From Bryobacterales bacterium (GTDB lineage: Bacteria; Acidobacteriota; Terriglobia; Bryobacterales; Bryobacteraceae), in NCBI GenBank assembly GCA_020851655.1, contig JADZCI010000072.1:1-64000 (forward strand): a stretch of 64,000 bases of DNA, in the 5' to 3' direction. A program made the position numbers and the translations under genes. Below are positions 1 through 64,000 of this stretch, piece after piece. The notes under the pieces were generated by a model. The model did not search any database, had not been told where the DNA came from, and saw only the letters and a list, made by a program, of their open reading frames with translations. The first letter of the stretch is position 1. Every line of letters starts with the position of its first letter.

Positions 1-231
1 CGGATGGATGATGTTGAATGTTGCCGAGAGAACCGCGTTCGTGATTCCCCGCTTCTCCATTTCTCCGCGGATCCGGTCACAGTCCCCGTCCGTGAGCCGC
101 GACGGCATGCTCGGCAGCGACGCCGACACAAGGTTAAGCTGCACCAAACTGATTCCGCCAGCTCGCACAGCATCCAGGGTCTCGCCGAGCGAAGAACGAA
201 CAAACGTCTTGCTGAAAATCCCGAGTCTCAC
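1..231 (-). CDS. Sugar phosphate isomerase/epimerase-like protein, N-terminal fragment
   Basis: This is the first 77 codons of a gene that runs off the left edge of the window. It starts at a GTG preceded by a GGAGGGG ribosome-binding site, two bases after the TGA of the upstream oxidoreductase gene, so the two are probably cotranscribed. The fragment opens with a short beta strand (RLGIFSKTF), then a helix and a strand ending LVQLNLVSASLPSMP. That is the beta1-alpha1-beta2 start of the xylose-isomerase-like TIM-barrel family (IolE/IolI type). These enzymes are often paired with Gfo/Idh/MocA dehydrogenases in sugar or inositol catabolism. Metal ligands lie outside the window, so the family call rests on the N-terminus and the context. 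Confidence 0.6.
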   Translation of the reverse strand, partial: MRLGIFSKTFVRSSLGETLDAVRAGGISLVQLNLVSASLPSMPSRLTDGDCDRIRGEMEKRGITNAVLSATFNIIHP

Positions 232-233
232 CT

Positions 234-1304
234 TCAGACCCCTCCGGTGACGTCGCGAAGTTGAACCGTTGCACCTTGTTCAACCGAACGGGCGACAGCC
301 ACCAGGGCTTGCATACACGCAAGCCCATCGCCAACACCAGCGCCCGTCTGGCGCACGCCGCGCAGGATCACATCCGCGAACGCTTCCACCTGAAGCCGGT
401 ACGAAAACGCGTCCGCCCCGAGCGGCCTGCGATACATTCCGTCACGCACCGAAAAACACTCCACTTCACCGCACTTGTGATACCAGGTGAGCGGAAGCCG
501 CCCCCGCACACTGCCGAACTCGCCGCCGATGTCAAACCCCTCTTCAAAGTCCCCACGGCACGGCACGGTCAGCTCGGCATGTCCCAGCGCGCCGCTGGCA
601 AATGTCAGTTCGATGAACCAGCAATGCGCGCCAAAGGATTCGTTGTGGCGGGCGCGTACCGCGGTGATCTCGCCCGCCAGGAAGCGCCCCGTATCGAGGA
701 GGTGGCTCCCGTGCGTCAGCAGAAAGTATTTCTCGCGGTCGCGTTTCGGGTCGCCTTCCGGACGCCTGGCTTGCGAGCTGTGGCGGATGAGAGGTTGAAG
801 GTTGTCCGTCATTGCATATCTCGAAGTGGAATCGCGATACCAGCCTCGATACGATTGCATGCGCCCGAGTTCGTCCTGGACAAAGGAATGGGCGTGAGCC
901 ACCCCGGGATCGAAGCGGCGGTTGTGGCCGGCCTGCAGGACTAACCCGGTCTGCTCCACCTCCGCACCCAACTCCGCGATTTCCTCAACTGAAACACCAA
1001 GCGGCTTTTCCACCAGGACATGCTTCCCCGCTCGCAAGGCTGCCCTGCATTGCGCCACGTGAAACTGGTCCGCGGTCGCAACGATCACCGCATGGATGTC
1101 GGAATCGGCCAGCATCTCGTCGAATTCGCGGTATCGTTTCTCGGGCTGGTAGATTGCCCCGACGGCTTCCAACAGCTCGCTCGACTGGTCGCAGATCGCA
1201 AAGAGGCGCACGTTGCGCGCCTTCTGGCAGGCTTCAAAATGCGCCGCCTGGGAAATCGGCCCGGCGCCGAGCACGCCAACGTTCAGCAGGTCCGTTTCTT
1301 TCAC
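234..1304 (-). CDS. Gfo/Idh/MocA family NAD(P)-dependent oxidoreductase
   Basis: This is a 356-residue sugar or inositol dehydrogenase-type enzyme. The N-terminal Rossmann fold carries GVLGAGPISQ close to the start, and the family's EKP motif appears in HVLVEKPLG at about residue 100. The C-terminal half is the alpha/beta domain that binds substrate. I chose the GTG at 1304 because it lies only nine codons before the dinucleotide-binding loop. Longer readings would run back into the end of uvrA. The gene lies 52 bases after uvrA and directly before an isomerase-like gene, consistent with a small sugar-oxidation operon. The substrate cannot be told from sequence. Confidence 0.85.
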   Translation of the reverse strand: MKETDLLNVGVLGAGPISQAAHFEACQKARNVRLFAICDQSSELLEAVGAIYQPEKRYREFDEMLADSDIHAVIVATADQFHVAQCRAALRAGKHVLVEKPLGVSVEEIAELGAEVEQTGLVLQAGHNRRFDPGVAHAHSFVQDELGRMQSYRGWYRDSTSRYAMTDNLQPLIRHSSQARRPEGDPKRDREKYFLLTHGSHLLDTGRFLAGEITAVRARHNESFGAHCWFIELTFASGALGHAELTVPCRGDFEEGFDIGGEFGSVRGRLPLTWYHKCGEVECFSVRDGMYRRPLGADAFSYRLQVEAFADVILRGVRQTGAGVGDGLACMQALVAVARSVEQGATVQLRDVTGGV

Positions 1305-1356
1305 GAGTCGATCATGGCAGAGTCGCGGCCCGTCGCGCCCATTCAAACAGGCGGCG

Positions 1357-4191
1357 TTAGGCGGAAAGGCGCCTGAGGAACCGGCCCGTGTGGGAGGTGG
1401 CGCAAGCAGCCACGGTTTCGGGCGTGCCTTGAACCACAATCTCGCCGCCCTTTTCGCCACCCTCGGGGCCAAGGTCGATCACCCAGTCCGCATGGCGGAT
1501 CACTTCAAGGTTATGTTCGATGATCAACAGGCTGGCGCCGTTCTGAATCAGGCGGTCAAACGCATCGAGAAGCTTCGCAATATCGTCGAAGTGCAGGCCG
1601 GTCGTGGGCTCATCGAAAAGGTACAAGATGCCTTTCGAGGTGCTCTGCGTGAGGTGTGACGCCAGTTTTAGCCGCTGCGCCTCGCCGCCGGAAAGCGTGG
1701 TCGCAGACTGTCCCAATCGCAGGTACCCGAGCCCAACGTCCGCCATCGGTTTCAATCGCGCCACCAGTTTGGGATGATCCGCAAAGAATTGGAGGCCCTC
1801 GCGGATGGTCAACTGCAGGACTTCGTGGATGTTCTTGCCGCGGTACTTTACCTCCAGGACACTCGACTTGTAGCGGGTACCCTTGCAGTCCTCGCAAACC
1901 AGTTCCACATCCGCCAGGAATTGCATCTCGACGGTGACGGTGCCGTCTCCCTGGCAGGTCTCGCAGCGCCCGCCGGCAATGTTGAAGGAAAAATGCCCCG
2001 CCGCATAACCCCTGCGTTCGGCTTCCGGTGTTGACGCGAAAATTTCCCGGATCAGGTCAAAGGCCTTGCTGTAGGTGACCGGGTTCGACCGTGGAGTGCG
2101 CCCGATAGGCGATTGGTCCACCAGCACGAGCTCGTGAACCAATTCCGCATTCTCCACTTTGCGGCAGGTCTGTTTTTCCACAGTATCGCCGCCGTCGCCC
2201 TGTTCCTTGGAAAGATCTTTGCGATAGCGCGACTCCAGCGTCTTGTGAATGACCTCGTGAACCAGCGTGGACTTGCCCGACCCGGACACGCCGGTCACCA
2301 CGACCATCATCCCGAGAGGGATTTCGACGTCAATGTTCTTGAGGTTGTGCGCACGGGCGCCCAGAAACCGCACGGTCCGTTTCGGGTTCACGGCGCGGCG
2401 CTCGGTCTTGTGCGACGTCTTCTTCTCACCGGTCAGGTACCGGCCCGTAAGGGAACCGGATCCGTTGCGGCCGGCTTTGAGCATCCGCTGGAGATTGCCT
2501 TCAAACGTGATCTGGCCGCCCAGTTCACCAGCGCCCGGACCCAGGTCGAGAATGTGATCGGCGGAGCGCATGACGTCGGCGTCGTGCTCCACCACCAGAA
2601 TCGTGTTGCCCAGGTCCCGCAGGTCCTCAAGAATACGCACCAGCCTGGCGGTGTCACGCGAGTGCAGACCGATGGACGGCTCATCGAGCACGTACGTCGC
2701 GCCAACCAGCCGCGAACCCAGGCACGTCGCAAGTTGAATCCTCTGGGCTTCTCCTCCGGACAGCGTAGCCGACAAGCGATCCATCGTCAGATACTCGAGG
2801 CCAACATCGTTGAGGAATTGCAGGCGCTGGCGGATTTCCACCATCAGCCTGCCGGCGATGGCGCCAATGTGCGGAGGCAACTCGATCGTCTCGAAGAAGC
2901 CGTAGGCGCGCGCGATGTTCATCCTGGCGATTTCAGCGATCGTCTTGCCGCCCACCCTGACGTTGATCGCCTCCTTGCGCAGGCGTGATCCGCCGCAGTC
3001 GGCGCATTCGGTATAGCCGCGGTACCGCGCCAGGAACACCCGGACGTGAACCTTGTATTTCTTCTGCTCCACCTCGGCGAAGAATTCCCGCACCGCCTTG
3101 AGCACCAGTGCCCTTTCGGCCGCTCGCAAGTCACAGTACGGGACGTGCAGCCGCACCTTGCTTCCATACTTCGACTGGAATTTGTCCATCATCCAGCCGT
3201 ATTGCGGCTTGGTCCAGGGGTTCACCGCGCCCTCTTCGATCGAGAGCGAAGGGTCGGGAATCACCAGTTCCATGTCATAGTCAATGGTGTTGCCGAAACC
3301 CTGGCACCGGGGGCATGCGCCGTACGGATTGTTGAAACTGAACAACTGCGGTTCCGGTGTCAGAAACTCAATTCCGCACGTCTTGCAGGCGAACTTCTCG
3401 CTAAACCGGAGCACCAATGGAGACGCCTCGGCGGCTTGTTCAAAAATCACCTCTCCCGCCTCGCGGTAGCAGATCTCCACCGTGTCCACGAGGCGCTGCT
3501 TCAAGCCGCCGTGTATCACCAAACGGTCCACCAGCACGTATACGGGCCGTGTGAAATCGACGTCCAGCAGCGACTCCGGCGTGGAGAATTCGAACGTCTT
3601 CCCTGCCTGATACAGCCGGGTGAATCCTCGCTTTCTGAGATCGGACAAGTGGTCGCGCAACGCCGCCGCGTCTCCGGTCTTGGAACTCAGCACGGGGAAC
3701 AGCGCGTACCAGCGTGAACCCTCCGCTTGGGCGAGCATCCTCTGCGCCACCGGGTCTACCGTGTCGGGCTCAACCTTGTTTCCGCATTGCGGACAAAACG
3801 TCTCGCCCGCGCGCGCAAAGAGCAGCCGCAAGAAATCGTAGATCTCAGTTGCGGTCGCAACCGTCGAGCGCGGATTGCGAGTCGTGTTCTTCTGTCGAAT
3901 GGCGACCGGTGGCGCGATCCCATCGATCTCGTCCACGTCCGGCTTTTCCATGCGCTCCAGAAACTGCCGTGCGTACGCGGACAGCGACTCCACGTAGCGG
4001 CGCTGGCCTTCGGCATAGATCGTGTCGAACACCAGCGACGACTTACCCGAACCGGAGACTCCCGTCACCACCGTCAACTGGTTGTGTGGGATCGAGACAC
4101 TCAGGTTCTTGAGGTTGTGGACGCGTGCGCCACGAATCCGGATGAAATCTTGCACGGGTGGCAGACCTGAAGGGATGCCCTTGGCAGGCAC
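1357..4191 (-). CDS. uvrA: UvrABC excinuclease subunit A
   Basis: This is the damage-recognition ATPase of nucleotide excision repair, acting as a dimer that loads UvrB. The 944 residues match the usual length of about 940. ATPase I has its Walker A at residues 44-52 (GVSGSGKSS), and the second P-loop GVSGSGKST opens ATPase II. Both ABC signatures are present ([12 protein letters not shown] and [12 protein letters not shown]). Zinc-binding cysteine pairs appear as CPQC, CKTC/CPRC, CADC and, in the second half, CETC/CEDC. No truncation or missing catalytic residue is visible. It sits in the same direction as the lipid kinase gene upstream, six bases apart. Confidence 0.98.
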
Positions 4192-4197
4192 CTGCGC

Positions 4198-7247
<3,050 letters not shown>

Positions 7248-7255
7248 TATCGATT

Positions 7256-7876
7256 GTGAAGCGAATTATCGACACTCTGGTGACCTGGGGCCCGTTGGGA
7301 GTGTTTGTTATCGCCCTGATCGATTCCGCGGGTCTCCCCAACCCTGGCGGATTGGATTACGTCCTGCTGTTTCTGTCCTGGAAGCAGCCGGGCGCCGCGT
7401 ACTTGAGCGCCACCCTGGCGGTGACCGGCTCTCTGATTGGTACATACATTCTCTACCGTATCGCCCGCAAGGGCGGCGAGACATTTCTGGACAAGCACAC
7501 CCGCGGGGGTGGCGGCGCGCGTTTTCGCCGCTGGTTTGGCCGCTATGGTCTGGTCACCGTTTTTGTTCCGGCGCTCGTGCCGATCATTCCGTTGCCCATG
7601 AAGGTGTTTGTCATTTGTTCGGGCGCGTTCGGGGTCAATCCGGTTGCATTTATGGCGGCCATGGCACTGGGCCGCATTCCGCGCTATTTCGGACTGGCCT
7701 ACCTCGGACGCTCCTTAGGCGCGGATGCGGGGGCGTGGCTCAAACTGCACGCCCGCGATCTTGGCTTCGGCGCTCTCGGCCTGTTCGTGTCGCTGTTTAT
7801 ACTGATCAAGGCCACGGAGTGGTTCCGCAAGCCCGGCCCCGATAAACTGAATAGCGATCATGACCTCAGCCGTTAG
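7256..7876 (+). CDS. DedA/SNARE-associated (VTT domain) membrane protein
   Basis: This is a 206-residue integral membrane protein of the DedA/VTT family, which is linked to lipid scrambling and membrane homeostasis. It has an N-terminal membrane segment, a re-entrant region with conserved small residues and prolines, and the core pattern [19 protein letters not shown], in which the usual family FxxRF-P pattern is recognisable. Two further hydrophobic segments follow. It starts at a GTG eight bases after ligA and ends inside the following gene (17-base overlap). Translational coupling to both neighbours is likely. No substrate can be assigned. Confidence 0.8.
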
Positions 7877-9275
7877 CCGCCGGTCCTTTCTGGGCACTTC
7901 AGCGTTTATGCTCCTGGACGCCAACCCCAACGACATCCGGATTGACGAGATTACCACCAGTGAAGAGGATTTCCACTATCGCGCCCCAATGAAGTTCGGC
8001 GGCAACATCGTGGATCGCGTCAGCCTGCTGAATGTCCATTGCAGGGTTCGGAACCGCGCGGGCAAGTCAGCCCGGGGCTTCGGTTCCATGCCGCTCGGAA
8101 ATATCTGGTCGTTTCCCTCGAGAGTTCTCAAGTACGACGACACCCTGGCGGCCATGACGGCGCTGGCCAAACGCATTCAAGCGACTTATGCCGGCTACAA
8201 GGACTACGCGCACCCCGTCGAAATCAACCACCAACTGGAACCGTCGTGGCTGAAAGCCGCTTCCGAAGTGTCCGCCGAACTCAAACTGGCCGAACCAATC
8301 CCCAAGCTCTGCACCCTGGTGACGGGCAGCCCGTTTGAGGCGGCGGTGGCCGACGCCTACGGCAAACTGTATGGGCGGAGCACCTACCAGACATACACTC
8401 GCGAATTCCTGCGGGAAGACTTGTCACGATATCTCGGCTCGGATTTCAAGGGCGAAACTCTCGATCGTTACGTGCTGCCCGAGCCCAAGCCCCGCATGCC
8501 GCTATACCATCTGGTCGGCGCCGTCGATCCGATTGTCGATAGCGACATCGCCAAACGGCTGAATGACGGCTTGCCGGAAACGCTTCCCGAATGGATCAAC
8601 TTCAACGGCCTTTCCCATATCAAGATCAAGCTGAACGGCGATAATCTCGCCTGGGACCGCGACCGCGTGCTGACCATTGACCGGGTCGCAAGCGAGGTGA
8701 TGCGCAAACGCGGCGCCGCTGATTGGAAGTACTCGCTCGATTTCAACGAGCGCTGCCCAAACGTCGCGTATCTCATGGACATGCTGCGGCAGGTGAAAGA
8801 GAAGGCGCCGGACGGCTTCAACCGGATTCAGTATGTCGAGCAACCGACCGCCCGCGACCTGCGCAAGGATCGCCGGAATGTCATGCACGAGGCGTCGAAA
8901 TTGCGCCCGGTGGTGATCGACGAATCGTTGACGGACCTGGAGAACCTGCTGCTGGCCCGGGAAATGGGCTACACCGGCGCCGCTCTCAAGGCCTGCAAAG
9001 GCCAGTCACAGGCGATGCTGATGGCCGCCGCGGCGCAAAAATACAAGATGTTTCTCTGCGTCCAGGACCTGACTTGTCCGGGTGCGTCCCTGATTCACTC
9101 GGCGGGTGTCGCCGCCCACGTTCCGGGTGTCGCGGCGATTGAGGCCAATGCGCGGCAATACGTCCCCAAAGCCAACGCGGGGTGGGAGAAACGCTTTCCC
9201 GGCATCTTCATCATCAAGGACGGCTACATGAAGACCAGCGAGATTAACGGTCCTGGCCTCGGGGCGGTGGTGTAG
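7860..9275 (+). CDS. Enolase-superfamily (mandelate racemase/muconate-lactonizing-like) protein, Tat-type signal
   Basis: This 471-residue protein has a twin-arginine-like N-terminus (SRRSFLG, residues 6-12), so export by Tat is possible although the hydrophobic stretch is short. The barrel carries enolase-superfamily features in order: the K-x-K pair in IKIKLNG, an Asp in YSLDFNE, a Glu in YVEQPT, an Asp-Glu in VVIDESLTD and a late Lys in ALKACKGQS. These match the metal ligands and acid/base residues of that superfamily. It overlaps the DedA gene by 17 bases. It also meets the next, opposite-strand gene tail to tail with a 32-base overlap. The substrate is unknown, probably an acid sugar or similar carboxylate. 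Confidence 0.75.
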
Positions 9276-10923
9276 CTTCGGAATTTCCAGCCAGCATCGG
9301 CGCCTCGCACAGGACGTCTCCCGATTCCGGCCATTGATACTCAACACCCACGAGCGACGGCCTTCCGCCACGTAAGCGGACATAGACGTCGATGCTCTGC
9401 CCGGGACGGCTTTGGGCGGTTACTTCCGCTCGCAGGTACCCGTTCGAGCGCCCGGTTGGTATCACTTCTCCGTTGAAGCCAAGAGGGGTACTCAGGGAAC
9501 TGCCATTGTGGAATTCGAACCACTGAACGTTCAGCGAGCCCACCGTGATTCCATAGCTCGAACCCGGCAAGTCCCACATTAGCTCGTTGTTTTCGATTCG
9601 GAAGCGGTCGAGCGGCAGCACTTTGGCAAAGTAGACCCCGACGATCTTGTCGCGCCTTGCCCGTAAGGTGTCAAAAATGTAGCGTTCGGAGCGTGCGTCG
9701 CTGTACTGCGCGGTTTTGACGATGGCCAGAAGTTCCTCGTCAGTAAACTTCGCCACCTGTTTTGCCGCCCAGAACTCGTCATCGGCCAACCTGTTGTTGA
9801 ATGCCGGATTGGGGTACTGTGGCTTCCAATCGTCCGGGTCAAACCGTTCAGCCTCGAATCGTCCCACGCCCGGCAGGCGTGGATAACTGGCCCTGGCCCA
9901 TTCGGGAATGACGAGCCCGAGCGAAAACAGTTGGACCGCCGCCCGGCGCCACCCGAACATGTAGTCCCCGCCCTCGCGGGCGCTGTCCCAGCGTTCGCTC
10001 GCGCTCCCCATCGTCGATCCGAAATCGATCAGGTGATGCCTCAGGTGTGGCGCACCGTCTTCGACGAGCGTATCGAGCGTGTTGATGGCGCGCGAATCGT
10101 CGTGGTTCAACCATGCGCAAAAAACGTGGAGTCCGCGTAACTCCCGGTGGTGCTCATGCGGGAATACGTCGTTCGGGTCATCGGAACGAGTCCCGTGATA
10201 GCGAAACGGACCCAGCGGCTTGCCTTCCAACGCCAGGCTCGCTGTCACCCGGTATTTTCCTGACTTGGTCTTCGGCGCCTTCCAAAGTACTTCCTCCAGA
10301 TCCATGCGCGTCATCCTCCGCACCATGCCAGTCTGCGGATCGTTGAAACTCACGCGCTCGTCCACATCGAGCATCTTGGGGTCGACTTCCACCAGGAAGT
10401 TCGCCGGAACATGGTAGCCCAGCGCGTAAAAGATTCGGGTCGCGATCGCTTCGGCGCCGGTGGCCATCTCAGCGTTCGATAGCGGATCGAGTTTGACGAA
10501 GAACTTGCGCTTGCTGCTATCGACGACGACGAAGCCAGGCGTGATGCCCTCAGTCTTGGCGGCAACAATCAGCCAGGGAGAACTCGAGTCTGGTGGAGGA
10601 TATCCTCCAGGGACCTGCGTCAACTCGTCCAGGTTCATCCGCTTGTAATAGTGGCGCCTCGCATACCAGGAACCTGCGAGAGGTTCGCCCATGGTGTTCA
10701 CGTTGGTGGCGCGCACGCGCCGCCCCCGCTCAGGCTGCCGCGCGCCGGGCGTGGCGACGCTGTTGATCACAACGTCGTAGTAGTCGCTCAACTTGCGCGC
10801 CCGCGCACTGGTAACGGCGCGCGGCGGCGGTTCGGCTGTCAGCGGGTCATCCTCATAGAAACGCTGCCCGGCCGCCGAACCAGCTATCCCAAACAAGAGC
10901 ACAGCGGCCAGTCTCATTCGCAT
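9244..10923 (-). CDS. Exported protein with protein-kinase-like (HipA/PI3K-type) catalytic motifs, function unknown
   Basis: This 559-residue protein has a signal peptide (residues 1-19, cleavage after SAAG). I do not recognise a named family. The middle contains the catalytic signature of the kinase fold. A candidate ATP-binding lysine is K144 in FFVKLDP, followed by a helix rich in Glu. HDDSRAIN at residues 274-281 has the D-x4-N spacing of a catalytic loop, and LIDFGSTMG has D300-F301-G302 like a metal-binding DFG. The C-terminal third is predicted beta-rich. It ends the nfeD-slipin-Omp85 gene run, eight bases after the barrel gene, suggesting a periplasmic or surface role. Kinase activity outside the cytoplasm would lack an obvious ATP source, so a pseudokinase or scaffold is also possible. 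Confidence 0.6.
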
Positions 10924-10931
10924 CGCGACTC

Positions 10932-12215
10932 CTAGTAGATCGGTTGTTGACGCGTGGCGCCGAACCGGCGCGGCAGAAAAGGATCGTTGAACTTGAACCA
11001 GATCTGCCAGCCTTCGTGGCTGAATCCCACGTCCAGCCGCAAGAACGTCGTGTTCTTCGCGTTGAAACGCAGTCCAAAACCATAAGCGCCTTCCAGGTCG
11101 TTGAGGTTCAGAAAGCCACGCCGGGGGAATACCTTTCCGCCATCCACAAACAGCGCACCGTCCAAACCTGAAAACACCTCCCAGCGGTACTCACCGTTCA
11201 GCACAAGCATGTTCCGGTCCCGGAACCGGTACGGCCGGAAACCTCGCAAGTCATCAGAACCCCCGAGGATCGGCTGAAGGTAGAAAGGAACCACCTCCAG
11301 GCCATCGGTGTCCGTAAGGACTGTTTTGGCGCGCAGCGCAAAGCGATGTGTCCCATTGAACATTGCGATGTATTGTTGCAGGTCCAGATCGAGCCGCCGG
11401 AATCCGAATGCGCCATAGACATTGTCTCGGTACCAGGTCTGCTGCAGGACGTAGTTGCCGCCGCTCTTCGGACCCGCGGGGTTGTCGCGATAGTCGAACT
11501 GATAGAACAAACCGTAGGTGAGGAAATTGGTTTGCCGGTTGATCCCCGGAGCCAGTGCCGGTCCGAACGCCTGGTCCGTCGAAATCACTCCGTCGCGCTT
11601 CCCCGGACCGACGTTGAACCACGAATAACCAACCACGCCGCCCAACCGCGACCGCGGAAGCCTGCGCAAGACCAGTTGCGTTTCCCATGAGGTGTCCTCA
11701 AGCCGGTAGTTGCTGCGCCCGCCTTTGGTCGAATCCGGCCCGGGTCCATAGTAGTCAATCCGGTTGTAATCGCGATACGCCGCCAGAAAGTCCCAGCCCA
11801 GCCAGTTGTTCGCGAATCGCGGAGCCTCCCAGTGCGTCTCAGTCTTCCAGGAAAGGCTCGTGGCGCCCTGCACGGAGAATCGAGCCTTCACCCTGCCGTG
11901 CATCAACCGGTCGGCGTGATACTCCGGACCGATGGCAAATCCCGCGCCGGTAGCCAGGTTTCCCAACTTGAACCGCCAGCCGTGATACCCCTCCCGGAAC
12001 TTCTTCAGATAGTCCTGGTCCTGAACTCGCCTGGCAAAAGTTTCAGGTTTGTTGAGAGTCTCCGGACGTAGCGCCAAGTCTTTGCGATTGCGCAGGTTCT
12101 CGATCACGTCCCGCCGGGACGTAGCCTCGTCATCCCCGAGACACAACAGGAGTAATGTGAGCGCACCACCCAGAGTAGTCACATTAAGCTTACTTAAGAC
12201 TAGCCCATTCCTCAA
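10932..12215 (-). CDS. BamA/TamA (Omp85) family outer-membrane barrel protein lacking POTRA domains
   Basis: This 427-residue protein is predicted to be a beta barrel in the outer membrane. After a hydrophobic export segment and a short helical region it alternates amphipathic strands rich in Tyr, Trp and Gly. It contains LGGSDDLRGFRPYRFRD near residue 325, matching the conserved loop-6 RGF/Y motif of the bacterial surface antigen (D15) domain. Only about 100 residues precede the barrel, with no recognisable POTRA repeats. The start is a TTG, and a GTG at 12182 is an alternative that would give a tighter signal peptide. It lies between the slipin and the exported kinase-like gene and is probably in one operon with them. 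Confidence 0.75.
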   Translation of the reverse strand: MRNGLVLSKLNVTTLGGALTLLLLCLGDDEATSRRDVIENLRNRKDLALRPETLNKPETFARRVQDQDYLKKFREGYHGWRFKLGNLATGAGFAIGPEYHADRLMHGRVKARFSVQGATSLSWKTETHWEAPRFANNWLGWDFLAAYRDYNRIDYYGPGPDSTKGGRSNYRLEDTSWETQLVLRRLPRSRLGGVVGYSWFNVGPGKRDGVISTDQAFGPALAPGINRQTNFLTYGLFYQFDYRDNPAGPKSGGNYVLQQTWYRDNVYGAFGFRRLDLDLQQYIAMFNGTHRFALRAKTVLTDTDGLEVVPFYLQPILGGSDDLRGFRPYRFRDRNMLVLNGEYRWEVFSGLDGALFVDGGKVFPRRGFLNLNDLEGAYGFGLRFNAKNTTFLRLDVGFSHEGWQIWFKFNDPFLPRRFGATRQQPIY

Positions 12216-12250
12216 GGAAAGTGCATCCGGGCGTGCCGGATCCGATCGGG

Positions 12251-13054
12251 TTAGACGCTACCTGGCGATTCCGGCGCCTGCACCTGAACAGGCGTGCCGC
12301 CGTCGCGGTTCATCGCCGTCATGAAGCCTTGAAAAATGTCGATTGGAAGCGGGAAGACCACGGTCGTGTTTTTTTCCGATCCAATCTCCACCAAGGTCTG
12401 CAGGTACCGCAACTGTATGGCGACGGGTTGGCGCGCGATCACCTGCGCGGCCTGTGCCAGGCGCTCGGCCGCCATGAACTCGCCTTCGGCGTGAATCACC
12501 TTGGCCCGCCGCTCGCGTTCGGCTTCCGCCTGCCGCGCAATGGCGCGAACCATTGAGTCCGGCAAATCCACCTGCTTGACCTCCACCATGGTTACTTTCA
12601 CGCCCCAGCCCGCCGTGTGCCGGTCCAGGATCGTTTGCAAGCGGGCGTTTAGTTTTTCGCGATTGCTGAGCAACTCGTCCAGATCCACCTCACCCAGCAC
12701 GCTGCGGAGAGTCGTTTGCGCCAGTTGAGACGTGGCGAACAGGAAGTTGGAAACTTCCAGCACGGCAAGCTTCGGGTCGACAACCCGGAAGAACACCACC
12801 GCGTTTACCTTGACGGTGACGTTGTCATGCGTTACGACATCTTGTGGCGGCACCTCCAAGGTCTCGATCCGCAGAGAGATCCGCACGATCCGGTCGATCG
12901 GGGCAAAGACCAGAATGATCCCCGGCCCTTTCGGATCGGGCAGAACCCTGCCCAACCGGAAAATCACACCACGCTCGTATTCACGCAACACCTTGATCGA
13001 TGAGATCAGGTAAATCGCGACAATCAGGATTGCGACCATCGACACTTCGGACAT
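12251..13054 (-). CDS. Slipin family protein (SPFH/band 7/stomatin-like)
   Basis: This is a 267-residue membrane scaffold protein. One N-terminal membrane segment (about residues 5-22) is followed by a [13 protein letters not shown] start to the SPFH domain and a C-terminal coiled coil with the alternating [17 protein letters not shown] pattern. These proteins oligomerise and organise membrane microdomains. In bacteria and archaea they are commonly encoded next to an NfeD protease that cleaves them. Here nfeD lies 11 bases upstream in the same direction, the classic arrangement. Confidence 0.92.
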
Positions 13055-13065
13055 GATTGGTTCTC

Positions 13066-14373
13066 CTATATCTGCTGCTGCGGCTCATCTGAATCGACAG
13101 GTTCAACCTCTGCTTCCAAACCTTGCACTTTTAGCACCCGGACAGCCTTGCCCTCCGGGACCGGCACGGCGGAACGCGCCGACCACGTCTCGCCGCGGAG
13201 CAGAATCACCCCTTCCGGCGCCAGCGGGGTCATCGTCCTGGCAAGCATCCCGACCAGCGCTTCACGCCCGGTTTCCGGAGGACGCCGGCGCGCCTGAACC
13301 ACCAGCGTGGCCAGGAACAATGTGATCGCGGCAAATGGCAGCGCCAGCCCCAGCGCGGAACCAAAGCCGATCCGCATCTCCGGCGCGGGACTGTCCACGA
13401 GAAGCATCGCCCCGAGGACAAGCGCCACGGCGCCGCCGATGCCCAGAACTCCGTGCGAGGTGACGATCGCCTCCAGGGCGAACAACGTTAGGGCCAGCAG
13501 AATCAACCCGACGCCGGTCCACGTCACCGGGATCACCGAAAACGCAGTCAGGCCGACAAGCAGGAGAATGCCGCCCGCCACACCCGGAACAACCGCGCCC
13601 GGCGTTGTGAATTCCAGGTATAGGCCAACGGCGCCAAGCAGCAGGATGGCCAGCGCCAGGGTCGGGTTGCTTAGGCCGACCTGTATTTTCTGGCGGAGCG
13701 ACCGTTCGTAAACAATCACCCTGGCCCCACCTACGTCGAGGTGTTGGTGTTCCCCGGAAAAACGTTCGACGTCGCGCCCGTTGACCTGCGCCAGAAGATC
13801 GCTGGTGTCGCGCGCGACGAGGTCAATAAGCCCGTCCTTCAGAGCCTCCTGCTCGGTGAACGAGCGGCTCTCGCTCACCGTCTTTTCCGCCAGTGCGCTG
13901 TTGCGCTTGCGCCGTTCGACCAAACTGCGGAGAGAGGCGCGCGCATCGTTCTCCACCTTTTTCATCATCACCGGGTCGGGCGTACCGGCAATCATGACCG
14001 GTGTCGCGGCGCCGGTGTTGGTGCCCGGCGCCATGGCGGCGACATCTCCCGCTTCCAGGAGGAAGAAGCCCGCCGACGCCGCTCTGCCCCCGCTCGGCGT
14101 CACGTACGTGATCACCGGGACCGGAGACGATACCAGCTTCTCCACAGCCGCCCGTGTGGCGTCGGAAAATCCTCCGGGCGTATTCAGACGCACCAGCAGA
14201 GCCCGGCACCTCTCCTGGCCCGCCTTCTGAATAGCATTGGTAAGGATGTCGACTGTTACGGGGTGCACCACGCTGTCGACATCAACGGCCACGACGCAGG
14301 GGCGTTCTTCGGCCCCCAGCAAGGGCAGCATCATCGTTCCGGCGACTATGGCGAAGGTAAGTCTTGCCGGCAT
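13066..14373 (-). CDS. NfeD-type membrane-bound serine protease (ClpP class)
   Basis: This 435-residue protein is a long-form NfeD. A signal peptide (residues 1-20) precedes an extracytoplasmic ClpP-like protease domain, with the nucleophile region GGRAASAG placing Ser100 at the catalytic position. A run of membrane segments follows (about residues 235-345), then a C-terminal OB-fold NfeD domain ending in VEPVDSDEP. Related archaeal enzymes cut the hydrophobic C-terminus of stomatin, which fits the slipin gene immediately downstream. The start is supported by an AGGAGG ribosome-binding site seven bases before the ATG. It heads the run of four genes that ends with the exported kinase-like protein. 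Confidence 0.92.
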
Positions 14374-14497
14374 AAATGCCTCCTATGAACGGCGTCTCCG
14401 TTCCGTCCATCAGTCTACGCTCTTGCCGCGGACAAAAGCGCCGCCCTACGTTTGCCCGGCGCCGCGGGATCAAGGAATTGTGATACATACTCTAGCC

Positions 14498-15946
14498 ATG
14501 AGCCTGAAACCCGCCCCGAAAATCGCCATGATCGGCGCCGGCAGCATTGTCTTCTGCAAGACGCTGATGAGCGACATCATGGCTACTCCCGAATTGGCCG
14601 GCGCGGAATTCGCCCTGATGAGCCGCACCGAGCCCAAACTCCGCTCCATGGAAGAGTTCGGCCGCCGGATGCTCCGTGACAATGGCCTGCCCGGCTCGGT
14701 TTGGGCCACGCTCGACCGCCATGAGGCGATTCGTGGCGCCGACTTCGTCGTTGTGATGGTCCAGGTTGGCGGCGTCGATGCCTTCGAACTCGATTACCGG
14801 ATTCCCCTCGCCTATGGGATCGACCAGTGCATCGCCGATTCCCTGGGGCCAGGCGGCGTTTTTCGCGGATTACGTTCCATCCCTCTCCTCGTTGACATTG
14901 CGCGCGACATGGAGGCTTTGGCCAAGCCCGGCGCCATCATGCTGCAATACGCCAACCCCATGGCGGCGAACTGTCTCGCCTTGGGCAAGGCCAGCCGTGT
15001 CCCGTTCGCCGGGCTCTGCCACGGCGTTCAGACAACCCTCGACCTGATTTCCCGCTACTGCGGTGTCCCCAAGGACCAGATCACCTACACGTGCGGCGGC
15101 ATCAATCACATGGATTGGTTCTTGCGGCTCGAACACAAAGGGCGCGACCTCTATCCCAAGCTCCGCGAGGTCTTCGAGAAACCGGAATACTACAAGAACG
15201 AAAAGGTCCGCGGAGAGGTCTTCCGCCACTTCGGCTACTTCATGACCGAATCGACCGGACATCTCTCGGAATACGTGCCGTGGTTTCGCAAGAACAAAGA
15301 AGCGCTGGAAGCCTACTGCGACGAACCCAGTTTCGGCGGCGAGAGCGGCGCCTATTACAACTGGTGCCGCACGATTGCTGACCGGTACGCGGCCGACGAC
15401 CCGCTCCGGTACGAATCCACGATCATTGAAAGGCGCAGCGTCGAGTACTGCTCCTACATCATCGAAGCCGTCACAACCGGGCGCCCGTTCCGCTTCATGG
15501 GAAACGTCCGCAACGACGGCTACATCAGCAACCTTCCGCGCGGCTGCTGTGTCGAGGTTCCAACGTTTGCCGACGATACCGGACTACGGCCCACGTTTGT
15601 CGGTGACTTGCCGCCGCAGTGCGCCGCGCTCTGCATGACGAATATCAACGTCCAGACGCTGGCCGCGGAAGCCGCCCTCACCGGCGACCCCGAACAGATC
15701 GTGCATGCCATCGCGCTGGACCCCCTGTCGAGCGCAGTCTCGACGCTCAGCCAAATCCGCGAGATGTGCGGCCAGATGCTCGAAGCGCAGCGCCGGTGGC
15801 TGCCGCAATTCGAGGGGAAATCAATTCGCCCGGCGCAGGCCATCTCGATTCCGCCGGACTGCCAGGCGGTGGATGTTCCGTTGGACCCCGCGCTCGCCAT
15901 CGGCAAGCGTTTTTCGACCCTGGTCGAGCAGGTGACGGCGATTTAG
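14498..15946 (+). CDS. Glycoside hydrolase family 4 (alpha-glucosidase/alpha-galactosidase type)
   Basis: This 482-residue cytoplasmic enzyme belongs to GH4, whose members hydrolyse glycosides by an NAD+- and Mn2+-dependent redox mechanism. The NAD loop MIGAGSIVFCK is at residues 11-21. Metal ligands are recognisable as Cys174 in GLCHGV and His204 in GGINHMDWF, at almost the same positions as in the Thermotoga AglA enzyme. The GGINHMDWF motif places it in the AglA/MelA branch. The start is the ATG at 14498, ten codons before the NAD loop. The gene is divergent from nfeD and overlaps the end of the tannase-like gene by four bases, tail to tail. Confidence 0.92.
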   Translation: MSLKPAPKIAMIGAGSIVFCKTLMSDIMATPELAGAEFALMSRTEPKLRSMEEFGRRMLRDNGLPGSVWATLDRHEAIRGADFVVVMVQVGGVDAFELDYRIPLAYGIDQCIADSLGPGGVFRGLRSIPLLVDIARDMEALAKPGAIMLQYANPMAANCLALGKASRVPFAGLCHGVQTTLDLISRYCGVPKDQITYTCGGINHMDWFLRLEHKGRDLYPKLREVFEKPEYYKNEKVRGEVFRHFGYFMTESTGHLSEYVPWFRKNKEALEAYCDEPSFGGESGAYYNWCRTIADRYAADDPLRYESTIIERRSVEYCSYIIEAVTTGRPFRFMGNVRNDGYISNLPRGCCVEVPTFADDTGLRPTFVGDLPPQCAALCMTNINVQTLAAEAALTGDPEQIVHAIALDPLSSAVSTLSQIREMCGQMLEAQRRWLPQFEGKSIRPAQAISIPPDCQAVDVPLDPALAIGKRFSTLVEQVTAI

Positions 15947-17520
15947 CGCTGCTGTGCGGAGCACGCGAAATTCGCCGCGTCGTCGGTGCTGCCCGTCCCT
16001 TTGTAGCGGGCGGTTTTAGGGTAGACGCACAACGGCCGCGTGCGCACAACGCCGCTGGCCGCGTTCGAACCTTTGTACTTGGCCGCAATGATCTCGTTGG
16101 GCGCCACGCCCGATTCGACCCACTGCTCCAGCGCCATGCCAATGTTGCTCTTGGCATCGCCGCGCGCGACCCCTCCCTGCCCGAATACGTTCGGCCCCGA
16201 ACCGCCGCCGCAATGCTGCATTCCGGGCGCCATGTAAAGCCGGACGAACTCCGCCGTCTTTGCGGCGCCCATTTTCTTTACCACGCTCTCGTAATAGTCG
16301 ATGACGTTCTGCGCCGGAATCGCCGCATCACTCCAGCCGTGATAGAGGATCAGCTTGCCCCCACGATTCCGGAACGCCGCCAAATCGGGATTGGTCGCAT
16401 TCAGCGCCGCTTCTCCCGCCGCGATCGCCTTCGGCGCATCCCGGTCGATGTCAAAAGTCTTGTAGTCCCACGCCGGGTCGCTAAAGACGATGTTGCGGAA
16501 GTAGTTAATGCCAAAGGCGAACATCAGGCTCTTTTCGGGCGCTTGTCCGGTGATCCAGGGTCCCCACCCTCCCTGCTCGGCTTCACCGCCCGGCGCATAG
16601 CCCGGAAAAATCTTCTTGCCCTTCCCGGTTCTCGTGCCGTCGTATAGTTTCTTGAGCGCCGTGGCTTGAGGGGCGGTCAGGCAGGCATCCGACTCTGAAC
16701 CCTTGCAGATCATCGTTGCGGGATCGAAGCGGCAAATGCCCGGATTCTCAATTACGCCATCGGACACGCCGTCACCCCCGTCGCAAGCGTGCAGCGCCGC
16801 CGCTTGAATGGCGGGCAGTTTCGACTGCGGAATGTAGCTTGCCGCGTCGCCCGCGGTGGCTTTCATATTCGAGATGGCGCTGATCAGCAGATTCGTCCAA
16901 TAGTTGGCCGGCGCACCAGCGATGATGCCGTCATAGTCGGCCGGATATCGCTGTGCCTCCATCAGCGCCTGCCGTCCGCCGTTCGAGCACGAACTGAAAT
17001 AGGAACGCTTGGGCGCTGAACCATAATAGGCCGCGGTGATCGCTTTGCCCTGCACCGTCATCTCGTGAATTGCGCGATGCCCGAAATCGACGGTCTTTTC
17101 GGGGTGATTCAGAGCCCATGAAGCGTCGGTGCCGCCGGCTTCATGACCGGTATCGGTTGAAGCCGCGGCATATCCGTTGCGGACCGCATCGGCCAGACCT
17201 CCATAGCTGATCGAGCCGGCAAACCCGCCGTTTCCCACCCCTTGAAATTTGCCTTTCCACCCTTCGGCCGGCATCCACACTTCGAACTTGATGTCTGAAT
17301 CCGGTGTCGGTTTAATAACGCCCGCAACGCGGCAGAACGCCGGAAGATTGTCCAAAGCGCCGCCTGAAGGAGGTTGAAACTTGCCCGCGGGCTGCGTCTG
17401 CGCCACGGTGATTGCCGTGCCGGGCAGCGTCAGTTTAGCAAGGCCTTCGCAGTCGCCCGCGGCCGCGTTCAACCCTCCCATCGCAATCAGGGTCAACAGG
17501 GCAAGCCCATGGGTCCTCAT
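15943..17520 (-). CDS. Tannase/feruloyl esterase family protein, secreted
   Basis: This 525-residue alpha/beta hydrolase has a signal peptide (residues 1-22). The catalytic serine lies in FSSCSNGGRQ (Cys178-Ser179), the acid in WSDAAIP, and the histidine in GMQHCGGG. Together these form the CS-D-HC arrangement typical of the tannase family, in which adjacent cysteines bridge the triad. Such enzymes release ferulic or gallic acid from plant material. The ATG at 17520 is chosen because AGGAGGTG lies eight bases upstream and the signal peptide starts there. It is divergent from the sulfatase gene. Confidence 0.92.
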   Translation of the reverse strand: MRTHGLALLTLIAMGGLNAAAGDCEGLAKLTLPGTAITVAQTQPAGKFQPPSGGALDNLPAFCRVAGVIKPTPDSDIKFEVWMPAEGWKGKFQGVGNGGFAGSISYGGLADAVRNGYAAASTDTGHEAGGTDASWALNHPEKTVDFGHRAIHEMTVQGKAITAAYYGSAPKRSYFSSCSNGGRQALMEAQRYPADYDGIIAGAPANYWTNLLISAISNMKATAGDAASYIPQSKLPAIQAAALHACDGGDGVSDGVIENPGICRFDPATMICKGSESDACLTAPQATALKKLYDGTRTGKGKKIFPGYAPGGEAEQGGWGPWITGQAPEKSLMFAFGINYFRNIVFSDPAWDYKTFDIDRDAPKAIAAGEAALNATNPDLAAFRNRGGKLILYHGWSDAAIPAQNVIDYYESVVKKMGAAKTAEFVRLYMAPGMQHCGGGSGPNVFGQGGVARGDAKSNIGMALEQWVESGVAPNEIIAAKYKGSNAASGVVRTRPLCVYPKTARYKGTGSTDDAANFACSAQQR

Positions 17521-17587
17521 CCAGCGCACCTCCTCTTTTCGATGCCGCAGCCTATTGTATGCCGAAGGCGATACGCTGTGGTCTGGT

Positions 17588-18973
17588 ATGAGTAAACACT
17601 TCTTCGATCGAAGAGCGTTCCTGAAGGCGGCCGGCGCCACGCTGGCGGTTCACCCGCTTACCGCGGCTCAGGCGCCGCCGCCGAACATCGTGCTCATCCT
17701 CTGCGACGATCTGGGCTATGGGGACCTGGGATGTTACGGCTCCGGGATTCGCACTCCTAATATCGACCGCCTGGCATCGGAAGGGACCCGGTTCACGCAG
17801 TTCTATTCCGCCAATCCCGTGTGTTCGCCCTCACGCGCGGCATGGCTCACTGGCCGCTACCCCACGCGCGTGGGAGTTCCTCGCGTGTTGTTTCCGCAGG
17901 ACAAGGGGGGTCTGGACAAGTCCGAGCAGACGATCGCATCGCTGCTCAAGCCGCGCGGCTACCACACCATCTGCATCGGGAAGTGGCACCTGGGGCACAC
18001 GTCCGGCTACCTGCCAACCAGCCGCGGGTTCGACGAGTACTTCGGCATCCCCTACAGCAACGACATGAACCCGAGGCCGCTCATGCACAACACCAGCATC
18101 ATCGAGCCCGAGGCAACCTTGGAGACCCTTACCGCCCGCTACACCGAACAGGCTGTCAAGTTCATCGAGGCGTCCGGAGGCAACCCGTTCTTCCTCTACA
18201 TGCCACATACCTTCCCGCACATTCCGCTGGCGTCATCCGCCAGGTTTCGAGGCAAGTCTCCACTGGGAGATTACGGCGATGTCGTCGAAGAAATCGACTG
18301 GAGCGTGGGTCAGGTAATGAGTACTCTCAAACGTCGCGGGCTGGATAAGAACACGCTGGTGTTGTTCTCCAGCGACAACGGTCCGTGGTATCAGGGGAGC
18401 CCGGGCTTGCTGCGCGGCCGCAAGGGAGAGACGTACGAAGGCGGGGTCCGGGTGCCGTTCCTGGCGCGTTGGACTGGCCGCGTCCGCACTGGAAAGACCA
18501 CGCGCGCGCTGGCCGGCTCCGTAGACATCCTGCCGACGCTCGCTCATCTGGCCGGCGCTTCCCTGCCCGGCAAGCCGGTTGACGGGATCGACATTTGGTC
18601 TCTGCTGTCCGGAGAGAAGGAGTCGATCGATCGCGAGGTGATGCTCTACTTCGATAACTGGAATGTGCAGTGCGCCCGCTGGAAACAATGGAAGCTCCAC
18701 TTCGCACGCTACAACAACGCCGCCTACAACCCTGCGCCTCCCGGAGGGCGGATCAACCTTCCACTCGCCAAACCGGAACTCTACAACCTGGAAGCCGATC
18801 CCAACGAGAGCTATGACGTGGCCGCGCAAAACCCAGACGTCGTGAGCCGGATCGCACAGCGGGTCGAGACGCTGGTCGAAGGTTTTCCTGAGGAGGTGAG
18901 GAAGGCGTTCGCGGAGACGAAGTCCCGCCAAGTCCGGCCGGGCGCGGCGGGAGCGCTTCCGAGGCCAGTCTGA
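17588..18973 (+). CDS. Type I sulfatase (arylsulfatase family), Tat-exported
   Basis: This 461-residue enzyme has a twin-arginine signal (FFDRRAFLKAAGATLAV). The metal-binding DD pair is at residues 40-41 (LCDDLGYGDLG). The sulfatase signature CSPSRAAWLTGR places the residue converted to formylglycine at Cys79, with KWHLGH and SDNGPW further along. It would remove sulfate esters from an extracellular polysaccharide or aryl sulfate. No maturase gene for the cysteine is visible in this window. It faces the HDOD gene tail to tail with a 31-base gap. Confidence 0.94.
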   Translation: MSKHFFDRRAFLKAAGATLAVHPLTAAQAPPPNIVLILCDDLGYGDLGCYGSGIRTPNIDRLASEGTRFTQFYSANPVCSPSRAAWLTGRYPTRVGVPRVLFPQDKGGLDKSEQTIASLLKPRGYHTICIGKWHLGHTSGYLPTSRGFDEYFGIPYSNDMNPRPLMHNTSIIEPEATLETLTARYTEQAVKFIEASGGNPFFLYMPHTFPHIPLASSARFRGKSPLGDYGDVVEEIDWSVGQVMSTLKRRGLDKNTLVLFSSDNGPWYQGSPGLLRGRKGETYEGGVRVPFLARWTGRVRTGKTTRALAGSVDILPTLAHLAGASLPGKPVDGIDIWSLLSGEKESIDREVMLYFDNWNVQCARWKQWKLHFARYNNAAYNPAPPGGRINLPLAKPELYNLEADPNESYDVAAQNPDVVSRIAQRVETLVEGFPEEVRKAFAETKSRQVRPGAAGALPRPV

Positions 18974-19004
18974 CCGCGCCGCTGCCGGGGTTGGCTACGC
19001 GCGC

Positions 19005-20066
19005 TCAGCTAATGAAGAAGTACACGAGAGCCATCAATGTGGAAGTAGCTAACATTCCGATGGCAAGTATCTCCACAAAGTCGGGACCGGCTGGGGCCGG
19101 TTCCGCCAGTGGGGGCGGCTCGTGGTGGGGCGCGGCCTCCGCATGGGAGCTGGTTTCTTCGCGCGGGTGGGGTGCGGGAACGGGATGCGATTCCGGCGGA
19201 GGGCCGCCTGATTCCATGAAGCACTCAACGCGGCGTTCAAGTAATTCCCGCCAGCGGGCCTCCTCAATATGAAGCCGCTCCTTGAGTAAAGGGGGCAAGC
19301 CCATGTGGATCTCTTCCACCGTGCGCGGTTGCAGCGGCTTGACAACCCAGAAGCCGAGGCTATCGGCCAGTTTGCAGCCGAAGTGCACCAGCGTCAGGAG
19401 ATCCAACTGGCAGTCCTCCTGGGAGTCGTGGTGCCGGGCCGCCACAATTTGAAAATCCGCAGGCAGATTCCAGTGCGCCGCCAGGATGCGTCCCGCTTCG
19501 CAGTGGTCCATACCCAGAGATGCTTTCTCGCATTCCAGGAGGTCCAGCGCGTTCCGGTCGGCGTTCCGGAGAATGGCGGCGTATTCGTCCGGATACGATA
19601 GCAACAAGCCCAGCCGGCCAACATCGTGCAGGAGCCCCGCCGAATAAGCGCGATCTTCGAAAGTCGAGCACGAACGAGCCAGTTCCTCAGTAAGGACGGC
19701 GCAAGCCAGCATGTGCCGCCAGCAGCGGGATAACTCTTCAATCTTGAGGGCGGCCTTCATGTGGTTGGCCGTCGCCACCGTCATGGTCAGCGAACGCACG
19801 CGGCGCAATCCCAGGACCAGCAGCGCCGATTGCAGGCTGTCGATCTGAGCGACAAACCCGAACAAGGGAGAGTTGGCGACTCTCAGGAGTTGCGCCGAAA
19901 AGGCCGGGTCCGAAGAAACCAGGGCGACCAGGTCTCGGATCTCGACCTCGTCGTTTGAGAGCAGGTTCAGTAATCGTAATACGATCGGCGGAAATGCGGG
20001 GATTCGAGCCAATCGCACTTTCCGGTCCGTTTGATTCGGTGATAACGGGACCTGTCCCACATCCAT
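19005..20066 (-). CDS. HDOD-domain signalling protein with C-terminal membrane anchor
   Basis: This is a 353-residue regulatory protein. The HDOD domain fills residues 20-215. It contains the IPAFPPIVLRLLNLLS entry helix, the DPAFSAQLLRVANSPLFG motif and an HD pair in LLHDVGRLG. After a helical region, a Pro/His-rich linker (about residues 285-330) leads to a single hydrophobic segment at the extreme C-terminus, so the protein is probably tail-anchored. HDOD proteins act in signalling or cell-cycle and motility control, usually without catalysis. The neighbours do not reveal a partner. Confidence 0.85.
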   Translation of the reverse strand: MDVGQVPLSPNQTDRKVRLARIPAFPPIVLRLLNLLSNDEVEIRDLVALVSSDPAFSAQLLRVANSPLFGFVAQIDSLQSALLVLGLRRVRSLTMTVATANHMKAALKIEELSRCWRHMLACAVLTEELARSCSTFEDRAYSAGLLHDVGRLGLLLSYPDEYAAILRNADRNALDLLECEKASLGMDHCEAGRILAAHWNLPADFQIVAARHHDSQEDCQLDLLTLVHFGCKLADSLGFWVVKPLQPRTVEEIHMGLPPLLKERLHIEEARWRELLERRVECFMESGGPPPESHPVPAPHPREETSSHAEAAPHHEPPPLAEPAPAGPDFVEILAIGMLATSTLMALVYFFIS

Positions 20067-20264
20067 TTCATCGACAACTGGCCGGGATTTCTTAGGTTAT
20101 GTTAGTAGCCACCTTAGTCCTGAAATCTCCCTAGTTATGGCAAGGAGGAACCCGGATGCGGCGGGACGTTCATACCTGACCCGGCGGTCCGGTTAGGGGC
20201 GGATGGAACAGCGTTTCCTGGCGGCGCCAGAGTTGGATTAGGATGGCAGGCGGAGACCAAACCA
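20067..20264. promoter_or_regulatory. Divergent intergenic region with a seven-codon mini-ORF
   Basis: This 198-base gap separates the HDOD gene from the AGE-epimerase gene. It contains AAGGAGG at about 20142, followed by an ATG at 20156 that opens a seven-codon reading frame ending in TGA. This could be a leader peptide or chance. A GGAG at about 20252 serves the TTG start of the downstream gene. No strong sigma-70 hexamer pair was found. Confidence 0.3.
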
Positions 20265-21587
20265 TTGAGACGGCGAGCCTTCATACGATCAGCCGGAAGC
20301 GCGGGGACATTGCTGCCCGCCGCCGCCGCGGCGCCCGGCGGGTTCCCGCTGGACGGCAAACTGGCGGGCATGACCTTGGCTCAACTGCGCCAGCGCTATC
20401 ACGACGAATTGTTCGGGAACCTGCTGCCCTTCTGGCGCCGCTATGGCGTCGATCACGAATACGGCGGGGTGATGCACGGTTTGGACTACGACGGCGCCGC
20501 TGTTAGCACCAACAAGTTGAGCTGGTTCCAGGGCCGCGCGATCTGGGTCTACAGCTTCCTGTACAACCACTTTGAGCGGAATCCGGAGTATCTCGAAGTC
20601 GCGCGGAAGACCAAAGATTTTCTGTTGAAGAACGCTCCTCAACCAGACGGATGGTGGGCCGAGGAGTTTACGCGCGAGGGTGCTGTGGCGAAGCCGTTCA
20701 GCGGCGACTTGTACGGCATGTATTTCGCGGCCGAAGGATTGCAGGAATACGCCTGGGCCGCGCGCGATGAGCAGTCACGGGACCTCGCGTTCGACCTGAT
20801 GAAGAAACTTCGCCAACGCATCGCAGACCCCAGCTTCGTGTGCATGGACACGAACGCGCCCGGGCAACGCACGCAAGGCCTCTGGATGGTCAACCTGAAC
20901 AACGCCCGCCAGATGGTGGCGCGATGGCCCGATGCCAGCTTGCAATCCCTGCTGGACGAGGCGATCGGCCAGGTCGTGAACAGCCACTATAACCCGGACA
21001 TCGAACTCAACAATGAAGTGCTGAACCGCGACCTCAGCCGGCCCAAGGATCAAGCCACGAAATGCAATCTGGGCCACTCCGTCGAGACGCTGTGGATGAT
21101 CGGCGAGGAAGCGCTGCGGCGCGGCGACCGCGGCTTATGGACGACGTGCGCCAACCGGATTCACAAACACCTCGACGCCGGATGGGACCCCGTCTTTGGC
21201 GGCTTTTCCGAGTATGTGAACGTGGACCAGGGAGGATACGTCTGGCCCCCCTTCACACCCGTCGGCACGCGCCTGGTGTTTCGCTTTACGGGAGAGTACT
21301 TCTATCTCAAACCCCTGTGGGCCTTGAACGAGATTCTTGTGGCCACCCTCAATATCCTGGAACAAGACGGGGCCGAATGGGCCGTCCGCTACTTCGACCG
21401 CGCGCAACAGCTCATCGATGAGAAGTACTCGATGAAGAAATACGGGAAGCCGGGTTACATGCTCTTCGCAGACCGCCGGATGACTTACGTACCGCACAGC
21501 GCCCGGCAGGACAACTACCACCCCTTGCGGCAATTGATGCTATGCATGTTGACGCTTGATCGAATGATCAAGCGTGCCGGCCGGTAG
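20265..21587 (+). CDS. N-acylglucosamine 2-epimerase (AGE) family protein with Tat-type signal
   Basis: This 440-residue (alpha/alpha)6-barrel protein belongs to the AGE/cellobiose-epimerase superfamily. The N-terminus has RRRAFIRSAGSAG followed by a hydrophobic stretch, a Tat-type export signal. The AGE-type landmarks WFQGRAIWVYSFLYN and NLGHSVETLWM carry the active-site Arg and His residues. It starts at a TTG, supported by GGAG about nine bases upstream and by the signal sequence. The exact substrate (mannose, cellobiose or an N-acyl hexosamine) cannot be told. It ends just before a tRNA gene on the other strand. Confidence 0.82.
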   Translation: MRRRAFIRSAGSAGTLLPAAAAAPGGFPLDGKLAGMTLAQLRQRYHDELFGNLLPFWRRYGVDHEYGGVMHGLDYDGAAVSTNKLSWFQGRAIWVYSFLYNHFERNPEYLEVARKTKDFLLKNAPQPDGWWAEEFTREGAVAKPFSGDLYGMYFAAEGLQEYAWAARDEQSRDLAFDLMKKLRQRIADPSFVCMDTNAPGQRTQGLWMVNLNNARQMVARWPDASLQSLLDEAIGQVVNSHYNPDIELNNEVLNRDLSRPKDQATKCNLGHSVETLWMIGEEALRRGDRGLWTTCANRIHKHLDAGWDPVFGGFSEYVNVDQGGYVWPPFTPVGTRLVFRFTGEYFYLKPLWALNEILVATLNILEQDGAEWAVRYFDRAQQLIDEKYSMKKYGKPGYMLFADRRMTYVPHSARQDNYHPLRQLMLCMLTLDRMIKRAGR

Positions 21588-21600
21588 CGGTGGGAAACAT

Positions 21601-21677
21601 TGGTCGGGGCGGGGCGATTTGAACGCCCGACCCCCTGCGCCCAAGGCAGGTGCGCTACCAGGCTGCGCTACGCCCCG
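21601..21677 (-). tRNA. tRNA-Pro (anticodon TGG)
   Basis: The minus strand folds as a 77-base tRNA. The acceptor stem CGGGGCG pairs with CGCCCCG, followed by A73 and an encoded CCA. The D arm contains GCGC/GCGC with a GGTA loop. The anticodon stem CCTGC/GCAGG encloses the seven-base loop CTTGGGC, giving anticodon TGG with T33 and the G37 expected for proline. The T arm is GGGCG-TTCAAAT-CGCCC. All stems pair fully. Confidence 0.97.
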
Positions 21678-21833
21678 ACATGTCAGTCCTCTTTGATTCT
21701 AGAACACCCAACCGTCCGCGGATGGAATGAGATACTGGTTCAGCCGGGGCCGCATTGCATGGTGCTTCGCCTTGCAGGGAAGGCCGGGAGCCCAAGGGCC
21801 GGTACACCGAGGGCGCGAAGGAGGTCATCCACG

Positions 21834-22319
21834 ATGAGAAGAACACTATTGATATTGGCTGGACTGGGCTTGGGCGTCAGCGCTCAAGCCCCACCGTCAC
21901 CCGCCGCAACCAGAGAAGCCAACCTGAAGGAATACGTGGCCCTGCTCCGGAAAGACGTGAACAAGGACAAAGTCGCGATTCTCTCGGACCTCATGGAACT
22001 CAGCCCCGAGGAATCGGCCAAATTCTGGCCCTTGTATAACGAGTACGACAAAGCGCTCACCAAACTGCTGGACAATCGCGTGGCCCTGATCAAGATGTAC
22101 GCCGATAACTACGGCAAGCTAACCGATCAGAAAGCCGAGGAGATCGCGACCGGCATCCTGAACATGGAGCGCGACCGGATTGAACTGCGACGCCAGTACC
22201 TGCAAAGGGTCGGCCAGGCGCTCACCGTGAAACTGGCGGTGCGATTCTTACAGATCGAGACGCAGTTGGAAAAGATCATCGACCTGCAGATCGCATCGAG
22301 CTTGCCCATCGTCGAATAG
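21834..22319 (+). CDS. Small secreted helical protein of unknown function
   Basis: This is a 161-residue protein with a signal peptide (residues 1-18, ending VSAQA). The mature part is almost entirely helical and charged, with heptad-like stretches around KALTKLLDNRVALIKMY and MERDRIELRRQYLQRVGQAL. This recalls periplasmic Spy/CpxP-like chaperone helices, but no LTxxQ motif is present, so no function is claimed. The ATG at 21834 is fixed by GGAGGT eight bases upstream; earlier in-frame starts would run into the tRNA. It is 30 bases from the next small secreted protein and probably cotranscribed with it. Confidence 0.75.
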   Translation: MRRTLLILAGLGLGVSAQAPPSPAATREANLKEYVALLRKDVNKDKVAILSDLMELSPEESAKFWPLYNEYDKALTKLLDNRVALIKMYADNYGKLTDQKAEEIATGILNMERDRIELRRQYLQRVGQALTVKLAVRFLQIETQLEKIIDLQIASSLPIVE

Positions 22320-22349
22320 CCGGGCGCGAGAGAATGTAGGAGAAGCACA

Positions 22350-22913
22350 ATGAGACCCAGAACTTTTGCAGCCATCGCAACGGCGATGGCCGTGATGTCC
22401 AGCCTGATCGCGCAGTCAGTTCTGACCATCCCCGCAGGAACACAGATTTCCGTACGGTTGATTGACGCCATCGACGGCAAGACCGCGAAGGACGGGATGC
22501 GTTATCGAGCCAGTATCGACGACCCTGTTGCCGTTGGCAGCCAGATGGCGTTCCCGAAGGGTTCGCCATGCACCGTCGAGGTAGTCAGCGTCGAAAACGG
22601 CAAAGGGATGGCGCTTCGACTTCACGACGTGAGCGCGAACGGCAAGGTATACAGCACCTCCACCGAGTACGCAAATGTCGATGCCAAGGGAACGAGCAAA
22701 AAGAAGAAAGGTTTCCGGCGCGGTGTCGGACTGGGTGCGGCCGGCGCCGGTATTGGAGCCCTGGCCGGAGGAGGCGAAGGCGCGGCCATCGGCGCCGTAG
22801 TGGGCGCCGGCGTGGGGGCCATTTCCGCCGCCGCATCGAAAGGCAAGGAATTGAAGGTCCCTTCCGAATCCAGGCTGATCTTTGCGCTGAAGGCGCCGGT
22901 CCCGCTCAACTGA
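22350..22913 (+). CDS. Secreted glycine-zipper protein of unknown function
   Basis: This 187-residue protein has a signal peptide (residues 1-22) followed by a beta-rich domain of about 90 residues (from TIPAGTQISVRLIDAI onward). After a lysine cluster, residues 125-160 form a long glycine/alanine zipper (GxxxG repeats such as GAAGAGIGALAGGGEGAAIG), able to insert in or span a membrane. It starts at an ATG with AGGAG upstream. Similar beta-domain plus Gly-zipper proteins are common in Acidobacteria, but I cannot name a function. It is paired with the helical secreted protein upstream. Confidence 0.75.
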   Translation: MRPRTFAAIATAMAVMSSLIAQSVLTIPAGTQISVRLIDAIDGKTAKDGMRYRASIDDPVAVGSQMAFPKGSPCTVEVVSVENGKGMALRLHDVSANGKVYSTSTEYANVDAKGTSKKKKGFRRGVGLGAAGAGIGALAGGGEGAAIGAVVGAGVGAISAAASKGKELKVPSESRLIFALKAPVPLN

Positions 22914-22964
22914 CCGCTGCGAGCCTTCTCACCGTCCCGCCTATGGCGGCACGCCTGGAAAGAC

Positions 22965-23597
22965 TCAACGCACGGGCCGCACGATCATCTCCGGAGCGCC
23001 GCACCGGTCCCGCACCTGCGACGAGCAAGCGCGGCCCCGCAGGTCCTTTGTCAGACACAAACGGATCTCCTGAAAATACCGGCCGCTGCAAAGGACGGCG
23101 ACTTGGTCGGCTTTCAGCCAAGCGTTCGATTCCAGCACCTGTTTCTTGAAGTCGGCCGGTTTCACCATCACCTGCCGCGTGGGTTGCTGGAATCGTGGCG
23201 GCGTCTTGAATTCGTTGAATGCCTGGCGGGCCTTGGCGAAATAGTCCTTGGCCGTCGAACCGTCGCACACCCCGTGCTTTTGCCATTCGTGCCGGATCAA
23301 CTGATCGCTTGGCATGATGTCGAGCATCGCTTTTGCCGTGGCCGCATCCAGCTTCTCGGATGTCTGGCACGATTGCGGATAGCCCTTCTCGTATTGTGGC
23401 CAGAGCCCGTGAAGGACAAACCCAAAACGCCGGGGGCCGCCGCATTGCACCGAATCACCCGGCTTCCCGGCGCAGTACTGCGGCGACCAGGACAAGGTCA
23501 TCAGATAATAATCGAACCGGCCCGCCTGTCCGGCTGCCGGTTGAGCCGCAACGGCCGACGCCGCGGCCGCGATTCCAACCAAGGCTGTCCAACTCAT
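22965..23597 (-). CDS. Ribonuclease T2 family protein, secreted
   Basis: This 210-residue enzyme has a signal peptide (residues 1-22). Both catalytic sequences of the T2 family are intact. CAS1 is FVLHGLWPQ, with His63. CAS2 is HEWQKHGVC, with His103, Glu104 and His108. Several cysteines suited to disulfides follow. It would degrade RNA outside the cytoplasm by a cyclic-phosphate mechanism, plausibly for phosphate or nucleoside scavenging. The ATG at 23597 sits directly before the signal peptide. It is divergent from the first GH2 gene. Confidence 0.94.
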   Translation of the reverse strand: MSWTALVGIAAAASAVAAQPAAGQAGRFDYYLMTLSWSPQYCAGKPGDSVQCGGPRRFGFVLHGLWPQYEKGYPQSCQTSEKLDAATAKAMLDIMPSDQLIRHEWQKHGVCDGSTAKDYFAKARQAFNEFKTPPRFQQPTRQVMVKPADFKKQVLESNAWLKADQVAVLCSGRYFQEIRLCLTKDLRGRACSSQVRDRCGAPEMIVRPVR

Positions 23598-23652
23598 ATC
23601 ATCCAGCTTACGGATATTCTCAGGAACGCCCGAGATGTGATAGGAGTTCCTT

Positions 23653-26346
23653 GTGAAGATGATTGCACTCTCAGTTTTGATGGCGCTGCCGCTCGCCGCG
23701 CAGACAATGACGATCCCGCTGGAAGGAACTTGGCAGTTTCGGTTGGATGCCGAGAAGTCGGGTGCTCCGATGAAGTGGCAGGAGCAGCGCTTCGAAGGCG
23801 ACGTGATCTTCCTGCCTGGCAGCACGGATCAAGCCGGCTTTGGCCTGAAGACCGCGGGCCCGTCACGCGGCTGGTTGTCCAGGCCGTTCGTCTACGAGGG
23901 GCAAGCCTGGTACCAGCGGGACGTCGTGGTTCCCGAGGCGTGGCGCGGAAAGCGACTCGAGCTGTTCCTGGAACGGCCGCACTGGGAAACGAAGGTGTGG
24001 GTGGACGGCAAAGAGCAGGGCATGCGCAATAGCCTCTCCACGCCCCATGTGTACGACTTGGGAATGGGGATCGAGCCGGGACGCCGCACGATTACCATCT
24101 GCGTGGATAACACATACAAGATTGACGTGGGGCGCAACGCGCACAGCGTAACCGAACACACGCAGACGAATTGGAATGGGGTCGTGGGGCGGTTGGAACT
24201 TCGGGCGACGGATCCGGTGTGGATCGCGCAGGTGCACATCACGCCGCGGATGGCTGCCAAGACGGCAACGGTACGCGTGACGCTGAGAAACGCTACCGGG
24301 AAACCGTCGGCGGCGCGGCTGGAGGCGGCGGGCGTGGCGGCGCAGGTCGAAGTAACCGGCGCTGAAGCCCAGGCAGAACTCGTCGTGCCGTATCCGGATG
24401 CCAAGCCGTGGGACGAGTATCAGGGCCGCCTGCAGACGTTGACCGTGAAGCTTGCGGCGGGCGCCTACCGGGACCAATGGCACGGACAATTCGGAATGCG
24501 GGATATGAGCGTGCGAGGCAAGCAGTTCACACTCAACGGCCGGCCTATCTTTCTGCGAGGCACGCTCGAGTGCAACATTTTCCCGCTCACCGGCTACCCG
24601 CCGATGAACGTGGAGGGGTGGTCCAAGCTCTTTCGGACGGCGCGGGCATACGGACTGAACCATTTCCGTTTTCACTCCTGGTGTCCGCCAGAGGCGGCGT
24701 TTCAGGCCGCGGACGAAGCGGGCTTCACGCTCCACGTGGAATTGCCGGTATGGAGCGGAGTGGTGGGGAAAGATTCGGCCCTCAGCGAATACATGAGGGA
24801 GGAAGGGCGGCGGATCCAGGACGTCTACGGCAACCATCCCTCGTTTACGATGATGTGCCTTGGGAACGAGCTGCGCGGCGATTTCGATGCCATGGATAAG
24901 TTGCTGGGCGAACTCAAGGACCGGGATCCGCGCCGGCTCTACACTTTCTCGGCGGACCACGTGAGGCGTCAGCCGGGGCCGACTTCCGACTATTACGTGG
25001 CGCACAATACCGCTTCCGGGCCTGTGCGCATCCACGGGGCTCGCTACACGAAAACGAACGACGGCACTATGCGTGATCACACGGCTCACGCCGGCCGTTT
25101 CTCCATGCCGATGGTTGCGCACGAGTTGGGCCAGTGGGTGACGCTGCCCGACTACGCCGAGATTGGAAAGTACCAGGGCGTGCTCAAACCGCGAAACCTG
25201 GAGGCCTTCCGGGCGCAGATGGAGGCGCGCGGGATGCTCGACCAGAACCGCGATTTCCAGCTTGCTTCGGGCCGGTTTGCCTGGCGGCTCTACAAGGAGG
25301 ACATCGAGGCGTCGTTGCGCACTCCGAACTGGGGCGGGGTGCAGTTGCTCCAACTCCAGGATTTTCCGGGGCAGGGTGAAGCGTTGATCGGCCTGCTCGA
25401 CTCCTTCTGGCAGTCGAAGGGGATCATGGAGCCGGAGGAGATGCGCGGCTTTTTCGGCGAGACGACGGCACTGGCAAAGTTCCCCAAGTTCGCCTGGACG
25501 AACGGCGAGATATTCACAGCAAGTCTGATGGTGGCCCATTACGGCAAGGCGGCACTCAAAAGCGCGGTGGCCCAATGGTCACTCAAGGACGGAAATGTGA
25601 GCGTGGCGGAGGGCACGACCGCGCCGCTCGAAGCCGGGCTTGGCCAGGTGATAACGCTGGGCGAAATCAAAGTCCCTCTCGGGAAGCTCGCGAAGGCGGC
25701 GCAACTGCGGCTGGAGGTGAAGCTGCCGGCGGCGCATACCTCGAATTTCTGGGACATCTGGGTCTATCCGGAGGAGTCACCCGCCGCGCCAGGAGAGGTG
25801 CTGATTGCCCGTTCACTTGATGATGCGGCCAAGAAGAAGCTAGCCGCGGGCGGGAAGGTGCTCCTGACCCTGCCCGCGGGATCGCAAACCAAGGGCACAA
25901 TGCCGATGCGGTTCCTGCCGGTCTTCTGGTCACTGAGCTGGTTTCCAAAGCAACCGGGCCACCTTGGCATCTTCTGCAATCCATCGCACCCGGCTCTGAT
26001 CGGATTCCCAACCGCGAGTGGAAGCGACTTCCAGTGGTGGGATGTGACGGAGAACTCCGCCGCGTTTATCCTGAACGACACGCCAGCGGGTTACCGGCCC
26101 ATCGTGCAGGTGATCGACGACTATCACCGAAATCACAAGCTCGGCGCGGTCTTTGAGACAAGGGTGGGCCGGGGCAGCTTGCTGGTTTCGGCGTTCGATC
26201 TGGAGACGGACATGGCCGGCCGCCCCGCGGCCCGGCAGCTTCGCAGGAGCCTGCTCGACTACATGCACAGTTCGAACTTCTCGCCTCAGACCACGCTCTC
26301 CAAGACCACACTGGAGACGCTTCTGGCCATGGACCACGCGAAGTAG
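23653..26346 (+). CDS. Glycoside hydrolase family 2 protein, secreted (large, 897 aa)
   Basis: This is a secreted GH2-type enzyme with a signal peptide (residues 1-16, ending LAAQT). An N-terminal sugar-binding jelly roll (LEGTWQFRLD to about residue 180) is followed by an immunoglobulin-like domain and a TIM barrel from about residue 290. The general acid/base is E406 in CLGNELRGD, and a likely nucleophile is the Glu in MVAHELGQW. About 300 further C-terminal residues form beta-rich domains. It starts at a GTG with AGGAG six bases upstream. The next GH2 gene begins six bases after it, so they form an operon. The substrate (beta-galactoside, beta-glucuronide or other) is not determined. Confidence 0.87.
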   Translation: MKMIALSVLMALPLAAQTMTIPLEGTWQFRLDAEKSGAPMKWQEQRFEGDVIFLPGSTDQAGFGLKTAGPSRGWLSRPFVYEGQAWYQRDVVVPEAWRGKRLELFLERPHWETKVWVDGKEQGMRNSLSTPHVYDLGMGIEPGRRTITICVDNTYKIDVGRNAHSVTEHTQTNWNGVVGRLELRATDPVWIAQVHITPRMAAKTATVRVTLRNATGKPSAARLEAAGVAAQVEVTGAEAQAELVVPYPDAKPWDEYQGRLQTLTVKLAAGAYRDQWHGQFGMRDMSVRGKQFTLNGRPIFLRGTLECNIFPLTGYPPMNVEGWSKLFRTARAYGLNHFRFHSWCPPEAAFQAADEAGFTLHVELPVWSGVVGKDSALSEYMREEGRRIQDVYGNHPSFTMMCLGNELRGDFDAMDKLLGELKDRDPRRLYTFSADHVRRQPGPTSDYYVAHNTASGPVRIHGARYTKTNDGTMRDHTAHAGRFSMPMVAHELGQWVTLPDYAEIGKYQGVLKPRNLEAFRAQMEARGMLDQNRDFQLASGRFAWRLYKEDIEASLRTPNWGGVQLLQLQDFPGQGEALIGLLDSFWQSKGIMEPEEMRGFFGETTALAKFPKFAWTNGEIFTASLMVAHYGKAALKSAVAQWSLKDGNVSVAEGTTAPLEAGLGQVITLGEIKVPLGKLAKAAQLRLEVKLPAAHTSNFWDIWVYPEESPAAPGEVLIARSLDDAAKKKLAAGGKVLLTLPAGSQTKGTMPMRFLPVFWSLSWFPKQPGHLGIFCNPSHPALIGFPTASGSDFQWWDVTENSAAFILNDTPAGYRPIVQVIDDYHRNHKLGAVFETRVGRGSLLVSAFDLETDMAGRPAARQLRRSLLDYMHSSNFSPQTTLSKTTLETLLAMDHAK

Positions 26347-26352
26347 GCGCGC

Positions 26353-29300
26353 ATGAAACGCAATAGGAGCTTTGTCTTTGCGCTGGCCGCTGCCGCTGCC
26401 CTGAACGCACCCGGCCACGCGGCCACCAGCTATCGCGATGACCGCGTCTCGCTCAATGGCGAATGGCGCTTTCAGGTGCGGCACGATAACCGGTTGCTCG
26501 CCGCAACACCGGTCCGCTTTGGTCCTGTGTCCGCCTCCTCGCAGGCCGCGATGCTGGAACCTCACACTGGAGGGGAAACCTCCGTGGGCCGCTGGCTCAC
26601 CTCGACGCCCGTCCCCTTGGCGGGAACCATCATTCCGGCCGAGGCGGGAAGCAATTGGTCCCGCCAGATCTGGAAGCCGCACCCGCAACAGCAGGGCCCA
26701 ACGTGGTGGCAGATCGACCTCGGGCCCAACCGCACGCTTCGGTCCGTCGGGGGTATTCGCGTCAACTGGGTGAAGCCGGCAGTCGCGGCCATAAGAGCCG
26801 AACTCTCCCCTGATGGGGAGAACTGGACGCCGTGGGCAGCGGCGACGGCAGACGCCGCCAACCCCGATACCTGGCTGCGCGGACCGGCGGCGCCTGCCCG
26901 CTTCGTGCGGCTTCTGTTCAGTCCCGCTCAATTCCCCGGCACGCGTCTGATCGAAGTGTTCCCGCGGGGGCAGGATGGTGTCTTGACGCCGTGGCTACCC
27001 TTGCCGCAAAGGGCCTGGTACGAGGAACTGCGCAAGTATTCCCCGAGCGGTGGGTTTCAACTGCCGGAGTTTGATGATGCGTCGTGGGCGAAGATTCGCG
27101 TCCCGTCCTATTGGGAGGTGGCGAAGTTCAGCGAACCGACGTGGTGGCAGCCGGACGACGCCGTCGGCTACTACCGGCGCAATTTTGTCCTGCCGGAGAG
27201 TTGGAGGGGACGACAGGTTCGCCTGCGGTTCGAAGGCGTCAACAATTCGGCGCACGTGTGGGTGAACGGACGGGAGGTGGGGTATCACGAGAGCGGATTC
27301 ACCGTGTTCGAGTTCGACGTCACGCCTTATCTCAACCACGGCGAGCCCAACACCATCGCGGTGCGCGTCTGCAAATGGACGCTTACTCACGAGTACGACA
27401 CCGACGATGTCTGGTTCCTGGGCGGCATCTGGCGCGACACCTATTTGTACTCGCTGCCGTCCCAGCGCATCGACGATTTTACGGTCAGCACGGAGCTTGA
27501 CTCACAGTACAAGGACGCGGTGCTCCGCGCAAACCTCGTACTGGCCAGTGAAGCCGGGTCCGCCGGGTCGCGCTACGAATTGGACGGCGAGTTGACCAAC
27601 GCCGCCGGTGGGGCTGTCGCGGTGGACGGCCTCAAAGCCACGGGCGTGCTGGCAGGCCGCGCTTCGCTCCGCGTTGATATCGCGGGCCTGGTGCGGAGCC
27701 CGCTGAAATGGACCGCCGAAACCCCTCACCTCTACACACTCACGCTTCGCCTGCGCATCGGAGGCCGGGTCGTTCACGAGTTCAGGAACACCCTTGGTTT
27801 CCGCCAAGTGGAAGTGAAGGGCGACAGGATCCTGTTGAACGGCGTTCCGCTGCGGGTGCATGGCGCCGTGACCACTCGCGCCAACCCAAACGACTCGGGC
27901 GAGGATCTCAAGACGGTGTTCGCGCGGGAAATCCGGCTCCTCAAAGAATCGAACATCAACATGATCCGCAGCCACACCACGCCGCTCGAGGAGGACTTCC
28001 TGGACCTTTGCGACAAGCACGGAATCTACGTCGTGCCCGATGTTCCCGCTGTCTGGCTCAATGAAGGCGACTACAGGTACCTCTCAGACGGGGAAGTGCA
28101 GCGCGCCCGGGAGATCTACCAGCAGCACAAGAATCGCGCATCCGTGGTGATGTGGCACATCGGCAACGAGAACGGACCCTCCTCTGGGTACCGCCCCATG
28201 GGGCAAGCCGCCCGCTGGCTGCACGAGAACGACCCTACGCGCCCGGTGGCCATCTGCGACAACGAAGCCAGTCTCGCCGAATACGGTGCGGCGGTAAAGG
28301 ACTTTCATTTCTATGGCTGGCCTCCACTTGAGCCGGCCGCCGCGCCTTTCCTCATGGGCGAGTTTCACGGCGTGCCGGAGGAAGTGGACCGTCTCAAAGA
28401 CCGTGGATTCGTCGAAACCTGGGGACGCAGCCTGAAGGCAGGATGGGGATCGGTTGATGGCAAGCCATGGGTGGCCGGAGCCCTAATGTGCTGCTGGGAC
28501 GACGGCTCTGTAAATGGGAACTTGGGCCCGCGACAGTGGGGGTTGCTCGATTCCAAGAGACAGGCGAAGGATCTCCTTTTCCATGTGCGCAAGGCCTTTG
28601 CCCGGGTTCGTCTGGAACTCCAGGACGCTAAGATCGTCAACGGCAGGCTCTCGGCGTCATTGCATGTTTCCAACCGGTACAGCTACTCAGATCTGTCCGA
28701 TTTCACATTCCGCTGGGAGTTGCTCGTCAGAGGCCAGAGTGCCGCCAGCGGCCGCATGCAATGCTCCGTGAAGCCGCAATCGTCAAAGTCCGTCGCGCTG
28801 GACCTCGAAGCGCCCGCTGGGCCGGAGATCCTGCGGGTCTCGGTGAGTGACCGCGAGGGATTCTCGGTGCAAAGCGAGGATTTCGCACTGACACCCGGAG
28901 CATTTGGCCTCAAGGCGGCCGAGGTTTTGTCGCAGTCGGGCTTTGTTGAACGTGCCGGCAAACCGCAGGAGTTCGCGCTGGACTGGAAGGCCGGCACTGG
29001 CCTCACCGTTCGGGATGGAAGGGGCAGGAGATGGCTCTCCATCCCAGGATTGACAATTCAGACGGGAAAGGACCGCCGCACAAACGTTCCCCTCGGCGAG
29101 ATTCGTTATGGCGAGCCGAGGCAGGAGACCGGGCGGTTCATCGTTCCCGTTCGTGGTGCGCAATTCGAAGGGCGGCTGGTCTTTGAGGCTGGTGTGAACT
29201 TTCTCAAGGCGCGATACGAACTCACGGCCACACATGCGATATCGATCCGGGAAATCGGCCTGGCGGTCCGCCTTCCGGAGGACGTGAGCGAACTGGCCTG

Positions 29301-29649
29301 GAACCGGGCGGCGTTGTGGAACAGCGCACCTGCGGGGTGGCTCGATGGCCCGCGGGAGAAAGCCTCACCGCAGGCCCTCGCGGCTACCGTCAGCCGCCGC
29401 AATCTCTTCTGGCTGGCGTTCGAAACGGCAGGCCGTCCCCTGCTGGTTGCTCCTTCCGCCGAAACAATGAACGTTCGCTTCGCATCGTCGCCCCACGATA
29501 TTGTGCTGAGCGATTTCATCGACTCCCAAGGCTTTCTGGGCAAGTACGATCTGACGACGCTCGATAAGAAAGTTGCCGCGGGCCAGACGTTGACAGGTGG
29601 CGTGACCATTGACCTGCTGCCGCCTCAGACTTGGGCCATGCTGCCGTAA
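26353..29649 (+). CDS. Beta-galactosidase-like GH2 enzyme with inserted F5/8-type domain, secreted
   Basis: This 1098-residue protein has a signal peptide (residues 1-23). The first part contains LNGEWRFQ, then an inserted discoidin-like segment (about residues 90-205, with WWQIDLGPNR and RFVRLLF) that probably binds sugar. The GH2 jelly roll continues with YYRRNFVLPESW and VWVNGREVGYHES. Acid/base is E606 in WHIGNENG and the nucleophile is E670 in LMGEFHG. The C-terminal 350 residues resemble LacZ-type accessory beta domains. It is the second gene of the GH2 pair and likely acts on plant beta-glycans. Confidence 0.9.
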   Translation: MKRNRSFVFALAAAAALNAPGHAATSYRDDRVSLNGEWRFQVRHDNRLLAATPVRFGPVSASSQAAMLEPHTGGETSVGRWLTSTPVPLAGTIIPAEAGSNWSRQIWKPHPQQQGPTWWQIDLGPNRTLRSVGGIRVNWVKPAVAAIRAELSPDGENWTPWAAATADAANPDTWLRGPAAPARFVRLLFSPAQFPGTRLIEVFPRGQDGVLTPWLPLPQRAWYEELRKYSPSGGFQLPEFDDASWAKIRVPSYWEVAKFSEPTWWQPDDAVGYYRRNFVLPESWRGRQVRLRFEGVNNSAHVWVNGREVGYHESGFTVFEFDVTPYLNHGEPNTIAVRVCKWTLTHEYDTDDVWFLGGIWRDTYLYSLPSQRIDDFTVSTELDSQYKDAVLRANLVLASEAGSAGSRYELDGELTNAAGGAVAVDGLKATGVLAGRASLRVDIAGLVRSPLKWTAETPHLYTLTLRLRIGGRVVHEFRNTLGFRQVEVKGDRILLNGVPLRVHGAVTTRANPNDSGEDLKTVFAREIRLLKESNINMIRSHTTPLEEDFLDLCDKHGIYVVPDVPAVWLNEGDYRYLSDGEVQRAREIYQQHKNRASVVMWHIGNENGPSSGYRPMGQAARWLHENDPTRPVAICDNEASLAEYGAAVKDFHFYGWPPLEPAAAPFLMGEFHGVPEEVDRLKDRGFVETWGRSLKAGWGSVDGKPWVAGALMCCWDDGSVNGNLGPRQWGLLDSKRQAKDLLFHVRKAFARVRLELQDAKIVNGRLSASLHVSNRYSYSDLSDFTFRWELLVRGQSAASGRMQCSVKPQSSKSVALDLEAPAGPEILRVSVSDREGFSVQSEDFALTPGAFGLKAAEVLSQSGFVERAGKPQEFALDWKAGTGLTVRDGRGRRWLSIPGLTIQTGKDRRTNVPLGEIRYGEPRQETGRFIVPVRGAQFEGRLVFEAGVNFLKARYELTATHAISIREIGLAVRLPEDVSELAWNRAALWNSAPAGWLDGPREKASPQALAATVSRRNLFWLAFETAGRPLLVAPSAETMNVRFASSPHDIVLSDFIDSQGFLGKYDLTTLDKKVAAGQTLTGGVTIDLLPPQTWAMLP

Positions 29650-29688
29650 ACGGCGTCCGGACACCTGGTGAGCCGACTGCAGTCGCGA

Positions 29689-31047
29689 TTATTTCCCCCA
29701 CTGCTTTTCGATCTCCTCGAGGTTCTTGCCTTTCGTCTCGGGCGTAAACTTCCATACGAACCAGACGGTGCAGGCGCACATGAAGGCGTAGATCCAGAAA
29801 GCACCGGCGGCCGTGAATGCTTTGACGAGTGAAAGGAAGGTCAGCGTGATCATCAAGCAGGCGAGCCACAGCGCAACGGTCGCCACAGACATAGCCCGTC
29901 CTCGAATCCTCGTTGGGAACAGTTCCGAGATCACCACCCATACACCTGGCCCCATCCCAAGAGAGAAGAACGCAACGTAGCAGAGAATCAACCCAAGGAC
30001 GCGAGATGGAGTTGCCGATCCCGCCGCAAAGACGGCGCCCAGCGCGGTTAGTGAAGCACCCATGCCAGCGGCGGCCGAGATGAGCAACGCCTTTCGCCCA
30101 AGCCGGTCGATCGTGAATAGCGCAGCGACTGTGAAGACCAGATTCATTGCACCCACGAGAACGTTCGCCCACAACGCGGCGGACGTACTTTCCGATCCAG
30201 CCTGTTCAGTGAAGATGATGGACCCGTAGTAGAGCACCGTGTTTATGCCGGTTACCTGCTGAAGAATCGCGAGCGTCACACCGATCAGCAGTGGACGGCG
30301 CAGCGGTTTCTCGAACAACTGCCGCAATGAGCCGCTCTCCTCGGCAATCGCGCGCTCGATTTCGAGCAGTTGGGAGGGAGGCTCGCCCAGCCTCGCCAGT
30401 ACTTGCCCGGCCTCGCCGTGCCTGCCTTCCTTCACCAGCCAGCGGGGGCTTTCCGGCACGAAGAACAGAGCGCCGAAGAAAAGCAGCGAGGGAACAGCCG
30501 CAATGGCGAACATCCATCTCCAACTTCCCTCGCCCAGTCCGGCCAGCCCCCACCCTGCGAGGTAGGAAACCAGAATCCCCAGCACGATCGCCAGTTGATT
30601 CATGCTGACGAGACGCCCGCGGATGGCCGGGGGCGAAAGTTCGGCAATATAGAGCGGGGCCAGCATCGAAGCGATGCCGATGGCGATACCGGCGGCCACT
30701 CGCGCGGCTACAAACTCGCCCAATCCGTTTGGCAGCGCCGTCGCGACCGACGAAACCGCAAAGATCACGGCGGACAGGAGCAGAACGGTCTTGCGGCCGA
30801 ATCGGTCACTGAGAGTACCTGCCAGTCCCGCCCCGAGCGCGCACCCGGCCAACAAACTTCCGGCGGCGAACTCCGTCTCGACTTCAGTCCACCGGAAATG
30901 CCGCCGGAGGAAGACGATGGCTCCGTTGATGATCGCCGTATCAAAACCGAACAGGAACCCGCTCAATGCCGCGACGGACGAAACGCGATACAGATACCCG
31001 CTGCTTTGCGATTGAGTGCGTAGTTCGAGGTTGAGGCTTGTGTTCAT
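29689..31047 (-). CDS. Sugar porter family MFS transporter
   Basis: This is a 452-residue inner-membrane symporter with twelve predicted membrane segments. The sugar-porter hallmarks are DRFGRK in the loop after helix 2, RLGRK in the equivalent loop of the second half, PESPRWL after helix 6, and PETKGKNLEEIE at the C-terminus. It would import a monosaccharide such as xylose or glucose, probably with protons. It lies 17 bases downstream of the beta-xylosidase-like gene on the same strand, so the enzyme and transporter are likely cotranscribed. Confidence 0.94.
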   Translation of the reverse strand: MNTSLNLELRTQSQSSGYLYRVSSVAALSGFLFGFDTAIINGAIVFLRRHFRWTEVETEFAAGSLLAGCALGAGLAGTLSDRFGRKTVLLLSAVIFAVSSVATALPNGLGEFVAARVAAGIAIGIASMLAPLYIAELSPPAIRGRLVSMNQLAIVLGILVSYLAGWGLAGLGEGSWRWMFAIAAVPSLLFFGALFFVPESPRWLVKEGRHGEAGQVLARLGEPPSQLLEIERAIAEESGSLRQLFEKPLRRPLLIGVTLAILQQVTGINTVLYYGSIIFTEQAGSESTSAALWANVLVGAMNLVFTVAALFTIDRLGRKALLISAAAGMGASLTALGAVFAAGSATPSRVLGLILCYVAFFSLGMGPGVWVVISELFPTRIRGRAMSVATVALWLACLMITLTFLSLVKAFTAAGAFWIYAFMCACTVWFVWKFTPETKGKNLEEIEKQWGK

Positions 31048-31064
31048 CTGTGCGAAGGGCGCGA

Positions 31065-33002
31065 TTACCAGACCTTGAGTTTTACGTCTCCCTGGCCTGG
31101 GTCTTCGAACGGTCCGGCGAAGGGAGGAGCTTTGCGTTTCTTGCCGAAATAGTCGGCGTCGACGACCAGAGGTGAGCCATCCGGGTTTTCGTAAGCGAGG
31201 GCAGGGATCTTGGCTTTCCCTAATAGGGCGGTATTCACGAGCTTTGTAGCGGCTGTGCGCAGTTCAGCGGCCAACCTCAAGCGGAGATAGACGCGGTCCC
31301 CTTCCTCAATAATTTCGGGTTTGGGATCCTCGCCGGGCAAGTTGAGTGAAGCATCCTCCTTGGAGTAAGCTCGAGCGCCTTTGAGATAAACGTTGCCGCC
31401 CGTTTGGAGCGGAAACTCACGGTGGTTGTAAACCCACAATCCGTAACCGCCGAAGCGCAGTGGGTTGGCATCTGCCTCGGTCGCGGGAGCAGGCGGCCCG
31501 CCGTTCCCTACAAAGACGTTGTTGTAGAAGCGGTCATCTCCTCCAACGATGCTGTTCAGCCCCATGAGGGCCGTCGAATGCGGCTGGTGATAGGGCGTGG
31601 AGCGGGTGGGCTCGGGCCTGCTGAGGATTCTCCCGGTCATCAGATTATGGACGTAGGCGCCTCCCTCGGACATGTCTAGCAAACTGAGGTTTGAAAGGAA
31701 GAGATTGTTGTCCACAAGAAAGGGTCCGTGGTCCACTTCGACGAAGAGGTCGTCGGTACTGTTGTCGTAGAGGAGATTTCCGGTAATCCGCGTCCCCTGC
31801 GCCATCCAGTCCATCCACAAGCCGCGGCCCGCGTTGTGGATCCGGTTGTTTTTGATGAGCACGTCGATGGCGGCATGGAGTTTGATGCCAGCCATCTCCG
31901 CGCCGTTGAATTGCCGCTTGGTCCACACGTTGTAGATGTGGTTGTTGGCGAGTTGGCTGAAAGCGGCGCCAAGACTCCCAACGATGCCGGCCTGCTCACA
32001 ATTGGAGACGACGTTGTTCCGCACAATGTGGGAACCGATCTTATCGCGCGACCAGCCGGCCTGGAGAGCACGCAGAATCACTTCATTATAGTGTGTGGCG
32101 CCATCTTTGCGAGGATCGTTTATCCAGACGTTGTGGCCTGTCTTGCGGTCCTTGCCGAGACTGATGCAGGTGCACTTCGAATCGCTGACGACGTTGTTCT
32201 CGATGATCCATCCCTTGCTCCAATGGGTGCCGATGAGGCCGATCTGCTCGGCGGTTGGGGCGGCCCACTGGGTGGCTGCATGAGCCATCTGGAAACCGCG
32301 GATCGTGATGTAGTCGCGGCCCGGCTGGTCGGGATAGAAGCAACTGTCGCGGACGTTGATCTCAACCAACTCCTGATTGGGATTATTGGAGTGGAAATTG
32401 GCGTAGATATATGTGTACTTGCCGTCGCTCTCGCTGAACCACGTGTAGGTCGAACCCTCAACGTCCCTAATGTCCGTGATTGGCTGTGGTTGCAGGACAC
32501 GTTCCAGGAGGTGAGTCTCGAAAAGAGACTTGCCATTGAGGTAGACCTCTCCCGTGTGGTGGATCCTTCCCTTGGCGCCAAACCAGTCTCCGGCGATCAC
32601 ATCCTTGTAAGGGTTGTAGCTACCGAAGAGTGAGTTCGGGATAGTAGCCTTCCACACGCCTGGCGCGAATAGCTTCCAGTTGCGGATCACTTCGGACCCC
32701 TTGATAATCACCTTTTCGCCCGGGGCTGCCTGATACACAATCCGCTTGGAATCAGACTCGCCGCCTCGCGGCGGTGTTACTCGCTCGCGGTAGGTCCCTT
32801 CGTGTACCGTGATCACATCGCCGGGCTGCGCCACCCGGGCGGCGGCGGAGATCGTCCGGAGCGGCCGTCCTACCGAACCATCATTGCCGTCGCTTCCCGA
32901 GACGGAGACGTGAAACTCCGTTGCGAATGTCAGGTTCGCCGCCAATGCGAAGGCGATCGACAAAATGAGGTGAGTGCAGCGGCTGTGGTTGTTCTTCTTC
33001 AT
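31065..33002 (-). CDS. Glycoside hydrolase family 120-like beta-xylosidase (right-handed beta-helix), secreted
   Basis: This 645-residue protein has a signal peptide (residues 1-28) and reads as a right-handed parallel beta-helix over its full length. It matches what I recall of Thermoanaerobacterium XylC (GH120) in stretches such as FGSYNPYKD, MAHAATQWAAPTA, WSKGWIIE and a C-terminal VKLKVW. The XylC catalytic pair is reproduced: D398 in GLWMDWMAQGTR as nucleophile and E422 in FVEVDHGP as acid/base. It should release xylose from xylo-oligosaccharides in the periplasm or outside. The sugar porter follows directly. It is divergent from the SDR gene across a regulated region. Confidence 0.85.
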   Translation of the reverse strand: MKKNNHSRCTHLILSIAFALAANLTFATEFHVSVSGSDGNDGSVGRPLRTISAAARVAQPGDVITVHEGTYRERVTPPRGGESDSKRIVYQAAPGEKVIIKGSEVIRNWKLFAPGVWKATIPNSLFGSYNPYKDVIAGDWFGAKGRIHHTGEVYLNGKSLFETHLLERVLQPQPITDIRDVEGSTYTWFSESDGKYTYIYANFHSNNPNQELVEINVRDSCFYPDQPGRDYITIRGFQMAHAATQWAAPTAEQIGLIGTHWSKGWIIENNVVSDSKCTCISLGKDRKTGHNVWINDPRKDGATHYNEVILRALQAGWSRDKIGSHIVRNNVVSNCEQAGIVGSLGAAFSQLANNHIYNVWTKRQFNGAEMAGIKLHAAIDVLIKNNRIHNAGRGLWMDWMAQGTRITGNLLYDNSTDDLFVEVDHGPFLVDNNLFLSNLSLLDMSEGGAYVHNLMTGRILSRPEPTRSTPYHQPHSTALMGLNSIVGGDDRFYNNVFVGNGGPPAPATEADANPLRFGGYGLWVYNHREFPLQTGGNVYLKGARAYSKEDASLNLPGEDPKPEIIEEGDRVYLRLRLAAELRTAATKLVNTALLGKAKIPALAYENPDGSPLVVDADYFGKKRKAPPFAGPFEDPGQGDVKLKVW

Positions 33003-33137
33003 AGACTTATGCTCTTTCTACGCTCGTGGACAGCTAAGGTAGCCTGTCAAAAGGCCGGCTGGGTTTCGCGTTGATGCCGCGACCGAGTCCGTGACCGTAC
33101 ACGGCAAAAGCTATCGCAGTCCGGAATCATTGTCAAG

Positions 33138-33168
33138 CAGCTTGCAACATAACACAGCTTGCAACATA
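33138..33168 (+). repeat. Two direct copies of CAGCTTGCAACATA upstream of the SDR promoter
   Basis: The 14-base word occurs at 33138-33151 and 33155-33168, a period of 17 bases. It lies immediately upstream of the TTGACA of the putative SDR promoter, in the gap between divergent genes. The placement fits a binding site for an activator or a cooperative regulator. Confidence 0.6.
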
Positions 33169-33172
33169 GCAT

Positions 33173-33201
33173 TTGACAGCGCTTCCGCGGTAGCTTAGGC
33201 T
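33173..33201 (+). promoter_or_regulatory. Putative promoter of the SDR gene with overlapping LacI-type operator
   Basis: A consensus TTGACA at 33173-33178 is followed after 17 bases by TAGGCT at 33196-33201 as a weaker -10. The sequence TGACAGCGCTTCCG at 33174-33187 overlaps the -35. It matches the LacI-family consensus TGAAAGCGCTTTCA at 11 of 14 positions. A LacI-family regulator is encoded 0.9 kb downstream. Binding here would block the promoter. Confidence 0.5.
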
Positions 33202-33215
33202 GTGATGGGACTACC

Positions 33216-34010
33216 GTGAGCGTTAACGTACCATTGCTGGACGGCAAGATCGCCCTGATTACGGGCGGCGCGCGAGGGATCGGCGAAGGCATCTCTCTCC
33301 GGTTCGGGCGCGAGGGCGCCGCTGTTGGAGTACTGGATCTCAACGCCAGTGCGGCAGACTCGGTGGTGGAGCGAATCCGCCTGGAAGGCGGACGCGCAAT
33401 CGCCCTGCCCGCAAACGTTGCGGACGGCGCGCAGGTGCGAAAGGCGGTGGCCGCTCTCGCCAAAGCTTTTGGCGGCCCCGACGTGTTGGTTCACAACGCC
33501 GGCATCATGCCGGAAGGCGCGATCGAGGCCATCTCGGAAGAGCAGTGGGACCGCGTGTTTGCAGTCAATGTGCGCGGGGCGTACCTGACGTGTCGTGAAG
33601 TCCTGCCGGCAATGCGGGCGGGACGGCGCGGGTCCATCATCCTGATGGCATCGATTACAGGCGTCAACGGATTCCCCGGCCTGGCCGCGTACTCGGCGAC
33701 GAAGGGCGCGCTGATTTCCCTGGCACGCGCCACGGCGATCGATTACGCGGCCGAAGGGATTCGGGTGAATGCCGTCTCTCCAGGAACCATCGACTCGCCG
33801 ATGCTGCATGAGTTCGTCGCATCACAAGCGGACCCGCACCGTACCCGGCTCGCCTTTGACCAGGTACAGCCAAGAGGGCGCGTCGGGACGATCGATGAAG
33901 TCGTCAACGTCGTAGCCTTTCTCGCGTCAGACCAGGCGACCTACGTCAGTGGCGCCAATGTGATCGTGGACGGCGGGCTGAGTATCAAAGGGGAACAGCC
34001 TCGAGTATGA
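33216..34010 (+). CDS. SDR family oxidoreductase
   Basis: This 264-residue classical short-chain dehydrogenase is probably NAD(P)-dependent and acts on a sugar or sugar acid. The cofactor loop is TGGARGIG (residues 17-24), the structural motif NAG is in LVHNAGIM, and the catalytic Ser-Tyr-Lys appears as MASITG then YSATK. The C-terminus has the usual [10 protein letters not shown]. It starts at a GTG just downstream of the putative promoter. It lies between the beta-xylosidase-like gene and the LacI-family regulator gene, so a role in oxidising the released monosaccharide is likely. Confidence 0.92.
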
Positions 34011-34019
34011 AGATCACCC

Positions 34020-34047
34020 GGATGAGGCGGCCGCACCTCATCCTTTT
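34020..34047 (+). terminator. Rho-independent terminator after the SDR gene
   Basis: GGATGAGG at 34020-34027 pairs perfectly with CCTCATCC at 34036-34043 around an eight-base loop. TTTT follows at 34044-34047. It starts ten bases after the SDR stop codon and separates that gene from the LacI-family regulator gene. The short T run makes it moderately strong at best. Confidence 0.65.
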
Positions 34048-34119
34048 CGCCGGGAGGTTATGCATTCGACGCCAGTTCGCGCACACGATAACGCAATCCC
34101 GGATTGGTGATCGACTCAC

Positions 34120-35196
34120 ATGAAGCGAGCGGGCATTCGAGAGATCGCCATGGCGGCCGGCGTCTCGATTGGCACCGTGGACCGCGCGCTGAACGGGCGC
34201 AAAGAGATCAACCCGAAGACGCGTGAGCGGATCCTCGACATAGCCAGAAACCTCGGCTATGAGCCGAATCCCGCGGCACGCGCACTCTCTGTGCGCCGCT
34301 CCGCTTTGCGCATCGCGGTTTGCATCCCGGAGCAGATCGAATACTTCTATGCACCTCTTTGGCGGGGCATTCAAGACGAGGTCCGGCGTTTCCGCCACGC
34401 GGGGGTAGAGATCGAATACCGTCCGGTGAAGAGCCTTCAATCAGACCAGACTCACACGATTAGGGAGCTTCTAGATTCCGGATTGAACGGCCTAATCGTG
34501 ACGCCCGGGGAACCGGCGGCCATCGCCTCTCTCATAGACGAAGCTGAGACTGTGCGCGACGTGCGGGTCGTCTGCGTTGCCTCCGACGACTCGCAGAGCC
34601 GGCGATCCAGCGCCGTGTCGGTAGAGCCCCGTATGAACGGCATGCTGGCTGCCGATCTCATGGCTAACTTCCTTCCGCCGTGTTCGCGTGTGGCAGTCGT
34701 TACAGGCATGCTCGCCACGGAGGACCACGCGCGAAAGATCGAGGGGTTTTCGCAGGTGTTTCCGTCCAGTTGCACGGGCGGAGAGATCGTCGACATCATC
34801 GAAGGCCACGAAGATTTTGACGAGACGCTGAGCAAATGCAAGCAACTCTTGCAGCATTGCGATCTCGCCGGGCTCTACGTTTCTACCGCAAACTCGATTC
34901 CAGTGTGCCGTGCTCTGGCCGACCTGCGTCTTGCGGGCAGACTCAAAGTTGTCGCAACTGACTTGTTCCCAGAAGTGGCGCCGTTCATCCGCAATGGAAC
35001 CGTCGCCGCTGTCATTCACCAGCGCCCGTATCGCCAGGGGCAGATTGCTGCGCGTCTCCTGTTGGACCACTTCCTCAATTCGCAGCCTCTTCCGGGAGCG
35101 CAATACCTCAACCCGGCCATCGTGATGCGGTCGAATCTGGCTCTCTTCCCCGAGGCGGCAGCCCAGGCAAAGACACCGGCTGCAAAGCCGCGCTAA
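34120..35196 (+). CDS. LacI family transcriptional regulator
   Basis: This 358-residue repressor-type protein has an N-terminal LacI helix-turn-helix (residues 4-25, IREIAMAAGVSIGTVDRAL) and hinge region. A periplasmic-binding-protein-like effector domain follows, of the ribose/xylose-binding type. The effector is probably a sugar released by the neighbouring hydrolases. It sits in the middle of the carbohydrate locus between the SDR and the alpha-glucuronidase-like gene. A LacI-type operator candidate lies on the SDR promoter. Confidence 0.94.
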   Translation: MKRAGIREIAMAAGVSIGTVDRALNGRKEINPKTRERILDIARNLGYEPNPAARALSVRRSALRIAVCIPEQIEYFYAPLWRGIQDEVRRFRHAGVEIEYRPVKSLQSDQTHTIRELLDSGLNGLIVTPGEPAAIASLIDEAETVRDVRVVCVASDDSQSRRSSAVSVEPRMNGMLAADLMANFLPPCSRVAVVTGMLATEDHARKIEGFSQVFPSSCTGGEIVDIIEGHEDFDETLSKCKQLLQHCDLAGLYVSTANSIPVCRALADLRLAGRLKVVATDLFPEVAPFIRNGTVAAVIHQRPYRQGQIAARLLLDHFLNSQPLPGAQYLNPAIVMRSNLALFPEAAAQAKTPAAKPR

Positions 35197-35283
35197 CGCA
35201 ACCGCGGTAGACGCTGTGAAGTTGGCATAAAATGATGGCGATTAAGATCTGAAAGTTGCCTGCGCGGAAAGGACCGCCCGACC

Positions 35284-37803
35284 ATGACTCTGTCACGACT
35301 GCTTCCCGCCCTCCTGCTCACCGCGTCTTCCGCGTTTCCAAAACCAACCATCGTTTCTCCCGAGAACCCTTCCGCGCTCGAGGCCCTCGCCGCCCGCGAG
35401 GTGCGCCGGTATTTTTATGTGCGCACGGGCGAATTGCTGCCGATCGTAACGGCAAGCCAAGTGCCCGGCGGCGAAGCCATCGTCGTTTCGCGCAAGGACC
35501 GGCAGATCGCTTCCACCGCGGGAGCCACGCTCGCTGCCCAGGAATACGTGATCAAGACCGATGGCGCCGTCCTCTACCTTACCGGCGGCGACGACACAGG
35601 CACGCTGTATGCCGCGTACGCCTTTGCCGAGCGCCTTGGCGTACGATTCTACCTGCACGGTGATGTCATCCCCGATCAGCGCATCACACCTGTGTTGCCG
35701 GCTCTGAACGAAAGGGCCAAACCGCTGTTCGATACCCGCGGCATCCAGCCGTTCCACGATTTTCCCGAAGGCCCGGATTGGTGGGACCAGGATGACTATC
35801 TCTCATATATTGGCCAATTGCCCAAACTGCGCATGAACTTCCTCGGGCTGCACAACTATCCGGAAGGGAGCGTGGGGCCAGAACCCGGCGTCTGGATCGG
35901 GCGGACGGCTGACTTCGGCGAAGGCGGAGCGGTGACCTTCAGTTATCCTTCGCAATGGGCCAACACGGCTCGCAAAGGCATGTGGGGCTACGCTGCGATG
36001 AAGACCAGCGACTTCGCCGCAGGCGCGGCTGAACTCTTTGAGAGCGATGATTTCGGACCCGCGGTGATGAAGGGGATGATGCCCGCACCGGCCACAGCCG
36101 AGCAATCAAACCGCCTTTTCAACGACGCGGGCCGCATGCTTAAAACTGCCTTCACGGAAGCGAAGGCGCTCGGCGTGAAGACTTGCATCGGCACGGAAAC
36201 CCCGCTCACCATTCCCAAGCTGGTGCGGGAACGGCTTCGAGCCTTGGGCAAGGATACCGCGGACGTGGCTGTCGTCCAGAGTGTGTATGAGGGGATGTTC
36301 CGGCGTATCGCGGCTACCTACCCGATCGACTACTACTGGCTATGGACGCCCGAGGATTGGACCTGGGGCGGCAACAAGCCCGAGCAGTTTGAAGCTACGA
36401 AGAGAGATATTCAGGCGGCTCTGGACGCCCTCTCTTCCATTAACAAGCCGTTCACGCTGGCGACATCCGGCTGGGTGCTTGGCCCGCAGCATGACCGGTC
36501 CGCACTCGATGCTTTCCTGCCGAAAGACAGCCCGATGAGCACAATTAATCGTCAAGTCGGCCATGCGCCCGACGAGCCGGGCTTTGCGAATCTGCAGGGG
36601 CGGCAGAAGTGGGTGATCCCCTGGATGGAGAACGATCCGAACCTCACGGCTCCACAGCCGTGGGTGGGCCGCATGCGATATGACGCGGCGGATGCCAGGA
36701 GGCTTGGCTGCACCGGTCTGTTGGGCATTCACTGGCGCACCAAAATTCTCTCGGCGAATGTCGCGGCGCTCGCCGCCGCTGCGTGGGATCAGAGCTGGGC
36801 GCCCGCGGGATTCGATTCGCAGCCGCGCGTGGAGGTCCCGCCGGTGCTCGGCGAAGGGGCCAACCAGAATGACAATCCCCAGCGCGGCCGCACCATGCCG
36901 GTGGAAGAGTTCTACATCGACTTCGCGCGAGCCAGCTTCGGAGAGGATGTGGCCGAAGCGGCCGGCCGGATTCTCGCTAGGATCGACGGTACGAACCTCC
37001 CGGAGCCAACCACATGGCTCAAAGGACCCGGCGGCATCAAGCCGGAGAAGACCGCGTGGGCCGAGTTGAAGCAGCGTTATGCCTTCGTGGATGAGCTTGC
37101 CGCGTTGCGTGACAAGGTGCGGGGCGCGGGCGGCCTCGAGCGCTTCGACTATTGGCTCAACACGTATCGCTACATGGCGGCCATGGCCGAAGCCGGCTGC
37201 GTCCGCGGCCAGTTGGACAAGGCCGTGGCAGATATCCAGGCGGAACAGGACCCAGCCCGGCAGAAACAGATGGCCGGGCAAGCCGTAGAGCTCCGCACGC
37301 ACCTTGCACGCCTCTGGGAGCGGATGATCACACTGCAGATTGCCGCCACAGACACACCGGGCGAGTTGGGCACGCTCGCGAATCTGGAACAGCACAACCG
37401 GCTTCTACTCAAATTCCTGGACGCACATGACGAGGTGCTAGTGAAAGCACTCGGCGCGCCGCTGCCGGCCGCCATTCAGCTCTCGAAAGTCTATGCCGGT
37501 CCCCGGCGCCTCATTGTTCCCACCGTGCGCACCCTTGTGCATTCCGGAGAAAGCCTGGTCCTGAAAGTGATCGCCATGGACAAGGAGCCCGTGAAGAAGG
37601 CGAGACTCTACTGGCGCCCGCTCGGCGAACGCAAGTACAGGATGATACCGGCCCAACACGTCGCCCGCGCAGTGTTTTCTGTCACTCTGTCCGCCGCCGC
37701 GGACGATTTTGAATACTACGTCCAGGCAGAAGCTGCCGGCGGCGGGAAGATTGTTTGGCCCGCCACAGCTCCCACGCTTGGCCAGACCGTGGTGGTGCGA
37801 TAA
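35284..37803 (+). CDS. Secreted alpha-glucuronidase-like glycoside hydrolase (exact family uncertain)
   Basis: This 839-residue protein has a signal peptide (residues 1-20). Residues 22-125 form an alpha/beta domain of the kind found ahead of GH67, GH115 and GH20 barrels (ALAAREVRRYFYVRTGE, then LTGGDDTGTLYAAYAFAERLGVRFY). A large TIM-barrel-like region follows, with acidic and aromatic motifs IGTETPL, YYWLWTPEDW and IPWMENDP, then a helical domain and a small C-terminal beta domain. The architecture and length suggest an alpha-glucuronidase-type exoglycosidase, which fits the beta-xylosidase-like neighbour. I cannot place it in a CAZy family from the sequence alone. Confidence 0.6.
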   Translation: MTLSRLLPALLLTASSAFPKPTIVSPENPSALEALAAREVRRYFYVRTGELLPIVTASQVPGGEAIVVSRKDRQIASTAGATLAAQEYVIKTDGAVLYLTGGDDTGTLYAAYAFAERLGVRFYLHGDVIPDQRITPVLPALNERAKPLFDTRGIQPFHDFPEGPDWWDQDDYLSYIGQLPKLRMNFLGLHNYPEGSVGPEPGVWIGRTADFGEGGAVTFSYPSQWANTARKGMWGYAAMKTSDFAAGAAELFESDDFGPAVMKGMMPAPATAEQSNRLFNDAGRMLKTAFTEAKALGVKTCIGTETPLTIPKLVRERLRALGKDTADVAVVQSVYEGMFRRIAATYPIDYYWLWTPEDWTWGGNKPEQFEATKRDIQAALDALSSINKPFTLATSGWVLGPQHDRSALDAFLPKDSPMSTINRQVGHAPDEPGFANLQGRQKWVIPWMENDPNLTAPQPWVGRMRYDAADARRLGCTGLLGIHWRTKILSANVAALAAAAWDQSWAPAGFDSQPRVEVPPVLGEGANQNDNPQRGRTMPVEEFYIDFARASFGEDVAEAAGRILARIDGTNLPEPTTWLKGPGGIKPEKTAWAELKQRYAFVDELAALRDKVRGAGGLERFDYWLNTYRYMAAMAEAGCVRGQLDKAVADIQAEQDPARQKQMAGQAVELRTHLARLWERMITLQIAATDTPGELGTLANLEQHNRLLLKFLDAHDEVLVKALGAPLPAAIQLSKVYAGPRRLIVPTVRTLVHSGESLVLKVIAMDKEPVKKARLYWRPLGERKYRMIPAQHVARAVFSVTLSAAADDFEYYVQAEAAGGGKIVWPATAPTLGQTVVVR

Positions 37804-37858
37804 GCGCGAAACAGCCCAACTTAACAATGGTTTGACTATGCTTCGAAGGAACCTGTTT

Positions 37859-39481
37859 ATGGTTACGATCTTCGGAGTCGCCGCGGTGGCCGGCTTGATC
37901 GTTGCCAGCTCTTCACCTATCCACTTTGTCTACAAGCCAATCGCGTTCCAACTCGAAAACAGCGAAACCAGCCGCCGGTACGCTCCGGAAACCATGGCCG
38001 GCGGGATTGCGGTTTTTGATTACGACAATGACGGCGACCTCGACATCTTCTTCACCAACGGCGCCGACATCCTGACGCTGCGGAAGAACGGCCCGAAGTA
38101 CTCAAACCGGCTATTTGCGAACGATGGCAAGAGCAATTTCACCGATGTCACGGCGAAGGCACGTCTCACCGGCACAGGTTTCGATGTCGGGGTTGCGATC
38201 GCCGACTATGACAACGACGGCTTCCAGGACATCTTCGTAGGCGGCCTCCATCGCAACACTCTTTACCACAACAATGGCGATGGCACTTTCACAGACGTCA
38301 CGGAGAAGTCTGGAATCTCGGGCGAGAGCGCTGACTGGTCCGTTGGTGGTGCTTGGCTCGACTTCAATAACGACGGCCTGCTCGACCTGTTTATCGCGAA
38401 TTACATGCTGTGGGACAAAGATACGGAGCCGCTCTGCCAGGCCGAAGGGCATGCCGAATACTGCCACCCCCGCTTCTACAAACCCCTCACAAACCAGCTC
38501 TTCATCAACAAAGGCAATGGCATCTTCCGCGACGCCTCCGCCGAAACGGGCGTGGCGGCTCACCTCGGGAAAGCCATGGGCGCCGCGGTCGCTGATTACG
38601 ATGGCGACGGCTGGCCCGACATCTTTGTCACAAACGACAAGCTCTACAATTTCCTCTTTCATAATCTGGGCGGCAAGAAGGTGGAAGAAGTGGGGTTCGA
38701 ATCGGGAGTCGGTCTCGCTGAAAACGGCAATCCCATCTCCGGGATGGGCGCCGACTTCCGCGATGTCGATAACGACGGCTTCCCGGATATCATCTTCGTG
38801 GCGCTTGATAACGAGACTTTTCCCCTATATCGCAACACCGGCAAGGGGACGTTTCGTGACATTACCTCCAAGAGCGGCATGTCCACGCTTAGCCGCCCAA
38901 TGGCAGGCTACGGCGCCGGCTTCTACGACCTCGATAACGATGGCTGGAAAGACATCTTCGTTACACGCGGCCATGTTCAATCGCCTCTCATGCGCCAGCG
39001 CTACGTGATCGACCAGAACAACTCGGTTTTTCGAAACGTCTCCGGTGTGAAGTTCGAGGCGCTCACAGCCGAGGCGGGCCTGGACGGCGCGCCGCCGAAG
39101 CGCCACCGGGGCTCCGGTTGGGGCGACTTCAACGGCGACGGCCGCATCGACGTTGTGGTCAGCGCGCTCTCCGCACCAGCCGAAATCTGGATGAACGACA
39201 GTCCCGGCGCGAACCATTGGATAGACATCAAGCTCGAAGGAACGAAGAGCAACCGCGACGGGACTGGAGCGATAGTCAAAGTGGCGGCCAAGAAGGGTAT
39301 CCAGTACAACCATGCAACCACGAGCGTTGGCTACGCCTCCTCGAGCGCCGGCCCGGTTCATTTCGGCCTTGGCAGCGAGAAGGTGGCGAGCCTCATCGAG
39401 ATCCGTTGGCCCTCTGGCAAAGTTCAGAAACTGGCGAACGTGGACGGCGACAGAGTGCTGCGGGTAAAGGAGCCGCTCTAG
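37859..39481 (+). CDS. CRTAC1-type FG-GAP/VCBS repeat protein with ASPIC/UnbV domain
   Basis: This 540-residue exported protein has an N-terminal hydrophobic signal or anchor. It carries seven calcium-binding DxDxDG-type loops (DYDNDGDLD, DYDNDGFQD, DFNNDGLLD, DYDGDGWPD, DVDNDGFPD, DLDNDGWKD, DFNGDGRID), which fits a seven-bladed integrin-like propeller. The C-terminal 110 residues match the ASPIC/UnbV domain (NHWIDIKLEGTKSNRDGTGA and IRWPSGKVQ). I chose the ATG at 37859 because GAAGGA precedes it at suitable spacing; the ATG at 37838 has none. These proteins are abundant in Acidobacteria and their role is unknown, possibly surface binding. Confidence 0.85.
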   Translation: MVTIFGVAAVAGLIVASSSPIHFVYKPIAFQLENSETSRRYAPETMAGGIAVFDYDNDGDLDIFFTNGADILTLRKNGPKYSNRLFANDGKSNFTDVTAKARLTGTGFDVGVAIADYDNDGFQDIFVGGLHRNTLYHNNGDGTFTDVTEKSGISGESADWSVGGAWLDFNNDGLLDLFIANYMLWDKDTEPLCQAEGHAEYCHPRFYKPLTNQLFINKGNGIFRDASAETGVAAHLGKAMGAAVADYDGDGWPDIFVTNDKLYNFLFHNLGGKKVEEVGFESGVGLAENGNPISGMGADFRDVDNDGFPDIIFVALDNETFPLYRNTGKGTFRDITSKSGMSTLSRPMAGYGAGFYDLDNDGWKDIFVTRGHVQSPLMRQRYVIDQNNSVFRNVSGVKFEALTAEAGLDGAPPKRHRGSGWGDFNGDGRIDVVVSALSAPAEIWMNDSPGANHWIDIKLEGTKSNRDGTGAIVKVAAKKGIQYNHATTSVGYASSSAGPVHFGLGSEKVASLIEIRWPSGKVQKLANVDGDRVLRVKEPL

Positions 39482-39509
39482 CGATGCCGGAAGCACGCGG
39501 AAGTAGTGG

Positions 39510-41708
39510 CTATGGCGCCTCCACGCGGAATTTCCGGAGGCTGACCGTCGGCTCGGCCCCAGGCTTCGACGGCTGCGCCACAGCGCGCAGGATGTACTCT
39601 CCGGGCTCATTCGGGAATGCGATTGCAAAGCGCCATGTCTGCGACCCCAGCGCCGGGATGTTCACACTCGCGGTTTGCTTGGTCATTGCATGACCGCTCT
39701 CGATGGTGAGAGTCAGGCCGGCATCGGCCGCCTCGTATTGATCGTTCACTATCATCACGGCAATCTTCCGTTTGGATGCCGCGGCCACTTTCGGCTGCCA
39801 GAAGTTGATGTAGACGCCCAGTGGCCGGAACGCTTCCTTCACGTATTTCTCGAACTCCGGATGCAGCTCCAGTTTCTCCACGTCGCGGAAATGATCTGAC
39901 GTATAGACACCGGGATAGCTGCACGTCAGATAGACGAAGTGCAGAACGCCTGCGAAGTTGCGGTGCGCTCGCCAGAACTCGGTGAGCCCCGCCAGCAGGT
40001 AATTGTTCAACTCAATGCGCTCCGCGGACGTGGCGGCGGGCCCGAGCAGTTTCGCATACACGTTCTTCGTCAGTTCCACCGGAGAACCGTCGCGGTTCAG
40101 CCACAACCACCCGTACTCGTTGAGAATCACGGGATGAGCGGTGGGATGAGAACTGCCCGCCGACTTCGCCCCGGTCATTCTTTCCAGTTCTGTCATCTCG
40201 AACCCGGGGTTCATGTTGGTGTAGTTGCGGATGAACTGATAGGGATGGTCCTCCACTGGATCGTCCGGGCCCACAGGAATGGCGTACCCGTTATCCCAAG
40301 GGCGATTGCTCAGGTCGAGCTTGCGCACCACCGGGATCACGTCCTTTGCAATCAGTTCCGCCTCCGTTTCATTCGACGCGTCCCAGATCGCCTGGCTGGG
40401 GTGATTCCAGTTGTCGCGCATCCACGGTTTGTACTGCTCAATCAATGACGCGGCCGTCCACTCCTTGTGCCAGCTATTCCACGTCTCACCGCCGGTCCAG
40501 ATGAAGAACTCATTCTGGATCAGCAGGCCCGCTTCGTCGGCGATGTCCATCCACATGTCAGGGACGGGGCCAATGCAAAAGCGGAACGCATTCCAGTGCA
40601 TCTTCTTCGGGATGTCGATGAGCAACTTCCGCACCCACTGCTCATCCCAGGGCAAGCCGCCTGCTTTGGGATCTTCGAAGAAGCGATGCAGCGTTATGTT
40701 GGAACCGCGAAGAAAGTACGGGCGTCCGTTTAGAAGAGCACGCTTTGTCGCCGTATCAAAGCGGAATTCGCGCATCCCGAAGCGAGTGGTCAGGCTGTCG
40801 CCTCCTGTATCGCTTTCCAACACGTAGAGGAACGGGTCCTCGGGGCTCCACAAGTGGGGTTTCGGCAGAGAAATTGTCTGCGTGATCGTCTTCGCCTCGC
40901 CCGCCGCGAGCACCAGCCGCTCTGACGCACCGCCGGCCGGTCCCTGCCCGCCCTTCCAAAACCTCACGCGATGTCGTAGCGTGAACCTGCCGGCCGCGCC
41001 GGCGTTTCGCACCACGGTCTGTACGACAATCGACTCCTCCCTGATCCGCGGCGCTACCTGCACGGTTTCGATCACGGGATTGTCAGCAAGATGCAGAGAG
41101 ACGCTGTCGTAGATCCCCGGCGTCCATTTCAGCTTCTCGAAGTCCGTCCCCGCGGCAATCTCCTTCGGCAGCACGCCCGGATGCGCGCCCACCCGCACCA
41201 CCAGCGTATTCTCACCGTCCCACCTGATCGCCTTCGTCAGATCGAAAAAACCGGCGCTGAAACAATGGGAATTGTCTCCGATCTTCTTCCCGTTCAGCCA
41301 GACTTGCATGCCGAATTGCGCCTTGCCAATCTTCAGGATGGCCACTTGCTTCCGAGCGGGCGGGCGGAATGTCCGCATGTACCAGAAGTAGTTGCGCGGC
41401 TGTTTGGAGAAGCCAACCTCGGTGGTGAGCATGCTCCGCGGGAGTTCCTTCAGGCGAACTCGCTTGTCGATCAGTTCCCGGCTCTCGAACTCGTCAACTT
41501 GTTGGAAAACAGGCTCCGCTCGATTGATCAGACCGGGCACGCGGACATTGTGTCTGAAAGCAGCCGGAACCTGATCCGGCGCCAAGCTCTCATCGATTCT
41601 CCAATCGCCGTCAAGCGGCACAACGATGCGGCCGGGAGTAACCGGCGCGGCATGAATCGCGCACAGCAAAGACAGGCAAGACAGGACTGCAATTCTAGGC
41701 AGCATCAC
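39510..41708 (-). CDS. Glycoside hydrolase family 2 protein, secreted (third GH2)
   Basis: This 732-residue secreted enzyme has a signal peptide (residues 1-20). It has the GH2 N-terminal sugar-binding domain (VPLDGDWRID to about residue 210), an immunoglobulin-like domain and the TIM barrel. The acid/base is E447 in WDASNETEAE and the likely nucleophile is E531 in VILNEYGWL. The C-terminal 100 residues form a beta domain. It points away from the receptor gene, sharing a 236-base divergent control region with it, and meets the CRTAC-like gene tail to tail. Beta-galactosidase, beta-glucuronidase and beta-mannosidase are all possible. Confidence 0.87.
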   Translation of the reverse strand: MMLPRIAVLSCLSLLCAIHAAPVTPGRIVVPLDGDWRIDESLAPDQVPAAFRHNVRVPGLINRAEPVFQQVDEFESRELIDKRVRLKELPRSMLTTEVGFSKQPRNYFWYMRTFRPPARKQVAILKIGKAQFGMQVWLNGKKIGDNSHCFSAGFFDLTKAIRWDGENTLVVRVGAHPGVLPKEIAAGTDFEKLKWTPGIYDSVSLHLADNPVIETVQVAPRIREESIVVQTVVRNAGAAGRFTLRHRVRFWKGGQGPAGGASERLVLAAGEAKTITQTISLPKPHLWSPEDPFLYVLESDTGGDSLTTRFGMREFRFDTATKRALLNGRPYFLRGSNITLHRFFEDPKAGGLPWDEQWVRKLLIDIPKKMHWNAFRFCIGPVPDMWMDIADEAGLLIQNEFFIWTGGETWNSWHKEWTAASLIEQYKPWMRDNWNHPSQAIWDASNETEAELIAKDVIPVVRKLDLSNRPWDNGYAIPVGPDDPVEDHPYQFIRNYTNMNPGFEMTELERMTGAKSAGSSHPTAHPVILNEYGWLWLNRDGSPVELTKNVYAKLLGPAATSAERIELNNYLLAGLTEFWRAHRNFAGVLHFVYLTCSYPGVYTSDHFRDVEKLELHPEFEKYVKEAFRPLGVYINFWQPKVAAASKRKIAVMIVNDQYEAADAGLTLTIESGHAMTKQTASVNIPALGSQTWRFAIAFPNEPGEYILRAVAQPSKPGAEPTVSLRKFRVEAP

Positions 41709-41781
41709 ACACCTCGAAGCCAGACGTTAGACTCTCTTCACCGCTGCTGTCTGGATAAGGAACATTTTTTCTGCTCCTCCC

Positions 41782-41829
41782 TTGACAACCACGACTCTCC
41801 AAATATATATTGACCGTGACCGTTAACGG
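41782..41829 (+). promoter_or_regulatory. Putative sigma-70 promoter and palindromic operator of the receptor gene
   Basis: A perfect TTGACA at 41782-41787 is followed after 18 bases by TATATT at 41806-41811 (or 16 bases before TATATA). The perfect palindrome CCGTTAACGG occupies 41820-41829, centred about seven bases after the predicted transcription start. That is a typical repressor-site position. The repeat GACCGTGACCGT runs into it. About 115 bases of leader separate this site from the ATG, which has AGGAG upstream. Confidence 0.55.
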
Positions 41830-41944
41830 AAGTGGGGAGTTGGGCTAAAGAGGTACGGAACTCTCAACAGCTCTCCTTCGATAGGTCTCGCCCAAAGGGT
41901 TTCGCGTTCCCCGCGGGGGGCGCTCGATAAAAGGAGCTAAAGGG

Positions 41945-44900
41945 ATGTCGTCAACCTGGTTAGGAAGGTGTCTGCGAACAGCGATCCTTTCCATTCTCTA
42001 CTTTCTGCTGGTGGGCGCCGGCCTCAACGCCCAGACCACTGGCGTAATCACAGGAACGGTCTCCGACCCCAGCGGAGCCGTAGTTCCGGGAGCCAAGGTC
42101 ACAGTCAAAAACACGGGGACAGGAGAGACGCGCGAGCTCACAACGAACGAGAGCGGCGTCTATGTTGCCTACTCATTGCCGGTCGGTACGTACGACGTGG
42201 AAACCACGGCCGCCGGTTTCAAGAAGAGCACGCGCTCCAACGTCCCACTCAGTGTCGCCGACCGCCTCGGCATCAATTTCGTCCTGGAGGTCGGAACCAG
42301 TTCGGAAGTAGTGGAAGTCTCGGCCCAGGTCCCGGTTGTGGAGACCGAAAAGGGCGACGTCAATTTTACCGTCAGCACGAAGCAGATGACGGATCTGGCC
42401 GTGAACGGCCGCACCTTCTTCGCCCTGCAGCAACTTTTCCCGGGCGCTTCCCGCACCATGGGTGACGAGGGCGGTCTGAGTTTCAACAGTGGGAAGGGAT
42501 TCGCGATCAACGGGCAGCGGCCCAGTTATTCCGGCATTCAGCTCGATGGCGTCGAGAACACGGACATGGGGAATCAGAGCGGCATGCTGACCGTGCCGGG
42601 CATGGAAACGGTCGCGGAGTTCAAGGTTCAGACTTCGAACTACTCCGCCGAATACGGCACAGGGGGCGTGTCCAATATTCTGGTGATCACGCGCTCCGGC
42701 ACCAGAGATTTCCATGGCGCCGCCTATGACTATTTGAGGAACGACGCGCTGGACGCACGCAACTTCTTCGCCGCCTCGCGACCCAAGCTGCGTTTCAATA
42801 ACTACGGTTACCGCCTGGGCGGACCCGTCACCTTCGGGCGCCTTTACAACAAAGACAAGGACAAGACGTTCTTCTTCTGGGCACAGGAATGGCGCACCAA
42901 ACGGACGCAATCAGTGCTCCGCGCCGCGACCCCAACCGATGCGATGCGCGCGGGTGACTACTCGGCTGAGGCAGCCCGCACAGGCGTAAACATTGTCGAT
43001 CCCGACACCAAGTTACCGTTCCCGAACAATCAGATCCCCACTCAGCGTCTGAATGCCAATGCGCAGTTGCTGCTGAAACAGAATTTCCCATCGCCCAACG
43101 CATCCGGCTTCCTGAATTTCCTGGCGAATGCGCCAAGCGTGGAGGACTGGCGGCAGGAGACCGTGCACATCACCCACGAACTCACAAAGAACACACGCGT
43201 CTCGGTTCGCTACATCCAGGACACATGGACGCAGCAGTATGCAACCACCCTCTGGGGTGGCCAGGCATTCCCGAGCATCGGCAGTATCGCGAACGTGCCC
43301 GGCAAGAGTTTTCTCGCCAAGGCGACGACCGTGATTAACCCCACCATGCTCAATGAATTCTCCTACGCCTACGGGAGCAACTATCCGCCGCAAGGAACAA
43401 AGCGCGGTGTCGAGCTGACCGGCGCCTTCGAGGAGCCGAGTGGCCTGAACATCCCGCGTCTCTTCCCTCGCGATCCGAGCCGTCCGAAGAAGGTTCCCAA
43501 TCTGAGTTTCTCTGGCGGTTGGGGCAACATTGACAGCAGCTATTATCCCTGGTGGGCACACCACAACATCGCGACACTCACCGACAACTTCTCCAAGACA
43601 ATCGGTTCCCACTCGTTGAAGATGGGAGGCACGTGGCAGTTCTCAAAGACGCCGGTCGGGTCCCAAATCAATCCCGCCGATCAGGGTGGCTTCAGCTTTG
43701 ATGGCAGCTTCTCCAAGCACCCCATGTCTGATTTCATGCTGGGCCGGGCCGCGTCTTATAGCGAACTCGACAAGCTTTTGATGCCGAGTTACGACTATCC
43801 ACAATTGGAGATGTACTTCCAGGACTCGTGGAAAGTCTCCCGCCGCCTGACGCTCAACCTCGGAGTCCGTTGGTTCTGGATCCCGCACGCCCATGAGGCC
43901 TCGGATCTCATCACCAATTTCGTGGCCAGCCGCTATGATCCGGCCAAGGCTGTCGTGGTTTTGCCTGATAATACGCTGCAACCCGGTGTGGGTGATCCCT
44001 ACAACGGAATCTGGTCGGTAAAGGCCGGCATGCCGAGAACGATCGTGCCCACCCACTACGGGAGCTATGCACCCCGATTCGGCTTCGCCTACGATCCAAC
44101 CGGAACGGGCAGGTGGTCCATCCGCGGCGGGTACGGCCTCGGTTACTACAGGGTGGAAGGGAATGACATCTACGGCATGGTTGGCAATCCGCCGAACGCA
44201 AAGCTCGTCCAGGTATTCAATCCCCCGCTGGACAATCCCGCCCAGGGCCAGGCCGGTGCGCAACGCCCACTTTCTCTTGCCTCCCTTGACCCGGTGTACG
44301 AGGTGCCTTACGTCCAGAGCTACAGCCTGGAGGTCCAACGCGAGTTGTTCACGCACACCTCGGTGTCCCTCGGCTACGTCGGTTCGCACGGCGTGCATCT
44401 CGATCGTGGGCGGAACATCAACCAGCCCTTGCCGGTCCCCGGTTACGACTTCGACCCGCGCCTGAATACGCGGGCCGTCGCAACAGACAGGATCCGGCCA
44501 TTCCAGGGCTACTCCGGCATCGGCCAGCGCGAGAATACGGGTTCCTCGACGTACAACTCTCTACAGGCCACCTTCAAGCGCAGGATGACGCAAGGCCTGT
44601 TGTTTGAGTCGGCTTATACGTGGTCCCGTGTGATTGCCAATGCGAGCGGTTTCAATGAGGGTCCACAGAATGCCTACAACCTCTCGGGTGAGCGCGGTCC
44701 TGCTTCCTTTGACCGCACGCAGATGCTGATTTTCAACTTCATCTACGAGATTCCATTCCTCAAGTTGCGAAGGGACATTGTGGGAACGCTGCTCGGCGGA
44801 TGGCAGTTGTCGGGAGTCACAATGTTCCAGGGCGGCACACCGCGCAATCTCGGCCTGACAGGCGGCACCATCGGGCTGGCCAGCCGGCCGAACGTGGTCG

Positions 44901-45223
44901 CCGGGCAGACAGTGGATGGCCCGCAGACCGTTGCCCAGTGGTTCAACACGGCTGCGTTTGCCGCTCCGCCATACGGTTTCTTCGGCAACGCCGGCCGCAA
45001 CATCATTCGCGGACCGGGCATCAACAGTTGGGATCTCTCGCTCTTCAAGCGGTTTGATTTCAAGGAGCGTTACAGCTTCCAAATCCGCGCCGACGCCTTC
45101 AACGCCTTTAACAACACTAATTTCGATGGGGTCAGCACGACCTTCGGCAGCGGCAACTTTGGGCAATTGACATCAGCACGCCAACCACGGAATATGCAGG
45201 TTTCGGCCAAGTTCGAATTCTGA
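41945..45223 (+). CDS. Oar-like TonB-dependent receptor with carboxypeptidase-regulatory domain
   Basis: This is a 1092-residue outer-membrane receptor. After a signal peptide (residues 1-29) comes a carboxypeptidase-regulatory-like beta-sandwich (GVITGTVSDPSGAVVPGAKV to about residue 115). A plug region follows, containing INGQRPSYSGIQLDGVENTD, then a long 22-strand-type barrel ending in phenylalanine (KFEF), as outer-membrane barrels do. This architecture is characteristic of Acidobacteria, where such receptors are thought to import or bind oligosaccharides. Its promoter carries a palindromic operator. A secreted TPR protein follows 100 bases downstream. Confidence 0.92.
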   Translation: MSSTWLGRCLRTAILSILYFLLVGAGLNAQTTGVITGTVSDPSGAVVPGAKVTVKNTGTGETRELTTNESGVYVAYSLPVGTYDVETTAAGFKKSTRSNVPLSVADRLGINFVLEVGTSSEVVEVSAQVPVVETEKGDVNFTVSTKQMTDLAVNGRTFFALQQLFPGASRTMGDEGGLSFNSGKGFAINGQRPSYSGIQLDGVENTDMGNQSGMLTVPGMETVAEFKVQTSNYSAEYGTGGVSNILVITRSGTRDFHGAAYDYLRNDALDARNFFAASRPKLRFNNYGYRLGGPVTFGRLYNKDKDKTFFFWAQEWRTKRTQSVLRAATPTDAMRAGDYSAEAARTGVNIVDPDTKLPFPNNQIPTQRLNANAQLLLKQNFPSPNASGFLNFLANAPSVEDWRQETVHITHELTKNTRVSVRYIQDTWTQQYATTLWGGQAFPSIGSIANVPGKSFLAKATTVINPTMLNEFSYAYGSNYPPQGTKRGVELTGAFEEPSGLNIPRLFPRDPSRPKKVPNLSFSGGWGNIDSSYYPWWAHHNIATLTDNFSKTIGSHSLKMGGTWQFSKTPVGSQINPADQGGFSFDGSFSKHPMSDFMLGRAASYSELDKLLMPSYDYPQLEMYFQDSWKVSRRLTLNLGVRWFWIPHAHEASDLITNFVASRYDPAKAVVVLPDNTLQPGVGDPYNGIWSVKAGMPRTIVPTHYGSYAPRFGFAYDPTGTGRWSIRGGYGLGYYRVEGNDIYGMVGNPPNAKLVQVFNPPLDNPAQGQAGAQRPLSLASLDPVYEVPYVQSYSLEVQRELFTHTSVSLGYVGSHGVHLDRGRNINQPLPVPGYDFDPRLNTRAVATDRIRPFQGYSGIGQRENTGSSTYNSLQATFKRRMTQGLLFESAYTWSRVIANASGFNEGPQNAYNLSGERGPASFDRTQMLIFNFIYEIPFLKLRRDIVGTLLGGWQLSGVTMFQGGTPRNLGLTGGTIGLASRPNVVAGQTVDGPQTVAQWFNTAAFAAPPYGFFGNAGRNIIRGPGINSWDLSLFKRFDFKERYSFQIRADAFNAFNNTNFDGVSTTFGSGNFGQLTSARQPRNMQVSAKFEF

Positions 45224-45323
45224 AGTGCGCCAGTGATCATTGCTCGGAAACGAGAGGAGGGGCCGCGACTGGCAGGACCGTGTTGAAATGACCGGCCTCG
45301 GCGGCCTCACCGAATACGCCGTC

Positions 45324-46463
45324 ATGAAAGGCATTCGGAACTTCGTCATCGCCGCGGTTTCACTGCTTGCGCCGTGCGCGGTCATCGCTCAGACGCCGAA
45401 AGCGTCGCCGTTTGACGAAGGCCGGAAACTGCAGGAGCAGGGCCGCTACGCCGAAGCCGAGGTCCAGTACCGTGAAGCATTGCGATTGCAGCACCGCGCC
45501 ATCCCGGTGCTGACCAATCTGGGCGTGGTCCTTGCACGCCAGGCCAAATTCGCTGACGCCATCGCCACCTATAAGAAGGCGCTGGCGATCGACCCCACGC
45601 TCACACCAGTCAGGGGCAATATTGGGCTTGCCTACTACCAGCAGGAAGACTGGGACAATGCTGCCGCATGGTTCACGCAAGTCCTCCGCAAGTCCCCAGA
45701 CGACAGCCGCACAATCCAGCTACTGGCCATCTGCCGGGTGCAAAGCCGGCAATACAAGCAGGCCGCGGCGCTCTTCGACCGGCTACTCCCCTCGGACGAC
45801 CCGTCGATCCTCATTGGCGCGGCAACGTCGTATATCGAGACCGGCCAAGCGCAGCAGGCCTCGGATCTGCTGGAAAAACTTCTCGTGGTACAACCGGATG
45901 CGCCACAGACCCTATTCCTCGCGGGCCTCGCGCACTATAACAGGGAAAAGTACTCCGAAGCCGCGACCGCGCTTCAACGCATGCTCGAGCTTTCACCAGA
46001 CAGCGCGGAGGGCCATTTCTACCTCGGCGCCGTCTACTTCAAACAAGATAACCACGATGCCGCGATCGCCGAGTGGCGCCGCGCGGTCGCGGCAAACCGC
46101 GCCTACTTCCCAGCGATCTTCGCCCTTGGCGCGCTCTTATCCGAACGCCGTGAGTATAAGGAAGCAGCAGACCTGCTTGCCAAGGCCGAGGCACTACGCC
46201 CCAACTCCGCGGTGGTCCAGTACGAAGCCGGCCGCGTCGATTACCAGGAAGGTCGATATACCCAGGCGCTCCAACGGCTTTCCCGCGCCAAGCAGCTCGA
46301 CCCCCACTCCCAGTCCACCAGCTTCCTCCTTGCCAACACTCTCCGGCAACTGGGCCGCGAAGCCGAAGCGCTCAAGGAGTTCCAACACAGCCGGCAACTC
46401 ATGCAGAAAAGCATCGGTGCTGACACTGTCGAACAGGCCTTGGAAAAACCACAAGCCAAATAG
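45324..46463 (+). CDS. Secreted tetratricopeptide-repeat protein
   Basis: This 379-residue protein has a signal peptide (residues 1-21, ending CAVIAQT). The rest is made of about nine tandem TPR helices with the usual G/A-Y/A/P spacing (GRYAEAEVQYREALRL, AKFADAIATYKKALAIDP, EYKEAADLLAKAEALRP and others). I chose the ATG at 45324 because the signal peptide begins there; earlier in-frame starts add non-signal sequence. It follows the Oar-type receptor. SusD proteins are also TPR-based, so this may be a functional counterpart that presents glycan to the receptor, but that is inference. Confidence 0.85.
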   Translation: MKGIRNFVIAAVSLLAPCAVIAQTPKASPFDEGRKLQEQGRYAEAEVQYREALRLQHRAIPVLTNLGVVLARQAKFADAIATYKKALAIDPTLTPVRGNIGLAYYQQEDWDNAAAWFTQVLRKSPDDSRTIQLLAICRVQSRQYKQAAALFDRLLPSDDPSILIGAATSYIETGQAQQASDLLEKLLVVQPDAPQTLFLAGLAHYNREKYSEAATALQRMLELSPDSAEGHFYLGAVYFKQDNHDAAIAEWRRAVAANRAYFPAIFALGALLSERREYKEAADLLAKAEALRPNSAVVQYEAGRVDYQEGRYTQALQRLSRAKQLDPHSQSTSFLLANTLRQLGREAEALKEFQHSRQLMQKSIGADTVEQALEKPQAK

Positions 46464-46707
46464 TTGCCGGCACCCTCTGCGTCCGGTGGTGATCAGGAGA
46501 TCGGCGCGTACAGTCTGGAGTGTCAGCAAGGGAGTCTTTGGTCGAGGTACTTGAAAGGAACCGCAAGGTTCCAGTTCCCAATCCGAATCAGATGAAAGTA
46601 CGATGTGCCATGAGTCCGATTGGTGCAAAGCTTCAGGCTCATCTTGTATTGGAAAAGACTGCTCCTAGGCGTGAGGAGTTGTGTGCGCTACACTCTAGAG
46701 TACTTTT
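46464..46707 (+). promoter_or_regulatory. Leader region of the surface-polysaccharide cluster with a GNRA hairpin
   Basis: This 244-base gap precedes the C-methyltransferase gene. GGAACC at 46557-46562 and GGTTCC at 46567-46572 form a perfect six-pair stem closed by a GCAA tetraloop, with no T run after it, so it is more likely an RNA structure than a terminator. TACACT shortly before the start codon could be a -10. No ribosome-binding site precedes the ATG at 46708. Confidence 0.3.
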
Positions 46708-47916
46708 ATGTTCCGAACGATGTGCATGGTCTGCAGGTCCTCGGACCTTCAAACCATCATTGACCTGGGCATGCATCCGTTTGCCGACACGTTCATCCCC
46801 GAATCGCGGCTCAGCGAACCCGATCTCCACTATCCCCTTGCGTGCGATTTGTGTCTGAGTTGCGGGCACATACAAAGCCGCTGTGAGACAGATCCCGTTG
46901 CACGTTATTCCGATCACGACTACTCCTATACCTCGTCCAATTCCACCGTCTCTCGCGCGCACTGGGAGAATTATGCCGTGAACCTCGCCAGGACGGGTTT
47001 GCGACCGGGTGACCTCGTGGTGGAGGTGGGATCCAATGATGGTTATCTCCTGGAGCAATTCCGGCGGTCTGATGTTCGGACGCTGGGGATCGATGCGGCT
47101 CCGGCCATGCAACGGCTGGCGGCGGAAAGAGGCATAGAAACGCTCGTGGGACTGTTTGGTCCGGAGATGGCGCGGAAAGCCAAGGATAAAGCAGGACCGG
47201 CCAAGCTGGTGGTTGCCAACAACGTGCTCAATCATTCGGACGACGTTGTCTCATTCGTGTCCGGGGCGCGCGATCTGCTTGCTCCAGATGGCACATTCGT
47301 CTTTGAACTTCCGTATTGGCCCGATGGAATTCGGGACGGCCATTTCGATCAGATCTACCACGAGCACGTAAGTTACTTAACTGCCCGGTCGAGTGACCGC
47401 ATTGTCCGTGAGGCGGGTCTCGCTATCATCGATGTCGAACTGATCCGCTACCACGGCGGCTCGATACGGGTATACGCCAAGCGTGCCCAGCAGGCTACGG
47501 CCACATGTGACGGAATCACCGGGTTGATCCAGCAGGAGATCGGCGAGAAGATGTTTGATCCCGCCATGTACCGTGATTTCTTGGCAGCGATTCAGGCGCG
47601 CCGGAGCAGGTTTCTGGAGGAGATTCACAGGCTCCGTGCAAACGGTGTTGTCATCGTGGCCGTAGGCGCGGCGGCCAAAGGCAATACGCTGCTCAACTAC
47701 TATCGTCTAGACCCTACAACCATTACCTGTGTGACCGATAGTTCTCCTCTCAAGCAAGGAAAGTACACGCCCGGAACCCGAATTCCGATACGCGACGATA
47801 CGGTGCTAGCCGGTTACGGCCAGGTCGCTGCATTGATTCTGTCGTGGAACCTAACGGACGTGCTAAAACGAATTCTTCATGGCTTAAATCCACAAATCAG
47901 CTTTTTGCAACCTTAG
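46708..47916 (+). CDS. Sugar C-methyltransferase family protein (zinc-binding, SAM-dependent)
   Basis: This 402-residue enzyme has the three-part layout of NDP-sugar C-methyltransferases. An N-terminal zinc domain has cysteines in CMVC and CDLCLSCGH, a central Rossmann domain has the SAM motif VVEVGSNDGYLL, and a C-terminal domain carries GAAAKGNTLLNYY. Family members add a methyl branch to a 3-keto or 4-keto deoxysugar nucleotide. The catalytic-type HEH stretch (YHEHVSYL) is present. It opens the surface-polysaccharide cluster and precedes a cupin, an epimerase and an SDR with small gaps, suggesting a pathway to a branched sugar. Confidence 0.9.
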   Translation: MFRTMCMVCRSSDLQTIIDLGMHPFADTFIPESRLSEPDLHYPLACDLCLSCGHIQSRCETDPVARYSDHDYSYTSSNSTVSRAHWENYAVNLARTGLRPGDLVVEVGSNDGYLLEQFRRSDVRTLGIDAAPAMQRLAAERGIETLVGLFGPEMARKAKDKAGPAKLVVANNVLNHSDDVVSFVSGARDLLAPDGTFVFELPYWPDGIRDGHFDQIYHEHVSYLTARSSDRIVREAGLAIIDVELIRYHGGSIRVYAKRAQQATATCDGITGLIQQEIGEKMFDPAMYRDFLAAIQARRSRFLEEIHRLRANGVVIVAVGAAAKGNTLLNYYRLDPTTITCVTDSSPLKQGKYTPGTRIPIRDDTVLAGYGQVAALILSWNLTDVLKRILHGLNPQISFLQP

Positions 47917-47929
47917 GCGAGGAAGAAGA

Positions 47930-48388
47930 ATGGAAAAGCGTAGAATTGAACCAGCGCACGTGGATAACAGGGGATACATCGCCGACATATTCTACCGGCG
48001 CTCTATCGATCACGTTGCCGTTATCGATACCGTCGCGAAGTCAGTGCGTGGAAACCATTACCATAAGCTCTCCACCCAGCACATCCTGATCACGAAAGGA
48101 TCGTTGGAATATTGGTATAAGCCACTGGACTTCAACGGTCCCGCCAAGTGTGTATTGCTGCGAGAGTACGACATTGTATCCACGCCTCCAAATGAGGTTC
48201 ACGCTCTACGGATGCTCGAAGACAACCAGTTCATAGTGTTTTCCGAGGGTGTACGGGGCGGCGTGGACTACGAGGCGGACACCTATCGCACCGAAGTGAT
48301 CATTCCGAAAGAGCTCTGTTTCGGCGAGGATCGCACTTCGTCGGGCGGGCCGCAGTTCAGCCGTGGACTCGAGAAAGAGCGCGCGTGA
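47930..48388 (+). CDS. CapF/WxcM-type cupin involved in sugar-nucleotide modification
   Basis: This 152-residue single-domain cupin has the metal-binding pattern RGNHYHK at residues 40-46 and a downstream TPPNEVHAL histidine. This resembles the C-terminal cupin of CapF and WxcM-like proteins, which epimerise or isomerise keto-sugar nucleotides. The C-terminal ADTYRTEV also matches that group. It overlaps the next gene by four bases and follows the C-methyltransferase gene by 13 bases, so it probably acts on the same intermediate. Confidence 0.75.
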   Translation: MEKRRIEPAHVDNRGYIADIFYRRSIDHVAVIDTVAKSVRGNHYHKLSTQHILITKGSLEYWYKPLDFNGPAKCVLLREYDIVSTPPNEVHALRMLEDNQFIVFSEGVRGGVDYEADTYRTEVIIPKELCFGEDRTSSGGPQFSRGLEKERA

Positions 48389-49320
48389 GACTTCCCGCCG
48401 TCCGATTCGGTGTCTTAGGGTCTTCGGGATTTCTCGGCGGAGCTGTCTCGAAGCGATTAGACCAGGAGCGGGCGGAGACAGCCGGCACATCGCTCTCTGC
48501 GGGAGTGGACCTTCGGGACCTCGCTGCCACTCGTGAGTGGTTTGCGGAGAACCGGCCCGAGATCGTATTAAACTGCGCCGCTTACGTCGGTGGCATTCAG
48601 TTCGGTCTTGACCACCCCATTGAGCTGTTCGACAACAACCTGCAAATGACCTTAAACATCTACCGCTGTTGCGCGGAGTTTCAGGTCCGGCGACTCGTGA
48701 ATCCAATATCGAATTGCATCTATCCCGCGCGAGCGACCCTCTTTCGCGAATCGGAAGTCTGGGACGGTCCACTGGATCGCTCGGTCCTCGTATACGGCAT
48801 GGCCCGCAAGATGCATTTCATTGGCTCTGTCGCCTACGGAAAGCAGGGACGCTTGGATTCTATAAATATCGTTCTGCCGAATATGTACGGTCCCGGCGAT
48901 CATTTCGACCCTGTTCGATCGCATGCTCTGGGCGGTCTCATCAGAAAGATCGTTTCAGCCCACAGAACGGGCGCTCCTCAGGTCGAGGTCTGGGGAACGG
49001 GGGCGCCTGTTCGCGAGTGGCTCTACATCCACGATGGCGCCAGGGCGATGCTCGCCGCGACAGTTGCCGGCGGCACTGCTGATCTCATAAATGTAGGCAC
49101 CGGCGTGGGCTACTCGATTCTCGAAACCGCCAGGAAGATAGGCGAGATTGCCGGTTACCGGGGTGAGTTCGTCTGCGACCCTTCGCGGCCTGATGGCGCG
49201 CCTCACAAGACACTCGATGGTACCCGGGGAACGACGCATCTGCAATGGGAGCCCCTGGTCTCTTTCGACGATGGCTTGAAGCGGACAATCGACTGGTACC
49301 TGGAGCGCCATCCTGCCTGA
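48385..49320 (+). CDS. NAD-dependent epimerase/dehydratase (GDP-fucose synthase-like)
   Basis: This 311-residue extended SDR has the Rossmann loop GSSGFLGGA near residue 13, AAYVGGIQ in the position typical of GDP-L-fucose synthases, and the catalytic Tyr-x3-Lys as YGMARK. The upstream serine lies in NPISNCIYP. It starts at a GTG inside the cupin stop (GTGA overlap), which implies coupling. It probably reduces or epimerises the keto sugar made by this module. The exact sugar is not known. Confidence 0.85.
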   Translation: MRLPAVRFGVLGSSGFLGGAVSKRLDQERAETAGTSLSAGVDLRDLAATREWFAENRPEIVLNCAAYVGGIQFGLDHPIELFDNNLQMTLNIYRCCAEFQVRRLVNPISNCIYPARATLFRESEVWDGPLDRSVLVYGMARKMHFIGSVAYGKQGRLDSINIVLPNMYGPGDHFDPVRSHALGGLIRKIVSAHRTGAPQVEVWGTGAPVREWLYIHDGARAMLAATVAGGTADLINVGTGVGYSILETARKIGEIAGYRGEFVCDPSRPDGAPHKTLDGTRGTTHLQWEPLVSFDDGLKRTIDWYLERHPA

Positions 49321-49355
49321 TCGGATCACCAACGTGCCGCACGTCCTCAATTGCC

Positions 49356-50087
49356 ATGGAACTGCGTGACGCGATCATCGTCATTACCGGCGCTGGACGG
49401 GGCATCGGGCGCGCGATGGCGAGATCGCTTGCTGCCGAAGGCGCGCATGTCTGCATATGCAGCAGAACGAAAAGCGAGTTAGAGGAGACAGCTAGGGAGA
49501 TCCGCGAGAGCGGCGGCCGCTGCAGTTGGAGGGTTGCAGATGTTTCCAGATCGTGCGAGATCGATGCATTCGTCTCGGTCGTGATGCGGGAGCACGGCCG
49601 GTTGGATGCAGTTATCGGCAATGCTGGCTCCACGGCTCCCGCCGGGAATCTGGAAACGGTGAGCGACGGCGACTATAAGCTCACCATGTCCAGCAATGTC
49701 GATGGCCTGTTCTATCTGGTGCGGGCCGCGGTGCCGGTCATGCGGCAACAGAATCGCGGGTGGATTGTCGCGGTTTCCTCGGGAGCAGGGCTCCGCGGCC
49801 ACTCTCGCCTCGCAGTGTATTCCGCGGCCAAATTTGCGATCCAGGGGATGATGCAGGCTCTGGCTTCTGAGGTCGCGGACACACAGATCCGTGTCTTAAG
49901 CATCAATCCGGGTGCGGTCAACACGCGGCTTCTTGCGGACCTGTTTGGTTCCGGGGAGGCGAGCAAGCATCAACCTCCGGAAGCGGTTGCCGCCGCACTG
50001 ATGAAGATTTTTGCCGAAGAGCATTCAGTGCCTAATGGAGGGGGAGTCTGTATTCGTGGGGGCTCAATTGCCGAAACGTATTCGTGA
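49356..50087 (+). CDS. SDR family oxidoreductase (sugar cluster)
   Basis: This 243-residue classical short-chain dehydrogenase has cofactor loop TGAGRGIG (residues 10-17), NAG in IGNAGS, and catalytic VSSGAG followed by YSAAK. I used the ATG at 49356 because the first beta strand begins at once; an earlier in-frame start would lie inside the preceding gene. It is the fourth gene of the presumed modified-sugar module and could perform the final keto reduction. It meets the glycosyltransferase gene tail to tail. Confidence 0.88.
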   Translation: MELRDAIIVITGAGRGIGRAMARSLAAEGAHVCICSRTKSELEETAREIRESGGRCSWRVADVSRSCEIDAFVSVVMREHGRLDAVIGNAGSTAPAGNLETVSDGDYKLTMSSNVDGLFYLVRAAVPVMRQQNRGWIVAVSSGAGLRGHSRLAVYSAAKFAIQGMMQALASEVADTQIRVLSINPGAVNTRLLADLFGSGEASKHQPPEAVAAALMKIFAEEHSVPNGGGVCIRGGSIAETYS

Positions 50088-50122
50088 ACGCCGGCGCGAT
50101 GAGACCAGTGACGGCTTGTACG

Positions 50123-51346
50123 CTAACGGCTGGGCGCCCTCCTCACCTTGGATGCCGCTGTGGTCTGACGTTCCACAATCGCCTTCAGAATGGTTTCGTA
50201 ATCGGCCCCGATGGTTCTCCAGTTGTACTGCGTCTCCAGGAGCATGCGCGCATTATGCGCCAGCCGTTTCCGCAAATCCGCGTCACCGAGAAGCTCGATG
50301 CATCGTTCAGCGAACTCTCCGGCCGTTTCCGCCGCCAGCAGGTGCTCTCGATCTTCCACGGCGACGCCCTCGTAGCCGATCGCAGTGGATACAAGAGGAG
50401 TGCCCAACGCCATGGACTCCAGCACCTTGAGCCGCGTGCCGCCAGCGCCGGAGCGAAGAGGAACAACGGTCGCCCAGGCTGAGGCGAGTGTGACCCGGAT
50501 GTCATCCACATAACCCGTATAGTGGAGGCCCTCGGCCTTTGGTTCCATGCCGTTCTTCAAGCGCGCGCCGGTAACCCATAATTCCGCATTCGGCACGCGA
50601 GCTCGAATTCGGGGGAGAATGTCGCGAGCGAAGAACCGGACGGCGTCGAGGTTCGGGGAGTAGGAGAGCGCTCCCGGGTAGACCATGCGGCCCGGTACGG
50701 GCTCAGCCAGGTTCAACGGATATCTTTCGGGCTCGATCCCGACTGGAATTACTAAGATAGGACGATCCGCGGGCCACGCAGTGGCAATCGAATCCAGATC
50801 TTCCTTTGAGCTCGATATACAACATTCGTAATGGTGTGCAACCCGGCGCAGGAAGCCCGCGTATTTCTTACGCCGTAGAGTATTCAGCCAGCGGCCTGGA
50901 ACGGAACTGATCGCTTTTAGCCGTTCGAACGAAAGCATGCAATCGCAGATGTAGTCAAGCACCCGAGGCACGCCCTTTTGGGAAGCGACATACTGAGTTA
51001 GGGCCGGATCGCCGGCGACGATTAGATCGGGATTGAACTCCGGCACAAGTGTGTCGACAACGGCCGACATTCTTGCAGATCTATAAAGCGCGACTTCGGA
51101 AGGATCCGGACTCAGGAATGCGGCCAGCGTGCTGAGCCCGGATTCGCGTGGTTCCGCACTCACGCATTCGAGGCGAACAAGATTCTGCGTTGTCCCACCG
51201 CCCCGGGAAGCCTCCTCCGGCGTCGCAAAACACACGACGGCTACCTCGTTTCGAACAGCAAGCCCTCTAAGCAGATTTGTGTATCTCTGCCTGAATCCGG
51301 TGTCCGGAGGAAAGGGCGCCCGAGGAAGTACGAATAGAACTCTCAT
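50123..51346 (-). CDS. Glycosyltransferase family 4/1-type protein
   Basis: This 407-residue GT-B glycosyltransferase starts at MRVLFVLPRAPFPPDTGFRQR, a typical N-terminal strand and loop. The C-terminal donor-binding domain contains MVYPGALSYSPNLDAVRFF, VTGARL, YTGYVDD and the acidic GGTRLKVLESMALGTPLVST motif that binds the sugar nucleotide. It is the only minus-strand gene in this part of the polysaccharide cluster. The donor and acceptor sugars are unknown. Confidence 0.9.
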   Translation of the reverse strand: MRVLFVLPRAPFPPDTGFRQRYTNLLRGLAVRNEVAVVCFATPEEASRGGGTTQNLVRLECVSAEPRESGLSTLAAFLSPDPSEVALYRSARMSAVVDTLVPEFNPDLIVAGDPALTQYVASQKGVPRVLDYICDCMLSFERLKAISSVPGRWLNTLRRKKYAGFLRRVAHHYECCISSSKEDLDSIATAWPADRPILVIPVGIEPERYPLNLAEPVPGRMVYPGALSYSPNLDAVRFFARDILPRIRARVPNAELWVTGARLKNGMEPKAEGLHYTGYVDDIRVTLASAWATVVPLRSGAGGTRLKVLESMALGTPLVSTAIGYEGVAVEDREHLLAAETAGEFAERCIELLGDADLRKRLAHNARMLLETQYNWRTIGADYETILKAIVERQTTAASKVRRAPSR

Positions 51347-51506
51347 GGCTTGACTGATCGTGCTCCGGCCCGAATCATCCGTCAATCGTAGCAGAGCTTC
51401 ACTAGCGTCGAGGAGCGCCGGGGTTGCCACCGGCCGGCGCGCTTCGGGCGCACGCCAACCGGCAATCCGCCTCGCGTGTGGGATCATTCAGGTGAAGGGG
51501 ATCGAA

Positions 51507-53435
51507 GTGCATTTGACTTCGCTGAATCGAACGGCCAGTCCTTCGCTGTTATGTGGCCGTCTGATCTTGGTAGTGCTTTCAGCGGCTTTCCTGGCGTGCG
51601 AAAATCCGCCGGCCGCATCCCCTCTCACCCAGGCTCCCACCGGCACGGTCAGTGTTACGGCGCCTGGATCTTATCAGAAACAAGCCGGAAGACCGATAGG
51701 TATTGGGTTCACAGCGTTTCCGTACGACCTCACCCAGGAAGCAGTCGATCGCACCTTCGAAATTGTAATGTCAAATTCGACGCTCCACGCCATCCATTTG
51801 GACCAGTGCGTGCCGTGGGAAGAGGCGCTGGGCGGCCGCCCGTTTCCCGCTTGGCTGGAGAAGGACTGGGATGATGTCATCCGTCGCATTCCGGCTGATC
51901 ATAAGGTTTACGTGGCGGTTACGCCCACCGCGATGAACCGCAAGGAAATAGCCGGCCAGTGCGGGAGCCGCGAAGGGAATGAAAAACGTCCGCCGCGCGA
52001 AATCCGGGGAGCGAGGTACGACAGCGAGACGATGAAGCGAGCTTACCTCAATTACGCTCGCCGGGTTGTCCAAAGGTTCAATCCAACCTACGTGAACATC
52101 GGCATTGAGATATCGGAGATGGCACTGCGGCAGCCGGGAACGTGGCCCGAGTTTCAAGCGTTGTACATGTACACGTTCGACGCGTTGAAGGCTGAGTTCC
52201 CGAATCTCCAGATTGGGGTGGAATTTGTACTGCAAAGCCTGCTTCTGCCCCGCGTCGCCGAACTCGTGAAGCCCGCTGTGGAGAAAAGCGATTATGTCGG
52301 AATCAGCTTCTATCCGTACGGAACCGAAGCCGGCGTGAAATTTGGCGCGCCCGCGCTTCCCGCGGGGCGAAACCAGTGGAATCAACCGTTGGATTGGCTG
52401 CGAAAGTACACAGACAAACCGATTGCCATCTGTGAAACAGGCTACACCTCAAAATATAGGCGGCTTCGCAATGCCAAGGTGGACCTGCACGGCGACGAAG
52501 TAGTCCAGGCCGAGTTCCTTAAGGACCTTTTCCGGGTCGCACAGCGGGACAACTACCTGTTCATCATCTGGTTCATTGCGATCGACTACGAGAAACTGCG
52601 AAACAAGATTCCCGTTGGGGAAGCGAAGGACATTTGGATCAACACGGGTTTGTTCGATTCTGAAGTTCGGCCGAAGCCCGCCTGGAAAGAGTGGCTGGCT
52701 TTTTTGGAGGCGCAACGTGGGGCGCTCGATGGAGTACAACCTGTCGCGGTTAGACCCCGCGAGACGACACGTGTCGATCAAGGCCGTAGCGGCGGCTTCA
52801 AGATCTCCTTCGAGACGGAGAAAGACCTGTTCCATCCTTCCGCGGGCGGACGCCTAACGCTGGAGATGCAGGCTGACCTTCGCGTCAATGCGATGCGATG
52901 GGACATCACTTACAAGAAGGACTGGGCGCTGTGCGACAAAGAAATACCTGCTGGTGTGCTCGAGGGTATCAGAACGGTCCGTTTTTCCATTCGCAGCAGC
53001 CGCAAGGATGCTGTCCTGCTCCGTGTGGACGAGAAGGGCGGAGAGACCTACTACACGTTAGTCCCTGCCGACTCCAACTGGCGGGAGGTGACTTACGGAT
53101 TGGATGCGTTCACTCTTGCAGAAGGAAAGAAGGGAAATGGACGACTCGATCCGGATCTAGTCGATCGTATCTGGTTCGGAGACGGCGCCGGTGAAGATGG
53201 CGCCAAGGGCTCAAGGGTGGTTTGGATCTCACCGATTGTGTTCGGCGCGGCCGTTAAGTCGGGGAATCCAAAGCGGGGCAGTATCAACCGAGCCAAGGCC
53301 GCACTGCTCACGAAGCTTTCTCACGGCTCCGGGCAGCCGGCCGGAAATACCATGCTGGGCTCCTGTTCTGGAGTTGGCTGTCCGGATTCCGATAGAGATT
53401 ACTTCACGATTACCGGCACTCCCAAGAAAAGATGA
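51507..53435 (+). CDS. Putative lipoprotein glycoside hydrolase (GH-A type barrel) with C-terminal sugar-binding-like domain
   Basis: This is a 642-residue exported protein. The GTG at 51507 has AAGGGG six bases upstream and leads into a signal sequence ending FLACENPP, a possible lipobox with Cys as first mature residue. The barrel shows YVNIGIEISEMAL on a beta4-like strand and PIAICETGYTSK on a beta7-like strand, providing the two glutamates expected of clan GH-A retaining enzymes. From about residue 415 a beta-sandwich resembling CBM11/CIA30-type domains follows. The next gene is a shorter paralogue, overlapping by four bases. Its place in an exopolysaccharide cluster suggests trimming of the exported polymer. 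Confidence 0.7.
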   Translation: MHLTSLNRTASPSLLCGRLILVVLSAAFLACENPPAASPLTQAPTGTVSVTAPGSYQKQAGRPIGIGFTAFPYDLTQEAVDRTFEIVMSNSTLHAIHLDQCVPWEEALGGRPFPAWLEKDWDDVIRRIPADHKVYVAVTPTAMNRKEIAGQCGSREGNEKRPPREIRGARYDSETMKRAYLNYARRVVQRFNPTYVNIGIEISEMALRQPGTWPEFQALYMYTFDALKAEFPNLQIGVEFVLQSLLLPRVAELVKPAVEKSDYVGISFYPYGTEAGVKFGAPALPAGRNQWNQPLDWLRKYTDKPIAICETGYTSKYRRLRNAKVDLHGDEVVQAEFLKDLFRVAQRDNYLFIIWFIAIDYEKLRNKIPVGEAKDIWINTGLFDSEVRPKPAWKEWLAFLEAQRGALDGVQPVAVRPRETTRVDQGRSGGFKISFETEKDLFHPSAGGRLTLEMQADLRVNAMRWDITYKKDWALCDKEIPAGVLEGIRTVRFSIRSSRKDAVLLRVDEKGGETYYTLVPADSNWREVTYGLDAFTLAEGKKGNGRLDPDLVDRIWFGDGAGEDGAKGSRVVWISPIVFGAAVKSGNPKRGSINRAKAALLTKLSHGSGQPAGNTMLGSCSGVGCPDSDRDYFTITGTPKKR

Positions 53436-54544
53436 AGACCTTTTTCTGTTCCATTTTTATCCTATTCGTGTGTGCCGGGAACGCTGGCCTCCACGCTCAG
53501 GCTCCCGACTCGGTTTTATATGGATTTACCGGATTCCCACACGACTTCACGGCGACCGCGGAAGACGAGGTTCACTCGATCATTAATCCGAATTCGACGA
53601 TTTACGCGATCCACATGGACACCTGTCTACCGTGGAAGCAGGCACTTTACAATCAGCCCTTTCCATCCTGGATCACCCGAGGCTGGAACTCAATAAAGGC
53701 ACGAATTCCCGAGGGCCGGCCGCTGTACATCGCCATGACACCCACATCATTCGACCGGTATACGCTGGCGAACCCTTGCGGCTCCACAGAAGACACTCCA
53801 GGCGCCATGCCCGCGCTCCTGGCCGGCGCTAAATTCAACAACCTTTATGTCATGCGCGCCTACACGAACTATGTGCGGCGGGTGATCCAGGCCTTCAACC
53901 CATCGTATGTGAACATCGGCATCGAGATCAGTGAGATGGCGCTGGAGCACGCCGAGGAGTGGCCGGCGTACGAGGCCTTGTTCCATCACGTCCGGGCGCA
54001 GCTTCGGACATATCATCCGGCCGTGAAGGTGGGGATCGAGCTGGTGTTGCAGTCGTTGATGCATCCGCCGATAGGGGCGCTGGTGAAGTCAACCGTAGAG
54101 GCGAGCGACTACATCGGCATCAGCTTTTACCCGTATTCGAGCGAGTACGGCGTGGCGCTTGGTGTTCCGCCGCTGCCGGCTGGAGACCAGCAGTGGCTGG
54201 GACCGCTGAACTGGCTGAGAACGTACACAACGAAACCGATCGCGATCTGCGAGACAGGTTATACGACAAAAGACATCGTCATCCCGGCCGGTCCGATCAA
54301 CCTTGGTTTTTATGGCGATGAAGCGAAGCAGGAAGCGTATTTGCGGGACCTGATCACCATTGCGAAGCGGGACCGGTATCTGTTCGCGATCTGGTTCGTT
54401 CCGGTGGACTACGAGAAGTTGCTTGTGACCCGGAGCGACATCGCGGCCGAATGGTGGCGGATCTGGGTGAACACCGGCCTCTTCAACTCCGAGTTGCAGC
54501 CGAAACCTGCCTGGTCGCAGTGGCAGAGTTGGAAGCTACCGTAA
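53432..54544 (+). CDS. Secreted glycoside hydrolase-like protein, paralogue of the preceding gene
   Basis: This 370-residue protein has a signal peptide (residues 1-23). It aligns with the barrel domain of its upstream neighbour along its length, sharing NIGIEISEMAL (E165), LVLQSLM, SDYIGISFYPY and KPIAICETGYTTK (E274), but lacks the C-terminal beta-sandwich. The start overlaps the preceding stop as ATGA, so the pair is translationally coupled and probably arose by tandem duplication. No CAZy family is recognised. A role in cutting or remodelling the cluster's polysaccharide is inferred. Confidence 0.75.
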   Translation: MKTFFCSIFILFVCAGNAGLHAQAPDSVLYGFTGFPHDFTATAEDEVHSIINPNSTIYAIHMDTCLPWKQALYNQPFPSWITRGWNSIKARIPEGRPLYIAMTPTSFDRYTLANPCGSTEDTPGAMPALLAGAKFNNLYVMRAYTNYVRRVIQAFNPSYVNIGIEISEMALEHAEEWPAYEALFHHVRAQLRTYHPAVKVGIELVLQSLMHPPIGALVKSTVEASDYIGISFYPYSSEYGVALGVPPLPAGDQQWLGPLNWLRTYTTKPIAICETGYTTKDIVIPAGPINLGFYGDEAKQEAYLRDLITIAKRDRYLFAIWFVPVDYEKLLVTRSDIAAEWWRIWVNTGLFNSELQPKPAWSQWQSWKLP

Positions 54545-54760
54545 GGGCCAGAGTTTTGCCCAGCCGGTGAACGAGACCCTCTGGTTTCGGACCGTGCGCA
54601 TCCCGTTGACTCAGGCGCGAACTCAACTCGCGCTTACGCTGGCTCCCCGCCTTCCTCAGAGTTCGTAGAAAAATTCGTCGAAAAAAAGCGTCGTGGTACT
54701 GCTCAAAGTGTGGTACATTGCGGAGTCTTGACTTTCGAACACACGGCAGCGCAGACGGCC

Positions 54761-55396
54761 ATGAAGAAGCATGTTGACTCCCTGTTTCAGTCCGCAGGAG
54801 GCGGACGCACGTTGTCCTCCGATGCCGTGCGGCTGTCTACGACGCTACGAGCGGCGATTCACGACAACGACAAGCTGATCCTGATCTGCAGCGCATTTGG
54901 GAGCGAAGGAGTTTCAACTATTGCGGTGCAACTGGGTATCGCCATGGCTATGATGGCCCGCGAGCCTGTGCTTCTGCTCGAGACGAACCTGCACGATCCC
55001 ACGGTCCACGAATCGTTTGGGGTGGAAAGCAAGCCGGGGCTTCCGGAGTTCGTGATTCAAGGGCTCACGCTCGATGAGGTTGTACGTCCGACGGGCTTCG
55101 CCGGACTGAGCTTGCTTCCAGGCGGCACGGACTTTGCCCCTCCGGCCGAGGAGATCCTGCTGTCGCCGCGATTCGCCGAGCTAATGGCGGCCCTGAGGCG
55201 GCGCTACCGGTTCGTGATCATCGACTCGCCGCCGATGTTCGAGTATGCCGACACGGCCATCATTGCGCAGCAAGCCGACGGAGCAGTGGTCGTAATCGCC
55301 GAGGGTGCGCGCCGGGAACCGGAGGTGAAGGAATTGATCCGTATGCTTCGCAGCCTGAACACGAAGGTATTCGGCGCTGTTCTCAGCCAGCGTTGA
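54761..55396 (+). CDS. CpsD/BY-kinase-like ATPase with degenerate Walker A
   Basis: This 211-residue protein has the fold of the cytoplasmic tyrosine kinases that regulate capsule export. The P-loop position reads CSAFGSEGVSTIAVQ, so the essential lysine is Val51. The Walker A' aspartate is replaced by Glu74 (LLLETNLHDP), while Walker B is kept in FVIIDSPPM (Asp155). No tyrosine-rich tail is present. It is therefore probably a non-catalytic or altered regulator. The start is uncertain, and a GTG at 54710 would add 17 residues. The separate Wza-like and Wzz-like proteins in the cluster are its expected partners. Confidence 0.75.
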   Translation: MKKHVDSLFQSAGGGRTLSSDAVRLSTTLRAAIHDNDKLILICSAFGSEGVSTIAVQLGIAMAMMAREPVLLLETNLHDPTVHESFGVESKPGLPEFVIQGLTLDEVVRPTGFAGLSLLPGGTDFAPPAEEILLSPRFAELMAALRRRYRFVIIDSPPMFEYADTAIIAQQADGAVVVIAEGARREPEVKELIRMLRSLNTKVFGAVLSQR

Positions 55397-55423
55397 CAAC
55401 GGTTACTTAAGGAGCTTCGCTAC

Positions 55424-56731
55424 ATGCTGCGCGCAACGGCAATCGAGATCATCAGCGTAGGGCTTCCGAAGATTGCCGGCGGGGTGGTCACGTTGGGGTT
55501 GAACCTCGCCTTGATGCGCTTCCTCCTGCCCGACGAATACGGGGTGTACGGCATCTGCGTCGCGGGCATCATCCTGACGGACGCGATCATCGGCTCCTCC
55601 GTGGACATGGGCGTCCTGCGGTTCGCATCGCACCGGGAACCCGGCGAGGAACGGCTGTCCGCCTCCTTCGAGCGCACGGCGCTGCAGGCGAAGGCGATAT
55701 TCGCACTGGCAGCCCTCGCGCCAGTGCTGATGATGTCGCCGGCCATCGCGGCGGTCCTACTGCAAGAGAGCGCAAGATGGCCGGCCGTGGTGCTCTCGTT
55801 CGGCGCTGCGATGGGGCTGTTGCTGTTTCGATCCGCGCTGGTTCACGCGCAGATCCAGGGAAAGTTCCGGCTGTACGGCGCGCTTGAGCTACTTCACAAC
55901 ACAGTTAAGTTCGGCGGCGCAGCACTTTTGATGCTTACGGGACGAGCCAGTGCGGCCACAATTCTCGCGTTGTTTGTGACAAGCCCGCTATCTGCATTTG
56001 GCGTGGCCATGTGGAATTTTCGCCGTCAAGATCTGTGGGCGCTATCAATAGATCGCGACCGGCTGCGGCAGTTATACAGCTTGGCGAAATGGTATGCGTT
56101 AACGGGAGGATTAGGTAACATCGTGACACGTCTGGATATCATTGCCTTGACGTTGTTCTCGACATTACAGAACGCGGGGCTGTTCAGCGCCGCTCAGGCA
56201 CTCGCTTCCGTCCCCCCTTTGCTAGGAAGCTATCTTTCAATTGTTTTTGCGCCCAAGATCATGCCACTGTATCAGACCGGGCGGTTTCAAGCGTTTTACC
56301 GCCGGCTGCAGTGGCTATTGGCTGGCTTGGCGTTTCCCGCGATGGTGATTACCCTTGTAGGACTGCACACATCTTTGGCATCGCTACTTCCTCAAAAGTT
56401 CGTGCCTTCAGCCGTCCTTACAATGATCTTGGCCCCAGGATCGTTTATAGCGTTCACAACGGTGCCGCTGGCGCTCTCAACAGTGATGTTTTTGCGGCCC
56501 CGTTTTCTGTTTCAGTTGGACAGCATGGCGTTGCCGGTTCTCGCGTTAGCTTACTACGCCGCAGTGCGGGAGCACGGAGCCGTGGGCGCGGCAGCGGTGT
56601 CCTGCATTTCTCAGACGGTAAGGAGCGCGGTCGTGCAGGCGTGCGCATGGCGGTTGTCGAGAGCCGCGCCTGACCATCAGCGTCACCTGCCCGCCGGGGA
56701 TGCGTCAACTCGCGCCGGGTGGCGAATATGA
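55424..56731 (+). CDS. Polysaccharide flippase (Wzx/MOP superfamily)
   Basis: This 435-residue protein has about twelve hydrophobic segments in the pattern of oligosaccharide flippases. The N-terminal IISVGLPKIAGGVVTLGLNLALMRFLLPDEYGVYG is typical (first helix, then the xLxPxEYGxY motif). It would move lipid-linked repeat units across the inner membrane. It ends in TGA overlapping the next ATG as ATGA. Confidence 0.87.
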   Translation: MLRATAIEIISVGLPKIAGGVVTLGLNLALMRFLLPDEYGVYGICVAGIILTDAIIGSSVDMGVLRFASHREPGEERLSASFERTALQAKAIFALAALAPVLMMSPAIAAVLLQESARWPAVVLSFGAAMGLLLFRSALVHAQIQGKFRLYGALELLHNTVKFGGAALLMLTGRASAATILALFVTSPLSAFGVAMWNFRRQDLWALSIDRDRLRQLYSLAKWYALTGGLGNIVTRLDIIALTLFSTLQNAGLFSAAQALASVPPLLGSYLSIVFAPKIMPLYQTGRFQAFYRRLQWLLAGLAFPAMVITLVGLHTSLASLLPQKFVPSAVLTMILAPGSFIAFTTVPLALSTVMFLRPRFLFQLDSMALPVLALAYYAAVREHGAVGAAAVSCISQTVRSAVVQACAWRLSRAAPDHQRHLPAGDASTRAGWRI

Positions 56732-57708
56732 GGGTGCTTGTGACGGGTTCCACCGGCATGCTGGGCCATGTTGCGTGCGCGGTGCTCGCCGAACGCTTTG
56801 AGGTGTTCGGGACATGCCGTGGGGAATTTCCGAGCGGGCTCGAAAGCTTCCTCCCTCCTGGCCGGTGCTATGCACACTGCGACGGAGGTAATATCGACCG
56901 ATTACGCAAGGCCGTTGAAGATTGCCGGCCGGCCGCGGTGGTTAACTGCATTGGCGTCGTGAAGCAGAAGCCGGAAGCTCAGGACGCCGTTCAGACGATC
57001 CGAATTAACTCGCTGCTGCCGCACGAGATCGCAGTGGAGTGCGACAGAGTGGGGGCGAAGCTCATCCAGATCAGCACAGATTGCGTGTTTTCGGGCACAC
57101 AGGGGGGATACAGCGAAGACAGTGTACCTGATGCGACGGACCTATACGGCCGCAGCAAGCTGCTCGGCGAGGTAACCCGAATGCCGCACCTTACGCTGCG
57201 GACATCCATAATTGGGCCCCAGTTACACGGTCAAACGGGTTTGCTCGCCTGGTTTGTGAATAACCGTACATCTCCAGTCCGAGGCTACGTGAATGCGATC
57301 TTCTCGGGCCTGACGACTTATGCTTTGGCAAGAATTATTGCAGAAATAGCAGAAAACACGCCGGAACTTACCGGCTTGTATCATGTTGCGTCGGCGCCCG
57401 TGACTAAGTACGACCTACTCCGGAGCGTCGCCGCCGCGGCGGGATGGGATGTAGAGATCCTCCGCTTTGAGAATTTCCATTGCGATCGAAGTCTTGACGG
57501 CCGCGCTTTTGGGAAAGCGACGGGCCTCGTCGTTCCGAGTTGGGTTGAAATGATCCGCGAACTAATGGGGAAGGGGTTGACGCATGACACGTCTTTTCAA
57601 GGGCAAGCGCATTCTCATCACGGGTGGAACGGGGTCGTTGGGCAAGGTGTTGACCAGGAACATTCTGAAAAACCACGACCACTTGCCGAAGAAGATCACC
57701 ATCTTTAG
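56728..57708 (+). CDS. RmlD-like sugar-nucleotide reductase, probable 3' frameshift
   Basis: This extended SDR has GSTGMLGHVA near the start, ISTDCVFSG, and the catalytic YGRSK, typical of dTDP-4-dehydrorhamnose reductase relatives. The ATG at 56728 overlaps the flippase stop as ATGA. The frame as given continues 125 bases into the next gene, and its last 40 or so residues look like out-of-frame read-through. Adding one G to the GGGG run at 57567-57570 would end the protein at a TGA overlapping the next ATG, giving about 286 residues, the normal family length. A sequencing or assembly indel is likely. Confidence 0.8.
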   Translation: MRVLVTGSTGMLGHVACAVLAERFEVFGTCRGEFPSGLESFLPPGRCYAHCDGGNIDRLRKAVEDCRPAAVVNCIGVVKQKPEAQDAVQTIRINSLLPHEIAVECDRVGAKLIQISTDCVFSGTQGGYSEDSVPDATDLYGRSKLLGEVTRMPHLTLRTSIIGPQLHGQTGLLAWFVNNRTSPVRGYVNAIFSGLTTYALARIIAEIAENTPELTGLYHVASAPVTKYDLLRSVAAAAGWDVEILRFENFHCDRSLDGRAFGKATGLVVPSWVEMIRELMGKGLTHDTSFQGQAHSHHGWNGVVGQGVDQEHSEKPRPLAEEDHHL

Positions 57709-58660
57709 CCGCGACGAGGCCAAACAGCATGAGATGCGGCTGGAGTTCCGCCGCCTTCAGGAGGCGACGGAGGAAATAAAATATGCCGATAGCGAGGAGA
57801 TCCTTGAATTCCGTATCGGCGACGTAAGGAACTTCAGCTCGATCGCAAGCGCCATGCGTCAAGCGGAAATCGTGATGAACGCGGCGGCGTTGAAGCAGGT
57901 GCCGAACTGCGAGTATTTTCCGTACGAAGCCGTGCAGACGAATATCGTGGGCGCGGAGAACATCGTTCGAGCAATCGAGACGCTACAACTGCCGGTGGAG
58001 ACGGTGGTCGGTGTTTCGACGGACAAAGCCTGTAAGCCCGTGAACGTGATGGGGATGTCAAAGGCGATTCAAGAACGGATTTTCGTGCAGGCAAACCTGC
58101 GTTGCCCGAATACACGGTTTATCTGTGTCCGCTACGGCAACGTGTTGGCCTCAAGGGGGTCGGTGATCCCGCTGTTTCAGTCGCAGATCCGCGCAGGCGG
58201 GCCAGTGACGATCACCAGCCTCGGCATGACACGCTTCCTGCTGTCGCTGAACCAGGCGGTGCAGACGATCTTTGACGGCTACGCTCGCGGAGTTCGCGGC
58301 GACATCTTCGTGCCGAGAATCCGGTCCTCGCAGATTACGAATATTGCCAGGGCGATGATTGCGGGACGTAACATCGAGCTACGCGAAACGGGCATACGGC
58401 CGGGTGAAAAGGTTCACGAGGTCTTAGTGGCCGAAGACGAAGCCTACAGGACGGCGACGACGCCCGATTACTACATCATCAAGCCGCTGCTGCCCGAACT
58501 GGTGACGGAATCTAACGGCATGGGCGTGCTGAGAACCGAGTATAGCTCTCATCAGGACGTGATGAATTTCGAAGAGACGGTAGCGCTCTTGACAGCGAAC
58601 CGCCTGATGGTCGAAGAATATGGGACCCGTGTGATGGCCGCCGGCGAACTGCTGCGATAG
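57584..58660 (+). CDS. FlaA1/CapE-type UDP-N-acetylglucosamine 4,6-dehydratase/epimerase
   Basis: This 358-residue extended SDR has the cofactor loop ITGGTGSLGKV at residues 11-21, NAAALKQVPNCE, and the active-site STDKACKPVNVMGMSK. The RYGNVLASRGSVIPLF stretch is diagnostic of the FlaA1/PseB/CapE group. It makes a UDP-4-keto-6-deoxy HexNAc, a precursor of FucNAc, QuiNAc or related sugars. The start has AAGGGG seven bases upstream. Its upstream partner is the RmlD-like reductase, a pairing known from FucNAc pathways. Confidence 0.93.
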   Translation: MTRLFKGKRILITGGTGSLGKVLTRNILKNHDHLPKKITIFSRDEAKQHEMRLEFRRLQEATEEIKYADSEEILEFRIGDVRNFSSIASAMRQAEIVMNAAALKQVPNCEYFPYEAVQTNIVGAENIVRAIETLQLPVETVVGVSTDKACKPVNVMGMSKAIQERIFVQANLRCPNTRFICVRYGNVLASRGSVIPLFQSQIRAGGPVTITSLGMTRFLLSLNQAVQTIFDGYARGVRGDIFVPRIRSSQITNIARAMIAGRNIELRETGIRPGEKVHEVLVAEDEAYRTATTPDYYIIKPLLPELVTESNGMGVLRTEYSSHQDVMNFEETVALLTANRLMVEEYGTRVMAAGELLR

Positions 58661-58672
58661 CCGGCCGGAAGG

Positions 58673-59620
58673 CTACCGCAATACAGAACCACCAAGAATG
58701 TAGGTAAATCCGGCGGAGAGGTCGGCAGGGAGTAGTTGGCGCACATACTGTTCAATTGCTTTGTTGACCTTAGCGATGCCGGACTCGGGGACAACGACAA
58801 CGTCGAAGGGCCTTAACTGCGCGTCGGACCCGCCGCGTAGGGCTGCGGCGAAGTTGAAGGGGATCACCCGAACCCCTTTGTCTCCGTCATCGCGGAGAAT
58901 GAACGCTGTCTTCGGATTTGCCCGCGGAGTGACGCCGCCGGCGTGCGCGATAGCGCTCATGGCGGATAGGTGGCCCGCTAGGGGCACCAATCCAGGGTGA
59001 ATGACCTCGCCGGTGACATAGACGTCGATCTCGGATTTAGGGACGAAGATTACGTCGGAGGCTTGAAGGACCACGTCCGACTTCTGTCCTTCTTCCGTGA
59101 TGCGGTTCAGATCGATGCGAATAGTTTGAGACTCGCCGTTCTCGAGCCGCCTGAAGATAACTGCATCGTCGGCCTTCGCGTTCTTCAACAGACCGCCGGC
59201 TTCAGCGACCGCCTGCATCGCCGTCAGGTTCGGAGTAAGCGCTATCTTGCCCGCCTTACCCACTTGGCCGCTGACATAGACATTCAAGTCGGCCAAATCC
59301 GTCACTATTACGCCGACGCGGGGATCGCGGTAGTGTTTGGAATACCCCTCGGTGATTAAAGTACGGAGTTCGGGGAGAGTAAGCCCCGCCGCTTTGATCT
59401 CACCGAGCAGTACGAGCGAGATGGTTCCGTCGGGGAGGACCCTAACAGCGGCGTTAAGGTCGGGAACGTTGAGGACACGAACCTGGAACTCATCTCCGGG
59501 TTTAAAACGATAGGGCGCACTCTGTTCCTGGCCCAGACAGCAGAGTCCCGCGAGCGCGACGGCAAGAATATAGGCAGTACGCCCGCACGGTCCTGCCAAG
59601 GGCAAAACCCACCTGTTCAT
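58673..59620 (-). CDS. Wza-like polysaccharide biosynthesis/export protein
   Basis: This 315-residue outer-membrane or periplasmic export protein has a signal sequence (residues 1-31). A Poly_export domain begins at YRFKPGDEFQVRV (about residue 37). Two SLBB-like domains follow, marked by VYVSGQVGKAGKIAL with MQAVAEAGGL, and VYVTGEVIHPGLVPL with MSAIAHAGGV. I used the ATG at 59620, where the signal peptide starts. It forms the export channel for the polymer made by this cluster and is divergent from the deacetylase-like gene. Confidence 0.92.
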   Translation of the reverse strand: MNRWVLPLAGPCGRTAYILAVALAGLCCLGQEQSAPYRFKPGDEFQVRVLNVPDLNAAVRVLPDGTISLVLLGEIKAAGLTLPELRTLITEGYSKHYRDPRVGVIVTDLADLNVYVSGQVGKAGKIALTPNLTAMQAVAEAGGLLKNAKADDAVIFRRLENGESQTIRIDLNRITEEGQKSDVVLQASDVIFVPKSEIDVYVTGEVIHPGLVPLAGHLSAMSAIAHAGGVTPRANPKTAFILRDDGDKGVRVIPFNFAAALRGGSDAQLRPFDVVVVPESGIAKVNKAIEQYVRQLLPADLSAGFTYILGGSVLR

Positions 59621-59863
59621 GGTTCTATGAAGTTGCGCAAATAACCGCAGGGACGATTGTACACCACTTCCAACGACACACATCAGAAAACGCGTCAATA
59701 GTACAAAATTGCGAATCGTGCCGGCGCGATTGATATTTTTATTAATTTTTATTCGTTCTTTGACGCTGCGCTGATATATAATTACGACTCAGTTGATCCC
59801 TTTTGGGGCTTAAAGGCTGCGTTTAGATCAATTGGTCATCGCCTTCTCTGGGGAGGTAGGAAG
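59621..59863. promoter_or_regulatory. AT-rich divergent promoter region of the polysaccharide cluster
   Basis: This 243-base gap is the most AT-rich stretch of the window. On the minus strand a TACAAT (59656-59661) lies ahead of the export gene. On the plus strand TATAAT occurs at 59777-59782. A GG-N10-GC spacing typical of sigma-54 promoters is at 59807-59820, about 13 bases before a plausible start site. GGAGGT at 59852-59857 is the ribosome-binding site of the plus-strand gene. Confidence 0.45.
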
Positions 59864-60748
59864 ATGGCAGGGTCGGCTGAACTGGGAATCTTTCGCCCCG
59901 CGTGGCAGCGGTCGGCGTGGAATGGTCATCACCGATACTCCGCCGGCGCATCCGCCTATGCGCCGGGCGTATATCACCAGCATCGCGAACGGGGAAAAGT
60001 GTGCCCGATTTATCACTTCTCGGTAGACGACGTGTTCGAGGCGCTGATCCAAATGTCCGATTGGGAAATGCGCGCCTTCGATCATCCTTTTTTCCGTTTC
60101 CTCAAGGAAATGCACCACCGGTACGGAATGAATTGCGATGCGTACCTATTTCTGGAAGGAAATGTCGGCGGCAAGAAGCGCAGTTTGTCCGAGATTCCCA
60201 AGTCGTATCGGGAGGAATTCCAAGGGGCGACATGGCTTCGGTTCGGACCTCATGCACTGAACTACGATGTGCCGCCATACACGCAGGCGCCCGAGGAACA
60301 GGAGCGCACTTTCGACCGTCTCTATAGCGAGATAGAGCGGATTGCGGGACCGGGAAAAACCTGCGATTGGGTTCGCCTGCATTTTTTTTCAGAGGCTTAC
60401 GAGATAGCGCCCTACTTGCGGAAACGGGGCGTCAGCACGCTCCTGTTGACGGACAAGCAGGCTATTGCCTACCGGCTGCCGGCGGCGGCTCGGGACCGGT
60501 TGCGCACCGAGGGCATGTTCGAATATGGTGGGCTGCGGCTGCGTCAATCGCAATACAGGATAGAAAACCTCGCGGCGCCTCCGGCAGTTTGCCGTGCTGA
60601 CATCGAGGAGGAACTCGGCTATACCGCTTGGGATAGCGGCTACCTGACTCTGTTCACACATGAAATCGAGTTGTCACGGCGAGAGGTGCGGCAAAGGACG
60701 GAAGAGTGCCTGGGCTATACAGCCGCTCGCGGAATGCGGCCGGTTTAG
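59864..60748 (+). CDS. Polysaccharide-deacetylase-like protein of unknown specificity
   Basis: This 294-residue protein starts at an ATG with a near-perfect GGAGGT six bases upstream. Residues 50 onward look like a NodB-type barrel: YHFSVDDVFEAL gives the paired aspartates on strand 1. The later histidines in RFGPHAL and RLHFFSEAY could be metal ligands, though the canonical HxxxH motif is not obvious. The first 48 residues have unusual composition. A neighbouring frame holds an alternative N-terminus (MVITDTPPAHPPMRRAY) that one inserted base would join to the same domain. I do not recognise an exact family. It is cotranscribed with the ligase gene six bases downstream. Confidence 0.6.
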   Translation: MAGSAELGIFRPAWQRSAWNGHHRYSAGASAYAPGVYHQHRERGKVCPIYHFSVDDVFEALIQMSDWEMRAFDHPFFRFLKEMHHRYGMNCDAYLFLEGNVGGKKRSLSEIPKSYREEFQGATWLRFGPHALNYDVPPYTQAPEEQERTFDRLYSEIERIAGPGKTCDWVRLHFFSEAYEIAPYLRKRGVSTLLLTDKQAIAYRLPAAARDRLRTEGMFEYGGLRLRQSQYRIENLAAPPAVCRADIEEELGYTAWDSGYLTLFTHEIELSRREVRQRTEECLGYTAARGMRPV

Positions 60749-60754
60749 AATGTC

Positions 60755-62281
60755 GTGGTCACGCTTGACGCCCCGCCGGGGCGCCGGACACGTTTCGTGA
60801 ATTTCGTACGACGTGTCCTGTTGCCCGCGGGAATGGGCTTGACCGGCGGAATCGCGTACGCGGTGGGCTCGTCGTTGCTTTCACCCCTGCTCGCCTTGGC
60901 TGCGATTATTGGCTTGGCGGCCGGCACGGCGCTACTGCTTCAGGCCGAATGGGCTTTTTTGTTGTCTGCGTTCGTGATCCCGATTGAGAGATTGGGCCGT
61001 TTTGCGGACGATTCGACGATGCCGATGGTGTCGCTGATGCGCATCGTCGGACTCGCGGCGTTAGCCAGCTACCTTCTTCATGCGGCTCTACGAAAAATCC
61101 GGCTTCGGCTCGACGCGCCACTTCTGCTTTACGGCGGCTACGTCCTGGCCGTTTTCGCCACGTTGTTCTACGCGATCGATCCGGCGGCCGCCCGGACACA
61201 GTTCACAACCGTTCTCGGGAATACACTGTTCCTGTTTCTGATCATCAACATCGTGCGGGATTGGCGGCTGGCGAAATTGGCAGTGGTGTGCTGGCTGGTG
61301 GCAACGGTCATCATCGGCTTCTATCAGCTCTACGACTGGCACTTCGGCCAGGCAATGGCGCCGGAAGAAATCGGAAGCGTGGACAAAAGGTTCGTCACGA
61401 CCTGGGACTCGGTGGAGGAGGCGGAACTCGGATCGGTGCGGCGTGCAACGGGGACTACCTCGAACGCGGCTGTCTACGGAATCAACCTGCTGATGACGGC
61501 GCCGTTCTTCCTGTTTTTCTCCAAAACGGGGCGGACCTTGCCCATCCGGGTGACGGCGCTGGGGTGTCTTCTCGTGGTCATTTACAACCTGCTATTGACG
61601 AACACGCGGGCGGTGATGCTGTTCGGCGCCGTCGCGATCCTGCTTTGCATCGGCAGAAAGCTACTGGAACTGACGCCGGCGAGGATCGGGCTCGGAGTAG
61701 CGGCGCTGCTTATTGCGCTGGCCCTGCTGCCAGCGCCGGTCTACCAGCGGGCGCTCGACTTATCGAATTATTCTCCGTCGAAATCCTACAATTTACGCGG
61801 CCGTTTCTACCTGTGGCAAGGTGCCGTGGCGCTGATCGGCGAGCATTGGATGACGGGCGTGGGCGGAGCCAACTGGCACATACTGCCGAAGTATCTGCGC
61901 TCAAGCGAGGTGGATACGGACGCAATCATGTGCCACAACGAGTACCTGCAAACGATGGTGGATGTGGGTATCGCCGGCTGGTGTTTCTTCGTTGCTTTCC
62001 TCACGGTTGTGCTGCTGTACGCACATCGCGCGGGAAAGATGGTGCGAGTTCGCGAGGGCCCTTCGGAGCGATATTGGTTCCTGGTGGCCTGTCAGATTTC
62101 GTTGTTGACGGTTTACCTTTTCGGCGTGCAGGTGGACGTATTTCATTTCCCGCTGAAGGGTTGGTGGCTTTTAGCGGGAATCTCCGGCGCGATGTACAGG
62201 GAGTTGATGGAGTCGCGCTGGGTTCCGGGTGGAGGCGAAGTTGAAGAAATTCAAAATCGGACTGCATCCTCTCTGGCTTGA
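60755..62281 (+). CDS. O-antigen ligase/polymerase family membrane protein (Wzy/WaaL type)
   Basis: This 508-residue inner-membrane protein has about twelve hydrophobic segments and one large periplasmic loop (about residues 330-400). The loop contains RGRFYLWQGAVALIGEHWMTGVG and the conserved HNEYLQTMVDVGIAG. These are hallmarks of the Wzy_C/O-antigen ligase domain, which polymerises or attaches surface polysaccharide. It starts at a GTG. Its 3' end overlaps the next glycosyltransferase gene by about 40 bases, implying coupling. Confidence 0.93.
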   Translation: MVTLDAPPGRRTRFVNFVRRVLLPAGMGLTGGIAYAVGSSLLSPLLALAAIIGLAAGTALLLQAEWAFLLSAFVIPIERLGRFADDSTMPMVSLMRIVGLAALASYLLHAALRKIRLRLDAPLLLYGGYVLAVFATLFYAIDPAAARTQFTTVLGNTLFLFLIINIVRDWRLAKLAVVCWLVATVIIGFYQLYDWHFGQAMAPEEIGSVDKRFVTTWDSVEEAELGSVRRATGTTSNAAVYGINLLMTAPFFLFFSKTGRTLPIRVTALGCLLVVIYNLLLTNTRAVMLFGAVAILLCIGRKLLELTPARIGLGVAALLIALALLPAPVYQRALDLSNYSPSKSYNLRGRFYLWQGAVALIGEHWMTGVGGANWHILPKYLRSSEVDTDAIMCHNEYLQTMVDVGIAGWCFFVAFLTVVLLYAHRAGKMVRVREGPSERYWFLVACQISLLTVYLFGVQVDVFHFPLKGWWLLAGISGAMYRELMESRWVPGGGEVEEIQNRTASSLA

Positions 62282-63386
62282 TACCGACCCGAATGGCGGA
62301 GTGGCAACGTATTGGTGCGAGTTGATCCGTCATTTCGAGGAGTTGAATGGCGGCCGGAAACACTTTACCGTCTACTACCCGGAAGCGGCGGAACGATTCC
62401 GGCGCCGGGTATGCTCGCAAGAGATCGAACTGCGGCCAATGTGGCCGTCGTCGCGCTGGCTTGAGGTACCGGTCGGTCTGCCGATCGAGCTATACAGGCG
62501 GCCAGTCGATCTCCTGCATGTTCAGAGCCTCGCGCCTCCGATGTGCCCGGTAAATTACGTACAGACGATCAACGACCTGGCGTGGATCACGAATCCGGAG
62601 GTGTTCCCTCCTTTCTTGCGTTGGAGGCTGTCGACGATGTGCCGGTGGTCGTCGAAACGGGCGCTGAAGATCATCACTGTGTCGCAGTTCGCCAGGCGAA
62701 TGCTTCTGGAGCATTATGGTTTACCGGAGGAAAAGGTCGTCGTGATTTATCACGGGGTGAACCAGATCTACCGGCCCGTACGGGATCCGAAACATCTCGA
62801 GGGAATCAAGAGGAAGTTCGCCGCGGACTGTCCTTTCGCGCTGTACGTAGGCAAAATCCAGGCGCGGAAGAATCTGGTGCGGCTCGTGCAAGCGTTCAAG
62901 ACCGTAACGGAGCGCGGGATGCCGCACAAGCTGCTGCTCGTCGGTAAGAGAACGTATCTCTCCGACGACATCTTCGCCGAGATTGCCAAGCTGGGGTTGA
63001 CGGAGCGCGTTCAGCACGTGGGAGAAGTATCGGCGGAGGACTTGCACCTCCTGTTTGCAGCGGCTGAGTTGTTTGTGTTTCCCTCCTTGTCGGAAGGCTT
63101 CGGGATTCCTCCGCTGGAGGCAATGGCTTGTGGCACACCGGTGGTGGCTTCCAACGCGACATCGCTACCGGAGGTAGTGGGCGACGCCGGGTTGACAGTT
63201 AATCCGTACGATACGGCCGCGCTTGCCGATGCGATGTGCGCGGTGCTTGCTTCGGAGGAGTTGCGGCGCCGGCTATCGGAGAAGGCGTTGCGGCGAGCTG
63301 CCTTGTTTTCAAATCGCAGGATGGCCGAGCAGACGCTGGACGTTTACGAGGGGGTCCTGGCTGCGAGGGCAACTGCGTCAAGCTGA
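62241..63386 (+). CDS. Glycosyltransferase family 4 protein
   Basis: This 381-residue GT-B enzyme has an N-terminal acceptor domain ([18 protein letters not shown]) and a C-terminal donor domain. The donor domain contains [20 protein letters not shown] and [32 protein letters not shown], including the E-x7-E motif of retaining GT4 enzymes. I favour the TTG at 62241 because GGAGG lies just upstream; a GTG at 62229 is the alternative. It probably adds one sugar to the repeat unit on the cytoplasmic face. Confidence 0.93.
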
Positions 63387-63417
63387 AACAAAGCCGCTGT
63401 GATGCGCGATTGCCGGT

Positions 63418-64000
63418 TCACGCACCGCGGGTGAGCGCTTTTGAACCGGACGGCTTACGGCTGAAGCGGACGCCGGCGGCGCTGAGCTTAAAACTACCGA
63501 GCAGCGGGACATCGGAGAGGCGAGCGAGATCGCGGGGACGGCGAATCCTGTCGTTGGTGTGCTCGAAGAACAGTGCGAGCCCGATGCCGAGTATCAGGCC
63601 GGCGGGAATCGACATGACGGCGATCAGAAGCTTGCGCGGCGCCACAGGCCTAATCGGCATCTGGGGAGCCGAGAGAATAGCGATGTTGGCGACGCGGCGC
63701 CGATCCATCTCTTCCGAGACGCGGGCTTCCTCCCAGCGCTTGATGTAAGACGCGTAGTTCTGGCCGGCGAGCTCACGTTCGCGCTCGATTTCGAACAGCT
63801 TGTCTTCGCCCGCGTTGATGGCGGTGAGACGCGCCTGAATGTCATCGATCTGCTTCTGCCGTTCAGCGATGCGGCGGTCGAGAGCTCGAAAGAGGACGAC
63901 CTCGAGGGTGTCGATCTCCTCGTTCGCGTTGGCGATCTGCGGTGATCTGGAGGGATAAATGCCATACATCTCGACACGGTTCATGCGGAGTTGAGTAATG
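63418..64000 (-). CDS. Wzz/GumC-type chain-length determinant protein, C-terminal part
   Basis: This is the C-terminal 194 codons of a gene that continues beyond the right edge; the frame is open at the border, so the Met at 63984 is not a start. It shows a long coiled coil (residues with EIDTLEVVLFRALDRRIAERQ and ERERELAGQNYASYIKRWEEA). A proline-rich PQMPIRPVAPRKL follows, then a membrane helix (AVMSIPAGLILGIGLALFFE) and a short cytoplasmic tail with NDRIRRPRDLARL. That is the C-terminal layout of Wzz/GumC co-polymerases. No kinase domain is fused, in keeping with the separate CpsD-like protein. Confidence 0.87.
   Translation of the reverse strand, partial: ITQLRMNRVEMYGIYPSRSPQIANANEEIDTLEVVLFRALDRRIAERQKQIDDIQARLTAINAGEDKLFEIERERELAGQNYASYIKRWEEARVSEEMDRRRVANIAILSAPQMPIRPVAPRKLLIAVMSIPAGLILGIGLALFFEHTNDRIRRPRDLARLSDVPLLGSFKLSAAGVRFSRKPSGSKALTRGA

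Follow-up and report, generated by a model that had tools for sequence, protein, structure and literature searches.

A predicted exported kinase-fold protein of Acidobacteriota encoded with an Omp85-family barrel and associated with nucleotide transporters

In the window, by which we mean the whole 64,000-nucleotide stretch of Bryobacterales DNA analysed here, we find a gene for a protein in which a predicted kinase fold with conserved catalytic residues is combined with an export signal. Its homologues across the Acidobacteriota are encoded almost without exception directly behind an Omp85-family outer-membrane barrel, and the genomes that carry them nearly always also hold a nucleotide transporter of the NTT/TLC type. 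From this constellation we infer that the protein would be catalytically active, would be located beyond the inner membrane in contact with the barrel, and would use ATP transported into the periplasm. Taken as a whole, the explanation that a HipA/Fam20-type kinase is exported and works with the Omp85 barrel on ATP from the NTT is one that we regard as evenly poised between right and wrong.

Table 1 Features of the kinase-barrel gene pair in the window
Feature	Position	Strand	Basis
Predicted exported kinase-fold protein, 559 aa	9244..10923	-	ORF and motif positions, AlphaFold2 model, fold matches
Signal-peptide-like N-terminus, residues 1-19	10867..10923	-	Sequence; hydrophobic segment in 138/139 homologues
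Conserved FxxDDP, residues 22-27, just past presumed cleavage site	10843..10860	-	Homologue conservation
K144, presumed ATP-binding lysine of N-lobe	10492..10494	-	K in 120/134; opposite invariant K of HipA_2 relatives
Family signature DDxxD-H-R-R, residues 244-263	10135..10194	-	D248, D249, D252, H256, R260 and R263 in 134/134
Catalytic loop H274-D275-D276-x4-N281	10081..10104	-	D276 in 127/134, N281 in 129/134; D276 opposite catalytic D of HipA_2 relatives
DFG-type metal-binding motif, residues 300-302	10018..10026	-	D300 in 132/134
C-terminal beta-rich domain outside kinase core, residues 438-531	9331..9612	-	DSSP of AlphaFold2 model
Omp85-family outer-membrane barrel without POTRA	10932..12215	-	PF01103, 5e-12; TTG start uncertain
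Omp85 L6-loop signature LRGF, residues 323-326	11238..11249	-	R324 and G325 invariant in 51 relatives

Fold, catalytic motifs and export signal

The open reading frame of the kinase-fold protein starts at an ATG preceded by AGGAG (Table 1). The preliminary description of this DNA had placed K144, H274-D275-D276-x4-N281 and D300-F301-G302 behind an N-terminal signal peptide, and we find all three elements at exactly these residues, together with a signal-peptide-like start whose hydrophobic segment, just 5' of the conserved FxxDDP, recurs in all but one of the 139 homologues tested (the exception being a weak partial match). Judged on these sequence features, the protein is almost certainly exported; since its only cysteines are C269 and C539, it is not a lipoprotein. 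The motif H-x-D-x4-N-x15-25-DFG arose in one of 20,000 shuffles of the protein, and a chance origin is ruled out by this count and by the conservation in 134 homologues, of which conservation is the stronger test. Retention of K144, D276, N281 and D300 among homologues had been named beforehand as a check, and each of the four residues is indeed kept in 90-99% of the 134 distinct homologues. Downstream, a convergent enolase-superfamily gene (7860-9275, plus strand) overlaps the 3' end of the kinase gene by 32 bases (9244-9275); it was not found beside the kinase in the homologue loci.

Built from 47 sequences, the AlphaFold2 model of the protein has a pLDDT of 92.4 and a pTM of 0.91, and its best Foldseek matches in the PDB are kinases: the Fam20C-type Golgi casein kinase 4kqb at the top (E 2.5e-4, prob 1.00) and, below 4kqb and 4kqa, HipT, Fam20C, Rio2 and HipA. 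The bilobal kinase fold for which structure prediction and Foldseek had been suggested as a check is thus supported by the model and its matches, and we are highly confident of this predicted fold. The E-values of the fold matches are modest and the global TM-scores low (0.30), the latter being expected for full-length comparisons because of large insertions and the extra C-terminal beta domain. Searches of a viral fold library provided no useful lead, the best matches being long phage proteins with names only partly kinase-like.

At the sequence level, the protein has no match in Pfam (E<=1) or NCBIfam, and in the PDB the single sequence has no match at E<=10 and the profile only unrelated weak ones. 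The HipA_2 family (PF20613) gives weak matches in 18 of 47 family members (best 8e-4), and none at E<=1 for the window protein, which does not reach the HipA_2 gathering cut-off. Profile-profile comparison with acidobacterial HipA_2 proteins yields a prob of 91.7 (E 8e-7), with K144, D276 and D300 each aligned to an invariant residue of these relatives (K, D and D, respectively); by this alignment the protein is a remote HipA_2 relative only. Kinship to CotH (PF08757) was rejected, with an hhalign prob of 0.1 against 13 acidobacterial CotH proteins and no CotH structure among the 50 best-ranked PDB fold matches. Because of the Foldseek results and the two profile comparisons, we regard the protein as kinase-fold and remotely HipA-like, not as CotH. 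Of the options raised in the preliminary description, the HipA- or Fam20-like one is therefore supported and the CotH-like one dropped; a pseudokinase does not agree with the window protein, in which all the catalytic residues are kept.

Fam20C (4kqb/4kqa), the best fold match in the PDB, functions beyond the cytosol via the secretory route, as we propose here, but it is eukaryotic and shares 9% identity, with no sequence relationship detected, and the similarity is one of fold only. Fam20C obtains its ATP in the Golgi lumen, whereas the ATP source in the present case is a proposal. HipA-like kinases (HipA_2, PF20613, and HipA_C, PF07804) have the catalytic residues in the same order and of the same identity (K, a D-x4-N-like loop and the D at the DFG position), and HipT and HipA are also among the fold matches. 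The known HipA and HipT proteins reside in the cytoplasm, as the toxins of toxin-antitoxin systems (PMC9758233); the window protein differs in having a signal peptide, some 250 additional residues, a DDxxD-H-R-R signature of its own and the C-terminal beta domain, and in having no HipB-like partner, its neighbours being the Omp85 barrel and, in relatives, NTT and phosphatase genes. The CotH spore-coat kinases, which phosphorylate CotB in the spore coat (PMC7821199), are likewise bacterial atypical kinases, but without profile similarity to the present family.

The family and its barrel partner

Homologues of the kinase-fold protein were found by single-sequence search in 16 of 61 relatives and in 52 genomes of a 297-genome sample of the phylum Acidobacteriota, and a profile search gave strong matches in 50 of the 297, distributed over 24 family-level groups. 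A scan of 84,980 species genomes returned 409 matches, the best 80 of which are almost all labelled Acidobacteria/Bryobacterales; plasmid-borne relatives were not found. Judged by its nearest named matches, the window's genome would fall within Bryobacteraceae. One locus titled Arcobacter sp. MAG (L060) holds a kinase, a barrel and an NTT that are all acidobacterial in type, and is probably a mislabelled bin. Tandem kinase copies occur at three loci, two of them (L086 and L103) with both copies behind a single barrel gene and the third (L167) with a barrel for each copy. A broken-up kinase remnant is seen in L015, L022 and L023 (G030, contig C8, around 78 kb), with an NTT gene about 2 kb off, and a family of small HipA-like kinase fragments with the motif NTDRNTGN lies near the kinase-barrel module at five loci (L098:2-349(+), L101, L103, L116 and L130).

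The barrel gene lies directly upstream of the kinase gene in the window, separated from it by 8 bp. The AlphaFold2 model of its product has 16 strands, with only short helices ahead of the barrel and no POTRA domain, and matches BamA and TamA barrels best in the PDB (E 2e-14). The protein thus has the 16-strand barrel and the (V/I/L)RG(F/Y) motif that define the Omp85 superfamily, and does not have the N-terminal POTRA domains that define BamA, TamA and TpsB. It resembles in these respects the 'noNterm' Omp85 members, which likewise combine a 16-strand barrel and LRGF at L6 with the lack of an N-terminal POTRA, and for which a role in membrane protein assembly has been proposed (PMC4104836); a word search of that paper returned no mention of kinase or Acidobacteria. 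A barrel gene stands directly upstream and on the same strand in 130 of the 134 kinase loci; of the other four kinases, two lie at contig ends and two are the second copy of a tandem. The gaps between the two genes are clustered, from slight overlaps to about 20 bases. The barrel is very probably a functional partner of the kinase, and a class of POTRA-less Omp85 barrels would thereby gain a constant partner. Directly upstream of the barrel in the window, on the same strand and with gaps of 11 and 35 bases, are NfeD1b and slipin (Band_7) genes (12251-14373, minus strand), which have no relatives in 140 homologue loci and were treated as local, not as part of the system.

At least one of the four catalytic residues has been lost in 17 of the 134 members, on at least nine occasions. 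All 17 keep the DDxxD-H-R-R signature, the barrel gene adjoins most of them, and clear pseudokinases keep the barrel upstream. Since degenerate members retain both signature and barrel, the signature probably serves barrel contact or folding, and not catalysis alone. The same losses and retentions would be compatible with the kinase fold being a binding or assembly module, that is, a client, plug or chaperone of the Omp85 barrel in which phosphotransfer is secondary or lost, as would the gain of about 400 residues at the C-terminus of some degenerate members (L034:3160-4350(+), L038:47-1300(-)). Against such a module stands the retention of the catalytic residues in most homologues (Table 1) across 33-56% identity, a divergence large enough for this conservation to indicate catalysis in most members. 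On balance, we hold active phosphotransfer by the kinase to be probable, and a mere binding role to be rather unlikely. The extra C-terminal domain of the L034/L038 pseudokinase clade has no match in Pfam and is possibly a receptor or effector domain.

The constant order of a barrel followed by an exported enzyme could also be read as a split analogue of PlpD-type type Vd secretion, with the barrel as the secretion pore for a kinase that acts outside the cell, given that Omp85 barrels are known protein translocases and that PlpD fuses an enzyme to an Omp85 barrel (PMC11116518). We consider this improbable, as the barrel has no POTRA domain for passenger recruitment, PlpD is placed as an outer-membrane homodimer (PMC11116518), and ATP would be even scarcer outside the cell.

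Nucleotide transporters in kinase genomes

Clustering of the genes neighbouring the kinase brought out a recurrent transporter, identified as a TLC ATP/ADP transporter (PF03219; L054:6530-7909). The match to PF03219 has an E-value of 1.3e-15 (57.6 bits against a cut-off of 21), and that to the solved ADP,ATP carrier 9j3n 4.6e-10. Among close relatives, an NTT is present in 16 of 16 kinase genomes, two of which (G030 and G039) carry kinase fragments only, as against 4 of 45 non-carriers (p 2e-11, with kinship ignored). The corresponding numbers for the phylum sample are 47 of 50 against 73 of 247 (p 3e-18, again with kinship ignored), or 39 of 50 against 38 of 247 with the Pfam model alone; two (G081 and G128) of the three kinase genomes without an NTT have a degenerate kinase.

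The association extends to gene order. Of the 134 kinase loci, which amount to 1.55 Mb, 70 have an NTT in their flanks, whereas the 61 relative genomes taken together contain 38 NTT matches. The NTT gene immediately follows the kinase gene in 36 loci, and the two genes overlap by 4 or 7 bases in 15. With at least 33 changes of linkage counted on the kinase tree, the linkage is not one inherited arrangement, which favours the view that the combination has been selected for repeatedly. The window's own genome has its NTTs unlinked to the kinase, on contigs C55, C11 and C76 of G000, with none next to the kinase-barrel pair or anywhere else in the 64 kb.

The prediction that NTT linkage tracks catalytic intactness was not supported: linkage is found beside 63 of 117 intact and 7 of 17 degenerate kinases (p 0.44), and that it is not rarer beside degenerate kinases counts against a simple ATP-supply reading. 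NTTs must also have other uses, because 73 genomes of the phylum sample have an NTT without the kinase, among them a genus-level group (g84) with one NTT each. Some members of the TLC family transport substrates other than ATP/ADP. Such substrates are also discussed in PMC5381601, according to which characterised NTTs come from intracellular parasites and plastids and the role in free-living bacteria is unknown; the operon partner seen in relatives of the window belongs to this same family, but differs from the characterised members in being tied to an exported kinase. Weighing these observations, we see the arguments for and against an ATP supply to the kinase by the NTT as about balanced.

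Two more genes are repeatedly found downstream, one for another NTT-like protein, of about 730 aa, the other for a Ser/Thr kinase that has a membrane region at its N-terminus (L054:7844-10054(-), L054:10100-11530(-) and similar loci). That the NTT association is indirect, with kinase, barrel and NTT lying in a larger envelope or regulatory island and another donor or trace leaked nucleotide in use, would agree with the recurrence of these two genes and of phosphatases in the same islands and with the independence of linkage from catalytic intactness, but is very unlikely in view of the overlapping or near-overlapping NTT genes directly downstream at 36 loci and of a co-occurrence that persists without linkage, the window's own genome being one such case.

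Proposed role in the envelope

In the literature (e.g. PMC11366764) the Gram-negative periplasm is regarded as devoid of ATP, and the finding of an exported kinase nearly always together with an NTT suggests that ATP is fed to phosphorylation outside the inner membrane. If this is true, an ATP-driven enzyme system would operate where ATP is assumed to be missing, and NTT transporters would acquire a role in free-living bacteria. As the exported kinase and its barrel are almost never found without an NTT in the genome, both questions can be tested in one operon, for which Edaphobacter aggregans DSM 19364 (L093), where barrel and kinase are present, is a named strain. In the open-access literature on periplasmic ATP, exported kinases and a link between Omp85, kinase and translocase in Acidobacteria, we found no paper describing the module. 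The kinase family is an unnamed addition to the HipA/Fam20 group, and its combination with these partners appears to be undescribed; the fold and both partner families, Omp85 and NTT, are already known, and it would take a demonstration of ATP-fed periplasmic phosphorylation to make the module categorically new.

In the mechanism we propose, the kinase, made with a signal peptide, would cross the inner membrane and, jointly with the upstream-encoded Omp85 barrel, act either in the periplasm or at the outer membrane; the barrel may be its holder, its outward carrier or its first substrate. ATP would be supplied by an inner-membrane nucleotide exchanger of the NTT/TLC type, whose gene belongs to the operon in many relatives but lies elsewhere in the window's genome. 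One may guess at an envelope protein or a glycolipid as the substrate, and exported-type phosphatases, which other relatives encode in the operon, may undo the reaction or process what it yields. Put more generally, these components might constitute a dedicated extracytoplasmic phosphorylation system in Acidobacteriota, in which an inner-membrane ATP/ADP exchanger provides ATP in the periplasm to an exported kinase working at an Omp85 barrel, and exported phosphatases are the counterparts of the kinase, a proposal that we make tentatively. Phosphatases of the exported type do recur near the kinase loci of relatives, and in 20 of the 134 loci a calcineurin-like phosphoesterase or a PAP2 phosphatase is encoded directly downstream of the kinase.
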